The notes under the pieces are model-generated. The model had not been told where the DNA came from and searched no databases. It saw only the letters and a list, made by a program, of their open reading frames with translations. A program made the position numbers and the translations under genes. From Arthrobacter sp. TMP15 (GTDB lineage Bacteria > Actinomycetota > Actinomycetes > Actinomycetales > Micrococcaceae): DNA of 64,000 nucleotides. Shown here one piece after another: positions 1 through 64,000 of the stretch (positions within the stretch are counted from its first letter, which is position 1; every line of letters starts with the position of its first letter). The stretch spans positions 2,046,001 through 2,110,000 of the forward strand of contig NZ_CP154262.1 in NCBI RefSeq assembly GCF_039529835.1, given 5' to 3'.

Positions 1-1749
1 CCCACTGGGCTGGACAGGCGTGCGGCTCAGCAACGAGGAATCCCCCAAGATCACTCCACACGGGTGCATTGAAATATGCCTGGGCAGCCTGTCCAGACGC
101 TCGGTGAGGTCAACCAGTAGATCCAACTGGCCACCGCGTTCCCGGGCGCCGCCGGCTTGACTGAACTCTTCGCGCTCCTCCCCCTCAGGGTCTCCACCTT
201 CTTGGTTGTAGCGAGACTGCCGGACTTGAGCCGCAAAATCTCGCAGTTCAGGCTTCTCCTCCAACGCTTCCCTGAAAGAACCCGCCGAGAAACGCCACAA
301 TTGCTTGGCAATTTGATCAATTTCCCGTTTTTCTATCCCCAACGCCAGCCCCGCGTCCCTCACAGCACCGCGAGCACGATAACTATTTTGCATACTCATC
401 AAGGTGACTCGTTTGGCACCAAAACGAGAAAATATTCGCCTATACACGTTATGGCGTTGAGCACTTTCCACATCAAGATCAATGTCAGGCAGCGTAGACC
501 TGTCACTGGAAAGAAATCTTTCAAAAAGGAGGTCGTTGGCTATAGGGTCAACAGCGCTAACGCCCAAAACATAATTAACCAACGACGACGCCCCGGAACC
601 TCTTGCTGCCCGGCGCACCCCCATTTCGCGAATCATTTCAGAGACTTCGGCCACAGTCAGAAAGTACGATTCGAAACCCAGCCCACCAATAGTGGCCAGT
701 TCCATCTCAAGCCGGTTGCGGACTTTGTGCAGCTTCTCACCACGGAGGTCCGCAAACCGTTGAACAAGCCCTGCTTCGCTGCGCTGGCGTAGTTCGATGC
801 CCGCCGGCTGGGACAGTCCCAAAACATCCAGTTCAGGGGTGGTTGGTTTTTTCCAGCCCAGATCGCTGGCCGGGTCCAGCCTGCACTTGTCAGCCAACTG
901 GGCTGTGTTGGCCCACAGCTGTTCCAGCTCGGCACTGCCGTAGCCGCTTTGGTACACAATTTCTTTAGCTACTGCGGCCATCTGGGCGGCGCTTTTAAGC
1001 CAGGCCTGACCCGTAGGTTGCAAATCGTGGAGACGCTCAAGAGGGGCAATGTTCCGCGCAGCATCCAGAACATCTGCTGTAGGCGCGTCCTCCTCACGGG
1101 TGTAGCGCGCCGCGTTGCTCAGAACGGCAGGAACACCGAATTCCTGCGCCAGCTTTAGCATCCGCACCGCGTGAGCTGTGCTCATGGGAGCGCCAGGGGT
1201 ACTGAGATGGCTGAGGATCTCAACAACCATTGACCCTGCTGGCATGGCGTTGCGCCACGCCAAAAATTTTGTGCGCGGAAGTAAATACTTGCGCCCGTTC
1301 AACGACCTGCCAACGGGTGAGTAGGGACCCAACAATACTGTCAACGCCGGCTTCTGAGTCTCCGGATCAAGCACACCGGCAGCCAGCTGCTCCAGCGTGA
1401 TCCCCACCACCGGCTGGTTATGGGCGGCCGAGATCAGGCTGCACAGGGCGGCGTATCCTGCCCCCGGGGCCATACAAGCGTTTCCATGGGCTAGGACAAC
1501 CACCCTTCCCACTTTTTCAAGACCCTCCGAGCCTTCTTCCAAAACGGCAAGGTCCACACCAATGATTGGGTCTATTCCAGCGGCCATGCACGCTTTAACA
1601 TGTTTTACCGAGCCATAAAGACCGTCCCGGTCGGTGACAGCCAGCGCATCACCGTCCACTGCGGCCGTTTGGGCAAGATCGTCGGGCCAGGAAACCCCAA
1701 AGTGGGCACTGTAGGCGGAGTAGCTATGCAAATGGACAAAGTTACGCAC
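1..1749 (-). CDS. dnaE2: Error-prone DNA polymerase III alpha subunit DnaE2 (3' end cut by window edge)
   Basis: This is the N-terminal 583 codons of a C-family polymerase; the frame is open to base 1, so about half of a usual ~1100-residue protein is missing. The start is GTG with GGAGGAG upstream, overlapping the preceding DUF6504 stop by 8 bp. The PHP domain begins at once (VHLHSYSAYSAHFG). The palm shows PDIDLDVESAQR near residues 418-430, carrying the catalytic aspartates, and HISMHPCGV lies near the window edge. DnaE2 enzymes copy damaged DNA with the ImuA/ImuB accessory factors in the actinobacterial mutasome. The domain start and wording fit DnaE2 better than replicative DnaE1. No imuB is seen upstream. 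Confidence 0.93.
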   Translation of the reverse strand, partial: MRNFVHLHSYSAYSAHFGVSWPDDLAQTAAVDGDALAVTDRDGLYGSVKHVKACMAAGIDPIIGVDLAVLEEGSEGLEKVGRVVVLAHGNACMAPGAGYAALCSLISAAHNQPVVGITLEQLAAGVLDPETQKPALTVLLGPYSPVGRSLNGRKYLLPRTKFLAWRNAMPAGSMVVEILSHLSTPGAPMSTAHAVRMLKLAQEFGVPAVLSNAARYTREEDAPTADVLDAARNIAPLERLHDLQPTGQAWLKSAAQMAAVAKEIVYQSGYGSAELEQLWANTAQLADKCRLDPASDLGWKKPTTPELDVLGLSQPAGIELRQRSEAGLVQRFADLRGEKLHKVRNRLEMELATIGGLGFESYFLTVAEVSEMIREMGVRRAARGSGASSLVNYVLGVSAVDPIANDLLFERFLSSDRSTLPDIDLDVESAQRHNVYRRIFSRFGAKRVTLMSMQNSYRARGAVRDAGLALGIEKREIDQIAKQLWRFSAGSFREALEEKPELRDFAAQVRQSRYNQEGGDPEGEEREEFSQAGGARERGGQLDLLVDLTERLDRLPRHISMHPCGVILGDSSLLSRTPVQPSG

Positions 1750-2098
1750 CGCCCTGCTCCTCCATAAACAACTCATCCACAGCGTCATATATCTTTATGA
1801 CGCGCCACCGTTCACTAGGCCGGTAGCGCACCACATCAACGGTTAAACTTTCATGTGCAGCTTCTGCAGGACCTTGCCCTGCCTCTTCCCGATGGACCTG
1901 CAACCGCCACATTTGCCTGTCAACAACCCCTACTCCTTCCCCCGGACGCACGCGTTTCTCGCTCTCCCACCAGGATCGGCGCTCATACCAGCACAGGGGA
2001 TCAGCCGAAATGGCATAAAATTCCTCCCGCCACCACAACTGCAACGGCACACCATCAGATGAGGTCAGCACGGTGATAGCCTCACTAAAGATACCCAT
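1742..2098 (-). CDS. DUF6504 family protein
   Basis: A 118-residue soluble protein rich in Trp and Arg (LQLWWREEFYAI, CWYERRSWW). Short proteins of this family are commonly encoded beside imuB and dnaE2 in actinobacteria, and here the gene overlaps the dnaE2 start by 8 bp, so the two must be cotranscribed and probably translationally coupled. The ATG has GGAG at normal spacing. Its biochemical role is unknown; a part in mutagenic translesion synthesis is inferred only from position. It is the first gene of the transcript, since the next upstream gene runs the other way. Confidence 0.75.
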   Translation of the reverse strand: MGIFSEAITVLTSSDGVPLQLWWREEFYAISADPLCWYERRSWWESEKRVRPGEGVGVVDRQMWRLQVHREEAGQGPAEAAHESLTVDVVRYRPSERWRVIKIYDAVDELFMEEQGGA

Positions 2099-2153
2099 GC
2101 GCGATCTCCGTCCTCACCCTAAACACACGACATGTCCTAGGTGCGTCAAACGT

Positions 2154-2173
2154 ATTAGTACATATATACTAAT
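2154..2173. promoter_or_regulatory. 20-bp palindrome, candidate operator between dnaE2 transcript and GNAT gene
   Basis: A perfect 7-bp inverted repeat, ATTAGTA and TACTAAT, surrounds the self-complementary-like spacer CATATA. It lies 56 bp upstream of the DUF6504-dnaE2 start and about 190 bp upstream of the divergent GNAT gene. Its size and symmetry fit a dimeric repressor site. It does not resemble the actinobacterial LexA box. The bound protein is unknown. Confidence 0.4.
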
Positions 2174-2360
2174 GGATTTAAGTGTACGCTCATCTTCACG
2201 CGGAAAGTAACCGCCAATTGGGAAGTAACGCGAGGCGGGAATTCTTCCGCACAGAAAGCGTTAAGTAGATAGCTGACAACGCAACAGGCGTCTAGCATGG
2301 CCTTATGGCCATTGTCTTAGCCGGACTGCTGGCGCCACACCGATTTCAAAGGAGCGTTCC

Positions 2361-2867
2361 ATGACTGACATGGTCACCCTCATCGCTAAAACCAATCCGT
2401 TGGAACGCGACCTCAAAACAGCATCAAGAACTGTGCTGGAAACTGACATCCCCCGCCTCGGTGAACTTTATTTCACCGCTTATGACGCTGGACTGGCTGG
2501 CGAGTCTATCGAGGTTGCACTAGCCGATATCCAGGCCTCGATGGCAGGAAAATATGGCCGATTTCTCCCCGAAGCTTCCCACGTAGCGTTAGATGACCAG
2601 GGCAAAATTGTGGCCGCAGTATTGGTTGTGGAACGCGCTATTGGCGAAGACACTCCCGATGCGCCGTTCATCATCGAACTTATTACCGACCGAGGGCACC
2701 GCCGCCAAGGCCTCGCCGAAGACTTGGTCCTTGCCACTTTGGACACTCTTTTCAACGAGGGCCAAAGCGATGTGGCCTTGCGGGTTGAAGCCACCAACTC
2801 CGCCGCGTTGGCACTTTATCTATCCCTTGACTTCCATCGCTGGTCACCAGAAGAAACTGACGACTAA
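2361..2867 (+). CDS. GNAT family N-acetyltransferase
   Basis: A 168-residue protein with the GNAT fold: the acetyl-CoA loop is seen as ITDRGHRRQGLAEDLV (about residues 107-122), followed by the beta-6/7 signature EATNSAALALYLSLDF. Such enzymes move an acetyl group from acetyl-CoA to an amine; the substrate cannot be read from the sequence. AAAGGAG sits 7 bp before the ATG. It is transcribed away from dnaE2 and stands alone, converging on the SRAP gene. Confidence 0.85.
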   Translation: MTDMVTLIAKTNPLERDLKTASRTVLETDIPRLGELYFTAYDAGLAGESIEVALADIQASMAGKYGRFLPEASHVALDDQGKIVAAVLVVERAIGEDTPDAPFIIELITDRGHRRQGLAEDLVLATLDTLFNEGQSDVALRVEATNSAALALYLSLDFHRWSPEETDD

Positions 2868-2928
2868 GGCTTTCTCGCTTTTGCCCCTACCCCTAATGCC
2901 CTAGTCGCTGAGCTAATCACTGAGTTAG

Positions 2929-3654
2929 TCACTGAGCTAGCGGAACAATCAACTCGGGTGAGTTATTGCGCACATTTCCAACATCTGTGGAAACAGCGTA
3001 AAGCATCCAACCCTCAGCCAAAGCCCACGCTTCTCCAAGTGCCGTCTTGAGAAGCGGGGCAACTTCCTTGTTCTGCGGATCCAACCAATCCGCTAACCCC
3101 TCCTGACTCAGCGGCACTGGCAGCCTGTCATGTAGCATGGCCAATTCACCTTCCGGCGGTGCTGCCATAGTTAAAATGGTGCAGGACAGCAGCCACTGCT
3201 CCGGTGAGCCATTTTCCTTCAAGGGATCTTTCCACCACTCATAGAGCCCGGCAAAAGTGATCAGCGAACCATCCAAGGAATGCACAAAGTATGGCTGCTT
3301 GGTCTTGCCATCGGGTGATTTCTTCCACTCGTAATAGCCCTGTACAGGCACGCAGCAACGCTTCGACTTCATGGCTGCACGAAAAGTGGGCTTCTCAGCT
3401 GCGGTTTCACTACGTGCGTTGAAGGCACGCACACCCACCGCAGGGTCCTTCGCCCACCCAGGCACCAGTCCCCACGTAGCCATGTGAATCTGGCGGTGCT
3501 TTACCCCGTCAATAAGCCTTTCAAGGACAATGGGTACATCGGCTGTGGGGGCAACGTTGTAAGAGGCACGCAGTTCTAGGGACGCATCAGCCTCCGCCTC
3601 CAGCTCTGCAACCAAATCTCCAACAGCCCTGGCCATCACGTATCGTCCGCACAT
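2929..3654 (-). CDS. SRAP domain protein (HMCES/YedK family), abasic-site DNA-protein crosslinker
   Basis: The chosen ATG gives MCGRY at the N-terminus, required because Cys2 becomes the N-terminal catalytic residue after Met removal; longer upstream reading is unlikely. Other family residues are present: N79 in FNARSE, E109 in GYYEW and H175 in MLHDRLPV. The length of 241 residues is normal. Family members form a covalent thiazolidine link to abasic sites in single-stranded DNA and protect them. The 3' end is followed by three degenerate 12-bp repeats of the last codons. The gene is divergent from the mycoredoxin gene. Confidence 0.92.
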   Translation of the reverse strand: MCGRYVMARAVGDLVAELEAEADASLELRASYNVAPTADVPIVLERLIDGVKHRQIHMATWGLVPGWAKDPAVGVRAFNARSETAAEKPTFRAAMKSKRCCVPVQGYYEWKKSPDGKTKQPYFVHSLDGSLITFAGLYEWWKDPLKENGSPEQWLLSCTILTMAAPPEGELAMLHDRLPVPLSQEGLADWLDPQNKEVAPLLKTALGEAWALAEGWMLYAVSTDVGNVRNNSPELIVPLAQ

Positions 3655-3751
3655 GGTGTCCATCGTGGCACAAAATAAGGAATATGTACCCGCACCGGTA
3701 GCGTTGAACAAAGTAGAAACATAAAAACTTATTCTGCAAGGAGCATTTGAC

Positions 3752-4009
3752 GTGGACTTTACCCCCGACGCCGGTACTATCACGATGTTTTCAACCACTT
3801 GGTGTGGCTATTGCAAGCGTCTAAAGAAACAACTGGACGCCTCCGGGATCGGCTATACGGAAATAAACATCGAAGATGTCCCCGGCACTGCCGAACTTGT
3901 TGAGAGCCTGAACAATGGTAACCAAACGGTCCCCACTATTTTGTTCCCCGACGGCACAGCCGCAACGAATCCTTCCCTCAAGGACGTTAAGGAACGGCTC
4001 GGCGTTTAG
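3752..4009 (+). CDS. Mycoredoxin (glutaredoxin-like)
   Basis: An 85-residue thioredoxin-fold protein with the redox motif CGYC at residues 18-21 and the cis-proline segment TVPTILFPDG. Mycoredoxins reduce mixed disulfides between proteins and mycothiol in actinobacteria. The start is GTG with AAGGAG about 9 bp upstream. The next gene, 90 bp downstream on the same strand, is a mycothiol-dependent dehydrogenase, which supports the thiol specificity. Another NrdH/Grx-like role is possible but the length and context favour Mrx1. Confidence 0.88.
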   Translation: MDFTPDAGTITMFSTTWCGYCKRLKKQLDASGIGYTEINIEDVPGTAELVESLNNGNQTVPTILFPDGTAATNPSLKDVKERLGV

Positions 4010-4099
4010 GTAAAACCCGCCCCACCCCCTCAATCCGTGTAGCCTGTCAGGACCCCAATGGCCGTTCCCGACAGGAATACCGCTGCTAAGGAGCTTTTC

Positions 4100-5197
4100 A
4101 TGGTTAACAAGGTTCATAAAGTTAAGGGCGCCGTGGTGCTCAGTAAGAACGCCCCGGTCACATTGGAGACCATCTTGGTGCCGGACCCCGGCCCCGGTGA
4201 AGCTCTGGTTGACATCCTCACCAGTGGTGTCTGCCACACCGATTTGCATTATAAACAAGGCGGAATCAATGATGACTTCCCCTTCTTGCTAGGTCATGAG
4301 GCTACGGGTGTAGTCAACGCAGTAGGTGCGGGTGTCACAAATGTTGTGCCAGGTGACCGCGTCATTTTGAACTGGCGCGCTGTCTGCGGAACGTGTCGGG
4401 CCTGCGCCAAGGGCCAACCCCAGTATTGCTTTGACACGGAGAATGCCACCCAGAAAATGACGCTCGAGGACGGCACGGTCCTGACTCCGGCGTTGGGTAT
4501 TGGTGCGTTCATTGAAAAGACGCTTGTGGCTGCCGGGCAGTGCACCAAAGTTGACCCCGAGGTTGACCCTGGTGCTGTAGGCCTTTTAGGCTGCGGAGTC
4601 ATGGCAGGTATCGGTGCGGCCATCAACACCGGCGCCATTAAGCGTGGGGATTCTGTGGCCGTCATTGGTTGCGGCGGCGTCGGCTCCGCAGCCATCGCCG
4701 GGGCGGTCCTCGCCGGGGCAACAACTGTGATCGCTGTTGACAGGGATCCCAAGAAGCTCAAGGGTGCTTTGGCACTCGGCGCCACACACACTGTGGATTC
4801 CACAAAGGAGGACGCTGTCCTCGCCATCCAAAACCACACGGGCGGGTTCGGCGCAGATGTGGTGATTGACGCCGTCGGACGTCCCGAAACATACAAGCAG
4901 GCCTTCTATGCCCGCGATCTGGCCGGAACAGTGGTTTTGGTGGGAGTTCCAACGCCTGAGATGACATTGGAGCTGCCTCTGCTGGACGTGTTTGGGCGCG
5001 GCGGCTCGTTGAAGTCCTCGTGGTACGGAGATTGCCTGCCTTCGCGTGACTTCCCCATGCTCGTAGACCTGTACAAGCAGGGCAAGTTGGATCTGGACAC
5101 CTTTGTGAGTGAGCGGATCACCATTAACGACATTGAAGCGGCCTTCACCAAGATGGGCGAAGGCTCCGTACTGCGCTCAGTGGTGGAAATGGCATGA
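4100..5197 (+). CDS. S-(hydroxymethyl)mycothiol dehydrogenase
   Basis: A zinc-dependent class III type alcohol dehydrogenase of 365 residues. Catalytic zinc ligands are C45 (GVCHTD) and H66-E67 (GHEATG); the structural zinc cysteines are C96, C99, C102 and C110. The NAD site is IGCGGVG at 189-195. The enzyme oxidises the formaldehyde-mycothiol adduct, the actinobacterial counterpart of glutathione-dependent formaldehyde dehydrogenase. I chose the ATG at 4100 because AAGGAG lies 6 bp before it; an ATG at 4058 lacks such a site. It overlaps the next gene by ATGA, so the two are coupled. Confidence 0.92.
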
Positions 5198-5814
5198 GCG
5201 CGCGCATTGAACGTTTAGTTACTTCCGGGACATTCTCGCTCGACGGCGGCACCTGGGATGTAGAGAACAACGTTTGGATCGTTGGTGATGACACAGAGGT
5301 CTATGTCATTGACCCGGCCCATGATCCTGAGGCTATCGCGACGGCTGTTGGCACCAGGAAAGTCAAGGCTGTATTGCTCACGCACGGTCATGACGACCAT
5401 ATCCGCCACGCCCGCGATTTTGCGACGCTGGTGGGTGCGCCCGTGCTGATGAATCCGGAGGACCAGATGCTGTGGGAGAAGATCTACCCGGGGACAACTC
5501 CGGATGCGCCCATCGCGGACGGTGACAGCTTTGAAGTAGCCGGCATACGGTTGCTTGCATTGCACACCCCCGGGCACTCCCCCGGGTCCACGTGCTTCCA
5601 TGCACTAGGGCTGGGGACAGTCTTTTCCGGTGACACCTTATTCAATGGTGGTCCGGGAGCTACGGGACGTTCCTATAGCGACTTCCCCACGATCGTTACC
5701 TCTATCAAGAGTCGGTTGCTGGTGTTGCCGGGCGAAACAATAGTCAACACCGGCCACGGTGACTCAACAACTATTGCTGCGGAGACTCCAGGAATCCTGG
5801 CCGATCAGCAGTAA
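5194..5814 (+). CDS. MBL-fold metallo-hydrolase, partner of the mycothiol dehydrogenase
   Basis: A 206-residue metallo-beta-lactamase fold protein. Metal ligands are visible: HGHDDH at 64-69, H127 in HTPGHS, D147 in SGDTLF and H188 in GHGD. Its start overlaps the dehydrogenase stop by 4 bp. In formaldehyde detoxification the oxidation product is a mycothiol thioester, so hydrolysis of S-formylmycothiol is a natural role (glyoxalase II-like), but this is inferred from context. A strong hairpin follows its stop codon. Confidence 0.85.
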
Positions 5815-5832
5815 CAGCACCTGCGGTATCCG

Positions 5833-5898
5833 CCGTTGAGGTTGGAGATGATGACACCCCAGAGGACGATGGAGTGTCATCATCTCCAACCTCAACGG
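5833..5898. terminator. Bidirectional hairpin terminator between convergent genes
   Basis: A perfect 25-bp inverted repeat (arms 5833-5857 and 5874-5898) closes a 16-nt loop. No T-run follows, as is common for actinobacterial terminators. It lies between the MBL-fold gene (+) and the lipoate ligase-like gene (-), so it can serve both. Its core and loop resemble the hairpin at 61175-61214. Confidence 0.8.
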
Positions 5899-5922
5899 TC
5901 AATACAAGTACGCAGACTCCCG

Positions 5923-6636
5923 TTATGACTCGAACAGCTCTGTGTGCTTGGCATAAACCGCCAAAATAGCTGCTTCTACATCCTCCACGCTCAATCCTGG
6001 GCGCAGATCTTCTACGGCACCCGCCGTGGCAGGGTCCCACTGCAGCTCAAGTGCCGCATAGCTGTCAACAAGGACCTTGCGGATTGGAGCTGAGTTTTCC
6101 ACCACAATCACTGAACTAAACAGCCAGGCGCCCGCCACAACCCGTTGAGCCGTACCCACCAGCTTGACGCTGCTTGAGGCAGAGCGACCAAAGACGCTGA
6201 ATTCTCCCGGACAGTATTCCCCGGGAATCTCTCCCACGCCGGCATCCACCCCGAGGGAGCGCAGGGCTTGGGTAAAGAGGTCACCGAAGAAACCAAAACG
6301 GCCCTTGGCGCCGGCTATGGAATCGTTCTCATGCTGGATGTGGTCAACAATCAACGTGCCCTGATGATAGGCGGCAGCCCGCCCGCCGGCACGGCGCACG
6401 GCCGGCATAAAACCGTTGTCCCTTGAGGCTTGTTCCGCGGCGGAAAATCCTGCCAGCCTTGTGTCGCGCTGGCCAAAAGCTACTGTGGGTTCTGGCCGGT
6501 AGAAACGCAGCATATCCCCCTGCAGGCCCGTTTTCACTTGGCCCAGAAGGTCCAGAGCGTGGTGTAGATCAGCCTCAGCGCCAAGATTTATGAGCTGCTT
6601 GCGGACCTCCAACCGCGGAGCAACAATGCGGTTCAC
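5923..6636 (-). CDS. Lipoate-protein ligase A family protein
   Basis: A 237-residue member of the biotin/lipoate A/B ligase fold. RRAGGRAAAYHQGTL near residues 80-94 corresponds to the family RRxxGGGxVxHD lipoyl-AMP loop, and KLVGTAQRVV near 160 to the lysine-bearing loop. Family members attach lipoate or octanoate to E2 and GcvH lysines. The glycine-rich loop is altered, so acceptor and donor are uncertain. The start is GTG, overlapping the thioesterase stop as GTGA, which couples translation of the two genes. Confidence 0.78.
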   Translation of the reverse strand: MNRIVAPRLEVRKQLINLGAEADLHHALDLLGQVKTGLQGDMLRFYRPEPTVAFGQRDTRLAGFSAAEQASRDNGFMPAVRRAGGRAAAYHQGTLIVDHIQHENDSIAGAKGRFGFFGDLFTQALRSLGVDAGVGEIPGEYCPGEFSVFGRSASSSVKLVGTAQRVVAGAWLFSSVIVVENSAPIRKVLVDSYAALELQWDPATAGAVEDLRPGLSVEDVEAAILAVYAKHTELFES

Positions 6637-7484
6637 TTGCTCAGTGGAATAGGACGAACTGTTAATATCTGTTCCGTTCGCCCAAAGGGGCCGTTCACAT
6701 CGTTAAGTACCGAGGAGGTCAATCCGATCCCATCTGCGCCGAGACTGACATGGGTGTCCAGTCCCAGCCACTGCCCTACCGGTTCACGGTAGATGTGGAT
6801 GGAAAGGTCCACATTGGGGAACATATAGCCGCCCGGCTCCGGCGTCATGCGCGCGGAAACCCCATTGGCGCTATCGGCCAGCCCCAGCAGCCGCACCAAC
6901 GCAGAAGAGTGCTCTCCGCCGTCAAGCATGGTAAACGGACTGTGTAACCAGGCCCGCCCCCGGCCCGGGGCATGTCCGGGGCAAGAACGGCCCTCGAGAG
7001 TTTTGATGAAACCCCCTGGCCAGATAGTCATGCCGTCCCAGGGGATGGAGCTCTCAAGGCTATCGAGGGGTTGATCCGCGTAGGCTTCAACAGCGGTTGT
7101 GTCATTTTTTTGCAGACGCCATGCCGTGACGCGCACTGCAACCCGACCCTCGGCAATCAGCTCCGCCTGGAGTAGCTCAATGGTCCGCCCAGGACGTAGG
7201 AGCATGGTTTCGATAGTGAATTCTCCGGCGGGAATCAAGCCCAAAATATCAAAGCTCAACCGGGCCAGACGCATGTCATCGCGTGGCCGGTATTGCTCCA
7301 AGGCGTGAACCATGATGCCCGTGACCGGGGCCATATGCTGTTCGTGCGAGTTCCAAGCACCCTGGGCATGCACGGTTGATTCGTAGCGGTTCTCACCGAG
7401 GTGGCGGTAGTAAGAATTACTGTCAACGGGGAATGTATGGGCGTCAGCGGTGTCAGCGGCTGCGCCCGTGGTGGTCTGCGACAT
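6633..7484 (-). CDS. Acyl-CoA thioesterase family protein (double hotdog)
   Basis: About 283 residues from the chosen ATG. Recognisable pieces are HMAPVTGIMVHALEQY, RLARLSFDILGLIPAG in the first hotdog and GYMFPNVDLSIHIYREP with SSVLNDVNGPFGRTEQ in the second. Such TesB-like proteins hydrolyse acyl-CoA. The ATG at 7484 leaves 44 bp from the upstream VTT gene; an earlier in-frame ATG at 7580 would overlap that gene and adds a non-conserved stretch. It is coupled by a 4-bp overlap to the lipoate ligase-like gene, suggesting shared acyl-group metabolism. Confidence 0.8.
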   Translation of the reverse strand: MSQTTTGAAADTADAHTFPVDSNSYYRHLGENRYESTVHAQGAWNSHEQHMAPVTGIMVHALEQYRPRDDMRLARLSFDILGLIPAGEFTIETMLLRPGRTIELLQAELIAEGRVAVRVTAWRLQKNDTTAVEAYADQPLDSLESSIPWDGMTIWPGGFIKTLEGRSCPGHAPGRGRAWLHSPFTMLDGGEHSSALVRLLGLADSANGVSARMTPEPGGYMFPNVDLSIHIYREPVGQWLGLDTHVSLGADGIGLTSSVLNDVNGPFGRTEQILTVRPIPLSK

Positions 7485-7528
7485 GGCTACGACTCTACCG
7501 GCAGCAGCGCCTGCCACAGCAATTTCTC

Positions 7529-8071
7529 TTAGGCCTGCAGAGTTGGACGCACGGCTGTCTCGGGAGTCATAACGGGGCAATCATCCACGGCACTCTGGTC
7601 CAGTTTGCGGGTCCGGGAGACTCGCAACAAGTGGATAGCCAAACCTATAACGCCAACGCCGAGCACCAACGTAATCAAGGCCCACGGTGATCCCGCCGCA
7701 GCGGCAAGGGCTGCCTCGAACGCGGCCAAACCGATTGTTGCGTAGATGCAAGCCCACGCGATGGACCCTGCCACCGTGGCTGGAATATAGCGGCGCAAAG
7801 GCATGCGGCCAAGGCCTGCAGCCATGTTGATAGCTGTTTGCACCCCGATGGTCAGGAAGCTCACGCTCACGGCCGGTGCTCCCCAGCGTGCAATGATTTT
7901 CTCGGCCCGCTGCACCGCTGCGGAGTCTAAATGTTTCGCCAGCGCGGTCTTTCGGCCGCCGGCAGCCAGACCGCGGCCGGCCCAGTAGGTTGCGTTGGAG
8001 CGAAGCATGACTATAACGAACAGAATCAGGAAGGCCCAGACAAAAGGTAAGGAGAGGATGCTGTCCATCAT
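7529..8071 (-). CDS. DedA/VTT-domain membrane protein
   Basis: A 180-residue integral membrane protein with about four hydrophobic spans. The N-terminal span LSLPFVWAFLILFVIVML is followed by the VTT features FLTIGVQTAINMAAGLGRMPLRRYIPATVAGSIAW around residues 72-108 (quoted here only as landmarks: TIGVQTAIN, GRMPLRRYI, GSIAWA). DedA proteins move or flip lipids across the cytoplasmic membrane; the substrate here is unknown. Two ATGs lie in tandem at the start; an AGGGGG lies about 13 bp upstream. Confidence 0.8.
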   Translation of the reverse strand: MMDSILSLPFVWAFLILFVIVMLRSNATYWAGRGLAAGGRKTALAKHLDSAAVQRAEKIIARWGAPAVSVSFLTIGVQTAINMAAGLGRMPLRRYIPATVAGSIAWACIYATIGLAAFEAALAAAAGSPWALITLVLGVGVIGLAIHLLRVSRTRKLDQSAVDDCPVMTPETAVRPTLQA

Positions 8072-8299
8072 GAGCGTGCGCTACCCCCTGGGTGCAGAAC
8101 AGAATTTGGCCACATAGCTGTGGCCTATTGGTCTTCTCTTATAGTAGCGAAGACTGGTGAGGTTGCCCTAATTATGTTCCGGTGACAATGATCGCTTCCA
8201 CCGGGACGACCAGGCGCAGGGCAGCTGGTTTTCAGGACACAAACAACCTGCTCACGTGAGTTAGTACACATTAACTGATTTGGGCGTTAGCATCGGAAG

Positions 8300-9928
8300 A
8301 TGACCACCGATGTTCAGGCTTCCTACACGTCCGGCACCTCCACAACTCCTCTTTTGGAGAGCACCATTGGTGCGAACTTCCAGCGCACGGCCGCACGATT
8401 TCCTGCTCGGGAGGCCCTCATTGACAGGCCCTCGGGCCGGCGGTGGAGCTATGCCCAGCTAAATGACGACGTCGATGCTCTGGCCCGCGGGCTGCTCGCC
8501 GCCGGGATAGTCACCGGCGATCGCATAGGCATTTGGGCACCCAACGTGCCTGAATGGGTGATCCTGCAATTCGCCACCGCCAAGATCGGTGCCATCTTGG
8601 TCAACGTCAATCCGTCATACCGGGTCCATGAACTTAAATACGCCATCTCACAATCCGGGATGTCGATGATCGTGGCGCTGCCTGACTTCAAAGGCTCAGA
8701 CTACCGAGCCATGATCAATCAAATCCGTCCCGACTGCCCGGACCTCACGGCGGCAATCTACATCGGCACGCCTTCCTGGGACGAGCTCGTGGCTGGCGGG
8801 CAGTCAGTGCCAGCTGACGCCGTCGAGCGTGCCATGAACGCCCTGACTCCAGATGATCCCATCAATATCCAGTACACCTCAGGCACCACCGGCTACCCCA
8901 AGGGCGCCACGTTGAGCCACCGCAACATCCTCAATAATGGCTACTTTGTGACGGAAACAATCGGCTTCACCGAGCATGACAAGCTCTGCGTTCCTGTGCC
9001 GTTCTATCACTGCTTCGGCATGGTCATGGGCAATCTGGGCGCGTCGACTCATGGGGCCGCCGTGGTCATTCCGGCGGCCGCGTTCGATCCTGCCGCCACC
9101 TTGCGTGCCGTCCAGGAGGAACGCTGCACAGCCCTGTACGGGGTACCCACCATGTTCATCGCCGCACAAAATTTGCCGGACTTTGCCAGTTATGACTTGA
9201 GTAGTTTACGCACCGGCATCATGGCTGGTTCTCCGTGCCCCGTGGAAGTCATGAAGCGGTGCATGACCGAGATGCATATGGAAGGTGTTTCCATTGCGTA
9301 CGGCATGACGGAAACCTCACCGGTGTCGATGCAAACGTTAATGGACGACGACGTGGCCCACCGAACCGAGACAGTGGGCCGGGTGCACCCTCACCTTGAG
9401 GTCAAAATCGTGGATCCTTCCACCGGGGAGACTGTCCCCCGTGGAGAGTCAGGGGAGTTTTGTACCCGCGGCTACTCCGTCATGCTGGGCTATTGGAATG
9501 ATTCTGAGAAGACTGCCGGGGCCATCGATCAGGAGCGCTGGATGCATACCGGCGACCTCGCCGTGATGAATAATGACGGTTACGTGAACATTGTGGGCCG
9601 CATCAAGGACATGGTCATCCGGGGCGGTGAAAATCTCTATCCACGGGAGATTGAGGAGTTTTTGTACCATCATCCCGACATTGCCGATGTCCAGGTGATT
9701 GGAGTGCCGGATGAGCGCTACGGCGAGGAGTTGTGCGCCTGGCTTCTGATGAAACCCGGTGCCATACCCTTGGATGCCGAGGCCATCGGCGTATATTGTG
9801 CCGGTCACCTCTCTCGCCACAAGGTCCCCCGCTATGTATTGGTGGTGGATGAATTCCCCATGACGGTCACGGGGAAGGTCCGCAAGATGGACATGCGGCA
9901 GCGAACCATCGAGCTACTGGGACTGTAG
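8300..9928 (+). CDS. Fatty acyl-CoA synthetase (AMP-binding, FadD type)
   Basis: A 542-residue ANL-superfamily enzyme. The AMP-binding P-loop is YTSGTTGYPKG at 192-202; further motifs are YGMTETSP, the GYWNDSEKT and HTGDLA region, and RIKDMVIRGGENLYP, with the C-terminal catalytic lysine in TVTGKVRKM. It activates fatty acids as acyl-AMP and then acyl-CoA. The ATG follows an in-frame TAG by only three codons, and GGAAG touches it, so no normally spaced ribosome site is visible; a leaderless or very short leader transcript is possible. The 228 bp upstream hold only its promoter region. Confidence 0.92.
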   Translation: MTTDVQASYTSGTSTTPLLESTIGANFQRTAARFPAREALIDRPSGRRWSYAQLNDDVDALARGLLAAGIVTGDRIGIWAPNVPEWVILQFATAKIGAILVNVNPSYRVHELKYAISQSGMSMIVALPDFKGSDYRAMINQIRPDCPDLTAAIYIGTPSWDELVAGGQSVPADAVERAMNALTPDDPINIQYTSGTTGYPKGATLSHRNILNNGYFVTETIGFTEHDKLCVPVPFYHCFGMVMGNLGASTHGAAVVIPAAAFDPAATLRAVQEERCTALYGVPTMFIAAQNLPDFASYDLSSLRTGIMAGSPCPVEVMKRCMTEMHMEGVSIAYGMTETSPVSMQTLMDDDVAHRTETVGRVHPHLEVKIVDPSTGETVPRGESGEFCTRGYSVMLGYWNDSEKTAGAIDQERWMHTGDLAVMNNDGYVNIVGRIKDMVIRGGENLYPREIEEFLYHHPDIADVQVIGVPDERYGEELCAWLLMKPGAIPLDAEAIGVYCAGHLSRHKVPRYVLVVDEFPMTVTGKVRKMDMRQRTIELLGL

Positions 9929-10020
9929 CCGTGACACTGGGATAGGCTCTGCTTTTGAGCTGCGAAAAGCTAGCGCACAAAAAGTCTTGTTCACCATTGA
10001 GATACTGGGGTTCTCCAACT

Positions 10021-10953
10021 ATGCGCACAGACACTAAACACGCAGGTAATAAGAGCAATAGCTACGTAGTTGCTTACCTTTTCATCGGCGTAGCGGCGGC
10101 CATCGCAGGATTCTTGCCATGGCTCGTTACGGGGATGCGTCTGCCGCTGCAGAACCTCTGGGCAACCAGTACCCCACCGGGTCAAATGCCAATATCACTT
10201 CTCCCCTTTAGCCAGTACATGCTTACTCTTATTGCCGGGCTCATCATCACGGGATCGGCCATTGCTGGAGGAATCCTACGCCTGAGACGTTCACGACTTC
10301 CCCGCTTTGGCGCCACGGCAGCGGTCATTGGACTCTTGGGTGTGCAGCTTGCCGCCACGCTCCAGGCCAGCCTGACGGTATCAGCCGGATTACTGGATAA
10401 CCAGGCCGCTGAGCTTTACCTGTCTGCACTATTAGCGGGCACAATTGCCTCCATCATGGTTGGCGTTCTGGTCCTGTTCCTTATTTCGCGTGCCCCTGCC
10501 TCCGGTGCTGTGATCGGAGCAAGCTTCGCCGCCGTGGCCCTCGCACCATGGCTTAGAGCACTCCTCATACCGCTCAATGACGTGACAACGTCACCGAACT
10601 CCTTCACGCTTGGTCTGATCCACTGGTTCCCGGCCGTTGTAGTGGGGCTGGCGATTGCCTGGTCGGTCTCCATGTCAACAGCTCGTTTGCTTGCGGCAGG
10701 ATTCAGCCTCATCGTGCTGTGGTTTGGACCTGCCCTGTTCGCCGCTATCAGTATTGCCGCTGGCAGTCGTGTCCTTGCCTATCAGCCCGCTGGAATGGCG
10801 AAACTCGGTGCAAGCTCATTCCTGAACTTCATAGACTACCGTTCAGGCTCATTGGCCCCATTGGTTGTGGCCGCAGCAATAGCCACTGCCGGTTCTATTT
10901 GCCGCTCACTTTTCAAGAAGTTCAACCGCTCATCATCCGTCTCGCCTGCCTAG
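10021..10953 (+). CDS. Hypothetical multi-pass membrane protein upstream of the retron
   Basis: A 310-residue protein with about eight hydrophobic segments, the first being VVAYLFIGVAAAIAGFLPW and the last LAPLVVAAAIATAGSIC, and a basic C-terminal tail. I recognise no family. The ATG at 10021 is preferred over a TTG at 9955 because the first span then follows a short polar N-terminus. Its stop lies only 7 bp before the extended retron stem, so retron RNA may be read from the same transcript. It could be an unrelated resident gene or a retron partner; the sequence does not decide. Confidence 0.7.
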   Translation: MRTDTKHAGNKSNSYVVAYLFIGVAAAIAGFLPWLVTGMRLPLQNLWATSTPPGQMPISLLPFSQYMLTLIAGLIITGSAIAGGILRLRRSRLPRFGATAAVIGLLGVQLAATLQASLTVSAGLLDNQAAELYLSALLAGTIASIMVGVLVLFLISRAPASGAVIGASFAAVALAPWLRALLIPLNDVTTSPNSFTLGLIHWFPAVVVGLAIAWSVSMSTARLLAAGFSLIVLWFGPALFAAISIAAGSRVLAYQPAGMAKLGASSFLNFIDYRSGSLAPLVVAAAIATAGSICRSLFKKFNRSSSVSPA

Positions 10954-10960
10954 CCCGGGG

Positions 10961-11182
10961 CCTGCCTCGCCCGGGGTATCCGGGTAGCGGGGGTATCCGG
11001 GTCCGCGCCGATCCCTACTGTGGAGCCGGCTGCTCTCGCCCCGGGGCGCCGAGACTGCCACCTCGACATCTCTGCACGTCGGCGCCCGCATCGGTTACCG
11101 TGGATTCAGGTGAAGGTCTCCCGACGAGGTGGAGAGGCACATGTTGGGCTCTCCTCTCCGGGGATACCCCGGGGCACGCAGT
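10961..11182 (+). ncRNA. Putative retron noncoding RNA (msr-msd)
   Basis: A perfect 12-bp inverted repeat, CCCGGGGTATCC at 10970-10981 and GGATACCCCGGG at 11162-11173, encloses 180 nt and fits the a1/a2 repeats of a retron. The stem extends outward through an internal loop with CTGC (10962-10965) and GCAG (11178-11181). Just inside a1 is TAGC, placing a branching-guanosine candidate at 10987, as in known retrons. Interior inverted repeats: 9 bp (11044-11052 with 11079-11087), 8 bp (11058-11065 with 11125-11132, competing with the former) and 7 bp (11131-11137 with 11153-11159). The msr/msd border cannot be set without folding or msDNA data. Confidence 0.75.
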
Positions 11183-11204
11183 ATTGCTCGAGCAAGCACC
11201 GCGA

Positions 11205-11235
11205 GTGGGTCTCTGCGCTTCGCGCAGCAGCCCAC
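11205..11235 (+). other. Stem-loop in the leader between retron ncRNA and reverse transcriptase
   Basis: GTGGG (11205-11209) pairs with CCCAC (11231-11235), and within it CTGCGC (11213-11218) pairs with GCGCAG (11222-11227) around a TTC loop, with a 3-by-3 internal loop between. It is outside the a1/a2 pair and 73 bp before the ATG chosen for the reverse transcriptase. It could end or attenuate the ncRNA transcript, limiting enzyme synthesis. Confidence 0.45.
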
Positions 11236-11308
11236 CCGCACCGACAGATGAGTCGTCTTGAGGCCTTCACCGTCCTATTGCGGCACCACGAAGGGATGGC
11301 ATCGACCC

Positions 11309-12727
11309 ATGGTCCACAGCCAAGCCCACGGCACGGACTCGGAAACGGCCAGCCGAGACGTTCCAGGCGGCCATTTCCATCTCCGTGGCCATACCCCTCA
11401 CCCGTCGTCGGCAACCGTAGCCGCGGCGCTGGCCCACGCATTCTTAGCCGCCCCGGCGTGGACCGCTGACGGGCTAATCGCTGCTGGTACGCAAGTTTTG
11501 GGTGTCCGACGGCGATGGCTGGGACCGCTGGTGAGTTCAGTCATCGGCGCTTATCACTACAAGCCTGCCGACGCTCCCCGCGAACTCGCAGCCTACATTG
11601 GCCAAAGTGATTCCTTCGCCGGAGCGGTCGCTAAGGCCCTCACCCAGCGAAAGCCTCTACGGATAGCGCGTTACGTACTCGCCGAGCCCGAGCAACGCCA
11701 AGGAACCCACCCCGTTCCAGCCATTGCCGGGCTTGCACAATTAGCTAGAGTTCTGGGACTGACGCTGGGTCAATTGGAGTGGTTTGCCGATACCGGCCAC
11801 TGGAATCGGCTCGCTGGCAAGGGGCCTCTTCAGCATTACCGGTACAAATGGCTAGTGCGTCCGGGCAGAACGCCACGGTTGTTGGAAATTCCAGGGCTGC
11901 GCCTGCGGGCAATCCAGCGCAAGGTTTTGCAGGAACTGCTGAGCCCTCTCCCCTTACACGACGGCGCTCACGGTTTTGTCCCCGGCCGCAGCGCGGTCAG
12001 CGGAGCCACCCAACAGGTAGGCAGTGACACTGTCATTTCACTGGATCTAACGAGTTTCTTTGCCACAGTCACCGCTGGCAAAGTGTTCGGGATCCTGCGG
12101 CAGGCCGGCTATCCAGAAGCAGTGGCTCATACCCTAACTGGTCTAAGCACCCATGTAGTTCCACCATGGGTCATCACGTCAATGCCAGCCGGAGGAAGCT
12201 CCGCTGAACGATTTGCTTTAGCGCAGTCATTGCGGATTCCCCATCTGCCACAGGGCGCACCTGCGTCTCCCATGTTGGCCAACCTGGCACTACGACGACT
12301 GGATTCACGGCTCCAAGGTTGGGCTGAGAAGGCAGATACGCGTTATACGCGCTACGCCGATGACCTGAGTTTCAGCGGCGGTACTTCGTTGATTCAACGG
12401 GCAGACAGCTTCATTCGTGGCGTGAGCGTGATAGTTGCTGACGAGGGACACCTGCTCAATGAAAGAAAAACGCGGGTGCGCTCGGCCAGTACCCGTCAAC
12501 AGGTCACGGGCATTGTGGTGAACCAGCGTACCAATATGCCCCGCCGCGACTTTGATGCCTTGAAAGCTACCCTGCACAATTGCGTGGTGCACGGCCCAGA
12601 AACTCAGAACCAGGCTGGGCACACGGATTTTCGTGCCCACTTGTTGGGCAGGATCACGTGGCTTGAGTTCCTCAACCCCACTCGCGCAATACGCTTGCGC
12701 CGGGACTTCGAGAAGATTCGCTGGTAG
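11309..12727 (+). CDS. Retron reverse transcriptase (Mx162-like lineage)
   Basis: A 472-residue protein from the ATG; an in-frame TTG at 11258 would give 489. The polymerase core is clear: HGFVPGRSA, SLDLTSFF with the first catalytic Asp, PHLPQGAPASPMLANL, and YTRYADDLSFSG with the YADD box (residues 349-352). Domain 7 holds the retron VTG triplet in QVTGIVVN. The C-terminus ends with HTDFRAHLLGRITWLE. About 190 residues precede the core, a feature shared, from memory, with myxobacterial Mx162/Sa163 retron enzymes. It would copy the upstream RNA into msDNA. The ribosome site is weak (AAGGG 13 bp upstream). No maturase or CRISPR partner is seen, arguing against a group II intron or DGR. Confidence 0.93.
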   Translation: MVHSQAHGTDSETASRDVPGGHFHLRGHTPHPSSATVAAALAHAFLAAPAWTADGLIAAGTQVLGVRRRWLGPLVSSVIGAYHYKPADAPRELAAYIGQSDSFAGAVAKALTQRKPLRIARYVLAEPEQRQGTHPVPAIAGLAQLARVLGLTLGQLEWFADTGHWNRLAGKGPLQHYRYKWLVRPGRTPRLLEIPGLRLRAIQRKVLQELLSPLPLHDGAHGFVPGRSAVSGATQQVGSDTVISLDLTSFFATVTAGKVFGILRQAGYPEAVAHTLTGLSTHVVPPWVITSMPAGGSSAERFALAQSLRIPHLPQGAPASPMLANLALRRLDSRLQGWAEKADTRYTRYADDLSFSGGTSLIQRADSFIRGVSVIVADEGHLLNERKTRVRSASTRQQVTGIVVNQRTNMPRRDFDALKATLHNCVVHGPETQNQAGHTDFRAHLLGRITWLEFLNPTRAIRLRRDFEKIRW

Positions 12728-12772
12728 CAACCCCTATTTCGTGTTGTGCCTGCGACAGACATCGTCTGATTC

Positions 12773-12820
12773 AGTGAGCGAGCGTTAGCAAAAATACGAC
12801 GTGAAGTGAGCGAGCGTCAG
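12773..12820. repeat. REP-like element, copy A
   Basis: Two 16-bp units, AGTGAGCGAGCGTTAG (12773-12788) and AGTGAGCGAGCGTCAG (12805-12820), are spaced exactly as in a second copy at 50641-50688. The 16-bp spacer is also similar (CAAAAATACGACGTGA). It lies between the retron and the NUDIX gene. Confidence 0.75.
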
Positions 12821-12827
12821 GGGGTGG

Positions 12828-13361
12828 TTAGCGCGGGAGGCGTTCGCGCAGGACGGGCCAAGCTGCACTAAATCCTGGATGCAAGTTTAGGGAGTCGAGC
12901 GTTTCAGGTGCGAACCATTCCAACGCCATGCTTTCCGGATCACTGATGACAGCTTCAAAGGGCACCACTGCAGTAACAACCACCGTGGTGTAACTCCAAT
13001 AGCCAACGTCATAGACGGAGGTGAACATCAGCTCAACGTTCTCCCGCGGAACAGCTGCTTCTTCCCACGCCTCACGCAGTGCTCCATCCACTGCAGTTTC
13101 GCCTTGGTTGAGGGCGCCGCCGGGCAGACCCCATGTGCCGCCGTGGTGAGACCAGAGTGCCCGGTGCTGCAGCAAGACTCCACGGCCGGCATCGAACACC
13201 AACAGGCCAGCAGAACCAAACTTTCCCCAAAAGCTGCCCTGCTCCCCTGTCACCCAGGCATCGCCGGGATCACGGTCGCTGCCCAGGTGCCCCGGACGCA
13301 CAACAGCCGCAGCATCCCGGGTGAAACGGGCTGCTGCGGCTGCGGGATCATGTGTAGACAA
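12828..13361 (-). CDS. NUDIX hydrolase
   Basis: A 177-residue protein with a Nudix box starting at GGALNQGETAVDGALREAW and continuing EEAAV; the usual glycine after the second pair of glutamates is alanine, a mild change, while the metal-binding REAWEE core is intact. NUDIX enzymes cleave nucleoside diphosphates linked to another group; the substrate is unknown. The start is TTG, only 3 bp after the nrdF stop, so it is probably expressed with nrdF. That placement suggests nucleotide-pool work such as sanitation of damaged nucleotides, which is inference. Confidence 0.88.
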   Translation of the reverse strand: MSTHDPAAAAARFTRDAAAVVRPGHLGSDRDPGDAWVTGEQGSFWGKFGSAGLLVFDAGRGVLLQHRALWSHHGGTWGLPGGALNQGETAVDGALREAWEEAAVPRENVELMFTSVYDVGYWSYTTVVVTAVVPFEAVISDPESMALEWFAPETLDSLNLHPGFSAAWPVLRERLPR

Positions 13362-13364
13362 GAG

Positions 13365-14387
<1,023 letters not shown>

Positions 14388-14404
14388 TCAATCTTAAGCC
14401 AAAG

Positions 14405-14435
14405 GTACGACGGCGGGTCTCCACCGCCGTCGTAC
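14405..14435. terminator. Hairpin between nrdE and nrdF
   Basis: GTACGACGGCGG (14405-14416) is followed after 7 nt by its perfect complement CCGCCGTCGTAC (14424-14435). It lies 18 bp beyond the nrdE stop and 62 bp before the nrdF start, so it can end or reduce nrdHIE transcription before nrdF. Confidence 0.7.
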
Positions 14436-14452
14436 TCTTCAGTTATGCGGTG

Positions 14453-16591
14453 TTAGAGTGCGCAGCTGACGCAACCCTCAACTTCCGTCCCTTCCAGCGC
14501 GAGCTGGCGGAGGCGGATGTAGTAGATGGTCTTAATGCCCTTGCGCCAGGCGTAAATCTGCGCCTTGTTGATATCACGCGTGGTGGCCGTGTCCTTGAAG
14601 AACAACGTCAGCGACAGACCCTGATCCACGTGCTGGGTGGCAGCGGCGTAGGTGTCGATGATCTTCTCAAACCCGATCTCGTACGCGTCCTTGTAGAACT
14701 CAACGTTGTTGTTGGTCAGGTAAGGGGCCGGGTAGTAGACGCGCCCCAGCTTGCCTTCCTTGCGAATCTCGATCATGGAAGCGATCGGGTGGATCGAGGA
14801 CGTGGAGTTGTTGATGTAGCTGATGGAGCCCGTGGGCGGGACAGCCTGCAGGTTCTGGTTGTAGATACCGTGCTCCATAACCGAAGCCTTCAGCGCACGC
14901 CAGTCATCCTGGGTGGGGATGTGCATACCCTCAAACAGCTCGGCAACGCGGGCGGTCTGAGGCAGCCATTCCCGGTCCGTGTACTTGTCGAAGAATTCAC
15001 CCGAGGCGTACTTGGAGTTCTCGAAGTTGATGAAGGTGGAATCGTTTTCAATCGCCAACAGGTTCGAGGCCCGGATGCAGTGGTACACCACCGTGTAGAA
15101 GTAAATGTTGGTGAAGTCCAGGCCCTCTTCGGAACCGTAGTGGACCCGCTCACGGGCAAGGTAGCCGTGCAGGTTCATCTGGCCCAAACCGATGGCGCGC
15201 GACTGGCGGTTGCCCTTGGCGATAGACGGGACGCTGGTGATGTTTGACATGTCAGAGACGGCTGTCAGCGTGCGAATGGCCGTCTCGATGGTGCCGCCAA
15301 AGTCCGGTGAATCCATGGCCTTGGCAATGTTCAACGAGCCCAGGTTGCAGGAGATGTCTTTGCCGGTCTCAGCGTAGGAGAGGTCATCGTTGTACGTGGT
15401 GGGAGCGGAAACCTGGAGGATCTCAGAGCACAAGTTGCTCATGATGATCTTGCCTTCAATGGGGTTTTCGCGGTTCACCGTGTCTTCAAACATGATGTAC
15501 GGGTAGCCGGATTCAAACTGGATCTCGGCGAGCGTCTGGAAGAACTCGCGTGCCTTGATCTTGGTCTTCTTAATCCGTGCGTCGTCCACCATTTCGTAGT
15601 ACTTCTCGGTGACCGAGATATCAGAGAACGGAACGCCGTACACCTTTTCAACGTCGTACGGGGAGAACAGGTACATGTCCTCGTCGCGCTTGGCCAAATC
15701 AAAGGTGATGTCCGGGACAACAACACCCAAGGAGAGGGTCTTAATGCGTACCTTCTCGTCGGCGTTCTCGCGCTTGGTGTCCAAGAAGCGGTTGATATCC
15801 GGGTGGTGGGCGTGCAGGTAAACGGCGCCTGCACCCTGGCGTGCACCGAGCTGGTTGGCGTAGGAGAAGCTGTCCTCGAGAAGCTTCATCACCGGGATGA
15901 CCCCGGAGGACTGGTTCTCGATCTGCTTGATGGGTGCGCCAACTTCGCGGATGTTAGTGAGGGCAAAAGCAACGCCGCCACCACGCTTGGACAGCTGCAA
16001 CGCGGAGTTGATGGAGCGGCCAATGGACTCCATGTTATCTTCGATGCGCAACAGGAAGCAGGAGACGAGCTCGCCGCGCTGAGCCTTGCCGGCGTTCAAG
16101 AAGGTGGGGGTGGCCGGCTGGAAGCGGCCACCAATGATTTCATCGACGATGCTGTTGGCCAGTTCCTCATTGCCGCGGGCCAGGTGCAGGGCAACCATGC
16201 ACACACGGTCTTCGTAGCGCTCCAGGAAGCGGTTGCCGTCAAAGGTTTTCAGCGTGTAGGACGTGTAGAACTTAAACGCGCCCAGAAAGGTCTCGAAGCG
16301 GAACTTCTTCTTGTAAGCGCGCTGGAAGAGCTCACGGGTGAAGTTCATCGAGTATTGGTCAAGCGTTTCGCGCTCATAGTACTGGTTTTTCACCAGGTAT
16401 TCCAGCTTTTCTTCCAGGTCGTGGAAGAACACGGTGTTGTTATTCACATGCTGCAGGAAGTACTGCCGAGCAGCCGCTTTGTCAGCATCGAACTGGATAT
16501 CGCCGTCGGCGTTGTACAAGTTCAACATGGCGTTGAGCTCGTGGTAGCCAAGTCCTTCCCAAGCTGCCGGCATGTCCTTAGAGGACTTCAT
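14453..16591 (-). CDS. nrdE: Ribonucleotide reductase class Ib, alpha subunit
   Basis: A 712-residue catalytic subunit. Landmarks are [15 protein letters not shown] at the N-terminus, [18 protein letters not shown] with an active-site cysteine, the NLCSEI loop cysteine, and the C-terminal redox pair CVSC that NrdH reduces. It reduces ribonucleoside diphosphates using the NrdF radical. The short N-terminus lacks an ATP cone, as in class Ib enzymes. The ATG at 16591 overlaps the nrdI stop as ATGA; a TTG at 16624 with GGAAG upstream is an alternative start. Confidence 0.97.
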
Positions 16592-17064
16592 TGTTGAGTC
16601 TTGTTCTGAGACAATCGTGTCCAAAATTCTTCCAATCCTTCGTGAACGCGGTCCACATCCTCAGATGTGCCCATGAGTTCAAAACGGTATAAATGCTGTA
16701 CATTGCACTTCTCGGCGACTATGTCACCGGCGAGGCAATAGGTTTCGCCAAAATTTGTGTTCCCTGCGCCGATAACGCCACGGATTAGCTTTCGATTGTC
16801 CGCCACGTTAAGGAATTTGATGACCTGTTTTGGCACGGCTCCTCGCCGAGTTTCCCCACCATAGGTGGGCAAGATCAAAACGAAGGGTTCCTGCGCCAAA
16901 AGGGTTTCTTCAGAGGTATAAATCGGCAACCGCGCCGCTTCCAACCCCAATTTCATGACGAAACGGTGGGTGTTATCGGAAGCTGACGAGAAATAAATCA
17001 ATCGGCTGCTGGTGTATCGAGAAGTTATCGCTGTTACTGCGGGTTCTGCTGCAACGGCTGACAT
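16588..17064 (-). CDS. nrdI: Flavodoxin-like NrdI, activator of class Ib RNR
   Basis: A 158-residue flavodoxin-like protein. [15 protein letters not shown] forms the FMN phosphate loop, and [21 protein letters not shown] and [15 protein letters not shown] (landmarks TYGGE and GNTNFG) mark the flavin loops. NrdI supplies the oxidant for assembly of the dimanganese-tyrosyl radical in NrdF. The ATG at 17064 is chosen because GGAAAG lies upstream; an earlier start at 17106 adds unconserved residues. It overlaps nrdE by 4 bp, and two hairpins separate it from nrdH. Confidence 0.94.
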
Positions 17065-17132
17065 GGCTTTCGCTTTCCAACTACTTACTTGCGGTTGTGG
17101 GGCCAACCGCTTGTTGGATTAGCCCCACTTGT

Positions 17133-17182
17133 GTGCGCTATGCGCACGTAAAATTATGGTGAGCTTGCAGGCTACAGCCTGC
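17133..17182. other. Two short stem-loops between nrdH and nrdI
   Basis: GTGCGC (17133-17138) pairs with GCGCAC (17142-17147), and GCAGGC (17167-17172) pairs with GCCTGC (17177-17182). Both lie in the 125-bp space between nrdH and nrdI and could attenuate transcription or protect the short nrdH message. Confidence 0.45.
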
Positions 17183-17189
17183 ATACTCA

Positions 17190-17444
17190 CTACGCGACGT
17201 TGAAGGCAGCGCCATCGACGGCTGCAGCCAATTCGGCAATCTTATCCGGGCGGAATCCTGACCAGTGATCGGCGTCCGTGATAACAACAGGTGCCTGCTG
17301 GTAGCCCAGGCTGAGCACATGCTCAAGAGCGGCGGGATCAGTTGAGATATCCACGCTCTGATATGTGATGCCTTTTTTATCCAACGCACGGTATGTTGCG
17401 TTGCACTGGACACATGCAGGTTTGGTGTAAACCGTGACGGTCAT
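17190..17444 (-). CDS. nrdH: NrdH glutaredoxin-like redoxin
   Basis: An 84-residue thioredoxin-fold protein with the redox pair CVQC (residues 11-14), a TKPACVQCNATYRAL start and the WSGFRPDKI segment typical of NrdH. It passes electrons from thioredoxin reductase to NrdE. It is first in the nrdH-nrdI-nrdE order. AGGGGAT lies before the ATG. The upstream region carries two NrdR-box-like palindromes, which makes repression by NrdR with deoxynucleotide excess likely. Confidence 0.95.
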   Translation of the reverse strand: MTVTVYTKPACVQCNATYRALDKKGITYQSVDISTDPAALEHVLSLGYQQAPVVITDADHWSGFRPDKIAELAAAVDGAAFNVA

Positions 17445-17591
17445 GATGGAGATCCCCTTTGTATATAACTGCCTGTGGCTGCCAAGAACGGCTAACTCGC
17501 TGCCTGTGGGACCAACGGTTCGCGTCAGGGTCTCGCCAGCTGTTCGAGCTGTTCCAGCGGCTCCTTTGGAACCACTTGAATTCTGTAATAG

Positions 17592-17639
17592 ATACTACAT
17601 GTAGTGCAGCCACCCAAGGTTGACCCCTACATGATGTAT
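17592..17639. promoter_or_regulatory. Pair of NrdR boxes upstream of nrdH
   Basis: ATACTACATGTAGTGC (17592-17607) and CCCTACATGATGTATT-like sequence starting at 17624 are both 16-bp near-palindromes around CTACAT. Their starts are 32 bp apart, the three-helical-turn spacing known for tandem NrdR boxes. They lie about 150 bp upstream of nrdH, consistent with control of the nrdHIE promoter. Confidence 0.8.
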
Positions 17640-17667
17640 TACAAGTATGTCATTTTATGCACCGTTC

Positions 17668-17749
17668 GTCCACAGGCCAATCCATTTAAAAGCGCGAGAA
17701 ATCAAGGCGGATTCTTAGCTGTCCACAGGTTGTGCAGTACTTAGCCACA
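17668..17749. other. DnaA-box-like cluster
   Basis: TCGTCCACA (17667-17675 region), CTGTCCACA (17720-17728 region) and TTAGCCACA (17741-17749) occur within about 80 bp between the NrdR boxes and the LysR gene. The first two fit the high-GC actinobacterial DnaA box with TCCACA core; the third is one base from TTATCCACA. DnaA is known to regulate nrd genes in some bacteria. Binding is not shown here. Confidence 0.4.
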
Positions 17750-17870
17750 AAAAACAGTGCGGCGTGTCGACGGTGCCCGGCGTGTCGGTGCTGGGCGGGG
17801 GCCGCAGATAGCACTCACCGGCAATCTATGCTTGCTAAGAAGTTCAGTCCCCGTTGGAGAAGAGAGTCTT

Positions 17871-18803
17871 GTGATCAATCCTGTGCATTTGCGGACCCTG
17901 TTGGAAGTTGTTCGCCGTGGGTCCTTTGCCGCCGCGGCCACACAATTGGGGTACACGGCGTCGGCCGTTTCACAGCAGATGTCAACACTTGAGCGTGACA
18001 GCGGCGTGAAGTTGTTCCACCGCTCGGCCCGCAGCGTCCTGCCCACCGACGCCGCCCTTGTCATGTCCCGCCATGCTGCCAAAGTTCTTACAGACATTGA
18101 TGCGCTGCTTGCGGCGAGCGCCAGAACGGAAGAGGGGACCAGCCAGGAACTCCGGCTTGGTATCTTCCCATCCCTGGCAACTCATGTACTGCCACGGCTA
18201 TTGCGAAGCCCTGACTGGCCCGGTCTTGGCATTAACTTGCACGTTTCTGTGGGTGAACCGCAACAGACCATTGGGGGCTTGCGAACCGGTGGCGAATTAG
18301 ATGTTGCGCTGGTTTACCAGGTAGGACAGTCCGGGTTGGCGTGGCCGCACACCATCAATCGGCAGTGGATTGGGGACGATAAGTTCAGGGTGGTCCTGCC
18401 CAAGTCCTGGGGTATCCGTTCAGGTTCGGTGGTTGAGGCGACCCACCTCTCCGATATGCCGTGGATCATGCACCACCCCGGGACAAGCGATGCCACCGTG
18501 ATTGAGCGGCTCTTTGCCAGTTGCAACCTACACCCCCGGGTGGTCTCATACAGTGATGACTTCAACGCCAGTCTGCAGATGGCCAGCGTGGGCCTGGGCG
18601 CTGCCCTGGTTCCAGAACTGGCCCTTGCGGGCAGGCCAGATAACGTGGTGGTTTTGGACGTTCCTGAGATTCGGCTGGCCAGGAACATCTTTGCCCTGCT
18701 CATCAATGACAACCGCACGGCACGTGTGGAGGTATTCGTTGACAAGTTGGCCCACATCCTCCAGGAACTGACAGGCACCAGCACGGTGGACCTGACCCCC
18801 TGA
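17871..18803 (+). CDS. LysR-family transcriptional regulator
   Basis: About 310 residues from a GTG start with GGAGAAGAGAG upstream. The N-terminal winged helix is evident: HLRTLLEVVRRGSFAAAA, LGYTASAVSQQMSTLE and LERDSGVKLFHRSAR. The substrate-binding domain follows, with GIFPSLATHVLPRLL and VGLGAALVPELAL. The effector and target genes are unknown. It is divergent from the nrd genes and convergent with the aldehyde dehydrogenase gene, so neither neighbour is an obvious target; a role at the shared upstream region remains possible. Confidence 0.9.
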   Translation: MINPVHLRTLLEVVRRGSFAAAATQLGYTASAVSQQMSTLERDSGVKLFHRSARSVLPTDAALVMSRHAAKVLTDIDALLAASARTEEGTSQELRLGIFPSLATHVLPRLLRSPDWPGLGINLHVSVGEPQQTIGGLRTGGELDVALVYQVGQSGLAWPHTINRQWIGDDKFRVVLPKSWGIRSGSVVEATHLSDMPWIMHHPGTSDATVIERLFASCNLHPRVVSYSDDFNASLQMASVGLGAALVPELALAGRPDNVVVLDVPEIRLARNIFALLINDNRTARVEVFVDKLAHILQELTGTSTVDLTP

Positions 18804-18847
18804 CACTTAGGCTCTTTAGGCACTTAGGCACCCAGGCACTCAGGCTC

Positions 18848-20260
18848 TTAGTCCTTGGCGAACTTCCGGGCCGGTGCGATGAGGCGTTTGATGAGTTGCT
18901 TCTTCAGTGACGTAAACGGCGGGTAGATCAGCGAGAGCGTGTCCGGTGAGAGCGACTTGCGGAGCACGGCCTTGCGGTGTGAGAACGTTTCGATGGAATG
19001 CTGCCCATGGTAGCTGCCCATGCCGCTCTCCCCTACTCCGCCAAACGGCAGCCCTGGAACCAGCAGGTGTGCCGCTGGTACACCAAAGCTCAGCGCGCCC
19101 GACGACGTCTGCTCAAGGAAGTCCTGGCGCACACCTTCATCTTCGCTAAAGACATACAGGGCCAGTGGCTTGTGACGGCAGTTGATGAAGTCGATTGCTT
19201 GCGCAGCGGAGCCAATAGTGATCAGGGGCAACACTGGACCAAAGATCTCCTCCTCCATCAACTTCGCTTCAGCGTCCACGTGGATCACAGTGGGTTCAAT
19301 GTAGCGGGTGGCGGCATCCATGCCTCCCCCGCTGACAAGGGCGGACCCGGCGTCGTCATGGAGGTCATGAGCGAGCAGTCCAGCTAAACGGGTATAAGCA
19401 CTGTCGTTGATAATCCGGCCATAGGCCAAACTGTGGGAAGGCTCGCCACCGTAAAGGTCATTGATGGCTTCGGACAGTTCCTTGGCAAGTTTGGCCAGGG
19501 CGGTGTCAGTGCCCAAGACGTAGTCAGGGGCCACACAGGTTTGGCCGGCATTCATGAACTTGCCCCAGGCAATCCTGCGCGCCGCCGCCACCATGTCAAC
19601 GCTCTCATCTATGTAAACAGGAGACTTCCCGCCCAGTTCTAGCGTCACAGGGGTCAGGTGCTTGGCGGCTGCGGCCATAACGATTCTGCCCACGCGCCCG
19701 TTCCCGGTGTAGAAGATATGATCAAAGCGCTGCTCCAGCAACTCAGTAGTTTCCGGCACTCCACCTTCAATAAGGCTCACAGCACCGCCAAGGTACTCCG
19801 GCACCCATCGGGCAAGGACTGCCGAGCAGGCCGGTGCCATCTCACTTGGTTTGCCAACCACCGTGTTCCCTGCTGCCAACGCACCTATCATCGGAGCTAA
19901 AAGCAACTGAATGGGGTAGTTCCACGGGGCAATCACAAGCACCACGCCCAGGGGATCAAGCACGGTTGAGGCATGGGCCGGTTGCAGCGCCAACGGCACG
20001 GCAGCCTTGCGTGGCTTTAACCACTCGGGCAGGTGCTTGATGGTGTGGGCGATCTCAGCAGTAAGGAAACCCAGTTCAGTCAGCCACGCCTCCGCCGGGT
20101 GTTTACCCAGATCGGCTGCCAGGGCTGCACTGAAGTCATCTTGATGATCCAGCAGCATCTGGTTCATGGCTTTGAGTTCTCGCAGCCTCCACGCAAGGGG
20201 CTTAGTTCTTCCACTGTTGAAAACTTCTCTTGCCGCAGCCACGGTTTCTTGTACGCTCAT
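18848..20260 (-). CDS. Aldehyde dehydrogenase (class 3-like)
   Basis: A 470-residue NAD(P)-dependent aldehyde dehydrogenase. Catalytic C242 lies in NAGQTCVAP and the general base E208 in LELGGKSP. Cofactor-binding landmarks are APWNYPIQL and FYTGNGRVG, and the C-terminal half has LPFGGVGESGMG. The length and the hydrophobic-basic C-terminus (LKKQLIKRLIAPARK) resemble class 3 enzymes that oxidise medium and long-chain aldehydes and often sit on membranes; the exact substrate is not known. Eight-base degenerate repeats lie at its 3' end. Confidence 0.92.
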   Translation of the reverse strand: MSVQETVAAAREVFNSGRTKPLAWRLRELKAMNQMLLDHQDDFSAALAADLGKHPAEAWLTELGFLTAEIAHTIKHLPEWLKPRKAAVPLALQPAHASTVLDPLGVVLVIAPWNYPIQLLLAPMIGALAAGNTVVGKPSEMAPACSAVLARWVPEYLGGAVSLIEGGVPETTELLEQRFDHIFYTGNGRVGRIVMAAAAKHLTPVTLELGGKSPVYIDESVDMVAAARRIAWGKFMNAGQTCVAPDYVLGTDTALAKLAKELSEAINDLYGGEPSHSLAYGRIINDSAYTRLAGLLAHDLHDDAGSALVSGGGMDAATRYIEPTVIHVDAEAKLMEEEIFGPVLPLITIGSAAQAIDFINCRHKPLALYVFSEDEGVRQDFLEQTSSGALSFGVPAAHLLVPGLPFGGVGESGMGSYHGQHSIETFSHRKAVLRKSLSPDTLSLIYPPFTSLKKQLIKRLIAPARKFAKD

Positions 20261-20308
20261 GCCCCTAATCTACCCGCGCCGTCCAAACAGCAGTAACGCG
20301 TGGTGCAG

Positions 20309-20354
20309 CCAAGCCGTCAGTAAGTTGTTGGAGAACAGCTCACTGACGGCTTGG
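20309..20354. terminator. Terminator downstream of metE
   Basis: CCAAGCCGTCAGT (20309-20321) and its exact complement (20342-20354) form a 13-bp stem that continues inward with one mismatch and a G-T pair to a GGAG loop. It lies about 30 bp after the metE stop and before the aldehyde dehydrogenase start on the same strand. Confidence 0.8.
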
Positions 20355-20382
20355 GCACAGTTTTGCACTAATGGGGCGGGAA

Positions 20383-22698
20383 CTAGACCAGCTGCGCGCG
20401 GACTTCCTTGGTGGCGGCCACCAGGTTGCGCAGTGACTCTTCGGTCTCTGCGTAGCCGCGGGTCTTTAGTCCGCAGTCCGGGTTGACCCAGAGCTGGCGG
20501 GCAGGGACGTGCTTGACTGCTGTGTCCAACAGTTCACGGACTTCATTTAGTCCGGGGACGCGGGGGCTGTGGATGTCGTAGACGCCCGGGCCCACGCCAC
20601 GGCCGAAGCCGTGGTTTTCCAGGTCGTTGACAACCTCCATGCGGGAACGTGCAGCCTCGATGGAGGTTACATCAGCATCCAGACCATCAATGGCGTCAAT
20701 AATGACACCAAACTCGGAATAGCAAAGGTGGGTGTGAATCTGTGTGCCGTCGCTGGCGCCTGCGGTGGAGAGACGGAAGGAGTTCACTGACCAGTCAAGG
20801 TAAGCACCCTGGTCTGCCCGGCGCAGAGGAAGCAGTTCGCGAAGTGCCGGTTCATCCACCTGAATCACTTTGATGCCGGCGGCTTCCAGGTCAGCGATTT
20901 CATCGCGTAGGGCCAGTCCTACTTGGTTGGCTGTGTCACCCAGAGGCTGGTCGTCACGGACGAAGGACCAGGCAAGGATCGTGACGGGGCCTGTGAGCAT
21001 GCCCTTCATGGGTTTGGCCGTCAGCGACTGTGCGTATTCTGCCCACTGGACTGTGATTGCCTTCTCGCGGGTGACATCACCCCAAAGGATTGAGGGGCGG
21101 GTGCAACGGCTGCCGTACGACTGAACCCAGCCGTGAACAGTGACGTCGAAGCCTTCCAGGTTCTCAGCAAAGTACTGGACCATGTCGTTGCGTTCGGGCT
21201 CGCCATGAACCAGCACGTCAAAGTCGAGTTCTTCCTGGAGGTCAACCACACGCTTGATTTCCTCTCTCATCAACCGCGCGTATTCTTCGCCGGTGATAGC
21301 ACCCCTGTTGGCGCGGGCACGGGCTGAGCGGATCTCCCCTGTCTGGGGGAACGAGCCAATGGTGGTGGTTGGTAGTGCCGGCAAGTCCAGTGACTTTTCT
21401 TGGGCAGCAACACGAACCGAGTATTCTGAACGGCTAAAATCTGCTGGGGTCAGGGCGGCCACGCGTGCACGCACTTCGGGGCGCCTGACGCCCTTGGCGC
21501 CAGCGCGGGAGGCGATGCTGGCTGTGGCTTCAGCTACGGCGGCAGCGGACGACGCCGGGTCCACCAGGTGCGCTGCCAGCGTCACCACTTCGGTGACCTT
21601 CTGGTCTGCGAATGCCAGCCAGCTGCGTAGTTGCGTTGAAAGCTGGGTTTCTTCGGTGACGTCATGAGGAACGTGCTGGGTGGAGGTGGAGGTGGACACC
21701 GTCACTGTGAGGCCGGCGCTGGCCAAGGCCTCCAAACGGTTGATCGATTCGGCGAGGTCGTTGCGCCAAATATTATGGCCGTCAACCACGCCGGCAACCA
21801 CTATTTTGCCAGCAAGCAGGGCCAGCTTGTCAGCGCAAGGTACTGCTCCCTTGAACACGTCAATGTGCAGTGCCTGGATCTTCGTCGCGGCCAGGGTTGG
21901 GAGCAGTTCTGTGAGCGCTCCAAAAGGAGTGGAGACAAGGATCGCCGGGCGCTCTGGGGCATCGCCAAGAACGTCATACGCCCGGGCGACTGCTGCCTGG
22001 ATTTCGGCCAGCGGAACATCCTGATCACTGACAAGGGCTGGCTCATCCAACTGCACCCAGCTGGCACCGGCAGCACCAAGACGGGTGAGCAGTTGCGCGT
22101 ACACCTCAAGGACATCTTCAAGGCGTGAAAGCGGGTTGAAACCGGCCGGGGCATCCTCGGATGCCTTGCTCAGCAGCAGGAAGGTGACAGGACCTACCAA
22201 GTAGGGACGTGTTTCGAAACCGTTAGCTAGGGCAAACTCGAACTGTTCAACAATGCGGTTGGACGTCACCGAGAAGTTGGTTTCCGGACCAACTTCCGGC
22301 ACCAGGTAGTGGTAGTTGGTGTCAAAGAATTTAGTCATTTCCAGCGGCTGAATCTCCACTGTGCCCCGGGCAAGAGTGAAGTAGGCGTTGAGATCCAGCT
22401 GGCCGTTTTCATTGCGCAACTCACCAAAGCGCGCAGGGACAGCACCTATATGAGTGGCTGCATCGAGCACCTGATCGTAGAAGGAGAAGGTGCCAGGGAT
22501 CGCGGCAGGTTCAGTCAAGCCCAGTTCAGAGAGACGGCGGGCGGTGCCTAGGGCAATGTCTTGACCGGCGGCTTCCAGTGCACTCTGATCAATCTTTCCT
22601 GCCCAGAATGCTTCAACAGCCTTCTTTAATTCGCGACGGCGGCCAATCCGGGGGTAGCCCAGCAAAGAGGCTGAGGGGAAAACAAGGGCAGTGGACAT
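20383..22698 (-). CDS. metE: Cobalamin-independent methionine synthase
   Basis: A 771-residue MetE of usual length. The N-terminal half starts LLGYPRIGRRRELKKAVE and carries folate-binding features; the C-terminal half has the conserved TTTIGSFPQT and the zinc ligands in HTHLCYSEF and NPDCGLKTR. It transfers a methyl group from 5-methyltetrahydrofolate polyglutamate to homocysteine. GGAACC-like sequence precedes the ATG. metF, which makes the methyl donor, ends 66 bp upstream on the same strand, so the two probably form a metF-metE unit. Confidence 0.97.
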   Translation of the reverse strand: MSTALVFPSASLLGYPRIGRRRELKKAVEAFWAGKIDQSALEAAGQDIALGTARRLSELGLTEPAAIPGTFSFYDQVLDAATHIGAVPARFGELRNENGQLDLNAYFTLARGTVEIQPLEMTKFFDTNYHYLVPEVGPETNFSVTSNRIVEQFEFALANGFETRPYLVGPVTFLLLSKASEDAPAGFNPLSRLEDVLEVYAQLLTRLGAAGASWVQLDEPALVSDQDVPLAEIQAAVARAYDVLGDAPERPAILVSTPFGALTELLPTLAATKIQALHIDVFKGAVPCADKLALLAGKIVVAGVVDGHNIWRNDLAESINRLEALASAGLTVTVSTSTSTQHVPHDVTEETQLSTQLRSWLAFADQKVTEVVTLAAHLVDPASSAAAVAEATASIASRAGAKGVRRPEVRARVAALTPADFSRSEYSVRVAAQEKSLDLPALPTTTIGSFPQTGEIRSARARANRGAITGEEYARLMREEIKRVVDLQEELDFDVLVHGEPERNDMVQYFAENLEGFDVTVHGWVQSYGSRCTRPSILWGDVTREKAITVQWAEYAQSLTAKPMKGMLTGPVTILAWSFVRDDQPLGDTANQVGLALRDEIADLEAAGIKVIQVDEPALRELLPLRRADQGAYLDWSVNSFRLSTAGASDGTQIHTHLCYSEFGVIIDAIDGLDADVTSIEAARSRMEVVNDLENHGFGRGVGPGVYDIHSPRVPGLNEVRELLDTAVKHVPARQLWVNPDCGLKTRGYAETEESLRNLVAATKEVRAQLV

Positions 22699-22764
22699 AG
22701 TGGGTTCCTTAATAATATTTTAGGCGAAAAATGTGAAGAATATGCGGAGCTGGGACCGCCTGGG

Positions 22765-23742
22765 CTAGGCCGTAACCAACCGTGCAGCGCTGGGGGCTGG
22801 ATTCCGGGGTGCCATGCGCGGCCGCCCCGGACGCAGGAGCTGAAGCTTGTCAAGGACTTCAAGAGCGGCGGCATGCTCGTTGAAGGTGTAAAGGTGGATG
22901 CCGGGGGCTCCGGCATCCAGTGCCGCACGGGCTAGATCTACTGTTGCGGATACGCCAATTCGCCTACATTCAACAGCGCTGTCGGCACGTCCCAGCGAAT
23001 CAAGCAGCGAGGTTGAAGGAGCAACACCTGTCAGATCACCCAAGCGCTGCACGCGGCGCAGACTTGTAAACGGCATGACCCCGGGAATGATGGGGATACT
23101 CACCCCTGCCCGCCGTGCACGCCTGAGCAGGTCCTTGTACTGATTTGCGTGGAAGAACACTTGGGTGATGGCAAAGTCCGCCCCCGAGCGCTGTTTGGCC
23201 AGCAGGACTTCCACATCATGTTCAACCGAGGGTGACTCCGGGTGCTGCGACGGGTATGCCGCCACACCAATGGCAACCTTGCCGGCGCAGAGCAGCGCCG
23301 AACGGCCCTGCTCCACGCGGCGGATCAATTCGATCAAGTCTTGGGCATAGCTAAGTGATCCCGCCCGTGTCGCTGATGGTAATTCCTTGGGTAGATCCCC
23401 ACGCAGGGCCAGGATGCCACGGACACCGTGGTCAAGGAGTTCGGAGATAATACTGGCAAGCTCATCGGCAGTGTTGCCAACACACGTCAGGTGGGCCAGC
23501 GGCAACAACGATGTTTCATGCAAGAGCCTGTTCAGCAGCTCAACCGCAGTGCTCCGGTTACTCCCGTTGGCTCCGTAGGTGACTGAAACATAGTCAGGGT
23601 TGGTGCTCTCCAGCTCCCTAATGGTGTCCCACAGCGTCACTTCGGCAACATCATTTTTGGGTGGAAAAAGTTCGTAAGACAGGGCTATCGGCGCACTTTG
23701 AGTCCATGGCGCCGACACCCGAATAAGGCTCGGAGGAGACAT
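22765..23742 (-). CDS. metF: Methylenetetrahydrofolate reductase
   Basis: A 325-residue TIM-barrel flavoprotein from the ATG at 23742, which has AAGGA upstream; an in-frame start 159 bp earlier adds residues with no family likeness. The family motif SYELFPPKN appears near residue 21, with VSVTYGANGS, HLTCVGNT, ILALRGDLP and FAITQVFF following. It reduces 5,10-methylenetetrahydrofolate to the methyl donor used by MetE downstream. The C-terminal segment APGIHLYTFN is complete. Confidence 0.94.
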   Translation of the reverse strand: MSPPSLIRVSAPWTQSAPIALSYELFPPKNDVAEVTLWDTIRELESTNPDYVSVTYGANGSNRSTAVELLNRLLHETSLLPLAHLTCVGNTADELASIISELLDHGVRGILALRGDLPKELPSATRAGSLSYAQDLIELIRRVEQGRSALLCAGKVAIGVAAYPSQHPESPSVEHDVEVLLAKQRSGADFAITQVFFHANQYKDLLRRARRAGVSIPIIPGVMPFTSLRRVQRLGDLTGVAPSTSLLDSLGRADSAVECRRIGVSATVDLARAALDAGAPGIHLYTFNEHAAALEVLDKLQLLRPGRPRMAPRNPAPSAARLVTA

Positions 23743-24143
23743 TTGCTTGGTCCTTGAGGGTGGGTCGGTGATCTCTACCCATAGCGAGAACACGTCTGTT
23801 CCGTACAGGTAAAGACAAGCCGATCTTTGATTCGTGAGGGGGCGTTCACAACTCAGCACACTGCCTAGAAAACAGTCATGAGGAGATGGATCCGCCAGCA
23901 AATGTCAGGCCCACATGGGGGCACCCACACCTTCGATTCAACAGAAGGTCGCTGACACACGTTGAGGAACTAACGTACGACCAAGCTTAGTCACGACTTT
24001 CTTGCGATAACAAGTCATCATCGAATTACGTCGTCAGTTTACGGAATATTTCATGCATTACGTTCGGCTATGAGCACAGTTTGCGTCCTTTGACCGAACT
24101 ATCTGCACCCGGGGCGTCTGGAAGCTCACACAAAATGAGCCGA
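23743..24143. other. 401-bp noncoding region upstream of metF-metE
   Basis: No gene with a ribosome site is seen. The stretch holds the metF promoter and possible control sites. TTACG occurs three times as direct repeats (near 24026, 24039 and 24058) around AATATT, and a small hairpin with CTTG/CAAG arms lies near 24001-24012. I looked for SAM and cobalamin riboswitch cores and found no convincing match. It also lies downstream of the VWA operon and may contain its terminator. Confidence 0.5.
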
Positions 24144-24884
24144 TTACCACGGTTTGGCGTACTGCTCAGGCTCCGGGTCGTTGTAGTCCTCAGTCAACTT
24201 CTGAGACTTGCTGCGTTGCTTTTGCGCTTTCTTTCCAGTCTCAGCAAGTTCCTCTTGTTTACTGTCCGAGGGAGGTTTTGAGGCATCCTCTTCCGTGCCG
24301 GAATCAGACGGGCTCGAGCCATCGCCGTCGTCCTTGCTGGCTGAGAGCTTCTGGGCTAGGCGCTCTTGGGCATCCTTGAGCGCTGCTGACTCTCCGTCCT
24401 TGTTATTTTCGCTATTGGGTGCGAAGCAGTCCCGCGGGGATTGAGCCACTACTTCACTGCCCTGAGCGTAAAATTCCTTGGCCGAGGGCGTATTGCCGCC
24501 TTTTTTTTGCTCATCACCGAGCTTTTCCAGACTCAGCACCAGGTTCACGCGTACCTTGCAGGACTCGGCAGCGGGGACAAGCTCCAGGGCACGGAGAAAC
24601 TGTTTCCGGGCCTGTTCGAAATCCCCGTGCAAGACAAAGCCGTCACCAAGTGCGAAGTGGGCCTTGTACCGTTCAACAACATTTGCACTCCCCATGAGTG
24701 CACCAGCCTGCGTAGTCCCACCGGCATTTCCATTGGCGTAGGCGGTAGCCGCCAGTCCAGCGGAAACGGGCAGGCTGAGCAGCTTCACGGCGAGCAGCAT
24801 CGCCAATAGCAGCAGGGGTGCCGACCCCCACAGCAGGCGCCGTCGCCGCCGCCTTAAGCTCTGCCGGATATTGTGATGGCTCAT
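24144..24884 (-). CDS. Membrane-anchored TPR-like protein of the MoxR/VWA operon
   Basis: A 246-residue protein: a very basic N-terminus (SLRRRRRRLL), one transmembrane span near residues 18-40, then an extracytoplasmic TPR-like helix pair (ALGDGFVLHGDFEQARKQF, LRALELVPAA) and a long charged, disordered tail ending KLTEDYNDPEPEQYAKPW. It resembles the BatC-type components of Bat operons in general plan, not by clear sequence. It overlaps the preceding VWA gene as ATGA and is last in the operon. Function unknown. Confidence 0.78.
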   Translation of the reverse strand: MSHHNIRQSLRRRRRRLLWGSAPLLLLAMLLAVKLLSLPVSAGLAATAYANGNAGGTTQAGALMGSANVVERYKAHFALGDGFVLHGDFEQARKQFLRALELVPAAESCKVRVNLVLSLEKLGDEQKKGGNTPSAKEFYAQGSEVVAQSPRDCFAPNSENNKDGESAALKDAQERLAQKLSASKDDGDGSSPSDSGTEEDASKPPSDSKQEELAETGKKAQKQRSKSQKLTEDYNDPEPEQYAKPW

Positions 24885-25879
24885 GGTGCACCTTTTTCAG
24901 GACGCGGCAACTGGCGCCATGCGCGAGTGAGCGCAGCCAACTCCCACAGCACCACGGCAAAGGCCGCCAAAGCAAATATCCAATACACTTCCCACCGTCC
25001 AGCGCCCTCCCGGTCAGCGTGTGCTGGTGCTTTTGAGGCGGCGTGCGGTGCTGACTTGATCAGAGCGCCGCTGATGGAGCCCGGACCCGTCCTGTGGATA
25101 TAGGGGACATTGAGCTGGGAGGCTATCTTGTTTAACGACTTTTCATCGATCCTTGACAGGGCAGGGGCATAGTCGGCACTCTTATCCAGAATGTAGGGCC
25201 CGGGTTTGTCGGTGCCAAAAGAGTAATCACGCATCTTCGCCCCGGCAGTGCTTCCGTACCCGAGCACGGCACCCCCATCGATGAGGGCCGTCGCTTCAGT
25301 GAACGGTTCTGGGGCGGTGGCTGCTGTTTGTTCACCATCGCCGAGGTAGTAGACAAGCCGCGGCCTTTCAGGGTGGCTCGCTTCCGCAGAGGTAAGTCGC
25401 TGCGCCAGCACCTCATCGGCAACGCTGATACTACTACCGTGCGAAGCGAAGGCGGAGCGCGGTGCCATGACCTGTGTGAGTGTTCGCAATGCCGTTGCAT
25501 CAGTTGTCAGTGGCAGCGCAACTTTAGCTTCGCTGTCAAAGGTGATCAATGAGAACCGCGCACCGCTAAGTTCATCGGCCAACGCCATGATGTCCGTCTT
25601 CATTCCCGTAAGTCGTGGGGAGCTGGGATTGTAGTCCTCGGCGGAGGAGCTAGGAGTCATATCCACAACAAAAAATACGTTCAGCTCGGTGTTGGCCACG
25701 GGTGCAGTAGCACCCGTGAGACCTGGACGCATGCCGGCCAGACTCAGCAATACCACCAGTGCGGCGTACCGCCAACTGGCGGAGCTGCGATTGCGCCAAA
25801 CTAGCAACACAGCTGCCGCTAGAAGGAGTACGCTCAGCGGCCAGAACAGCCACGGTGTCAGGATAGGCGTCATGGTCAT
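24881..25879 (-). CDS. VWA-domain membrane protein (second copy)
   Basis: About 332 residues from an ATG that overlaps the previous VWA gene stop as ATGA. An N-terminal hairpin of hydrophobic spans precedes a von Willebrand A domain with FFVVDMTPSSS, where DxTxS takes the place of the usual DxSxS metal site, and ITFDSEAKV; a C-terminal span (VYWIFALAAFAVVLWELAAL) ends the protein. VWA proteins of MoxR operons are thought to bind metals and clients during complex maturation. Client unknown. Confidence 0.85.
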   Translation of the reverse strand: MTMTPILTPWLFWPLSVLLLAAAVLLVWRNRSSASWRYAALVVLLSLAGMRPGLTGATAPVANTELNVFFVVDMTPSSSAEDYNPSSPRLTGMKTDIMALADELSGARFSLITFDSEAKVALPLTTDATALRTLTQVMAPRSAFASHGSSISVADEVLAQRLTSAEASHPERPRLVYYLGDGEQTAATAPEPFTEATALIDGGAVLGYGSTAGAKMRDYSFGTDKPGPYILDKSADYAPALSRIDEKSLNKIASQLNVPYIHRTGPGSISGALIKSAPHAASKAPAHADREGAGRWEVYWIFALAAFAVVLWELAALTRAWRQLPRPEKGAP

Positions 25880-26859
25880 CGGCGCAGCCGCCATGTCGCA
25901 GCACCCAAAAGTAGCAGCGACACCAGTGCTGCACCCAGCGGGCCGCCCGGCTGGTCAAGGACAGTGATTTGCGGTGCCCCCTGCAACTTTGAGCTCTCGG
26001 TGGCTTGTACCTGGTTCACAATGGACTCAACTGCCGCGTCTGACTCCAGCGCATGGTAACTGCCGCCTGTGCTGCTGCTCGTCTTCTTGAGGCCGTCAGC
26101 GGCCTGACCAAACGCCGTTTTTGAACCAAAGTCGTTGGGATTCAGAGAGTACACCCGGATACCCGTATTTTTTGCCAGCAAAGCTGCTTCTGAGAGTGCA
26201 AAAATGGGTTTGCCCGCCAGCATGTTGTCAGTGGCAAAAATAATTGATCGTGATCGTTGAGGATCAGCCGTGGCGGGGAAACCATTGACGCAGGACGCTA
26301 AACCATCGCCAATCAAGGACGATCCGGGCGCTTCATAGGTGCCCGCGAAATATTCAAAAGTTGAGGTGTCCATGCCCAAGGCCTTTTGCGCCACAGTGAG
26401 CTCACCGGTGACAAACTCATAGTCATCTGTCAAAGGGAACACCATGACTGCGCTGGAATCAAAGATGGTCAAGCCAATGCGTTCGCCCCTGAAGTTGCCA
26501 ACAAGTTTTGAAAAAACACTCACAATCGCTTCATCGGTGCCAAGCATGGAACCGGATACGTCAAGGCACAGCATGATGTCCCTGTTCACGTGTTCGGGAT
26601 TGAAGGTTTCTTCTTTGATGGGACGTGCGGCAGCCACGGCTAGCGAGAGGCCAAGAACAGCCAGCGCGGCCAGCGCCACAAGCAACCATTTCCTGCGCTG
26701 CGCCACGGCTCTCTTGTATGCGGGCAGTGCGGTGAGCCTGTCCACGTGGGCCACTGGCGTGCGCGGCACGGTGGAGTCTCCTCGGCGCCAGAAAATCACT
26801 GCCACGGCGACAATCATGGCCAGGGCCAGGGGCAGCAGCCACCAATATTTCAGTGCCAC
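25876..26859 (-). CDS. VWA-domain membrane protein (BatA-like)
   Basis: A 327-residue protein: two N-terminal spans (WWLLPLALAMIVAVAVIFW, WLLVALAALAVLGLSLAVA), then a VWA domain with an intact MIDAS DVSGSM and a threonine and aspartate further on (IFDSSAVMVF, IFATDNMLAG), and a C-terminal span followed by WRLRR. It matches the BatA/BatB architecture of bacterial MoxR operons. The start is GTG and overlaps the upstream small membrane protein gene by 10 bp, so expression is tightly coupled. Confidence 0.88.
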   Translation of the reverse strand: MALKYWWLLPLALAMIVAVAVIFWRRGDSTVPRTPVAHVDRLTALPAYKRAVAQRRKWLLVALAALAVLGLSLAVAAARPIKEETFNPEHVNRDIMLCLDVSGSMLGTDEAIVSVFSKLVGNFRGERIGLTIFDSSAVMVFPLTDDYEFVTGELTVAQKALGMDTSTFEYFAGTYEAPGSSLIGDGLASCVNGFPATADPQRSRSIIFATDNMLAGKPIFALSEAALLAKNTGIRVYSLNPNDFGSKTAFGQAADGLKKTSSSTGGSYHALESDAAVESIVNQVQATESSKLQGAPQITVLDQPGGPLGAALVSLLLLGAATWRLRR

Positions 26860-27320
26860 GATGCCACCACGTTCCGCGCTGTACCGGTTGCCTCGGTGAC
26901 CGTAAGCCCCCCACCGTGAGCCGTGAACTCGCCGGGATAAAACAGTTCAACCGCGTCAGCAGCCACAGCAAGCTGCTCTCCTCTTAGTTGTGTCAGAGTC
27001 ATGCGCTGGGCTGGCAACCCCGTCATTTCATGAACAAAGCCTCGCACTGCCAGGCTCAGCTCAAGGTGAGCGGCACGCTGGTCTATGGTGCCGGCGTCGT
27101 ACTTGTTCTCAACGTCCGTGATTAGCTGCAAGTACTTGTTCCGCACAGACCCGGGATGGCGGGGTGGCACAAAGTCAGGCACGCCGGTGGTGGCCCGCTC
27201 ACTGGTGGAAACCCATACCCACACGATCCAGCCAAGACACATCAGCACCAGGGCAGCACCCGTCAGCGGCCACCAGATTGAGTATCCAACGGGGGCAAAG
27301 AAAACACCGTCAGCGGCCAC
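26850..27320 (-). CDS. Single-pass membrane protein of the MoxR/VWA operon
   Basis: About 156 residues from a GTG that overlaps the DUF58 gene by 11 bp and has GGAGAGG upstream. One span (WWPLTGAALVLMCLGWIVWVW) is followed by a soluble helical region including YLQLITDVENKYDAG and LSLAVRGFVHEMTGLPA. Small proteins of this layout occupy this slot in Bat-like operons, where DUF4381-type proteins are found, but I cannot assign a family. A longer reading from 27464 lies inside DUF58 and is unlikely. Confidence 0.75.
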   Translation of the reverse strand: MAADGVFFAPVGYSIWWPLTGAALVLMCLGWIVWVWVSTSERATTGVPDFVPPRHPGSVRNKYLQLITDVENKYDAGTIDQRAAHLELSLAVRGFVHEMTGLPAQRMTLTQLRGEQLAVAADAVELFYPGEFTAHGGGLTVTEATGTARNVVASWH

Positions 27321-28191
27321 GCCGGTGCCTCTCCAAGAGGGTAAACACCTTTGCCACAACTTCGGTGGTGGCAGCGACGCTGGAGATGGCAATACCGCAG
27401 GAACCAAGCAGCGTCTCCAGCTCCTGGGCGCGAAGGGCCACGGCCTTGAAATAGCTGCGTGCAAGATCAGGGTCCTTCGCCAACAGCATCAGAACGGTGT
27501 CCATGCCTGCAACATCAACGCCTACCCCAGAGACAGCCTCGGGGCCGGCCAAAGTAGCATCCTGAATCTGCAGCCATAGGATTTCATGTTGGGCACAGAG
27601 CCTGCGCAGCACCTTGGCAAGGCGCGGCTCAGCAGTGAGCTCATCGGCCACAACCACCAGCAGCATGCGTTGTTTATAGTGCGCGGCCACATATTCCAGC
27701 CGGGAGCACAATTGGCTTGGCCCGCGAGTCATGCAGGCACCGTCCATGCCCTTCAGAAGTTGCTCCAGGTGCGCCTCCGTACCCTTGGCTGGCAGCGCAA
27801 TAGAATTTTCTCCGTCACCGTGAACAAGCGCCACTGAATCACCGTGGCGGATGGCAAGCAGGCCGATGACACCCATCGCCATCACGGCAATATCCTTCTT
27901 CAACTCGCCACCGCGCGCCTGGGCAGCCATATTCCGGCCACTGTCACTGACAAAAAGTAGCTGCTGACTACGCATGGCTATGTAGCGTTTGATCAGCGGC
28001 GAACCCGTCCGGGCTGTGGCTTTCCAATCAATGTCACGAATCTCATCCCCCGGGACATAGCCGCGCAGGTCTTCAAAGTCCTGGCTGCGCCCATGAAATA
28101 TTGCCCCGTATTCACCTTCCAGCATGCCCCGGGCCTTGCGGTGAGCCACAATGAACATCTTCGATTTCACCGCCGTCAGTAAGCTAGCCAC
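27310..28191 (-). CDS. DUF58 family protein
   Basis: A 293-residue protein with the DUF58 signature G..S.DFEDLRGYVPGDEIRDIDWKATAR (landmarks DFEDLRGY, GDEIRDIDW) near residues 37-60, followed by a VWA-like fold region (LLFVSDSGRNM). DUF58 proteins accompany MoxR ATPases and VWA proteins; their exact task is not known. It starts 6 bp after the MoxR stop and is second in the operon. Confidence 0.92.
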   Translation of the reverse strand: MASLLTAVKSKMFIVAHRKARGMLEGEYGAIFHGRSQDFEDLRGYVPGDEIRDIDWKATARTGSPLIKRYIAMRSQQLLFVSDSGRNMAAQARGGELKKDIAVMAMGVIGLLAIRHGDSVALVHGDGENSIALPAKGTEAHLEQLLKGMDGACMTRGPSQLCSRLEYVAAHYKQRMLLVVVADELTAEPRLAKVLRRLCAQHEILWLQIQDATLAGPEAVSGVGVDVAGMDTVLMLLAKDPDLARSYFKAVALRAQELETLLGSCGIAISSVAATTEVVAKVFTLLERHRRGR

Positions 28192-28197
28192 CGCTGC

Positions 28198-29205
28198 CTA
28201 GGGTGTCTGCACTGAATCGACAATGGCGGAAATGATCGTTTCAACTCGTATATTTTGTGCCACGGCCTCAAATCCTAGGATGAGCCTGTGCCGCAAAACC
28301 CGCTCTGCCAAGGCCTTCACATCTTCCGGGATCACATGGTCACGGCCGTGAAGCAGGGCAAGTGCGCGCGCGGCCGAAGTGAAGGCAATGCTGGCGCGGG
28401 GGCTGGCACCAAATTCGATCAGCCCGGCCAGGGCAGGATCAATGTAGTCCCGCGCATGCCGGGTGACGTACACAAGGCCCACAATATAATTCACCAAGGA
28501 TGGATCGAGGTAAACCTTTTTAGCAGTTTCCTGCAGTGCCACCACCTGCTCAAGGGTTGCCACCGGGGAAGGCGTGGCTCCCGCAAGGAACACTCCGGCG
28601 TCTATCCGCCTGATGATCTCCGCTTCCTCCGCGGGGCTTGGGTAGTCCAGGACGTCCTTGAGCATGAAACGGTCCATCTGCGCTTCGGGAAGCTGGTACG
28701 TGCCTTCCTGCTCAATCGGGTTCTGGGTGGCCATGACCATAAAGGGCGAAGGCAATGGATAAACCTGCCCACCAATAGTTGTCTGGCGTTCCGCCATGGC
28801 CTCAAGCATGGCCGACTGAGTCTTGGCACTTGAGCGGTTGATCTCATCAAGGAGCACAATGTTAGCGTGCACAGGTCCAAGCGCAGTCACAAAACTGCCA
28901 TGGGCGGCGTCGTAGATCTGAGTGCCAACTATGTCACTGGGCAAAAGATCCGGGGTGCATTGGATCCGGTGAAAGAGAGCACTGATTGAATTGGCCAAGG
29001 TTTGCGCCGCAGTGGTCTTCGCCAGACCCGGCACCGACTCCAACAACACGTGGCCCCCTGTCATCAAGGAGATCAGCAACGTTTCGCGCAAAAGTGCCTG
29101 GCCAACCACCTTTTTTTCGAAACTCTGCGAGATGCTGTGCACCACCTGCTGTGCGTGGGCCAACTCCGCAGGGTCGATGTGGGGATTGGCACTGGTGGAA
29201 AGCAA
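28198..29205 (-). CDS. MoxR-family AAA ATPase
   Basis: A 335-residue AAA+ ATPase. Walker A is VPGLAKTT, Walker B ILLDEINR-like IVLLDEINRS, sensor 1 MATQNPIEQEGTYQLPEAQMDRF (landmarks ATQNP and LPEAQ), and a C-terminal lid domain. MoxR ATPases act as chaperones that insert cofactors or assemble complexes together with VWA partners, which here follow in the same transcript. The start is TTG with AAAGG upstream. It is the first gene of the operon moxR-DUF58-TM-VWA-VWA-TPR. Confidence 0.94.
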   Translation of the reverse strand: MLSTSANPHIDPAELAHAQQVVHSISQSFEKKVVGQALLRETLLISLMTGGHVLLESVPGLAKTTAAQTLANSISALFHRIQCTPDLLPSDIVGTQIYDAAHGSFVTALGPVHANIVLLDEINRSSAKTQSAMLEAMAERQTTIGGQVYPLPSPFMVMATQNPIEQEGTYQLPEAQMDRFMLKDVLDYPSPAEEAEIIRRIDAGVFLAGATPSPVATLEQVVALQETAKKVYLDPSLVNYIVGLVYVTRHARDYIDPALAGLIEFGASPRASIAFTSAARALALLHGRDHVIPEDVKALAERVLRHRLILGFEAVAQNIRVETIISAIVDSVQTP

Positions 29206-29355
29206 GATCTAAGCCTTTCGTTGGGACTGTCTTTGTTGGCGCTCTAAGGAATGTACCCCAATGATCAGCACATCGGATCTTGCGCGCTCCGGCAATGGGG
29301 AGAACTTCCCATGAACACCTATCGGCCGGGATGGGCTGGGTCTAAAGTATGAAAC

Positions 29356-29553
29356 ATGAGTGAATTGCCAGTTGCCTATGCAGAATATCTCAAGGGTCGC
29401 AGCAGCGACTTTATTGCAACTGTGCTTCCCGTGCTATTGCAATCAGTGGCAGAGAAGACCCATGGGGTCCATATTGTCCTTAATTCTCATGTGATCCAGG
29501 CCCAGACGGATCCCGAGATTCCGTTTGGGGAGATTTTCGAGAGTGTTGACTAG
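29356..29553 (+). CDS. Small conserved-looking protein, function unknown
   Basis: A 65-residue acidic, soluble protein beginning MSELPVAYAEYLKGR, with no signal peptide or span. Codon choice is like that of neighbouring genes and it ends 6 bp before the convergent ROK gene. The ribosome site is weak. I recognise no domain. It stands alone downstream of the divergent moxR promoter region. Confidence 0.6.
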   Translation: MSELPVAYAEYLKGRSSDFIATVLPVLLQSVAEKTHGVHIVLNSHVIQAQTDPEIPFGEIFESVD

Positions 29554-29559
29554 GGCTTC

Positions 29560-30840
29560 TTAGGGCTTGGAATCCAGCAGTAGCTGAGTGGCGCTGGGGC
29601 TAAAAGCTTTTTCCATGAACAAGCAGGCCGCGCCGAAGGCTTCCGCACCTGAGTTGACTATTGTTCCCACCACTTCTACGCAATGGACACAACTTGTGGC
29701 GCTCAGTTCAGCCAGCAACTCCGGCATCTGGGCCAGGTAGCTGCTCGCCAATGCGGGCCAGAATGGTCCGCCAAACACAACCCGTTCCACATCAAGGAGG
29801 TTGGTCAGTACCGAGACGGCTCCTGCTAGTCTGCGTGCGGATTGGGCCATCAACTCAACTGCTGCGGGGTTACCGTTTTCGGCGGAGTAGGCAAGCGCCA
29901 TTAGGTCTTCAAGAAGGGTTGCCGGCGCCAAGGGGTTCTGTGCCGGTAACACTCCTGCCTTCCGGGCCAGGGCCACCAGGGTTTCGGGCATGCAGGTGAC
30001 CTTAACACAGCCTTTGCGTCCACAGTCGCAGTCGGGACCGGACGGATCGGCAATGATGTGTCCGATCTCCCCCACGTTCCCCGATGAGCCGCGAACAACC
30101 TCATCGTTCAGGACCAGCCCGGCACCGATTCCAGTACCCACGTAAACGTAGATGAAATCCTTTGCACTGCTGGCAGATCCGGCCCATAGTTCCGCAACGG
30201 CCGCAGCCGTAACATCCTTTTCCACCACAACCGCCAGCCCCGTGGCCTGATGGAGGATCTCACGTAGAGGTACCCGTGTCCAGCCTGTCATGTGGGGTGG
30301 GTCAACCACTGTTCCGCTGGCCGCATCAACGGGGCCAGGAGTGGCCACGCCAAGACCTGCGATCCGTTGTTCATCGATACCGGAATCCTTAATGATCCGG
30401 GTGACCCTGGCCCCCATGCCAGCCACTACCTCTGCGGGATCATTGGTCAAATCGGTGGGTTCATCCGCTGAGAAAAGCACAGTGCCTACGGCGTCAAGAA
30501 GCGCATAGCTTGTTTGTGCCGGGTCAATATGGATGCCAATGGCGTACATGCCGCGAGGGTTCAACCGCAAGATCGTTCGTGGTTTTCCCGGGCCGGAGGT
30601 CTCTTTGCCTGCTTCCATGATGAGCTCGGAGTTAAGCAGCCGACGGCAGATGTTGGAGACTGTTTGCGCCGCTAAACCTGTTGAGGCAGCCAGTTCCACC
30701 CGGCTCAGGCCTTCCTCGGACCTGCGGATGGAGTCCAAAATGACGGCTTGGTTAAAATCCCCCATCCTGGGAAGATTTGTACCGCGACGGCGGTGCGGCA
30801 AACCAATCTCGGGAACACCCAAAGTAAGACTCCTTGACAT
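29560..30840 (-). CDS. ROK-family transcriptional regulator
   Basis: A 426-residue NagC/XylR-type protein. An N-terminal helix-turn-helix (LSRVELAASTGLAAQTVSN, near residues 45-63) is joined to a sugar-kinase-like ROK domain with VATPGPVD, YVGTGIGAGLV and the zinc-binding run CDCGRKGC. In this last motif the usual glutamate after GC is replaced by valine. Repressors of this type respond to sugars or sugar phosphates; the target is not evident from neighbours. The start could also be a later Met (MGDFNQAV) since the first 25 residues look unconserved. Confidence 0.9.
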   Translation of the reverse strand: MSRSLTLGVPEIGLPHRRRGTNLPRMGDFNQAVILDSIRRSEEGLSRVELAASTGLAAQTVSNICRRLLNSELIMEAGKETSGPGKPRTILRLNPRGMYAIGIHIDPAQTSYALLDAVGTVLFSADEPTDLTNDPAEVVAGMGARVTRIIKDSGIDEQRIAGLGVATPGPVDAASGTVVDPPHMTGWTRVPLREILHQATGLAVVVEKDVTAAAVAELWAGSASSAKDFIYVYVGTGIGAGLVLNDEVVRGSSGNVGEIGHIIADPSGPDCDCGRKGCVKVTCMPETLVALARKAGVLPAQNPLAPATLLEDLMALAYSAENGNPAAVELMAQSARRLAGAVSVLTNLLDVERVVFGGPFWPALASSYLAQMPELLAELSATSCVHCVEVVGTIVNSGAEAFGAACLFMEKAFSPSATQLLLDSKP

Positions 30841-30945
30841 TCTATTGACCGTTGTTGAAGCTGACTCCCCCAGTCTTCAGTTGTCAGGTTACCCCCGCCT
30901 TGGACTCATGCGCGGATACGCCACGGATGCCGGCACAGTGCGTGC

Positions 30946-32097
30946 CTATGCCTTGACTGAAACTGTGACCGTGAACTTGTGGTTGCGCCCTTCTTCCCGG
31001 GTGGGACCCACTGTTTTGCTGAGAACCTGTTTGTACTCCAAATGACGGTTGTAAACACACCACAGCTCTCCGCCAGGGGCCAAGACCCTGGCGGCGGCAG
31101 CAAAGAGTTTCAGGGCGATTCCGGCATGGACGGTGGCGCCAACATGAAAGGGAGGATTAAGCACAATCAGCTCCGCTGACGCCGTGGCGAAGCTTTCTAA
31201 TGCGTCGTCGCGGATCACATCTATCTGATCCGCCACCTCGTTGGCCAATGCTGTCGCAGCTGTGGACGCCACTGCGGCCCAGGATTGGTCGGTGGCAACT
31301 ACACGTAGGTGTGGTCTTTTCAGGGCTAGGGATGCGGCGATGGTTCCGTTGCCTGAGCCCAAATCAATGGCGGTGGTTGCTTCCGTGCTCATCTTCGGGA
31401 TGAAGTCCAGGAGGAAACGGGTACCAGCATCAACTTTTGTACCCCCAAAGGTGGCCCCATGTGCGCAAAGCCATAGGTTGAGGTCCAGGTGATGCTCTTT
31501 GCGCGGGAAGTTCGACCCCGGGACCTCGGCAAGTGGGCCGCTAACTTTCAGCGGTCGGGACTTATGCCAGGCTCGGCCCGGCACAACCTGCGAAAACTGT
31601 GTCCCAAGAACGGAGTTCATGGCCAGTGTCATGTGCTTAATGCGACCGCCAGCAAAGATCTGCACGCTCGCCGCTGCGTGGGCCCTGATCAACTCGGCGA
31701 CTTCAACAACTTCTTCCAGGCTGCGTGGGAGCTGCCATAGAACCACTTCAGCTCCGGAAAAGAGGCTGGCATCTAGCGGCATTGAGTCGTAGACATCCGC
31801 TAATCCGGCTCGTGCGGCATTCGCGTTGAGAGCGTATTGGCCCGAGAGGGAGTCCTGGTGCACTCGGACACCTGTGAGGTTGTGCAGGCTGGCGGCACCG
31901 AGTGTCAGGGCACCGTACCTGTCTCCTACAATACTGACTTTTCCAGGGCCCATCCGGGCCAATCCAGTGGCGCTTTCCCGCAGGATCAACTCATCGCTGG
32001 CATCGAATGCAAAGAGGTTCTCAGCTTCAACGTCAGGAAACCTTCGCAACTGAGAAAAATCAAATTCTATGCCTTCAAAAATGCTGTATTCCTCCAC
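30946..32097 (-). CDS. Class I SAM-dependent methyltransferase (RsmC/RlmG-like)
   Basis: A 383-residue protein with two methyltransferase-like halves. The C-terminal catalytic half has the SAM loop AIDLGSGNGTIAASL near residues 243-257 and the NPPF motif (VLNPPFHVG), typical of N2-guanine or adenine methylation of rRNA by the RsmC/RlmG group. The N-terminal half lacks these motifs, as in the degenerate half of RsmC. A 16S or 23S rRNA guanine target is therefore likely, but the precise base is not determined. Confidence 0.87.
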   Translation of the reverse strand: MEEYSIFEGIEFDFSQLRRFPDVEAENLFAFDASDELILRESATGLARMGPGKVSIVGDRYGALTLGAASLHNLTGVRVHQDSLSGQYALNANAARAGLADVYDSMPLDASLFSGAEVVLWQLPRSLEEVVEVAELIRAHAAASVQIFAGGRIKHMTLAMNSVLGTQFSQVVPGRAWHKSRPLKVSGPLAEVPGSNFPRKEHHLDLNLWLCAHGATFGGTKVDAGTRFLLDFIPKMSTEATTAIDLGSGNGTIAASLALKRPHLRVVATDQSWAAVASTAATALANEVADQIDVIRDDALESFATASAELIVLNPPFHVGATVHAGIALKLFAAAARVLAPGGELWCVYNRHLEYKQVLSKTVGPTREEGRNHKFTVTVSVKA

Positions 32098-32240
32098 CGT
32101 TCCACTCTACAGGGAGGAAATAACCTACCAGAAATACAGCCACTGGCAGAGGTGCTGCAGATCACATGCGTCGTATAATAGGGGCAGTCACCTCAGTCAA
32201 AGATACGTCGCCGTCGTCGACGACTCGAAGGATGATCATC

Positions 32241-33212
32241 ATGAGTGAAATTACTCCGCTGCGCAGAAGAGTACGTGAAGGCAGCGGACTGAAAAACGTT
32301 GGTGGGGTGTGGGGGGAGTTTCTGGCTGAGTTTCTCGGCACTTTTGTCCTGATTTGTTTTGGCGACGGTGTGGTTGCCATGGCAGTCGCGGCGCTGCCCG
32401 GTAGCGGCCGCGCCGCCACCGACACCACCATCTTCATGGCCTCTGGGGACTGGTTACTGATCACGTGGGGCTGGGCGTTAGCGGTTGCCTTGGGTGTGTA
32501 TGTTGCCGGGGGCGTCAGCGGGGCACACCTCAACCCTGCGGTGACATTGGCGTTTGCGGTACGCCGAAAATTCCCTTGGAATAAGGTCATCCCCTACGTT
32601 GTGGCCCAGGTTGTGGGAGCATTCGCTGCAGCCGCCCTTCTTTATGTTCTTTATTTCAACGCCATCGATGCTTTTAATGCGGCTTCCAAAACCCAGCGCG
32701 ATGAAGCTGGCGGACTGGCAACATTTTCGATCTTTGCCACGTTCCCCGCTCCGTATTTCAAAGGAAACCTGACAGTACCGCTGATTGACCAGATTGTTGG
32801 CACAGCGTTTCTGGTGATGTTGATAGTAGCGATCATCGACATGCGCAACATGGCTGTCAAAGCCAATCTGGGTCCGCTGCTGATCGGCTTCGCGGTAGCA
32901 GCCATCGGCATGTCCTTTGGGGCGAACGCAGGCTATGCCATCAATCCCGCCCGTGACTTCGGCCCCCGCGTTCTGGCCTGGCTGGCTGGTTGGGGCGATG
33001 TGGCCATGCCAGGAACTATCACAGGAGTCCCCGGAGCTTTCAGCTGGTATTTTTGGGTGCCAATTGTTGGTCCGCTCGTTGGTGGCGTCATAGGTGTTTT
33101 GCTCTATGACTGGTTCATTGGCGACATCTTGCATGCGCGCCGGATTCTAGCGGAGCAAGAGCCCCCTGAACCGCAGACGGAACCCGGACCAGCGGAGGAA
33201 GAAGACTACTAA
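32241..33212 (+). CDS. MIP-family channel, aquaglyceroporin type
   Basis: About 323 residues with six spans and both channel motifs: SGAHLNPAVT and GYAINPARDFGPR. The aspartate after NPAR is typical of glycerol facilitators rather than strict water channels. The first span is EFLAEFLGTFVLICFGDG. The tail is acidic (PAEEEDY). The ATG at 32241 has AAGG upstream; nearby ATG at 32232 is possible. No glycerol kinase gene adjoins it, so the solute is unproven. It converges on the YchJ-like gene with a 4-bp overlap of stops. Confidence 0.92.
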   Translation: MSEITPLRRRVREGSGLKNVGGVWGEFLAEFLGTFVLICFGDGVVAMAVAALPGSGRAATDTTIFMASGDWLLITWGWALAVALGVYVAGGVSGAHLNPAVTLAFAVRRKFPWNKVIPYVVAQVVGAFAAAALLYVLYFNAIDAFNAASKTQRDEAGGLATFSIFATFPAPYFKGNLTVPLIDQIVGTAFLVMLIVAIIDMRNMAVKANLGPLLIGFAVAAIGMSFGANAGYAINPARDFGPRVLAWLAGWGDVAMPGTITGVPGAFSWYFWVPIVGPLVGGVIGVLLYDWFIGDILHARRILAEQEPPEPQTEPGPAEEEDY

Positions 33213-33607
33213 CGCTCCAACGCTTTCACATAGAGCCACTGCTTACCCACTCGAGAAAAGGCACTGGTTTCCGTCAGGGAGTCCTTGAGTTTTCGGTTTG
33301 CCGCAGAGCGGTAGTGTGCCCGGAAACTCACAACACCTTCTCGATCAAAGTACCCCCCTTTGCTGGTGCTAAGGATTTCCAGCAAGTACCACTGCTGGTC
33401 GGGATCAAGGTCAAGTGTCCCTGGTGCGGTGTCCGGGTGCCAGGTGTGGCGAAGGTAGCTGGCGTCACCTATAGCGAAGGCCGTGAAACGAGAGCGCATG
33501 AGCGCCTCAGCGGTGGGCGGGTAGATGGGAAACGCTAACACCGCCGTCACAATGAATTTGGCACAGCAGTTCTCATACGACTCGCCACTTCTGCATGGAC
33601 AACTCAT
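33209..33607 (-). CDS. YchJ-like SEC-C motif protein
   Basis: A 132-residue protein that opens with the zinc-binding SEC-C motif CPCRSGESYENCC (residues 3-15), followed by the NTF2-like YchJ domain with MRSRFTAFAIGDASYL and SFRAHYR. The role of the family is unknown. The ATG overlaps the stop of the FadR-type regulator gene by 4 bp, implying cotranscription, while its stop overlaps that of the aquaglyceroporin gene on the other strand. Confidence 0.88.
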   Translation of the reverse strand: MSCPCRSGESYENCCAKFIVTAVLAFPIYPPTAEALMRSRFTAFAIGDASYLRHTWHPDTAPGTLDLDPDQQWYLLEILSTSKGGYFDREGVVSFRAHYRSAANRKLKDSLTETSAFSRVGKQWLYVKALER

Positions 33608-34332
33608 TGCATCGGATGAGTTTGGGCGTGGAAGAATTCGATGTGATCCTTGATCGCTTGGGCTGCCTGAGCGCCGTCGTTCGCCAATACAGCAGCCATG
33701 ATTCCGTGGTGCTGCTCGCGCAAGGAGGGAACTATCCGGGCCCACATGGCATCGCTGTCAATGGAGCCGCTGACGTAAGATTGCACCGCCGAGCGTAGTG
33801 ATTCCATCATGGCCGTGATGACAGTGTTTCCGGCCAAGGAACTCAGAAGTACGTGGAAGGCCGCATCGAGAATATGAAATTCTTCCCGACCCAGCTCCGG
33901 CTCATTCATGGCTGTGAGCAGTTCGGCCAATCTTTTTTCCTGTTCCTCATTGCGGTCCCGCCCTGCTGCTTCAAGGGCGGCCCAACTTTCCATCATAATG
34001 CGGGTCTGGACTATGTCAGCGACCGGGAAATGGTTAGTCGCCATATGCAGGCGCAAGGCGGCCCCGAGACCGGCACTCGGATTGGCTATCACCACCGCCC
34101 CTGAGTTAGGCCCGGAACCCACCCCGGTGCGCACCAAACCCATGGCGTCAAGAACCCGGATGGCGTCCCGTACGGAGGCCCGGGAAATGCCATGGGCCAA
34201 CGCCAGCGCGCGCTCACCGGGCAGTTGGTCGCCCATCTTGATCCTCCCATCCCTCAGATCGGCCTCAATACTGTTCAGAACCGCGTCGTAACTGCGGGGG
34301 GCGGGAGTGGGTGCGGGATTTAGCGTGGACAC
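33604..34332 (-). CDS. FadR-subfamily GntR regulator
   Basis: About 242 residues from a GTG start. A winged helix occupies the N-terminus (GDQLPGERALALAHGISRASVRDAIRVLDAMG; landmarks LPGERALA and SRASVRDAI) and an all-helical FCD domain follows, with putative metal ligands in LDAAFHVLL, QHHGIM and DHIEFFH. Such regulators sense carboxylic acids or acyl-CoA. The longer open frame upstream runs across the tRNA and is discarded. Its target cannot be told. Confidence 0.88.
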   Translation of the reverse strand: MSTLNPAPTPAPRSYDAVLNSIEADLRDGRIKMGDQLPGERALALAHGISRASVRDAIRVLDAMGLVRTGVGSGPNSGAVVIANPSAGLGAALRLHMATNHFPVADIVQTRIMMESWAALEAAGRDRNEEQEKRLAELLTAMNEPELGREEFHILDAAFHVLLSSLAGNTVITAMMESLRSAVQSYVSGSIDSDAMWARIVPSLREQHHGIMAAVLANDGAQAAQAIKDHIEFFHAQTHPMQ

Positions 34333-34470
34333 GCCATCATTGTCCCATTCTTTGCGTGTGCTTTTCTCCTGCAGTACCAGAAGTGCCAGAAGCGGTAATG
34401 GTGTGGCGCTGTTGCTGGCGGAGGGCAAAAAATCCGGCCACCCACAAGGGATGACCGGACCGTATTTTTG

Positions 34471-34543
34471 TGGAGCTGAGGGGACTCGAACCCCTGACCC
34501 CCTGCATGCCATGCAGGTGCGCTACCAGCTGCGCCACAGCCCC
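34471..34543 (-). tRNA. tRNA-Ala (GGC), copy 1
   Basis: On the minus strand the 73-nt gene starts GGGGCTG and ends CAGCTCCA. The acceptor stem pairs over 7 bp with one G-T; the anticodon stem CCTGC/GCAGG holds loop ATGGCAT, giving anticodon GGC; the T loop contains GGTTCGAGTCC. The 3' CCA is not encoded here (CAA follows the discriminator). Confidence 0.97.
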
Positions 34544-34607
34544 AAAACAATAAAAACTATTTAGTTATAAACCACTGCACAGGAACTATCTCCAACAGTG
34601 TGTTTGG

Positions 34608-34680
34608 TGGAGCTGAGGGGACTCGAACCCCTGACCCCCTGCATGCCATGCAGGTGCGCTACCAGCTGCGCCACAGCCCC
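34608..34680 (-). tRNA. tRNA-Ala (GGC), copy 2
   Basis: It is identical over all 73 nt to the copy 64 bp away. Here the genome does encode CCA after the discriminator base. Being upstream in the transcript direction, it probably leads a two-gene tRNA unit; the promoter should lie in the A/T-richer sequence 34681-34792. Confidence 0.97.
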
Positions 34681-34792
34681 AAACACTTTACAATCTTGCC
34701 CTAAAAGCTTTGACTCATCGGTCTAGGCTGAAGCAACTTATCTATCTTAGAACACCTGCTGGCCTGCTGCCAAATCGGCGCTCAACACCAGA

Positions 34793-35545
34793 TTAGTCCT
34801 CAATGGGCTCGGCTAAATCTTCGGGTCTTTCATACGGTTCCGGGAGCGTACCAACATTATGTTCAAGCAAGCGCCACTGTGCTTCATTCGATCCTGAGTC
34901 CGCCAATGCTGACGCTTCAACAACCGACCAGTGGCAGTTCGAGAGCCCGGAGAGTGTCCGCCAAAGGTGTTCAGGCAGGCCCAGCAGTTTAGCCAGCGCA
35001 ACTCGGGTAGCACCACCGTGGGTTGTGACAACGAGGGTGCCGCCATCGGCCAGTAGTTGAACCTCTTCCAAGATGGCATCGACCATTCGTTGAGCTACTT
35101 CGACCCGGGTTTCCCCACCCCCGGCGCGTATACCGGGTTCGTCCTGCTGCCATCGATGGATCTGGTCAGGGAAATCCGTGGTGATCTCATCAAAGGTTTT
35201 CCCTTCCCACTCTCCACCGAAGGTTTCGCGCAGACGGGGGTCTACACCCACCTCGTTTCCTGTGAGTGCCGCCAGCGCTTGTGCTGTGGAAAACGCGCGC
35301 GCCAGATCCGAGGAAACTATCCTTACAGGCAGTGCCATCTCGCTTGGGGAGCCAAGCTTCCCAGCCAACAATGCGGCGGCACGGTTGGCCTGGGAAGTTC
35401 CCACCTCATCAAGAGGGATGTCGCTTTGACCTTGAAAACGGCGTGCAGCATTCCAAGAGGTGCGTCCATGGCGCCAAAAAATGACCCGCCGGCGTGGACC
35501 GACGGGCTGCAAAACAGAGCCTTCGGGTGAAGTAAAAGCCATCAA
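34793..35545 (-). CDS. Histidine phosphatase family protein (GpgP-like)
   Basis: A 250-residue phosphoglycerate-mutase-fold phosphatase. The phosphohistidine motif is WRHGRTSWN near residues 24-32, with partner residues in VSSDLARAFSTAQ, LRETFGGEWEGK and VVTTHGGATR. It follows rsfS directly, the arrangement in which mycobacteria carry glucosyl-3-phosphoglycerate phosphatase; that specific activity is inferred only from the position. ATG at 35542 is an equally good start. Confidence 0.88.
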   Translation of the reverse strand: MMAFTSPEGSVLQPVGPRRRVIFWRHGRTSWNAARRFQGQSDIPLDEVGTSQANRAAALLAGKLGSPSEMALPVRIVSSDLARAFSTAQALAALTGNEVGVDPRLRETFGGEWEGKTFDEITTDFPDQIHRWQQDEPGIRAGGGETRVEVAQRMVDAILEEVQLLADGGTLVVTTHGGATRVALAKLLGLPEHLWRTLSGLSNCHWSVVEASALADSGSNEAQWRLLEHNVGTLPEPYERPEDLAEPIED

Positions 35546-35579
35546 ATGACAATATCCATTCCTGAGCCCTTGGCAGGGG

Positions 35580-35999
35580 TTAGTTTTCGATTACCGGTTC
35601 TTCAGCGTCTGCCTGAGCGTGCTTGGCGGATGGATCCGACTCAGCAAGCTGTAAGTCAATGACGGGGCAGTCCCCGTAAAGACGTTCCAGAGCGTAGAAA
35701 ACACGATCTTCTTCATGCTGGACATGCACCACGATGTCCGCGTAGTCAAGCAGCACCCACCGGCCACCTGAACGGCCTTCACGGCGCACAGGGCGCAAGT
35801 TAAACTTGTGCAGTTCATCTTCAATGCCATCAACAATGGCATTGACTTGGCGTTCGGTAGCCGCCGAGGCAATGAAGAAAATATCCGTGATTGCCAAGCG
35901 CTCACTGACGTCGATGGCTGTCACATTGAGGGCCAATTTATCCGAAGCCGCACGCGCCGCTGCGCGTACTAGTTCGATTGACTGTTCTGTTGCGGTCAC
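35580..35999 (-). CDS. rsfS: Ribosome silencing factor RsfS
   Basis: A 139-residue Iojap/RsfS protein. Landmarks are KLALNVTAIDVSERLAITD, FFIASAATERQVNAIVDGIED (landmarks DIFFIASA, QVNAIVD), SGGRWVLLDYADIVVHVQ and EDRVFYALERLYGD. It binds L14 on the 50S subunit and blocks subunit joining under starvation. The GTG start has AAAGGAAA upstream; a longer reading lies within the upstream gene. It sits between the low-complexity membrane protein and the phosphatase gene. Confidence 0.95.
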   Translation of the reverse strand: MTATEQSIELVRAAARAASDKLALNVTAIDVSERLAITDIFFIASAATERQVNAIVDGIEDELHKFNLRPVRREGRSGGRWVLLDYADIVVHVQHEEDRVFYALERLYGDCPVIDLQLAESDPSAKHAQADAEEPVIEN

Positions 36000-36025
36000 T
36001 ACTGTTTCCTTTGATTGGTGAAAAT

Positions 36026-37765
36026 TTAGCGTACTAGTGCTGTGATAAACATGACGGCGCCGGCAACAAGTGCCGCGCCTCCAACGATAATGCTGCCCCA
36101 CTGGATCAGCAGATTGCGTTTAGTCCTGCCCAATCCCGCCGTAATAGCATCCAGCGGCTCAAGACCATGGGCATAATCTGCTGGCATGGGCGGCATTTGC
36201 GACCGCATGATCTGCGCCTGTCCGGCGTCGGGGCGCACGGTTGCTTGCCCACCTGTCGCCATCTCTTGTGCCCGCTTAAGTGTATTGCTGTGACCACCTG
36301 TCACCGAACGGTTGTCCGGCTGTGAGTGATCCGCCGGGCGCGCAGCCAGTGCGGCATCGAAACGCTCAGCACTGAGGTGGGTAGCCTCTGACCGGACTTC
36401 TTCGGAGCGGGCATGTGCACCTGACTGACCGCTCTGTGCTTCCGCACGCAGTACAGGCGCTTTTTTCGAAGGTGTTTTAGCAACATTTTGATGCGGCGTT
36501 GACCGGGTGACGATCGGGACATGGGTGGTGGTTGGGGGCCGTAGGACGGGACGGTCGGTACCGGCCACTTCGATGAACTCCAGGGGGGTAACCATGGCCA
36601 GGTTATCGGTTGCCGTTGGATCAGCAGCCAATTTGCGGTTTTTAGCGCTCTCTTGGGCTAATCGCTCGCGTGCGGATGCGCGCTGGCTAAGAATCGCGGA
36701 GCGTTCCGCTTCTGCGCGTTCAGCAGCCATGATCCGCAGTTCTTCTGTGCTTGGCGCAACCACAGCAGGACCATCCTCGGGCGGACCCGCTGAGACAGGA
36801 TAATAGTTCCCGCCAGGCACCAGCCCGGGCAACGGCGGGTACTTCCAGGACTGCGCATCGGCAGCGGTATCTGGCTCACCGGCCGCTGGTAGCTCGGTTC
36901 CTGCAGGATTACCTTCACGCTGCTGTACATCCGGCTGTTCAACCGCGGGAGTACTCGCGGAGTTTGCCCGGGTTCTGGGCCAATCCCCCGGCACGGGAGA
37001 TTCCGGCACGGGAGATTCTGGCACGGGAGATTCCGGCACGGCAGATTCTGGCACACCTGATGGAGTTTTAGTTTTGGCCGCGGGTAGTTGATCTAGTGAC
37101 GATGGGTGGCGGTTGCGCTGCTGATTCGACGCCGTGGACACTGCAGCGCGTCGGCCGGCTTGGGGTCGGCCAGCAGTTGGCGATACCGTTTTTGGCGCTT
37201 TAACAGGCGGTGCCGGGGCAACAACCTCGGGCTCAGCGGCAGTCTCCTGAGCTACGTCTTCTGGCTCCGATTCTAGCGCTGTTTCTGGCGCTGTCTCTGG
37301 CGCTGTTTCCGATTCCGTTTCCGATTCCGGCTCCGGCTGCGTAAACGGTTCAACTTGTGGTGACTGCTTCGTCACAGGGGAGCCAGCATCGGCGCTGGGG
37401 GCTGCAGTTGCGGACACAACCGGGTTGATTGCTGTGATGGGTGCCCGTTCGGCGTCGAGCTGGGCTTGGCGCAGTGCCCGCCTGGAAGGTAGCGGATTCA
37501 GACCGGGCGGATCAACGAGTTCCTTGTAGGCACGCAGCGCAGCCCTGTCACGGGCCCTGGTCTGGGATTGCCGCTCACCGCGGGGAGGCGCCGATTCGCC
37601 GCTGGAGGCACTCGCAGGAGCGCCCGGATCGCTCGGACTAGCACTAGCACTTTTTTTGGGCGCAGGGCGGGGCGGCACCGCAGGGATGCCAACGGTGTTC
37701 GCTGCTTGTGCCGATTCTTCCCGCAATTGTCTGCGGCTGCGAATCGGCTCCTTTTCCTTACTCAT
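36026..37765 (-). CDS. Low-complexity protein with C-terminal transmembrane anchor
   Basis: A 579-residue protein, mostly disordered and rich in Pro, Ala, Glu and Ser. It begins MSKEKEPIRSRRQLREES, holds short repeats (PETAPET and ESETESE near 150-170, four VPESP-like units near 240-260), and a helical charged part (MAAERAEAERSAIL). One span near the end (WGSIIVGGAALVAGAVMFITA) would place most of the protein on the cytoplasmic side. No family is recognised. It starts 7 bp after nadD and precedes rsfS, so it is part of the nadD-rsfS transcript. Confidence 0.8.
   Translation of the reverse strand: MSKEKEPIRSRRQLREESAQAANTVGIPAVPPRPAPKKSASASPSDPGAPASASSGESAPPRGERQSQTRARDRAALRAYKELVDPPGLNPLPSRRALRQAQLDAERAPITAINPVVSATAAPSADAGSPVTKQSPQVEPFTQPEPESETESETAPETAPETALESEPEDVAQETAAEPEVVAPAPPVKAPKTVSPTAGRPQAGRRAAVSTASNQQRNRHPSSLDQLPAAKTKTPSGVPESAVPESPVPESPVPESPVPGDWPRTRANSASTPAVEQPDVQQREGNPAGTELPAAGEPDTAADAQSWKYPPLPGLVPGGNYYPVSAGPPEDGPAVVAPSTEELRIMAAERAEAERSAILSQRASARERLAQESAKNRKLAADPTATDNLAMVTPLEFIEVAGTDRPVLRPPTTTHVPIVTRSTPHQNVAKTPSKKAPVLRAEAQSGQSGAHARSEEVRSEATHLSAERFDAALAARPADHSQPDNRSVTGGHSNTLKRAQEMATGGQATVRPDAGQAQIMRSQMPPMPADYAHGLEPLDAITAGLGRTKRNLLIQWGSIIVGGAALVAGAVMFITALVR
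36990..37049. repeat. Four tandem 15-bp units inside the low-complexity gene
   Basis: GGCACGGGAGATTCC-like units begin at 36990, 37005, 37020 and 37035 with 1-2 changes, encoding repeated VPESP on the minus strand. A partial fifth unit follows. Such in-frame repeats can vary in number. Confidence 0.9.
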
Positions 37766-37772
37766 TGAATAC

Positions 37773-38426
37773 TCATTCGGTTCTCGAGGCTACCGGCACT
37801 AAACCTGCGCTGGCAGACGCGCCGGGTTGTACGTATAGGCCGTACTTGGCAATGTATTGCACCACGCCGTCCGGCACCAGGTACCAAACAGGGTTCTGCT
37901 CTGCCACACGCTTGCGACAATCAGTGGAGGAAATCGCCATGGCGGGGACCTCCAACAAACTTACATTCTTCCTGCCCCTGCTATCCAGCACATGCCCGGG
38001 CCGGGTGACTCCCACAAAATGGGCCAGATCCCACAGTTCGTCGCTGTCTTTCCACGACATGATCTTAGCCATCGCATCGGCTCCTGTGATGAAGAACAGA
38101 TCCGCATCCGGGCGCAGCCTGCGCAAATCCCGCAAAGTATCAATGGTAAACGTGGGCCCTGGCCTGTCAATATCAACCCGGCTGACAGTGAACTGTGGGT
38201 TCGCCGCAGTAGCAATAACAGTCATCAAATAGCGATGTTCAGCCGCACTGACTTCACTCTTGACTTTCTGCCAGGGCTGGCCGGTGGGCACAAAAATGAC
38301 TTCATCAAGTTTAAAAACGCTCGCAACCTCGCTGGCTGCGACAAGGTGACCATGGTGGATCGGATCAAAAGTGCCGCCCATGACTCCGATTCGGAGACGG
38401 TTCCGGGTGCCTTCATGCAAAGGCAC
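37773..38426 (-). CDS. nadD: Nicotinate-nucleotide adenylyltransferase
   Basis: A 217-residue nucleotidyltransferase from a GTG start with GAGGAAA upstream. The nucleotide loop [15 protein letters not shown] begins near residue 13 and [12 protein letters not shown] near the C-terminus matches the ISSTxxR signature; [11 protein letters not shown] and WKDSDELW are also typical. It adenylates nicotinate mononucleotide in NAD synthesis. Upstream frame extension into the small membrane gene is rejected. The order small membrane gene-nadD-repeat protein-rsfS-phosphatase suggests one transcript. Confidence 0.96.
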
Positions 38427-38439
38427 CCGAAGTGTTTCC

Positions 38440-38685
38440 TCAGTGATTGGATGACGCCGAATCGTCGTCGTGCATGTGCTTATTGGTGTGCTGACGGTGC
38501 GGGTCCTCAGATGCCTGGACAGCTTCATGGCGGTTGCCCAGGTTCATGAAAGAGACGGTGACAAGCATCAGTGTCAACAACACCGCAAGCATGACACCAC
38601 CAATCACAAGCGGCGGTGCAATCAGCGGTGCAAGCTCATGTTCTTCTGCGGCAGCTAGTACGACGCCGGCAAGCTGGGTCAGCAT
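38440..38685 (-). CDS. Small membrane protein upstream of nadD
   Basis: An 81-residue protein with an N-terminal hydrophobic start ([17 protein letters not shown]), one strong span ([21 protein letters not shown]) and a His/Asp-rich tail ([17 protein letters not shown]). The stop is 13 bp before the nadD GTG. No function is recognised; the histidine-rich tail could bind metal, though that is only a composition remark. Confidence 0.8.
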
Positions 38686-38832
38686 TATTTCTCCCCTTGG
38701 GTGCGTGGCCAGCGCGGCAGTGTTGCCTGCGCCAGACAAGTTGTTCCTTGAATTCCCTCTAATAGTACGTGGTATCTGCGTACACCGGCACATCGACCCG
38801 CAGTTAAGCTGCCACCCGGGACGGTACGGGTA

Positions 38833-40113
38833 TCAGCTACGTACTTGGCCTTCACCTTGGACAATCCACTTTGTTGTTGTCAGCTCGGTGAGCCCCATGG
38901 GACCACGTGCATGTAGCTTTTGCGTTGAGATGCCCACTTCGGCACCCAGCCCCAGCTCGCCTCCGTCGGTAAAACGCGTGCTTGCATTGACAATTACTGC
39001 TGCAGAATCGATTTCAGCAATAAATTTCTCTGCGTTGGCTAGGTCGTTGGTCACAATCGCTTCGGTGTGACCCGTTGTCCACGTACGGATATGTTTGATG
39101 GCTTCGGGCAAGGAATCAACCATCTTCACGGCAAGATCCAGGTCCATGTACTCGGTAGCCCAATCTTCATCGGTAGCCAAGGTCGCCGTGACTCCTGCGG
39201 GAAGCATTGCCTGGATACGCTCGTCTACATGTAGGCGCACCCCCGCCTTGCTCAGTGCGCTCAGCACTGCGGGGATCACAGTAGCTTCCCTGTGCACAAT
39301 CAGCGTCTCAACCGTGTTGCATACGCTGGGGCGATGAGTCTTGGAGTTCAAAACGATCTCCACGCTCATCTCTTCTTTGGCGCTACTGTCAATGAAGATG
39401 TGAACATTTCCTTCACCCGTTTCAATAACGGGAACGGAGGAGTTCGCAACAACAGTCTGGATGAGTTCGCGGCCACCACGAGGGATGAGCACATCAACGG
39501 CACCGCGTGCCTTCATGATGAGATTGGCGCCTTCGCGTCCAAACTGGTCAACCGACTGCACTGCGTCGGCAGGTAGGCCAACGCCATCGAGTGCTTCACG
39601 CAAAATTGCCAACAGTGCCTTGTTGGTGTTGGCAGCTGCCGTGCCACCGCGCAAGATGACGGCGTTGCCGCTCTTCAGCGCCAATCCAGCGATGTCAACC
39701 GTGACGTTGGGCCTGGCTTCGTAGATAGCTGCCACAACCCCCATGGGAACGTTGATCTGGCGCATCCGCAGACCGTTGGGCAGTGTTTGTCCGCGTACAA
39801 CGTTCCCGACGGGATCGGGCAGGGTGGCTAAGTTCTCAAGAGCATCAGCCAATCCCTGAACTCGCGCTTTTGTCAGTGTCAACCTGTCAAGCATGGGCAC
39901 TGAGGTGCCGTTTTCTTTCCCGTTCGCCACGTCCTTGGCGTTAGCGCTGAGGATGGTTTCCTGGTTTTCCAACAGCGCCTTGGCAATGGCCCGCAGACCC
40001 TTGTCTTTCCAGGCCCTGTTGACTCCGGCCATACGACGGGCAGCCCTGCGGGCACGGTCGGTGATGGCCTGGACTTCAGCGGAAATGTTTTCTTTAACAA
40101 TCGGTTCAGTCAT
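38833..40113 (-). CDS. proA: Gamma-glutamyl phosphate reductase
   Basis: A 426-residue ALDH-superfamily enzyme. Landmarks: LPNGLRMRQINVPMGVVAAIYEARPNVTVDIA (PMGVVAAIYEARPN), VILRGGTAA, LIPRGGRELI and the catalytic cysteine in HRPSVCNTVETL; ends with GPMGLTELTTTKW. It makes glutamate semialdehyde, the second step of proline synthesis. proB lies 61 bp upstream on the same strand, so the two genes of the pathway are together. Confidence 0.97.
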   Translation of the reverse strand: MTEPIVKENISAEVQAITDRARRAARRMAGVNRAWKDKGLRAIAKALLENQETILSANAKDVANGKENGTSVPMLDRLTLTKARVQGLADALENLATLPDPVGNVVRGQTLPNGLRMRQINVPMGVVAAIYEARPNVTVDIAGLALKSGNAVILRGGTAAANTNKALLAILREALDGVGLPADAVQSVDQFGREGANLIMKARGAVDVLIPRGGRELIQTVVANSSVPVIETGEGNVHIFIDSSAKEEMSVEIVLNSKTHRPSVCNTVETLIVHREATVIPAVLSALSKAGVRLHVDERIQAMLPAGVTATLATDEDWATEYMDLDLAVKMVDSLPEAIKHIRTWTTGHTEAIVTNDLANAEKFIAEIDSAAVIVNASTRFTDGGELGLGAEVGISTQKLHARGPMGLTELTTTKWIVQGEGQVRS

Positions 40114-40174
40114 CCATCAAGCCTACGGCACTCGGGTCGGTGCTGCTGTGGCACAGCTCTCCCTGCGCTAGAAG

Positions 40175-41341
40175 CTAAATGCTCAGGACCACCAGATCGT
40201 CCACATGGACCACTTCACGTTCAAACTGTTGGCCCAATTCTTTTGCCAGCGCTTTGGTGGAGTAGCCAAGCATCTGAGGTAGGTCCGAATTGCGGAAGTT
40301 AACTAGGCCGTGAGCAAAAACCTTACCGCTGGAATCACAGATCTCAACGGCGTCACCGGCCTCAAACATGCCAGAGACTGCGGTGATGCCGGCAGGGAGC
40401 ACCGATTTATGACGTTCACTGACTGCGCGCACGGCACCATCATCCAGGACCAGGCGCCCTCGAATGTCAGCTAAGTGGGCAAGCCAAAGCATACGCACTG
40501 AGCGTCGGTTGCCGTGGTCCCCAAACCATGTCCCCACGTCTTCACCGGCAAGGGCGGCACCAGCCTGCGCTGTGGACGTCACTAAGGCCGGGATACCGGT
40601 TTCTGCTGCAATCATGGCAGCCTGGACCTTAGTGGCCATTCCTCCGGTCCCCACGCCCGCTTCGCCGGCACTGCCAATAACAATTCCGTCAAGGTCATCG
40701 GGTGAGTCAATTTGGCTGATACGCGTTGCGCCCTTCGACGGTGGACCGTCATACAGGGAATCCACATCCGAAAGTAGCAGCAGGGCGTCTGCCTTGATCA
40801 GGTGCGCCACCAGGGCAGCGAGCCTGTCGTTGTCGCCGAAGCGAATCTCACGTGTAGCCACTGTGTCATTTTCGTTCACAATGGGGATGACGCCTAGGTT
40901 CAATAGGCGTTCAAGGGCGCGGTGGGCATTAACGTGTTGGCGCCGTTTGGCCAAATCCTCGGCCGTCAGGAGCACCTGAGAGGCAGTCACTCCATGTGAG
41001 GTGAAGGCCTCACTGTAGCGCGCCATCAACAATCCTTGACCAACGCTGGCAGCAGCCTGCTGGGTAGCTAGGTCTTTAGGCCGCCGTGACAGGCCCAAAG
41101 GCAACAGTCCGGCGGAGATAGCGCCGGAGGAAACCAAGATAATCTCTGTTCCCGCCAAATGCCGCTGCGAAAGCACGTCAACAAGCCCTTTGAGGGCTTC
41201 TTCCGAAATGCCGCCAGCGACTGAGGTCAAGGAGGATGATCCGACCTTCACCACGATTCGCGATGCGGTCGCCATGCTCTGTCGTTCCGGCAGTGAGAGT
41301 GCCTGATCATATTCCATAGTTGTTGTAGCTTCCGGGCTCAT
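40175..41341 (-). CDS. proB: Glutamate 5-kinase
   Basis: A 388-residue kinase with an amino-acid kinase domain ([13 protein letters not shown] near residue 27, [30 protein letters not shown] as landmarks NENDTV and [17 protein letters not shown]) and a C-terminal PUA domain ([22 protein letters not shown]). It phosphorylates glutamate in proline synthesis and is usually feedback-inhibited by proline. Its ATG overlaps the obgE stop as ATGA. The family core starts about 22 residues in, so a shorter start is possible. Confidence 0.96.
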
Positions 41342-42951
41342 AGATCCTTAGGGGTAGTGTTTTCTCCGCTTTCGTCAGCAGCCATGTCTGCCTTGATCTC
41401 GTGGCTTTTGGCTGTGTGACGGTCGGTTGATTCGGTCCAGATGCCAGCTTTACGCTCGGATTCCAGTTCCGCTCGTGCCGCAGCCTTGGCGTCTCGACGA
41501 TCCTGCTGCTCTTGGCGCTTCTGTTGACGTGTTGGGCGGTCGCCCAAGTCCAACAGGCGTAGATCGGTGCCGCGAGGTGCCGCCAAATGCTCGGCACCGC
41601 CCATCATGGTTGGCTCCCAATCAAAGACAATGCCGTCTTCGCCGCCAATGACAACCGTGTCTCCCGGTGTGGCACCAGCTTTAAACAAGCTTGTCTCCAC
41701 GCCGATCTTAGCCAACCTGTCTGCCAAGTAGCCAATGGCCTCTTCGTTTTGGAAGTCACATTGCTGCACCCAACGTTCAGGTTTGTCCCCGCGAACACGG
41801 AACAACGGCTCCAAATTCTTTTCTTCACGATGGATTGTAAACGAGGCTTCATTCACTGCTCGCGGGCGCAGAATGACCGGCGCAACCTTTGCAGGCTGGT
41901 CGATTACGCTCTGGCGGGCGGCACTGACGATCTCAGCCATAGCAAAGCCCAATTGTCGTAAGCCTTCGTGGCTGGTCGCTGAAACTTCAAAGACTCTGTA
42001 GCCACGCGATTCCAAATCACCGCGGACAAATCCTGCCATGTCCCGTCCATCGGGGGAATCTACCTTGTTCAAGGCAATGAGACGCGGGCGTGCATTCAAG
42101 GGGACAACGTCTCCGTCGGCGCCGGCGAAGCTCATATCCACTGAGTAGTTATCCAGCTCGCGCTCAATTATAGCCAAGTCACTGATGGGATCCCTATCAA
42201 CTTCCAGTGCGGCGCAGTCCAAAACGTGCACAATGGCCGCACACCGCTCAACGTGGCGCAGGAAGTTATGACCCAAGCCTTTGCCTTCACTGGCTCCTTC
42301 AATCAAGCCGGGCACGTCAGCCATGGTGAACCGGACGTCCCCTGCCTGCACAACACCCAAATTGGGGATCAAGGTGGTGAACGGGTAGTCGGCAATCTTT
42401 GGCCGCGCCGCGGACATGGCGGCGATCAAACTGGATTTCCCGGCTGAGGGGAACCCTACTAAGGCAATATCTGCAATCGATTTCAATTCAAGGACAACAT
42501 CGCGCTCGTCGCCTTCGATTCCCATCAGCGCAAAGCCGGGAGCTTTGCGCTTCTGCGAGGAAAGGGCCGCGTTGCCCAGGCCACCTTGGCCACCCTGGGC
42601 AGCAATGTATTCGGTGCCAATCCCGACAAGGTCGGCAAGCACGTTGCCTTCCTTATCTTTAACGACTGTGCCGTCGGGTACATCAAGGACCAGCGACTCG
42701 CCAATTTTTCCATCGCGCCAGTCCCCCATACCGGGCTGTCCGTTACCAGCGTGGCGGTGCGGGGCGTGGTGGAAATCCAACAGGGTGGTGGTTTGATCGC
42801 TCACACGGATGGTGACAGAACCGCCGTCGCCTCCTTTACCGCCGTCGGGCCCGCCCAAAGGCTTAAACTTTTCCCGGTGAACCGACACGCAGCCATGGCC
42901 GCCAGTCCCGCCGGATACATGCAGAACAACCCGGTCAACAAAGCTGGCCAC
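41338..42951 (-). CDS. obgE: GTPase Obg/CgtA
   Basis: A 537-residue GTPase with three domains: the glycine-rich Obg fold ([24 protein letters not shown]), the G domain with P-loop GFPSAGKSS, switch [11 protein letters not shown] and base motif NKVD, and the C-terminal OCT domain, plus a charged tail usual in actinobacteria. It acts in 50S assembly and stress control. The start is GTG with AAGGAG upstream. It follows rplU-rpmA and overlaps proB by 4 bp. Confidence 0.97.
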
Positions 42952-43096
42952 TAAAATCTCCTTGAATAGATCTTGCTATTGCGCACTCATTCTAGTCCTG
43001 TAATGGGCTAGGGCCTGATGCCGGCCGGTGGGTATTACTGTGTTAAAAGCCAGTGGAGCGAGCCATGCGGCCCGCTCCACTGGAAAAGCTTTGGTA

Positions 43097-43354
43097 TTAG
43101 AGTGCAGCAGCGACGATGTTTACGACGCGGCGTCCGCGACGCTGACCGAACTCGACTGCGCCTGCATCCAATGCAAACAATGTGTCATCCTTGCCACGAC
43201 CAACACCCTCACCGGGGTGGAAGTGTGTGCCGCGCTGGCGAACAATAATTTCGCCTGCCTTGACAACTTGACCGCCGAAGCGCTTTACGCCGAGGTACTG
43301 GGCGTTTGAATCACGACCGTTGCGAGTGGAACTCGCACCCTTTTTATGTGCCAT
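43097..43354 (-). CDS. rpmA: 50S ribosomal protein L27
   Basis: An 85-residue L27 starting [16 protein letters not shown] with [19 protein letters not shown] following. The protein reaches the peptidyl-transferase site. It lies 59 bp after rplU on the same strand in the classic rplU-rpmA-obgE order. Confidence 0.98.
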
Positions 43355-43413
43355 TTGAAAATGCCTGCCTTTTGACTAAAAGATTCTAAGTGGATCGAAC
43401 TTCAAAACGCTTA

Positions 43414-43722
43414 TTAAGCGATTGAGGTGATCTTGACCTTGGACAGTTCCTGACGGTGGCCCTGACGCTTCTTGTAACCGGTCTTGTTTTTGAACTTCTG
43501 AATGACGATCTTCGGCCCGCGAAGATCCTCCAACTTCTCAGCCGTAACCTTTACACTAGCCAGGTCCTTCGCGGCTGTGGTGATTTTCTCACCATCAACC
43601 AAGAGCAAAGCGGGCAGCTCAAGTGTGCTGCCAACTCCACCGGGGACGCGGTTCATGGTCACGTGGTCTCCAACGGAAACCTTTTCTTGACGGCCGCCTG
43701 CGCGGACAATCGCGTACACCAC
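43414..43722 (-). CDS. rplU: 50S ribosomal protein L21
   Basis: About 102 residues from GTG at 43722, giving [19 protein letters not shown], the usual family start; a GTG at 43734 would add four residues. [20 protein letters not shown] is the conserved RNA-binding end. First gene of the rplU-rpmA-obgE transcript, preceded by about 400 bp of noncoding sequence. Confidence 0.97.
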
Positions 43723-43734
43723 TGGGGAACTCAC

Positions 43735-44142
43735 TTCTCTCGACGTTTATTACAAATTTTTATGCCGGCAGGGATCGTATTTGATCGCTGCCAACCGCAT
43801 GCGCCGCAGTTCTAGAAAAGAACAAACGCGGGGTGCATACTATGTGCCTCAACGCCGTGGACCTCAATGGAGTTCTGCCATGGAGTGGTTGCCCTAGGTG
43901 TTGGCGTAAGCACCGAAGATCAAGAATACGCTAATTCTGGCTCCGGGAGCAAATGAGACTGGTTTCGAGCTTCCGAAGCGCGTCTGCCAAAACATTGTTT
44001 TGACTGACAATTTCCGGGGTTCCTGAAACCGTACTCACCAACTTTAGCGTGGTTGCCACCGTTTTTCTTCATTTAGGACCGTGACGCGCCGTTTTCTTAG
44101 GCAATCACCAGTGGCGTTGATCACCTTTGCAGACAAGTGTGC
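43735..44142 (-). promoter_or_regulatory. rplU upstream region: candidate promoter and structured leader
   Basis: Reading on the minus strand, TTGCTC (43947-43952) and TATTCT (43923-43928) are separated by 18 bp and form a plausible sigma-70-type promoter. This would give a leader of about 190 nt before rplU, containing several short complementary segments (for example GGTG with CACC, and CTCCATGG near CCATTGAG). Such a leader could mediate ribosomal protein autoregulation, but no known L21 leader is recognised. No coding gene is seen in the interval. Confidence 0.45.
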
Positions 44143-45681
44143 CTAGATCTCGCTTGGAACGTGTTGATGCGGTGCCGCAAAAAAATCCACCTCGTACTGT
44201 ACAGAATGCGCAAAGGCGGCCCGCATACGTTCTCTTTCCAGGGCCGATCCCCTGCGCGCGGCCGTATCCATGATGCTCACGGCTGTGGCCGCTGCCTGAG
44301 CAAAGTCGTCGTCGGCGTATGTCGCCAGCCACGTGCCATAGGGATGTTCGCCCGAAAAGGATAGGTAATCGGCATGCAGCACACGCCCCACTTCTGCGTA
44401 CAGCCAGTAACACGGAAGAACTGCGGCAACCACTTCCGCATAGCTGCCGGAGAATCCAACACCTTGCAAATGGTCCACGTAGTGCTTTGTCACCGGGCCC
44501 TGTTGCGGATTTGCGGGCTGCCCATTGAGCCAGTTGCGGTGCAGCTGCAATTCAACTTCAAGACAATTCTGTGCCCCTGCCGCCCAGAACTTCTGCTCCA
44601 TTTCGGTTGGGGCCAAGGAACTGGCACGGGCAAGGACACGCGAGTATGCGCTCAGGTACAGCGCATCCTGAACCAGGTAATAGGCAAAGTGGTTGCGTTG
44701 TAACGTACCGGCGGCTAATTCCTTAATGAACTCAAGAGCGAAAATTGCTTGTCGTTGGGGTTCGATGTGCGCCCACAATGCTGCACTGAATTGCCCGGCT
44801 CCAGGCGCTGCGTTCTCCCACAGTGCGTGCAGGTGGTTGACGGGGCCTGCACCGGAGCCAACCTCTAGCACCTCGGATGTCTCAAGGGCCCTACCCAGCC
44901 ACTCCTTGGCTTGCTGGACGCTGGCAATCCAATCACCAGTTTGAGCCTGCAAAGTAGCCACTGCCGCCGACAATGAGCACCCGGTTCCGTGAGTATTCAC
45001 GGTATCTATCCGAGCGCCAATGAACTCATTGACCACACCGTCAGGGTGAACCAGTGCGTCGGGGCACAGCTCCCCCGCCAAGTGCCCGCCCTTCACGAGC
45101 ACCAAGACCTCATGAGTCGCGGCCAGCTCCTTACCCTGCTGAACGGCGGCCTGCCAGCTTGCAGCTTCCGGTTGGTCAAGGAGAACCCCTAGCTCTGGGA
45201 GATTCGGAGTCACTAGGTGCGAACTTTTAATGAGTTCCAGTAAAGCTTCACGGGCGGCCGGGGCCACAAGCATGTCTCCGCTAGTAGCCACCATGACCGG
45301 GTCCAGTACAACCACGGCGGGCCGGGTCCGCGCCAGCCACTCTCTCACCGCGTTGATGACTTCTTCAGTGCCAAGCATGCCGATCTTCACGGCATCTATG
45401 GTGACGTCGGAAGCTACAGCGTCCAGTTGGGCTGTGAGGAAAGTTGCCGGTGGAGTATGGATGTCTTGTACTCCCCGCGTATTCTGCGCAGTTAATGCCG
45501 TAATGGCAGTCATTGCATATCCACCGTGGGCTGAAATAGATTTAATGTCAGCCTGGATACCGGCACCGCCCGATGAATCAGAACCTGCAACACTCAGGAT
45601 CCGGGGGTGCTTCACAGTTGCGGGCACGGTGGTGCGTTGCCCAGTTTCAGAAGTGGAAGAAACTGTTGCGTAGGTACTCAA
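44143..45681 (-). CDS. ThiD-TenA fusion: HMP-phosphate kinase with thiaminase II-like domain
   Basis: A 512-residue two-domain enzyme of thiamine synthesis. Residues ~27-270 form ThiD (VAGSDSSGGAGIQAD, KIGMLGTEE, LDPVMVATSG, NTHGTGCSLSAAVA), which phosphorylates hydroxymethylpyrimidine phosphate. Residues ~290-505 form TenA (HFAYYLVQDALYL, VLPCYWLYAEVG), which salvages pyrimidine from degraded thiamine. The TTG start lies 7 bp after AAGGGA, which is part of the TPP riboswitch. The fusion gives two adjoining pyrimidine steps in one chain. Confidence 0.94.
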   Translation of the reverse strand: MSTYATVSSTSETGQRTTVPATVKHPRILSVAGSDSSGGAGIQADIKSISAHGGYAMTAITALTAQNTRGVQDIHTPPATFLTAQLDAVASDVTIDAVKIGMLGTEEVINAVREWLARTRPAVVVLDPVMVATSGDMLVAPAAREALLELIKSSHLVTPNLPELGVLLDQPEAASWQAAVQQGKELAATHEVLVLVKGGHLAGELCPDALVHPDGVVNEFIGARIDTVNTHGTGCSLSAAVATLQAQTGDWIASVQQAKEWLGRALETSEVLEVGSGAGPVNHLHALWENAAPGAGQFSAALWAHIEPQRQAIFALEFIKELAAGTLQRNHFAYYLVQDALYLSAYSRVLARASSLAPTEMEQKFWAAGAQNCLEVELQLHRNWLNGQPANPQQGPVTKHYVDHLQGVGFSGSYAEVVAAVLPCYWLYAEVGRVLHADYLSFSGEHPYGTWLATYADDDFAQAAATAVSIMDTAARRGSALERERMRAAFAHSVQYEVDFFAAPHQHVPSEI

Positions 45682-45684
45682 TGG

Positions 45685-45764
45685 GACATCCCTTCGCCGG
45701 TTCTAACCGGGCAGGTTCAACGGGTATTCTCTCAGCCAGCCCTGATGGCATGGCACCCCGTGTC
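45685..45764 (-). promoter_or_regulatory. TPP riboswitch controlling thiD-tenA
   Basis: On the minus strand the THI-element pieces appear in order: GACACGGGGTGCC, GGCTGAGAGAATACCC, GTTGAACCTG, GGTTAGAACCGGCGAAGGGA and TGTCCC. CTGAGA and ACCC are the pyrimidine-binding core. The 3' strand contains AAGGGA (45689-45694), the only ribosome site for the TTG start, so TPP binding should hide it and block translation. Confidence 0.96.
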
Positions 45765-45803
45765 GATCTCCACCCTAGCCCCAGCCGTGACGCTTAAAGA
45801 AAA

Positions 45804-45868
45804 CCGGCCCAGAGCCAATGTCAAAAACTGCGTTCTGCACGCACATTTTAACGCAGGTTCCGGGCCGG
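45804..45868 (-). terminator. Stem-loop downstream of rne
   Basis: CCGGCCC (45804-45810) pairs with GGGCCGG (45862-45868), and pairing continues inward through GAGCC/GGTTC with a mismatch. The large loop contains GCGTT and AACGC segments that pair again. It lies 12 bp after the rne stop and before the TPP riboswitch. Confidence 0.65.
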
Positions 45869-45879
45869 CAGTGTCAGCA

Positions 45880-48800
45880 TCAGAGCTCTGAAGCGGGCAC
45901 TCCCACACCGAGAATGATCGGTTCGCTACTTTTGGTTACAGTCGTTGCAGGTGCCGGAATAGCTGCCGCGGTACTCAGATGCGGAGCGGAACCCTGACCT
46001 GCAGGAGCGTAATGAGAAGTTTCAACCACCATGTCGGCACCACCTTGAGCGCTACGTGCACTGCGGTTGCGGCGTCCCCGACGTGCACGCGAACGGTTAC
46101 CACCGTTGGAGTCCGCCACCGTCTCATGATGCTGGTCCTGGCCGGGAGCCACCAGCTGGTCTAGAGCTTGTGCCAGATCCGCCAGCGCCGCCGCATGGTC
46201 AGCATTGCCTGCCTGTACGTTTGCGCTGCTTTCACTACGATGCCCACGAGGGAGTTCAATGGCTTCCCCACCCAACGTGAGAGTTGCGCCGTCGGAGGTT
46301 TCTGAACCTTCTGCTTTTACGTCGCCTTTGACACCTACGTTGCCGCCAGAGCTTGTGGCGCTCTGCGCAATTGCTGTTGCTACGGCCGCAGCGCCACGGT
46401 GTGACTCGTCCCCGTCGTGCTCATGATGTGAAGCAGCCGCAGCTGCCGCAATGTTCGCCAAAGCAGTACGGGCAGCGTGGGCTTTCTGGACTTTCTCTGC
46501 TTCGGTAACCTCATCGGGTGACTGCACAGGAGTGCTTTCCGGGTGCTGCGACTCAGCCTGTTGCCCGCGGTTGCGGTTGCGTTTACGTTCGCTGCGGGTA
46601 GACCTATTGGCCGTGCGCTCGTTCTCGCGATGCTCCGGTTTGCTGGCATGGGTCTGCGCAACCTCCACAGCAGGACTATGCGTACGGCGATGCTCCACTG
46701 GAATCTCGTGCGTGACCATGCCGCGACCCACGCAGGTTGGGCACTGCTCGCCAAAGACCTCAAGGAGGCCTGTACCCATACGCTTGCGGGTCATCTGAAC
46801 CAATCCAAGTGAGGTCACCTCGGCAACTTGATGCTTGGTGCGGTCGCGTCCCAGGCATTCAACCAGGCGGCGCAGCACCAGATCCCGGTTGGATTCAAGC
46901 ACCATATCGATGAAGTCAATGACAATGATCCCGCCAATGTCACGCAGGCGCAGCTGACGAACTACTTCCTCGGCAGCCTCCAAGTTGTTCTTGGTCACTG
47001 TTTCTTCCAAGTTTCCGCCGGAGCCGGTGAACTTACCGGTGTTGACATCGACCACTGTCATAGCTTCGGTGCGGTCGATCACCAACGAACCTCCCGAGGG
47101 CAGGAAGACCTTGCGTTCCAGCGCCTTGTTGATCTGCTCATCGATGCGGTGCGCGGCAAAGATATCTTCGGGCTTGTTCCACTTCTCCAAACGGTCAAGC
47201 AGATCCGGGGCAACATAGGTCACATATGCCTCGATGGTGTCCCAGGCGTCCTCGCCCGAGACAATTAGTTTGGTGAAGTCTTCATTAAAGACGTCACGGA
47301 CAACCTTGATCGTCAGGTCAGGTTCGCCGTACAGCATCTCCGGGGCGAGCGTCTTATGCGAAGACGCCCGCTCATTGATGCCCGCCCACTGAGCGCGCAA
47401 ACGGTTGATGTCATTCGTTAGCTCTTCTTCACTGGCACCCTCGGCCGCGGTGCGGACAATCACACCAGCATTTTCGGGCAGGTGATCCTTGAGCACGCGC
47501 TTGAGGCGATTACGTTCCACGTCGGGTAACTTGCGGGAGATCCCAGTCATGGACCCCCCCGGCACAAACACCAGGTAACGGCCAGGCAAAGAAATCTGGC
47601 TGGTCAGACGTGCACCCTTATGGCCCACAGGATCCTTGGAAACCTGCACCAGGACGGGGTCACCGGACTTCAACGCGTTCTCAATCCGGCGCGGTTGTCC
47701 GTTCAGATTTGCGGAATCCCAATCAACTTCACCTGCGTAGAGGACAGCGTTGCGCCCTCGACCAATGTCCACGAAAGCCGCTTCCATGCTGGGCAGCACG
47801 TTCTGGACCTTGCCCAGGTAGACATTGCCGATCAGTGAATCCTGCTGGGTCTTGGAAACAAAGTGCTCAGCCAGGATGCCGTCTTCAAGGACGCCAATCT
47901 GAATCCTGTCTTCGCCCTGGCGCACAACCATGACACGGTCAACTGATTCGCGGCGGGCAAGGAACTCAGCTTCTGTGATGACAGTGCGGCGGCGACCCGA
48001 GTCGCGGGAATCACGGCGACGCTGCTTCTTAGCTTCCAAACGAGTGGAGCCACGCAGGCTTGTGACCCGGTTTGAGTCCACAGATGTGGACTCCGACGGC
48101 GTGCGAGGCGCCCGCACCCGCGTCACAGTGTTGGGCGGATCTTCTTCGCTGCCACCTGTCAGTTCCAAATCTGCTTCACCACGGCGGCGGCGGCGCCGAC
48201 GGCGCGACGTCACGCCGTCGTCCATTTGATCCGTGTTGATGGAGTCACTGGAGTGATCAGTGTCAGCCGCGTTGGTGCCCTCTGATATTTCTACAGTTTC
48301 AGTTGCCTCAGAGCTGGAGCCTCGTGTACGGCGGTTGCGAGAGCGTGAACGGCCGCTTCGTTCACTTTCCTGTGAGTCGCGTGTGCCGTTGGCCTCGTTA
48401 TCATTGCGGGTCTCCTGACTGGCAGCCGGGACGGCCATGCTCAAATCTGCAGCCATGAACAATGCTGAGATCCCTGCTGCAGGGGAAATGAACAATGCTC
48501 CTGGGGCTTCAGGCTCGGAGCCGTCATGGGCTCCACTGTGGGCCGGAGCTGCTGATCCAAACTCATCCTGGACGGGAGTGTGCTGCGTTGGGGCGGCGGT
48601 TCCCGCCGAAGAGTCAGTGGCTGTTGCCTGTTCTTCAGTCTCAGTGCTCACGGTTTCAGTACTGACAGCCTGAACAGCGGCAGGCCCAGTAGCGGCAGTC
48701 TTCGCTGCGGGCCTGCGGCGACTGCGGGTTGTTTTGGTGGCAGCGGGTGCGGGCGGAGTCTGAACAGTTTGCGCTTCCGATGCTGGCGTTGAACTACTGG

Positions 48801-49548
48801 GCGTGTCCAAAGTAATCGCGCTCTGAACTGGAGCAGGACCAGCCGGTGCTGCGGCTTTCCGGCTTGTACGCCGGGCCGGGGCCTTTGCTGCTGACTTCGT
48901 TGCATCTGGCTCCGGGGTATCAGTCTGCGCAGCGGCGGTGCTGGTGACTGGAGTCTTGGCTGCACGGCTGCGCCTAGCCGGGGCTTTTGTTGCAGGTGTT
49001 TGAACGTCTGCTCCGGCCAAGCTCAGCTCACCTTGGACACCGGTAGATTCATCCCGCACTGCTGCGGGCGCGGTCACGGGCGCTGTAGCCCGGCGTCGGG
49101 GTGCCCGCTTGGCCGGAGCTGAGCTAGTTTCCGCCGCTACCTCTGCCGCTTTGGTGCCTTGGTTGGCGGTTGGCGCAGTCTTGGCGGGCTCAGTTATCTC
49201 ATCCAACAGCGAAGGTTCAGCTGCTTTGACTGATGATTCATTTGATGTTTCCAAGCCAGCCGTTGGCGCAACCTTTTTGGCTCGGCTGCGACGTGCAGGA
49301 GTCTTCTTTGCCGGGCTTTGTTCTTTTTCGCCAGAACTTTCAAGCACAGCAGTGCTCTCAAGCGCAGAGGTGTCAGCGGCTGGGACATCTTTACTAACTG
49401 TTGGGGCCGCCACATTGCTTGCCGGGCTGGTGACGCTTGCCGGGCTGGTGACGGCGGCGGTTGCCCGACGCGATCGTGTGGTCTTTACTTTGGCGGGAGC
49501 TGCCTGCGTTGGCTCTGTGTGCTCCGGTGAGGTTTGTTCATTATCCAT
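45880..49548 (-). CDS. Ribonuclease E/G family protein, long form
   Basis: About 1222 residues from MDNEQTSPEHTEP; an ATG 9 bp upstream is an alternative. The first ~500 residues are disordered and basic-acidic, with recurrent PARRSR- and TRSRR-type stretches and VTSPAS repeats. The catalytic core (~530-940) contains an S1 domain (NVYLGKVQNVLPSMEAAFVDIG; landmark GKVQNVLPSMEAAFV), DVNTGKF and IVIDFIDM with catalytic aspartates, and the zinc-link CPTC. A disordered C-terminal tail follows. It processes and degrades RNA. Length resembles RNase E of high-GC actinobacteria, where tails bind partner proteins. Confidence 0.93.
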   Translation of the reverse strand: MDNEQTSPEHTEPTQAAPAKVKTTRSRRATAAVTSPASVTSPASNVAAPTVSKDVPAADTSALESTAVLESSGEKEQSPAKKTPARRSRAKKVAPTAGLETSNESSVKAAEPSLLDEITEPAKTAPTANQGTKAAEVAAETSSAPAKRAPRRRATAPVTAPAAVRDESTGVQGELSLAGADVQTPATKAPARRSRAAKTPVTSTAAAQTDTPEPDATKSAAKAPARRTSRKAAAPAGPAPVQSAITLDTPSSSTPASEAQTVQTPPAPAATKTTRSRRRPAAKTAATGPAAVQAVSTETVSTETEEQATATDSSAGTAAPTQHTPVQDEFGSAAPAHSGAHDGSEPEAPGALFISPAAGISALFMAADLSMAVPAASQETRNDNEANGTRDSQESERSGRSRSRNRRTRGSSSEATETVEISEGTNAADTDHSSDSINTDQMDDGVTSRRRRRRRRGEADLELTGGSEEDPPNTVTRVRAPRTPSESTSVDSNRVTSLRGSTRLEAKKQRRRDSRDSGRRRTVITEAEFLARRESVDRVMVVRQGEDRIQIGVLEDGILAEHFVSKTQQDSLIGNVYLGKVQNVLPSMEAAFVDIGRGRNAVLYAGEVDWDSANLNGQPRRIENALKSGDPVLVQVSKDPVGHKGARLTSQISLPGRYLVFVPGGSMTGISRKLPDVERNRLKRVLKDHLPENAGVIVRTAAEGASEEELTNDINRLRAQWAGINERASSHKTLAPEMLYGEPDLTIKVVRDVFNEDFTKLIVSGEDAWDTIEAYVTYVAPDLLDRLEKWNKPEDIFAAHRIDEQINKALERKVFLPSGGSLVIDRTEAMTVVDVNTGKFTGSGGNLEETVTKNNLEAAEEVVRQLRLRDIGGIIVIDFIDMVLESNRDLVLRRLVECLGRDRTKHQVAEVTSLGLVQMTRKRMGTGLLEVFGEQCPTCVGRGMVTHEIPVEHRRTHSPAVEVAQTHASKPEHRENERTANRSTRSERKRNRNRGQQAESQHPESTPVQSPDEVTEAEKVQKAHAARTALANIAAAAAASHHEHDGDESHRGAAAVATAIAQSATSSGGNVGVKGDVKAEGSETSDGATLTLGGEAIELPRGHRSESSANVQAGNADHAAALADLAQALDQLVAPGQDQHHETVADSNGGNRSRARRGRRNRSARSAQGGADMVVETSHYAPAGQGSAPHLSTAAAIPAPATTVTKSSEPIILGVGVPASEL

Positions 49549-49915
49549 TGTGGGCATTACTTTCGCGCCGAATCGGCACCCCCACATCGGGCGCCGACAG
49601 CGGCAGATGTGTCAGCCCCCGCAGGCGCTGACGGAAGTCGTCTAAATACCTCCCAGGCGGCACCAACTTCTGGGTGCGCAAGCTCTGAAAAGCCAATGGT
49701 TTGCGGGATCCGTCCGGTGGATAGCTGCACGGATAGGCAGTGTCGTCACCGGCAGCCGGAGGCTTGCCATTGGACTGAGGGGCGCATGTGGATCGCCAAC
49801 CAGCCGCTTTCATTGTCTCACATGCGCCAAGCCACGGAGCCGTTTCACGGAGGGCGCGCCAAGAAACTCACGCTACAATCAGGACACAATCACTGATTTC
49901 AATGGATAGGACACC
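49549..49915. other. 367-bp divergent intergenic region between rne and the VKOR-family gene
   Basis: It must hold the promoters of both divergent genes. I see no RNA gene, clear repeat or coding sequence with a ribosome site. ATAGGACACC lies just before the VKOR ATG and supplies a weak ribosome site. Confidence 0.6.
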
Positions 49916-50551
49916 ATGCCAAGCACCAAAGTTTCCACCAGCAACCAGACGGAGGTGGATCTGCCCGCCATGGTGCGTGCTAAACCGTTTGGTTGGTTCT
50001 TGGTCATTACTGGCGCCATCTCATGGATTGCATCTTTCGTTTTGGTGTTGGATCGTCTGCAGCTGTACACAAACCCGGACTCGAATCTCAGCTGCGATTT
50101 TAACTCCTGGATCTCCTGCGGTGATGTTATGAAAACACCTCAGGCGGCTATTCTCGGTTTCCCCAATCCATTTATTGGTGTGGTCGCCTTTGCGGTCCTC
50201 ATGACTACAGGTGTGGTTTTACTGGCCGGGGCACACATGAACCGTTGGTTCTGGATATGCATGCAAGTGGGCATAACCGCGGGCATGGGCCTGATTGGCT
50301 GGTTCTGGTTTCAGGCCGTCTACGTACTCGCCGTCCTGTGCCCCTACTGCATGATTGTGTGGGCAATGATGATTCCGCTGTTTGTCTTTATCACTGTGCG
50401 TAACCTCAACCACGGAGTCATCAGCGCTCCCCCTGCCCTGACCAAGTTCCTCAACGAGTGGGCTTGGATTATTGTGGGGCTGATCTACGTGGCGACCGTT
50501 GCCTCGATCTTCTTCAAGTTCATGCACCTGATCATCCCGTCGAACGCATAA
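49916..50551 (+). CDS. Vitamin K epoxide reductase family protein
   Basis: A 211-residue membrane protein with five spans. The loop cysteines C60 and C68 (LSCDFNSWISCGDV) and the active-site pair CPYC (142-145) follow the VKOR pattern. Bacterial VKOR proteins oxidise a DsbA-like partner and pass electrons to menaquinone, forming disulfide bonds in exported proteins. No fused thioredoxin domain is present, so a separate partner is needed; none is adjacent. It is followed by a strong terminator. Confidence 0.93.
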   Translation: MPSTKVSTSNQTEVDLPAMVRAKPFGWFLVITGAISWIASFVLVLDRLQLYTNPDSNLSCDFNSWISCGDVMKTPQAAILGFPNPFIGVVAFAVLMTTGVVLLAGAHMNRWFWICMQVGITAGMGLIGWFWFQAVYVLAVLCPYCMIVWAMMIPLFVFITVRNLNHGVISAPPALTKFLNEWAWIIVGLIYVATVASIFFKFMHLIIPSNA

Positions 50552-50561
50552 CCCCCACCCC

Positions 50562-50688
50562 CGACGCTCGCTCACTTAACGTCGAGTTTCATCAAACGCT
50601 CCTTCAGATATGAAGGAGCGTTTGATTCTTAAGCCCCAGGAGTGAGCGAGCGTCAGCGAAAACACGACGTTAAGTGAGCGAGCGTCAG
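50562..50688. repeat. REP-like element, copy B, with inverted half-copy
   Basis: The 48-bp element at 50641-50688 has two AGTGAGCGAGCGTCAG units (50641-50656 and 50673-50688), 32 bp apart as in copy A at 12773. An inverted half unit (CGACGCTCGCTCACTTAACG, from 50562) faces it and can pair with 50666-50687 across a terminator hairpin, a layout like bacterial interspersed mosaic elements. Confidence 0.8.
50591..50626 (+). terminator. Terminator after the VKOR-family gene
   Basis: ATCAAACGCTCCTTCA (50591-50606), loop GATA, and the exact 16-bp complement (50611-50626), followed by TCTT. It lies 40 bp after the stop and inside the inverted REP-like arms. Confidence 0.88.
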
Positions 50689-50697
50689 GGTGGGCAA

Positions 50698-50737
50698 CGA
50701 CGAGGGGCGCCCTCCTTGTGGAAGGCGCCCCTCGTCG
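50698..50737 (-). terminator. Terminator downstream of ndk
   Basis: CGACGAGGGGCGCC (50698-50711) and its perfect complement (50724-50737) form a GC-rich 14-bp stem with a 12-nt loop, 24 bp beyond the ndk stop. Confidence 0.85.
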
Positions 50738-50760
50738 TCGTTCGCTAACTGCTTCTGGGA

Positions 50761-51177
50761 TTATGCAAACCAGATGGCGATCTCGCGCTCAGCGGACTCT
50801 GCAGAGTCGGAGCCGTGAACCAAGTTCTGCTGAACCTTCAAGCCCCAGTCGCGGCCAAGATCGCCGCGGATGGTGCCGGGTGCGGCCGTGGTGGGGTCCG
50901 TGGCGCCAGCCAGGGACCGGAAACCGGCAATGACGGCGTTACCTTCGAAGATTGCCGCGACAACCGGGCCCGAGAGCATAAATTCAACAAGCGGCTCATA
51001 AAATGGCTTGCCCACGTGCTCTTCGTAGTGCGCTTCCAGCTGCTCACGGGTGGCGGGAACCTTCTTCAGCTCGGCCAGGGTGTATCCCTTGGCCTCGATG
51101 CGGGCCAGGATCGCCCCTGAAAGGTTGCGGGCAACACCGTCGGGCTTGACCAGGACAAGGGTGCGCTCAATGCTCAC
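50761..51177 (-). CDS. ndk: Nucleoside diphosphate kinase
   Basis: A 138-residue enzyme with the phospho-histidine motif NLVHGSDS near residue 118-125 and [14 protein letters not shown] at the start. It equalises nucleoside triphosphate pools. It lies downstream of ileS-folC-DUF4233 on the same strand, with 42 bp between DUF4233 stop and its start. Confidence 0.97.
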
Positions 51178-51219
51178 AGTAACTCCAATAACTAGATAAA
51201 AAGGACATTCGGATTTAGT

Positions 51220-51684
51220 TTACTTGGCGTCGGCATCTGGGGTTGGGACTTCGGGAGTCGAAACCTGCGGATGAGCTGCGTCCCACACGGTTTGGGCCTT
51301 AGCCCGCACAGCATTCTCCCGATCGATTTTTGCTCCTGCGTAGAGGGCGTACCACCAGGCAACCGCAAAAAGGACACCCACAACGAACATGGACGGTTCC
51401 CAAAAACCACCGGCGATCAAAGCCAACTGCAGGGCCCAGCCGAACGCTGGACCCCACGATTTACGGACCACTCCGCAGGCCACGATCAGCAGCAGCGCCA
51501 GCACGGCAGCAACAATAAGGTAGAGAGGATCTTTGCCCTTGAGGCCAAATAATGCCAATCCTAGAAAGAGTGCCACAAATGCTTCGAGCAACAATACGAC
51601 AGAGGCAAACATCAGTTTGGTGGAACGCGCCTTTTTTGGCGTGTTGGGCTTCCATTCACGCTGCGCTTTCGTCAGCTTAGCCAT
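51220..51684 (-). CDS. DUF4233 family membrane protein
   Basis: A 154-residue protein with four hydrophobic spans (for example LMFASVVLLLEAFVALFLGL and LYLIVAAVLALLLIVACGV) and a charged N-terminus (MAKLTKAQREWKPNTPKKAR). DUF4233 genes commonly follow folC in actinobacteria, as here, where the ATG lies one base after the folC stop with AAGG upstream. Function unknown. Confidence 0.88.
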   Translation of the reverse strand: MAKLTKAQREWKPNTPKKARSTKLMFASVVLLLEAFVALFLGLALFGLKGKDPLYLIVAAVLALLLIVACGVVRKSWGPAFGWALQLALIAGGFWEPSMFVVGVLFAVAWWYALYAGAKIDRENAVRAKAQTVWDAAHPQVSTPEVPTPDADAK

Positions 51685-51685
51685 C

Positions 51686-53068
51686 TCAGGCACCTTGCTT
51701 TTCGCCGGGACGGCCCAACAAAATCCGTGCTTCTCCAACAAGTGTGATGGAACCTGTGATGAGGATGCCACCGGCCAGATCATTGTTGGACTCCGCACGT
51801 TCAACAGCCCATTCAATGGCGTCATCAAGCTTCTCGGCGATGTGAACGTCTTCTTCAGCCCAACCAAGATCCACCGCCATTTCAGCGAGCTCGGCCGCCG
51901 GGATGGCACGGGGAGAATTTGATTGGGTCAAGCAGATCTCCGCTGCCTCATCACCATAAGATTCCTTGAGAGTATTGAGAATCTCTTCGGCATCCTTCTC
52001 CGCCAGGATACCCAGCACCACCACAAGTTTGCTAAATGCAAACGACTCCTGCAATGCAGCCGCCGTGACGGCTATCCCTGCCGGGTTGTGCGCTGCATCG
52101 ACAACAATGGTCGGTGATGTGCGCATGACTTCCAGGCGGCCAGGTGACGTGACGGCGGCGAAGCCTTCTTGTATCAGCTCGTGATTGAGTTCCGTTTCGC
52201 CCCCGCCAAGAAATGCTTCCAAGGCTGCCAGTGCCACGGCGGCATTCTGAGCTTGGTGTTCCCCATGCAACGGAAGCAAAATTCCAGGGTAGCGTCCGGC
52301 GAGTCCCTGCAGGTCAAGCATCTGTCCACCAACAGCCACAGTGCGTGCCTCAACACCAAATTCCACGCCCTCAAAACGGAACTCGGCATGCTTTTCTCGC
52401 GACGCATCCAAAATGACCTGCGCGGCATCAGTGGGCTGGGCTGCGCTGATCACGAATGCACCTTCTTTGATGATCCCGGCCTTCTCCTGCGCTATAAGAC
52501 CCGTGGTATCACCAAGAAGTTCAGTGTGATCAAGGGAGATGGGAGTGATGACGGCTACTTGGCCATCTCCCACGTTGGTGGCATCTGTGATGCCACCCAA
52601 ACCGACTTCCATAATAGCTACGTCCACTGGTTCATCGGCAAAGATGGCAAACGCCAAGATTGTCAATGCCTCAAAGTATGTGAGACGGACGTCGCCGCCT
52701 GCCATGAGTTCGGCATCAACAATCTCCAGGTAGGGCCGGATCTCATCCCAGATCCGCACAAACGTCTCATCGCTGACGGGAGCCCCGTTAATGCTGATGC
52801 GCTCAGTAACCCGGGTCAGGTGCGGGCTGGTGTAACGGCCAGTGCGTAGATCGTGGGCCAGCAGGCCAGCCTCAATCATCCGGGCAGTGGTAGTTTTTCC
52901 GTTAGTGCCTGTGATGTGGATGATCGGAAAAGCCTTGTTGGGCTCCCCCAGGATGTCCATGGCCCTAAACAACGGAGCCAGTCTGGGTTCCATCTTGTTT
53001 TCGGGGGCACGGCCCAAAAGATCGGCATAGACACTTTCAACCGAGAATAGGTCATGGTCAGCAGGCAT
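51686..53068 (-). CDS. folC: Folylpolyglutamate synthase / dihydrofolate synthase
   Basis: A 460-residue Mur-ligase-family enzyme. The ATP loop is ITGTNGKTTTARM (~52-64); further landmarks are GRYTSPHL, SLDHTELLGDT, LPLHGEHQAQNAAVALAAL and VVDAAHNPAG. It adds glutamate to dihydropteroate and to folates. The ATG directly abuts the ileS stop, so both are on the T-box-controlled transcript. Polyglutamylated folate is the substrate form used by MetE encoded elsewhere in the window. Confidence 0.95.
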   Translation of the reverse strand: MPADHDLFSVESVYADLLGRAPENKMEPRLAPLFRAMDILGEPNKAFPIIHITGTNGKTTTARMIEAGLLAHDLRTGRYTSPHLTRVTERISINGAPVSDETFVRIWDEIRPYLEIVDAELMAGGDVRLTYFEALTILAFAIFADEPVDVAIMEVGLGGITDATNVGDGQVAVITPISLDHTELLGDTTGLIAQEKAGIIKEGAFVISAAQPTDAAQVILDASREKHAEFRFEGVEFGVEARTVAVGGQMLDLQGLAGRYPGILLPLHGEHQAQNAAVALAALEAFLGGGETELNHELIQEGFAAVTSPGRLEVMRTSPTIVVDAAHNPAGIAVTAAALQESFAFSKLVVVLGILAEKDAEEILNTLKESYGDEAAEICLTQSNSPRAIPAAELAEMAVDLGWAEEDVHIAEKLDDAIEWAVERAESNNDLAGGILITGSITLVGEARILLGRPGEKQGA

Positions 53069-56000
53069 TTATGAAATGCTCCGTTCAACAGTGATGGTGG
53101 TTTCGACGTCACCTGGGATGAGTTCAAGTTTCAGTGTCAGAGTCTCAGTCTTCACCAAATCTGCGTTGGCGTGTAGGGCATCGACAATCTCCTGCGGCGC
53201 ACTGATAATGGTGCGGATCCTGTCACTGACCTGAAGACCTGCGTCCTTGCGGGCTTGTTGGACGGCGCGCACCATATCGCGTGCGGTTCCTTCGGCAACA
53301 AGCTCCGGTGTCAGCTCGGTGTTCAGCACCACGAACCCGCCGTGCGGCAGCATCGCAACGGCAGTTTTTCCGCCGTCGTGCGCATCAGCAACAACAGTTT
53401 CCAGGCTGTACTCGGAAGGCTCAAGTTCCAAGCCGCCAGCGGTGACAACGCCGTCGGTGACGGACCAATCCCCGGACTTGGCACCCTTGATAGCCAGCTG
53501 GACGTCTTTGCCCAGACGCGGCCCTGCTGCCCGAGCGTTGACAACCAGTTTCTGGGAGATGCCGAACTCCTCAGGGGAGGCGAGAGCAGCATCAACGAAG
53601 CGCACAGTGCGGATATTGAGTTCGTCCTTGACGATGTCAGCAGCAACACTCAGATCAAAGTTTGACGTGACAACAGTCAATTCCGCCAAGGGCTGACGCA
53701 CCCGCAGGTTAGCGGCCTTGCGCAGGCTTGAACCTGTGGAGCAGATCTGGCGTACTCGGTCCATACCTTCCACCAAGTCTGCATTGGCAGGGAAGAGCTC
53801 GTGGTTGGGCCAATCGGTCAGGTGGACTGAGCGCCCACCTGTGAGACCACGCCAGATTTCTTCAGTGACCAGCGGCAGCAGGGGTGCCGCCACCCGGCAC
53901 ACCGTCTCCAGCGCCGTATATAGCGCATCAAAGGCGTCCGTGCTCTCGTCAAAGAAGCGGTTGCGGCTACGCCGGACATACCAGTTAGTGAGCATGTCCA
54001 GGTAACTGCGCAGTGAATCGCAGGCACCTGAGACGTCATAGCCATCGAGTTTGGCAGTCATTTCACGCACCAAGTCACCGGTATTCGCCAGCAGGTACTG
54101 ATCCATGGGATCCGCATAACCGTCAAAGCGCAGCACAGCGTCGTAGCCTGTGCCGCCCTTGGCCGTGTTCGCGTACAGGGTGAAGAAACTGTACACGTTC
54201 CACAGCGGCAAGATGACTTGGCGGACACCGTCCCGGATGCCCTGTTCGGTGACCACCAGGTTGCCTCCGCGCAGGATGGGGCTGGACATCAGGAACCAAC
54301 GCATGGCGTCGGAACCGTCACGGTCAAGAACCTCTGAGACGTCCGGGTAATTACGCAACGACTTGGACATTTTGGCACCATCTGAGCCCAGCACAATGCC
54401 GTGGCTGATGACGTTCCTAAACGCCGGGCGGTCAAAGAGGGCCGTGGAGAGGATGTGCAGCATGTAGAACCAGCCGCGGGTCTGGCCAATGTACTCCACG
54501 ATGAAGTCGGCTGGGTTGTGGGTGTTGAACCAGTCCTCATTCTCGAACGGGTAGTGAGCTTGGGCGTACGGCATGGACCCGGAATCAAACCAAACATCCA
54601 GCACATCCTCCACCCGGCGCATGGTGGACTGTCCCTGCTCAGGGGTGCGGGGATCATCCGGGTTGGGACGGGTGAGCTCGTCAATGAAGGGGCGGTGCAG
54701 GTCAACTTCGCCGACCTTGTTCAGCGGCAGGCGGCCAAAGTCGCCTTGGATCTGCGCCAGCGAGCCGTAAACGTCGGTGCGGGGGTAATTTTCGTCGTCG
54801 GACTGCCAGACGGGAATGGGGCTACCCCAGTAGCGGTTGCGGCTGATGGACCAGTCGCGGGCGTTGGCGAGCCACTTGCCGAATTGTCCGTCCTTGACGT
54901 TGCCCGGGATCCAGTTGATGTCCTGGTTCAGCTCCACCATGCGGTCCTTGAACGCTGTCACTTCCACATACCAGGACGACACTGCCCGGTAGATCAGCGG
55001 TGTGCGGCAGCGCCAGCAATGCGGGTAGCTGTGCACGTAACTGGCCTGGCGGATCAGCCGGCCGGCCTCCTTAACCACGCGGGTGATGGTCTTGTTGGCG
55101 TCGAAGACCTGCACGCCGGCAATATCGCTGAGCGGGCCACCTGCAAAGAGCGGCAGGAAGTTCGCACCCTCATCCACGGAGAGGACCACCGGGATGCCGT
55201 ACTGCTCACAGACCTTTTGATCCTCTTCACCGTAGGCGGGTGCCTGGTGGACAATGCCCGTACCGTCGGTGGTGGTGACGTAGTCAGCCAGCAGGAACTG
55301 CCACGATTTTGCGGTGCCGAACTTTTCATCGTCGGCGAAGTAGTCCCACAAGGGCTGGTATTTCAGACCTTCAAGCTCAGCGCCCAGGTACGTGGCAGAA
55401 ACGGCGGCAGTTGCGCCAGCACCGTCGTCGTACCCCAAATCCTTGGCGTAAGCACCCACCAGATCCAACGCGATCAGGAACTTCTCCCCCGTTGCGCTGG
55501 TTCCGTTAGGCCCAACAGGCACGACGGCGTAGCTCACGGCAGGTCCCACGGCCAGTCCCTGGTTGGTGGGCAGGGTCCAGGGCGTGGTGGTCCAGGCGAT
55601 GGCCTCAACGCCGGCCAGTTCCCGGGACAGCGCAGATTCGCCAGCCACGATGGGAAAGGTGACGGTGACGGTTTGGTCCTGGCGGTCCTTGTAGACGTCG
55701 TCATCCATGCGCAGCTCGTGGTTGGAAAGCGGCGTCTCATCCTTCCAGCAGTACGGCAGCACACGGTAACCGTTGTAGGTCAAACCCTTTGAGTGCAGCT
55801 GTTTGAACGCCCACAGCACGGACTCCATGTACTGCACATTGAGTGTCTTATAGTCATTTTCAAAGTCCACCCAGCGGGCCTGGCGGGTGACATATTCCTG
55901 CCACTCCCCGGCGTACTTCATAACGGAGGAGCGGCAGGCGTCGTTGAATTTATCGATGCCCATGGCCTCGATCTGCGCCTTGTCCGTCATGCCCAGCTGC

Positions 56001-56350
56001 TTCATGGCTTCCAGCTCCGCAGGCAAACCGTGTGTGTCCCACCCGAAGCGGCGCTCTACTCGGCGCCCGCGCTGGGTCTGGTAGCGGGCAACTAGGTCTT
56101 TGGCGTAGCCGGTTAGCAGGTGCCCGTAGTGCGGCAAACCGTTGGCGAAGGGAGGACCGTCATAGAAGACGAATTCATTTGAGCCATCTTCACCGGCGTC
56201 GCGGGCGTCAATGCTGGCTTGGAAGGTGCCGTCTTCATCCCAGTACTTCAGGACAAGTTCTTCAACCTTCGGAAAATTCACGGAGGAGGGAACGTGCTTG
56301 GATTCGGCATGGAGGCCAGCGGCGGCAGAGGCCTTCGGGAAGTGGGTCAT
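53069..56350 (-). CDS. ileS: Isoleucyl-tRNA synthetase
   Basis: About 1093 residues, the long eukaryote-like IleRS type usual in actinobacteria. The HIGH equivalent is PHYGHLLTG (~75-83), the KMSKS loop is [10 protein letters not shown], the CP1 editing site shows [15 protein letters not shown], and [12 protein letters not shown] is a zinc knuckle. The ATG at 56350 has AGGA 7 bp upstream; a GTG directly before it is an alternative. The long leader carries a T-box. folC follows without a gap. Confidence 0.97.
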
Positions 56351-56381
56351 CACATCATCCTGGTTGTGGGCGTTCAGGTTC

Positions 56382-56552
56382 AGGATGCAAGGACGGCTTG
56401 CGCCGCGGTACCACCTCGCTTACCACCCCCTGGCTTTTGTTTCCAGGGTGTGGCCGCTCATTAGCTGCTGTGACGGGCTTACCCGTCCGGTTCTACTGGC
56501 GCCTTTTGAGGGGCACTTTCTTCCGGAAGCTCACCGGTGATGGCCGGGTCAA
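56382..56552 (-). promoter_or_regulatory. Ile T-box riboswitch (translational type) upstream of ileS
   Basis: On the minus strand, stem I carries CCGGCCATCACCGG with the Ile specifier ATC (56539-56541) and GAGCTTCCGGAAG after it. The T-box itself, AGGTGGTACCGCGG, lies at 56403-56416 and can pair with uncharged tRNA-Ile. A CGGACGGGT/ACCCGTC-type stem precedes it. The short stem I and position near the start fit actinobacterial T-boxes that expose the ribosome site rather than end transcription. Confidence 0.93.
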
Positions 56553-56566
56553 CGCATTATCTATTC

Positions 56567-56572
56567 ATTATA
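56567..56572 (-). promoter_or_regulatory. Candidate -10 box of the ileS promoter
   Basis: A perfect TATAAT on the minus strand lies 15 bp before the start of the T-box structure. The -35 region overlaps the SDR terminator hairpin and shows no good match, so this may be an extended or activator-aided promoter. Confidence 0.5.
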
Positions 56573-56573
56573 C

Positions 56574-56602
56574 GGGATGCGCGGGACTTCTGCGCGCATC
56601 CC
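56574..56602. terminator. Terminator downstream of the SDR gene
   Basis: GGGATGCGCG (56574-56583) and CGCGCATCCC (56593-56602) form a perfect 10-bp stem with a 9-nt loop, 26 bp after the SDR stop. It insulates ileS from upstream transcription. Confidence 0.8.
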
Positions 56603-56627
56603 GTTCTGTCTGTCAGGGCTCAGTCTG

Positions 56628-57395
56628 TTAGCGGCGGATCAACTTGTGTGCGGCTGCTTGCGCCACAGGGCGCAGAACAATCTGGTCCAGGTTGATGTGG
56701 TGGGCAAGCCCGACGGCGTAACCCACTACCGAGGCCACATCATCTGCCGTGAGTGGTTGGGCCACGCCACGGTAGACCTTATCGGCAGCTTCCTGGTCAC
56801 CGCCTAGTCGATTCACCGCAAATTCTTCGGTGTGCACCATGCCCGGCGCCACCTCAATGACGCGGATGTTGTGCACGGCTTCTTCCAGACGCAACACACC
56901 GGTCAGGGCATGCTGGCCAAACTTGGCTGCGTTGTAGCCGGCCCCACCCTCATACGCTTCCACTCCTGCGGTGGAAGTAAGGTTGCAGATAGTGCCGTGG
57001 CCGTGTCCCCGCAGAGCAGGTAGGAAAGCTTTAATGACTTTGAGCGTACCCAGGACGTTGACTTGATACATCCAATCCCAATCTGCAACCTCCGCATTGG
57101 CCACACTGTCCGCACCGCGGGCACCGCCGGCAACGTTGATGAGGGTATCTAGCCCACCGGTCTGGGCGAAGGTGTCGGCGGTGAAATTGCGTAAACGAGA
57201 GACGTCCTGGTCGTTGGTAATGTCAGTGGCGAACGCCAAGGCTCCGGTCTCCGCAGCCAACTGTTCGAGCCTGTCCTCGCGCCGAGCCACGGCAATCACG
57301 TTCCAACCGTCTCTTCGCAGCTGGCGGACGGTGGCCGCGCCAATCCCTGAACTGGCACCCGTGACAATTGCATTTTTAGAAGTGTTTTCAGCCAT
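56628..57395 (-). CDS. Short-chain dehydrogenase/reductase
   Basis: A 255-residue classical SDR. The nucleotide loop is TGASSGIG (~13-20), the NAG-like motif appears as NVAGG, and the catalytic YNAAK is near residue 156 with a serine/threonine in LTSTAGVE. The sequence around VARREDRLEQLAAETG resembles the YdfG-type 3-hydroxy acid dehydrogenases, but the substrate is undetermined. Single gene with a terminator behind it. Confidence 0.92.
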   Translation of the reverse strand: MAENTSKNAIVTGASSGIGAATVRQLRRDGWNVIAVARREDRLEQLAAETGALAFATDITNDQDVSRLRNFTADTFAQTGGLDTLINVAGGARGADSVANAEVADWDWMYQVNVLGTLKVIKAFLPALRGHGHGTICNLTSTAGVEAYEGGAGYNAAKFGQHALTGVLRLEEAVHNIRVIEVAPGMVHTEEFAVNRLGGDQEAADKVYRGVAQPLTADDVASVVGYAVGLAHHINLDQIVLRPVAQAAAHKLIRR

Positions 57396-57465
57396 GTCAC
57401 CAATCTAGCGCCGTTGCAGCCCCGGGTTGAACACCTGTCGCTTTTTTGCGGCCCGCTAATTGTTC

Positions 57466-57813
57466 CTAGTCAGCCGTTTTTTGCAGGAAGTCCAGCAGGA
57501 CTGCTGCCTGGTTTTCATGATGGTCCTTGGCGCCATAGAGCAGCACCACTTTCTTGTGCTCGGCCATGACCTCCCGCAGCTGCGCTACGGCGCAGTTCTT
57601 GACCAGCTCGGCCGTGTACTGGTGCACAAAGGCGTCAAAGCGCTCCGGCACGTGATCAAAAGCTTGACGAACTTCCTTGCTGGGGCCCACGTCTTTGAGC
57701 CAGAGGTCAATAGTGCCCTTCTTGATCCCCCGCGGCCATAGCCTGTCCACCAGCACGCGGTACTCCCCCGCTTCCGGCTCCTCATATACCCGCAGTATTC
57801 GTACAGTGCCCAT
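57466..57813 (-). CDS. DUF488 family protein
   Basis: A 115-residue protein starting MGTVRILRVYEEPE, with VLVDRLWPRGIKK, the family hallmark, and VVLLYGAKDHHENQA near the end. Function is unknown. The ATG at 57813 is preferred to an upstream start at 57879. No ribosome site is strong. It is between the SDR and MepB-like genes on the same strand with gaps of 70 bp and 110 bp. Confidence 0.88.
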   Translation of the reverse strand: MGTVRILRVYEEPEAGEYRVLVDRLWPRGIKKGTIDLWLKDVGPSKEVRQAFDHVPERFDAFVHQYTAELVKNCAVAQLREVMAEHKKVVLLYGAKDHHENQAAVLLDFLQKTAD

Positions 57814-57923
57814 GTCAGCAGCATAGTCCCGAGACCTCCTTCTGCGCAGCGTTTGGAGGCTATGATGCGCCACAAGCATTGCTGCGCACTATTGGCGCAA
57901 AACGGCGCGCAGAAGGAGAGGAA

Positions 57924-58412
57924 TCAGGCAGAGTACAGCTCTTTGATCAGTGCAACGTCGGAGTCCAGGGGTAGAAAATACTCGCATTGCCACTTTTGTG
58001 TCCGCCGGGCCGTAGTGCTGAGGCCCTGCACATCCGGAGGGTATACACGCATGGCCCGTTTGCCACCCTTGCCACTCACTGACACCACATCGTGGCGAGT
58101 TAGAACTTCAAGGGGGAACACGAACTGACCCAGCCCGGTGCCAAGGCCGGCGTGAATCACGAAGGAGGCAACGCCGTCGGACGTGTCAAAGGGCCGGATG
58201 GGCCCTTGCGCTGAACGCTTCCACAGCGTTACGAACTGACCCAGCTTTGTGGGCGTTATCTTGGCCGTACGGAAGAGCAGCAGCCGGCCATCTATGTTTA
58301 GTGTGTGGGCGCAATACTGCATACTTTCGGGCTCAGGCTCGATCGAAGAGCACACAAGCCCGGCAGGCTCCCAGACGTTTTGGTGCATCATCAACAAGGT
58401 TTCATGGGTCAT
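57924..58412 (-). CDS. MepB-like protein
   Basis: A 162-residue protein resembling staphylococcal MepB: QYCAHTLNIDGRLLLFR, AKITPTKLGQFVTLWKR, GPIRPFDTSDG, FVIHAG, GQFVFPLEVL, KRAMRVYPP and TQKWQCEYFLP are the shared landmarks. MepB is part of the mepRAB locus with a MATE pump in Staphylococcus but its activity is unknown; no pump or MarR gene is adjacent here. The ATG at 58412 has GAGAAAG upstream, and the gene is divergent from valS. Confidence 0.85.
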   Translation of the reverse strand: MTHETLLMMHQNVWEPAGLVCSSIEPEPESMQYCAHTLNIDGRLLLFRTAKITPTKLGQFVTLWKRSAQGPIRPFDTSDGVASFVIHAGLGTGLGQFVFPLEVLTRHDVVSVSGKGGKRAMRVYPPDVQGLSTTARRTQKWQCEYFLPLDSDVALIKELYSA

Positions 58413-58515
58413 CAGTGCCACTTTCTCCACACGGCTTTTGGCCCAAATGGTATCAAGTGCCCACCTGGAATGCTTGAACCACCCGTTCCTGCCCAACTCG
58501 TGGAAGAATTGGGCC

Positions 58516-61155
58516 ATGGCTGAAAACATTCCGGGCACAGACACGCCCGCACCCACCCCAAGCAACGTTCCCGACAAACCCGTTTTGGAGGGCCTTGAAG
58601 AGTCCCTGACCAAGCGCTGGCTTGCTGAAGGAACCTACAAATTTGATCGTGAGACCACGCGGGAGCAGGTGTATTCCATTGACACTCCCCCGCCCACGGC
58701 TTCTGGATCGTTGCATGTGGGGCACATGTTCTCCTACACCCAAACCGATGTGCTGGCACGCTTCCAGCGTATGAACGGCAAGAACGTCTTCTACCCCATG
58801 GGTTGGGATGACAACGGTCTGCCCACCGAACGCCGCGTGCAGAACTTTTACGGTGTGCGTTGTGATCCAAAGATTTCCTACGAGCCCGGATACCAACCTC
58901 CGGCGACTCCCGCCAAGAACCAGCGTGATTTCGATGTCATCTCACGCAAGAATTTCATTGAGCTCTGCGAGGTGCTTGCCGTTGAAGACGAGAAAGTTTT
59001 TGAGCATCTCTTCCAGACCCTGGGCCTCTCTGTTGACTGGGCACTGACCTACCGCACCATTGATGATCACTCACGAGCAGTCTCGCAGCGCGGTTTCTTG
59101 GAAAATCTGAGTGCCGGGGATGCGTACATGGCTGAGGCCCCCACACTGTGGGATGTCACCTTCCGGACCGCCGTTGCCCAGGCAGAACTGGAAGACCGTG
59201 AAATGCCCGGCGCATATTACCGGTTCCCCTTCTTCGCCGAAGATGGTTCAAAGATTTACATTGAAACGACCCGTCCCGAATTGCTGGCGGCCTGCTCCGC
59301 CTTGGTGGCCAACCCTGACGACGAACGCTACAAGGCGTTGTTTGGAAAAAAGGTTACCTCCCCGTTGTTCGGAGTAGAGGTTGAGGTCCTTCCGCACGCT
59401 CTGGCCAAGGCCGATAAGGGCTCCGGAATCGCCATGGTGTGTACCTTTGGTGACCTGACAGACGTCATTTGGTGGCGTGAACTCCAGCTGCCCACCCGCG
59501 CCATTGTTGGCCGTGACGGGCGCATCCTCTCGGAGACCCCCGAGTGGATCACCACCGAGGAGGGCCGCGAGAACTACGCCACCATCGCCGGCAAGACTGT
59601 CTTTGGTGCTAAAGAAGGTCTCATAACCCTGCTGACCGACGCTGAGCTTCTTGACGGTGAAGCCAAGAAGATCATGCACCCGGTGAACTTCTTTGAAAAG
59701 GGCGACAAGCCCTTGGAAATCGTCAGTTCACGCCAGTGGTACATTCGCAATGGCGGCCGTGACGCGGATCGCCGCGAACACCTGATCAGCCGCGGTAAAG
59801 AAATCGAATTCCACCCGGCTTTCATGCGCTCACGCTACGACAACTGGATCTCCGGGTTGAACGGCGACTGGCTGGTTTCGCGTCAGCGCTTCTTCGGCGT
59901 GCCGGTTCCCGTCTGGTACCCCCTCGACGCCGACGCCAACCCAGACTACGAAAACCCCATCCTGCCCACCACCGAAATGCTTCCAGTTGATCCTGCAGCG
60001 GACGCCGCTCCTGGCTACACCGAAGAGCAGCGAAATCTCCCTGGCGGCTTCGTCGGTGACGCCGATGTGTTGGATACGTGGGCCACCTCATCCCTGACAC
60101 CGCAAATTGTTGGTGGTTGGGGCGTAGATGAAGAACTATTCAACAACGTCTACCCGTTCGACCTGCGTCCCCAAGGCCACGACATCATCCGTACTTGGCT
60201 GTTCTCCTCAGCCGTGCGCGCAGACGCTCTCCAAGGAAGCGCACCCTGGAAGCATGCAGCCATCTCGGGCTGGATCCTTGACCCCGACCGGAAGAAGATG
60301 TCCAAGTCCAAGGGCAACGTGGTGGTCCCCACTGATGTGCTGAACGACTTCGGGGCCGACGCCGTTCGCTACTGGGCGGCCTCAGCCAAGCTCGGCGCTG
60401 ATACGGCTTATGAGATTGCGCAGATGAAGATTGGCCGCCGCTTGGCAATCAAGTTGCTCAACGTTTCCAAGTTTGTGCTCAATCTCGGCGCCACCGAAGC
60501 CAATGTCCTCACCGCCGATTCCGATGAGCTACAAAATGCGTTGGACCGCGGACTGCTGGCTCAGCTCTCTGAGGTTGTTTGGATTGCCACCTCAGCGTTT
60601 GAGAAGTACGACTACGCCCGTGCACTCCAGCTTACTGAGAGCTTCTTCTGGCACTTCACCGATGACTATGTAGAGCTGATCAAGGACCGTGCGTACGGAG
60701 CCAGTGGCGAAGAGGGTCAGGCCTCCGTGCTGGCAGCTTTGGCGACAACGTTGGATTCTCTGCTGCGCCTCTTTGCTCCCTTCCTGCCCTTTGCAACAGA
60801 AGAGGTGTGGAGCTGGTGGCGCAAGGGTTCGATTCACCGCGAATTATGGCCGGCGCTGGTCGCCGTGGACGACGGCGACACCAGCTTACTGGCGACAGTG
60901 GGCGATGCTTTGAGTGGTATCCGCAAGGCCAAGTCAGAAGCGAAGGTCAAGCAACGTACCCAGGTACTCTCAGCAACAGTGACGGCCGGAGCCGTAGAGG
61001 CTTCTCAGCTTGCTGCCGGTCTGGGCGACCTCAAGGCTGCCGCCAATGCACTGGAGATCACGGTTGCCGTGGGCGAAGGCGAACTGCGTGTTTCCGATGT
61101 GGCGTTAGCACCGGCAGAAGAACCCGCTGCAGCAGTATCCGCAGTACAGGCCTAA
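58516..61155 (+). CDS. valS: Valyl-tRNA synthetase
   Basis: An 879-residue class I synthetase from MAENIPGTDTP; upstream frame extension runs through the divergent MepB region and is rejected. GGAAG precedes the ATG. The HIGH equivalent is GSLHVGHMFSYTQTD (~60-74), editing-domain IYIETTRPELLAACSALVA (landmark ETTRPELL) and the KMSKS loop RKKMSKSKGNVV. The C-terminal part is a charged helical region. It is followed by a bidirectional terminator and is the only synthetase on this strand here. Confidence 0.97.
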   Translation: MAENIPGTDTPAPTPSNVPDKPVLEGLEESLTKRWLAEGTYKFDRETTREQVYSIDTPPPTASGSLHVGHMFSYTQTDVLARFQRMNGKNVFYPMGWDDNGLPTERRVQNFYGVRCDPKISYEPGYQPPATPAKNQRDFDVISRKNFIELCEVLAVEDEKVFEHLFQTLGLSVDWALTYRTIDDHSRAVSQRGFLENLSAGDAYMAEAPTLWDVTFRTAVAQAELEDREMPGAYYRFPFFAEDGSKIYIETTRPELLAACSALVANPDDERYKALFGKKVTSPLFGVEVEVLPHALAKADKGSGIAMVCTFGDLTDVIWWRELQLPTRAIVGRDGRILSETPEWITTEEGRENYATIAGKTVFGAKEGLITLLTDAELLDGEAKKIMHPVNFFEKGDKPLEIVSSRQWYIRNGGRDADRREHLISRGKEIEFHPAFMRSRYDNWISGLNGDWLVSRQRFFGVPVPVWYPLDADANPDYENPILPTTEMLPVDPAADAAPGYTEEQRNLPGGFVGDADVLDTWATSSLTPQIVGGWGVDEELFNNVYPFDLRPQGHDIIRTWLFSSAVRADALQGSAPWKHAAISGWILDPDRKKMSKSKGNVVVPTDVLNDFGADAVRYWAASAKLGADTAYEIAQMKIGRRLAIKLLNVSKFVLNLGATEANVLTADSDELQNALDRGLLAQLSEVVWIATSAFEKYDYARALQLTESFFWHFTDDYVELIKDRAYGASGEEGQASVLAALATTLDSLLRLFAPFLPFATEEVWSWWRKGSIHRELWPALVAVDDGDTSLLATVGDALSGIRKAKSEAKVKQRTQVLSATVTAGAVEASQLAAGLGDLKAAANALEITVAVGEGELRVSDVALAPAEEPAAAVSAVQA

Positions 61156-61174
61156 TACGCCACACAACTGTGTG

Positions 61175-61214
61175 GTTGAGGACACCCCCGGAGGAACGAA
61201 GGGGTGTCCTCAAC
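61175..61214. terminator. Bidirectional terminator between valS and SGNH hydrolase gene
   Basis: GTTGAGGACACCCC (61175-61188) and GGGGTGTCCTCAAC (61201-61214) pair perfectly around a 12-nt loop containing GGAGGAACGA. It lies between convergent genes and closely resembles the hairpin at 5833-5898 in both stem ends and loop. Confidence 0.87.
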
Positions 61215-61222
61215 TCTGCTTC

Positions 61223-62044
61223 TCAACCAGGCGGGTTCGTTAACTCCCGGGCACGTTTCTTCAGTCCTTTCTTGGGCGGCACCCGGACGGGCTCCGGCCA
61301 ACGCGGTGTCAGTGAATCACCCAAGGTGGTGCCACGCACTTTGCGCACAGCCAACGGAAGCACCCAGTCTCTGACCCAGAGATATTGTTCTCGCGTCCAG
61401 TGCACCAGACCGGGCATGGGAGTAATTTCCTTGTGTTTATGAGTAATCCCGTGCTGGACATCCAGCAAATCTAAGAGCGCGGCAGCTAAATACTTATGCC
61501 CTGCCTTTGACATATGCAGCCGGTCCGGCCCCCACATGCGCGGACTTGCGTACGCTGCAAAGCCGGCGTAATCGACTAAAATGGCATCGTATTTTTTCGC
61601 CAGATTCCGCACACCGTCATTGTAGGCATGGTTCTTGCGCCGCAGAGGAGATAGCAGCGGGGAAACCTCCACGTCGTAACCGGTGAAGAGCAGCAAGGTG
61701 GCGCCGGTCTGAGAAAGCCGGGAAACCATGAATTCATAGTGCGCCAGGATTTCCGGGAGTTTTGTTCCGAAGTCCATAACATCATTCCCGCCGGCATACA
61801 GCGTAATCAGCGTTGGCTCCATGGCTAGGGCGGGCTCAAGTTGTTCTGCAACAATGTCCCGTAGGCGCTTGCTGCGCACCGCCAGATTAGCGTACTCCCA
61901 TCCGGGTGCTTCCTTGGCCAGCCCTTCCGCAACTCTGTCCGCCCAGCCGCGGACTCCATTGGGCAGGTGCTTGTTGACGTCGCCAACGCCCTCAGTAAAG
62001 GAATCGCCCAGTGCCACATAGCGCCCAGGATCACCAGCGAACAC
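61223..62044 (-). CDS. SGNH/GDSL hydrolase family protein
   Basis: A 273-residue esterase/lipase-fold enzyme. Block I ALGDSFTEG holds the nucleophile S15, block III TLYAGGNDVMDF the oxyanion-hole Asn, and DRLHMSKAGHKYL the catalytic Asp and His. No signal peptide is present, so it is cytoplasmic. Substrate unknown. The GTG start lies 6 bp after the UDP-glucose dehydrogenase stop, linking it to that operon; acyl removal from a surface glycan precursor is a speculation from context. Confidence 0.9.
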   Translation of the reverse strand: MFAGDPGRYVALGDSFTEGVGDVNKHLPNGVRGWADRVAEGLAKEAPGWEYANLAVRSKRLRDIVAEQLEPALAMEPTLITLYAGGNDVMDFGTKLPEILAHYEFMVSRLSQTGATLLLFTGYDVEVSPLLSPLRRKNHAYNDGVRNLAKKYDAILVDYAGFAAYASPRMWGPDRLHMSKAGHKYLAAALLDLLDVQHGITHKHKEITPMPGLVHWTREQYLWVRDWVLPLAVRKVRGTTLGDSLTPRWPEPVRVPPKKGLKKRARELTNPPG

Positions 62045-62050
62045 GGGGCG

Positions 62051-63439
62051 TTAGAGAGCAAACTGGTTGGAGGCAATGTTCGCCCCGCTAGCTGGTGCCC
62101 AGTTTTCTACTGCCGGGCCAACCACCTGGTCACTGCCGCGGCCAACTCCGTGATAATCCCACCCAGCCTCCTGCCATGACCGCGCATCAAGAGCATTCCG
62201 GCCATCCACGATCACCGGCCGTTGCACCGCAGCGGCTGCCTTGCGCGGATCCAAAGAAACGAATTCCGGCCACTGGGTCAGCAAAAGCACTAGCTCGGCT
62301 CCACGCAGGGCGGCAAATACATCGCTTTCAAAGCTAAGCTGCGGGTACTGCAACCAGGCGCTGTCCACGGCTTGCGGATCAGTGACGCTCACCCGTGCCC
62401 CTTGTGCAGCAAGCTGAACTGCCACATCCAATGCGGGAGAATCGCGAATGTCATCAGTGTTGGGTTTAAACGATGCCCCTAAAATGGTGATCCGAAGTCC
62501 GCGGACTGAACCGCCGCACAGCCCCACCGCTGTCTCAGCCATCCTGAATCTGGCATCGGCATTGATGCCGTCAACCAGAGAGAGCATCTCATCCAGCGAC
62601 TCAATTCCGTGCCGCTGCGCCTGAACTCGAAACGAGCGCAGATCTTTGGGCAGGCATCCGCCACCAAAGCCCACCCCCGCGTGGAAATATTTTCCACCAA
62701 TCCGTTCATCGTGCCCCAGCGCCTGTTGCAATGCCACGACGTCGGCACCCACCTGCTCGCAAAACTCACCAACAGCGTTGATGTAAGAGAGTTTCAATGC
62801 CAAAAATGCGTTCGCTGATACTTTGATCAGTTCCGCTGTAGCAAAGTTGGTGAGCACCTGCGGTGTGCCACGTGCCAACAGGGGTGCGTAGACGGCGTCG
62901 AGCATGGCGCACGCGCTACTTTGTAATGTGCCGTCCCGCAGACCGTAGACCAACCGATCCGGGACCAAGGAATCCTGTACGGCAGTGCCTTGACGAAGGA
63001 ACTCCGGGTTCCAGATCAGCGCGGCCCCCGTCCCTGCAATCATTTCCTGGACTTGAGCGGCCGTCCCAACTGGAACGGTCGATTTGCCCACCACGACGGC
63101 ATCTGCTCGTACAAAAGGCACGAGGGTCTCAATGGCGCTGAACAGAAACGATAGGTCAGAATCGTTACCAGTCTTGGACTGAGGGGTGCCGACACAGAGG
63201 AAATGGACCTGTGCCTGCGCCAGCTCGCCAGGATCGGTGGTGAAACGAAGGCGCCCATTGTGGCGGCCTTGCTCCAGTAACTCGGCCAGTCCCGGCTCAT
63301 AGAAAGGGGCGTTGCCACTTTCAAGGTGTGCAATTCTTAGAGCATCTGTATCTAGTCCCACCACGTCATGCCCCAAGTGGGCCAACGTCGCCGCATGAAC
63401 TGTTCCTAGATACCCGGCACCAATCACTGAAATTTTCAT
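62051..63439 (-). CDS. UDP-glucose 6-dehydrogenase family protein
   Basis: A 462-residue enzyme with N-terminal Rossmann loop ISVIGAGYLGTVHAA, the hinge EFLRQGTAVQD, the catalytic cysteine C262 in GFGGGCLPKD, and a C-terminal domain with GASFKPNTDDIRDSP. It oxidises UDP-glucose (or a related sugar nucleotide) to the uronic acid for cell-surface polymers. Its ATG overlaps the glycosyltransferase stop as ATGA, so they are coupled; the SGNH gene follows. Confidence 0.94.
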   Translation of the reverse strand: MKISVIGAGYLGTVHAATLAHLGHDVVGLDTDALRIAHLESGNAPFYEPGLAELLEQGRHNGRLRFTTDPGELAQAQVHFLCVGTPQSKTGNDSDLSFLFSAIETLVPFVRADAVVVGKSTVPVGTAAQVQEMIAGTGAALIWNPEFLRQGTAVQDSLVPDRLVYGLRDGTLQSSACAMLDAVYAPLLARGTPQVLTNFATAELIKVSANAFLALKLSYINAVGEFCEQVGADVVALQQALGHDERIGGKYFHAGVGFGGGCLPKDLRSFRVQAQRHGIESLDEMLSLVDGINADARFRMAETAVGLCGGSVRGLRITILGASFKPNTDDIRDSPALDVAVQLAAQGARVSVTDPQAVDSAWLQYPQLSFESDVFAALRGAELVLLLTQWPEFVSLDPRKAAAAVQRPVIVDGRNALDARSWQEAGWDYHGVGRGSDQVVGPAVENWAPASGANIASNQFAL

Positions 63440-64000
63440 CTGATTCCTTTCAAGACTGCACTTAGCTGCGGGTACTCTGCAATGGCTTGCTCGTAGAGGT
63501 CCATCAGCTCCTCACACAGGACACCCCAGGAGCGGCCCTGTACTTGTTGCAAAGCTGCCTGGCCAAAAGCACTGCGTTTAGCATCGTCACCGATCAAATC
63601 TGCTGCATAGGCGCGTAACTGGCTGAGTTCACCCGGCTCATAGAGCCAGCCAGTGCGGGAGGAATCCACCAAGTCCAAGGGCCCGCCCCGGCCGGTAGCA
63701 ATAACCGGGACTGCCGATGCCATGGCTTCTTGAATCGTTTGGCAAAAGGTTTCCAACTCCCCCGGGTGCACGAATAAGTCCAGGGACGCCATGGCAGTTG
63801 CCAAGTCTTCACCGTCAAGGAAGCCGGTGAAGTATGCATCGGGAAGGGCCGCTTGGAGAGTTTCGCGTTGTGGTCCCTCGCCCACAATGACAATTTTGGT
63901 GTTGTTTAAGCCAGCGAGAACGGATAGGTCTGCTACTTGTTTTTCCAGGGCAAGGCGACCAACGTAGCCAATGATTTTTTGTCCCTGCGGCGCCACAGTG
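63436..64000 (-). CDS. GT4-family glycosyltransferase, C-terminal part (cut by window edge)
   Basis: The last ~188 codons of a GT-B fold glycosyltransferase; the frame is open to base 64000 and the N-terminal acceptor half is outside. IIGYVGRLALEKQV, IVIVGEGPQRE, the donor-site motif HPGELETFCQTIQEAMASA (E and E seven apart) and ATGRGGPLDLV are clear. It resembles mannosyltransferases of actinobacterial lipoglycan synthesis (MgtA/PimB type), an impression not tested. It shares an operon with UDP-glucose dehydrogenase. Confidence 0.9.
   Translation of the reverse strand, partial: TVAPQGQKIIGYVGRLALEKQVADLSVLAGLNNTKIVIVGEGPQRETLQAALPDAYFTGFLDGEDLATAMASLDLFVHPGELETFCQTIQEAMASAVPVIATGRGGPLDLVDSSRTGWLYEPGELSQLRAYAADLIGDDAKRSAFGQAALQQVQGRSWGVLCEELMDLYEQAIAEYPQLSAVLKGIR

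Follow-up and report, generated by a model that had tools for sequence, protein, structure and literature searches.

Does the chromosome of Arthrobacter sp. TMP15 carry a genuine retron, and where does its RNA lie? In an initial annotation of the window (the whole stretch of 64,000 nucleotides that was analysed, part of a genome of 3.7 Mb), a reverse transcriptase (RT) gene and a structured RNA upstream of it were read as a retron of the a1-branch G-msr-msd-a2 plan, with a perfect 12-bp inverted repeat as its boundary. The soil bacterium TMP15 indeed harbours a genuine retron, made up of an RT and an RNA that should serve as its template for DNA synthesis. This identity is based on the kinship of the RT and on the covariation seen in the RNA. 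The following features were assigned:

11096..11101, plus strand: -10-like hexamer TACCGT (TAnnnT) just 5' of a1, from which the retron RNA is likely transcribed
11107..11272, plus strand: retron ncRNA (msr-msd), 166 nt, from cmsearch, covariation and fold
11109..11127, plus strand: a1 arm, from a blind helix search and covariation
11128, plus strand: candidate branch guanosine, the first base past a1, within a GAGG present in all 27 rows
11131..11154, plus strand: msr stem-loop 1, with double-sided change in 6 of 8 pairs and 78.8% of cells paired
11156..11174, plus strand: msr stem-loop 2, CTCCGGGG-ATA-CCCCGGGG, 8 pairs of which 6 never vary, with 100% of cells paired
11201..11239, plus strand: msd hairpin, outer part 11201-11208 with 11232-11239, inner part 11213-11218 with 11222-11227
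11253..11271, plus strand: a2 arm, pairing with a1, from the blind helix search and covariation
11309..12727, plus strand: retron RT, 472 aa from ATG, in an ORF open from TTG 11258
11390..11656, plus strand: stretch encoding the five-helix N-terminal domain of the RT, from structure prediction and conservation

The closest twin of the locus is found in Arthrobacter sp. H35-MC1 (L024), where the RT and eight adjoining proteins are 99.4-100% identical. Upstream of the retron lies an ORF (9955-10953) encoding a hydrophobic protein of 332 aa with no Pfam or NCBIfam match. It was rejected as a candidate effector, having no match in the syntenic relatives at the nrd site (L029-L032).

The RT was characterized by profile and structure comparison. 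Its ORF spans 11258-12727; the first codon, TTG 11258, falls within a2, and full-length relatives outside the species align only from residues 14-49 of this long form. The in-frame ATG 11309 is the likelier start. Among the PADLOC profiles, RT_other scores about 576 bits and RT_outgroup, which is described as retron, 540 bits, followed by RT_XIII with 274 bits. The best of the NCBIfam retron models is retron_St85_RT with 144.8 bits (under its cut-off of 235), while the NCBIfam group II model reaches 55.8 bits for a cut-off of 300. Among proteins of solved structure, retron RTs are the best matches in sequence as well as in fold, with the Ec86 RT at E 2e-30 and Z 25.6, respectively; the predicted structure of the TMP15 RT is good (mean pLDDT 90, pTM 0.75).

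Both motifs named in the initial annotation, YADD and VTG, were confirmed in the RT ORF. The former reads YTRYADD, with both Asp residues invariant in 38 rows, and the latter, at the start of region Y, reads QVTGIVVN; VTG occurs in 28 of the 38 rows and VTS in 5, other triplets being single or double. In alignment A2, rows L137-L140 may start upstream of the true start codon. The NAxxH motif of region X is absent from TMP15, which reads GAxxQ, the sole Q in the 38 rows; 33 rows have GAxxH and one has NAxxH. According to the portion of PMC6868368 that was available, NAxxH is present in 14 of 16 validated retron RTs and is typical, not defining, and a survey available in part (PMC4244168) describes its His as fully conserved wherever the motif is present.

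An RT tree of 62 rows (L030, L039, L121, L125, L136 and L141 were left out) places nine rows labelled group II by motif on a separate branch (100/100). Together with its plasmid relatives, the family makes up a clade (100/99), adjoining other retron-like RTs with weaker support, and L158 (St85 family), the sole RT in the tree that is annotated as a retron RT, comes in on the family side at 92/99. Because of several long branches, the inner order of the tree is unsure. The proposed separation from group II intron RTs is thus seen in this tree, from which DGR RTs are absent. With retron profiles and structures as the best matches of the RT, and with a covarying a1/a2 helix in the RNA upstream, the earlier assignment to retrons was upheld.

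For the RNA, cmsearch on 11107-11272 gave 152.2 bits (E 9e-32; the TMP15 sequence is itself part of the model), and this stretch folds much more strongly than its shuffles (z -4.67, 0 of 200 as good). Comparison of upstream regions across relatives brings out a single conserved RNA that stops a short way before the RT. Covariation was assessed in 27 distinct homologues; alignment A1 was made without L121, whose letters are identical to those of L120, and without L028, from the same species. Over a structure of 49 pairs, 93.1% of the cells are paired and 30 of the 49 pairs are changed on both sides. Double-sided changes amount to 159 cells, with a shuffled mean of 46.9 and none of 500 shuffles as high. 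The a1/a2 helix is changed on both sides in 16 of its 19 pairs; in the msd hairpin this holds for all 8 outer pairs, while 5 of the 6 inner pairs never vary. When the partners are slid by 1-3 columns, the paired cells fall to 40-47%, a comparison in which the structure has an edge as it was drawn from one member, L036. RNAalifold, run unaided on the same alignment, recovers the same main helices with 42 pairs. In the blind helix search, another helix ranks above a1/a2 in several loci, e.g. L026, L035, L041, L126, L133 and L135.

Of 40 loci, 36 have a TAnnnT hexamer within 24 nt 5' of a1, versus 12 of 451 background pieces; it is missing from L128, L133, L134 and L135. A sigma-70 scan returned no full promoter. 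The fourth base of GAGG is variable in more distant loci. As described in PMC6868368, in the portion available, the branch G lies within or directly past the a1 stem, mostly in TAGC and also in CAGC or GAGC. G11128 is therefore a candidate branch guanosine, for which a role in 2'-5' priming would follow by analogy.

These coordinates differ from those first suggested. In the initial annotation, a1 and a2 were the arms of the 12-bp inverted repeat (10970-10981 with 11162-11173), and a candidate branch G was put at 10987. The repeat exists, is perfect and is locally rare, being one of two in the 64 kb whose arms are 100-220 nt apart; the TAGC after its first arm (10985-10988) is there as well. 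Against this reading, the best left-arm matches in 39 relatives reach 6-9 of 12 positions, with a mean of 7.54 versus 7.59 for shuffles, so the arm is not conserved in homologous loci. The right arm is taken up by the 3' part of the nearly invariant local hairpin 11156-11174, which is paired in 27 of 27 rows. The fold of the upstream region (10955-11190) goes just modestly beyond that of shuffled sequences (z -2.05, with 7 of 200 folding as well). The repeat as RNA boundary and G10987 as branch site were wrong, and this version of the retron is hardly credible; we take the repeat to be a local feature of the TMP15 genome. What stands of the plan is the conservation, upstream of the RT, of an RNA whose a1/a2 helix covaries; the repeat, branch site and limits proposed for it do not stand. 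Elsewhere in the window, two tRNA-Ala (GGC) genes on the minus strand (34470-34543 and 34605-34680, spaced by 61 bases) also yield inverted-repeat signals, with arms from 34498-34502 and 34635-34639, and a TPP riboswitch is found on the minus strand at 45672-45770 (61.3 bits).

The RNA could also be used by the RT in another way, e.g. in DRT-like, protein-primed synthesis, with no branched msDNA being formed. The loose NAxxH motif is in line with this. Against it, an invariant G lies directly past a1 at the a1/a2 helix, retron RTs top both structure lists, and the retron models outscore the NCBIfam DRT models, which stay below their cut-offs (Drt2 33.9 bits for a cut-off of 390, Drt3a 21.4 bits for 200). 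We consider such a use very unlikely. By analogy with known retrons, the TMP15 retron probably makes branched msDNA. The RT would bind the ncRNA and use the 2'-OH of G11128, where the a1/a2 helix ends, as its primer. Reverse transcription would then start just 5' of a2, at about 11252, and copy through the msd hairpin, giving a branched molecule of RNA and about 60 nt of DNA that would be held by the RT.

The covariance model matches the TMP15 genome once. Beyond the rows of the model, it has a match 5' of the RT in 14 of 15 distant actinobacterial loci from the order and phylum samples (E<=2.9e-5); the fifteenth, L141, matches at E 0.022. Among plasmid loci, the match lies directly upstream of the RT on two Burkholderia plasmids (L154, E 2.2e-7; L155, E 5.4e-9) and in Tsukamurella (L156, E 7.2e-14) and Dietzia (L157, E 4e-14). 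As controls, two retrons from outside the family gave best scores of 17.4 bits (L158, E 0.021, just past the RT) and 7.4 bits (L159). A scan of 396 phylum genomes returned only G000 and a weak partial match in G582 (E 0.008, likely chance). It missed G811, G840 and G860 because its stricter filters lose remote members; the loci of all three match in a direct search.

Within the genus, 18 of 23 genomes (TMP15 and a second genome of its species included) have a full-length RT, and the same 18 have the RNA, the RNA matches being largely by construction because most of these carriers are in the model. Neither part is whole in the other five, and 20 of the 23 show some RT match. The RT of G007 is an unlike one. 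It belongs with distant retron-like RTs of the same order (312-400 aa, YADD or YSDD; L020 in G007, L064-L066, L081 and L082); no RNA-model match was found at L064-L066, L081, L082 or L046, the wider G007 locus. In G022, likewise at the nrd site (L045, positions 7010-7240 on the reversed locus), the RT match is confined to the 77 C-terminal residues (413-489) and the ncRNA was not found, leaving a decayed retron between the AMP ligase and NUDIX genes. Other broken copies are L136, whose RT is interrupted by an inner TAG, and L125, with a shortened RT and no RNA match. In wider samples, any RT match was found in 22 of 197 family, 19 of 396 order and 27 of 396 phylum genomes, these matches being partly weak and to other RTs. 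All genome counts refer to sets with one or two genomes per species.

The rows of the RT tree, taken on its own, largely group by taxonomic family within the order. Four nrd-site rows of the TMP15 genus form a clade (100/99), and L126, from genus g29 at the same site, adjoins it (93/94). Copies from genus g23 (L119, L120) are nested inside the clade of the TMP15 genus, which points to some transfer. Within Micrococcaceae, the retron seems to be inherited vertically for the most part, with occasional relocation to another site. RT relatives occur in 12 of 50,697 phage records, none at >80% coverage, and in 176 of 72,556 plasmid records, four of them at >80% coverage. A phage origin was rejected, since none of the phage matches reaches 80% coverage of the RT. 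For the RT, dN/dS ranges from 0.12 to 0.25 (9 pairs) and for its N-terminal domain from 0.10 to 0.50; the TMP15-L029 pair, whose dS is saturated, gives no ratio. The GC3 of the RT is 0.61, versus 0.72-0.80 in three adjoining genes.

These data bear on two rival explanations. It might be a stand-alone selfish or decaying element with no function, as the broken copies (the G022 remnant, L125 and L136) could indicate. The dN/dS values and the compensatory changes argue instead for upkeep of both RT and RNA, and we hold this explanation to be improbable. Alternatively, the msDNA might have a chromosomal, non-defence role and be kept by vertical descent, as is described for myxobacterial retrons in the available part of PMC6868368. 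Such a housekeeping role agrees with the grouping of the RT tree by family, the site common to two genera, the purifying selection and the scarcity of phage and plasmid relatives. It fits less well with the deviating GC3 and the seven flank contexts within one genus, and the absence or decay in 5 of the 23 genomes marks the element as dispensable. We regard this role as possible, if on balance doubtful.

According to PMC12548924, in the part at hand, retrons typically consist of an RT, an ncRNA and a toxic effector. The neighbouring genes were surveyed within about 6.5 kb. By a codon-position G+C rule, at most two neighbours per side were chosen, giving 127 ORFs from 32 of 44 loci after ORFs of >900 aa were dropped; the rule skipped the NUDIX gene of TMP15, and one ORF taken as an L136 neighbour is apparently a fragment of the broken RT of that locus. 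No effector family recurs among the neighbours examined. Among the matches listed (25 of 83 PADLOC and 25 of 125 Pfam families), the commonest PADLOC match occurs in 5 of the 127 neighbours and the commonest Pfam match in 4, and the only retron accessory family among the listed PADLOC matches is ATPase-Toprim_I-B, in 3 neighbours. The 44 loci fall into 24 flank contexts when both sides must match and into 16 when either side suffices, one group of 18 loci under the latter rule possibly arising via common gene families. The 17 carriers compared in the TMP15 genus occupy seven contexts under the both-sides rule. In Burkholderia pyrrocinia, the relative lies between SDR oxidoreductase and carboxypeptidase genes; in Tsukamurella, a HAD-like gene comes next, and for Dietzia an incomplete gene table shows none over the next 900 bases. 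Across these differing neighbourhoods, RT and RNA stay together.

A tripartite retron of the ordinary kind, with its effector encoded elsewhere in the genome, would accord with the typical composition and with the survey range of about 6.5 kb. The known effectors of described retron types are adjacent or fused, and no neighbour family recurs in the loci examined; we deem a distant effector unlikely. As no recurrent effector was found among the neighbours examined, the best guess is that the output lies in the RT-msDNA complex or that the role is a chromosomal one.

One candidate part of such a complex is the domain at the N-terminus of the RT. It comprises five helices (residues 34-112) that are kept in 35 members, with six invariant columns and a mean column identity of 56%; predicted alone, the domain reaches a pLDDT of 85.9. 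It has scattered weak Pfam matches and no convincing family, and structure searches were uninformative (best Foldseek E 2.4, best VIA-align Z 4.6), which is not evidence of a new fold. No known domain besides the RT was found in the protein. The RT-msDNA complex itself, perhaps via this domain, might do the work, either in phage sensing with a built-in output or in a chromosomal role.

Taken together, we read the TMP15 element as a member of the clade that PADLOC calls RT_other/RT_outgroup, effector-less or self-contained. With a probability of roughly 0.8, it is a single-copy, chromosomal, two-part retron with a covarying ncRNA and an RT, which would make msDNA and seems mostly vertically inherited; that the RT-msDNA complex is its output is the weaker part of this reading. 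Weighing against it are the unique Q in region X, VTG in 28 of the 38 rows, the NCBIfam retron scores below cut-off and the deviating GC3. A more far-reaching version is tentative and less likely than not: a self-contained, effector-less retron type in which a new five-helix RT domain acts as sensor or output, inherited mostly vertically in actinobacteria and with an RNA architecture shared with Burkholderia, so that msDNA alone would provide the sensing or regulation.

The initial annotation had presented the locus as an undescribed system. This holds in part only, because the PADLOC RT models RT_other and RT_outgroup ('retron') already cover the clade. Within the retron, no Rfam family reaches its gathering score, all matches being sub-threshold. 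In the titles and abstract beginnings of the retron papers listed for Actinobacteria, Arthrobacter, Micrococcales and Burkholderia/Streptomyces, no description of this RNA was found. Already known are thus the RT models for the clade and, from the available part of PMC12548924, a retron with no obvious effector (Retron-Bth1); the RNA is absent from Rfam. The present analysis adds a worked RNA anatomy, tested by compensatory change, for an unclassified retron clade. The 18 carrier genomes of one genus offer a setting for asking what a retron with no neighbouring effector does. If RT and RNA alone give a phenotype, the tripartite view of retrons needs widening, and genome editing in high-GC actinobacteria may profit from a compact retron that is native to them.

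Among known systems, Retron type XIII (PADLOC RT_XIII, 274 bits) is the next best typed model, matching the RT part and leaving the N-terminal domain unmatched. Retron-Eco1 (Ec86) resembles the TMP15 retron in its RT fold (Z 25.6, 297 aligned, rmsd 7.4), YADD and VTG. The Ec86 RNA also has the order a1-G-msr-msd-a2, as in the TMP15 retron. Unlike Ec86, the latter has no recurrent adjacent effector, carries an extra N-terminal domain and has another RNA. Retron-Bth1 of Bacillus thuringiensis is similar by description, as RT-DNA is made and there is no obvious effector (PMC12548924, in part); it differs in being extrachromosomal and in having a group II intron that splits its RT gene. The myxobacterial retrons Mx162, Sa163, Mx65 and Ne144 are likewise described as having an extended RT N-terminus, Mx162 and Sa163 share likely vertical inheritance with the TMP15 retron, and Mx65 has its branch G in GAGC where TMP15 has GAGG (PMC6868368, available portion). 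The closest counterparts are the PADLOC models RT_other and RT_outgroup, whose match spans the RT and the N-terminal domain and which both match 38 of the 38 aligned members.
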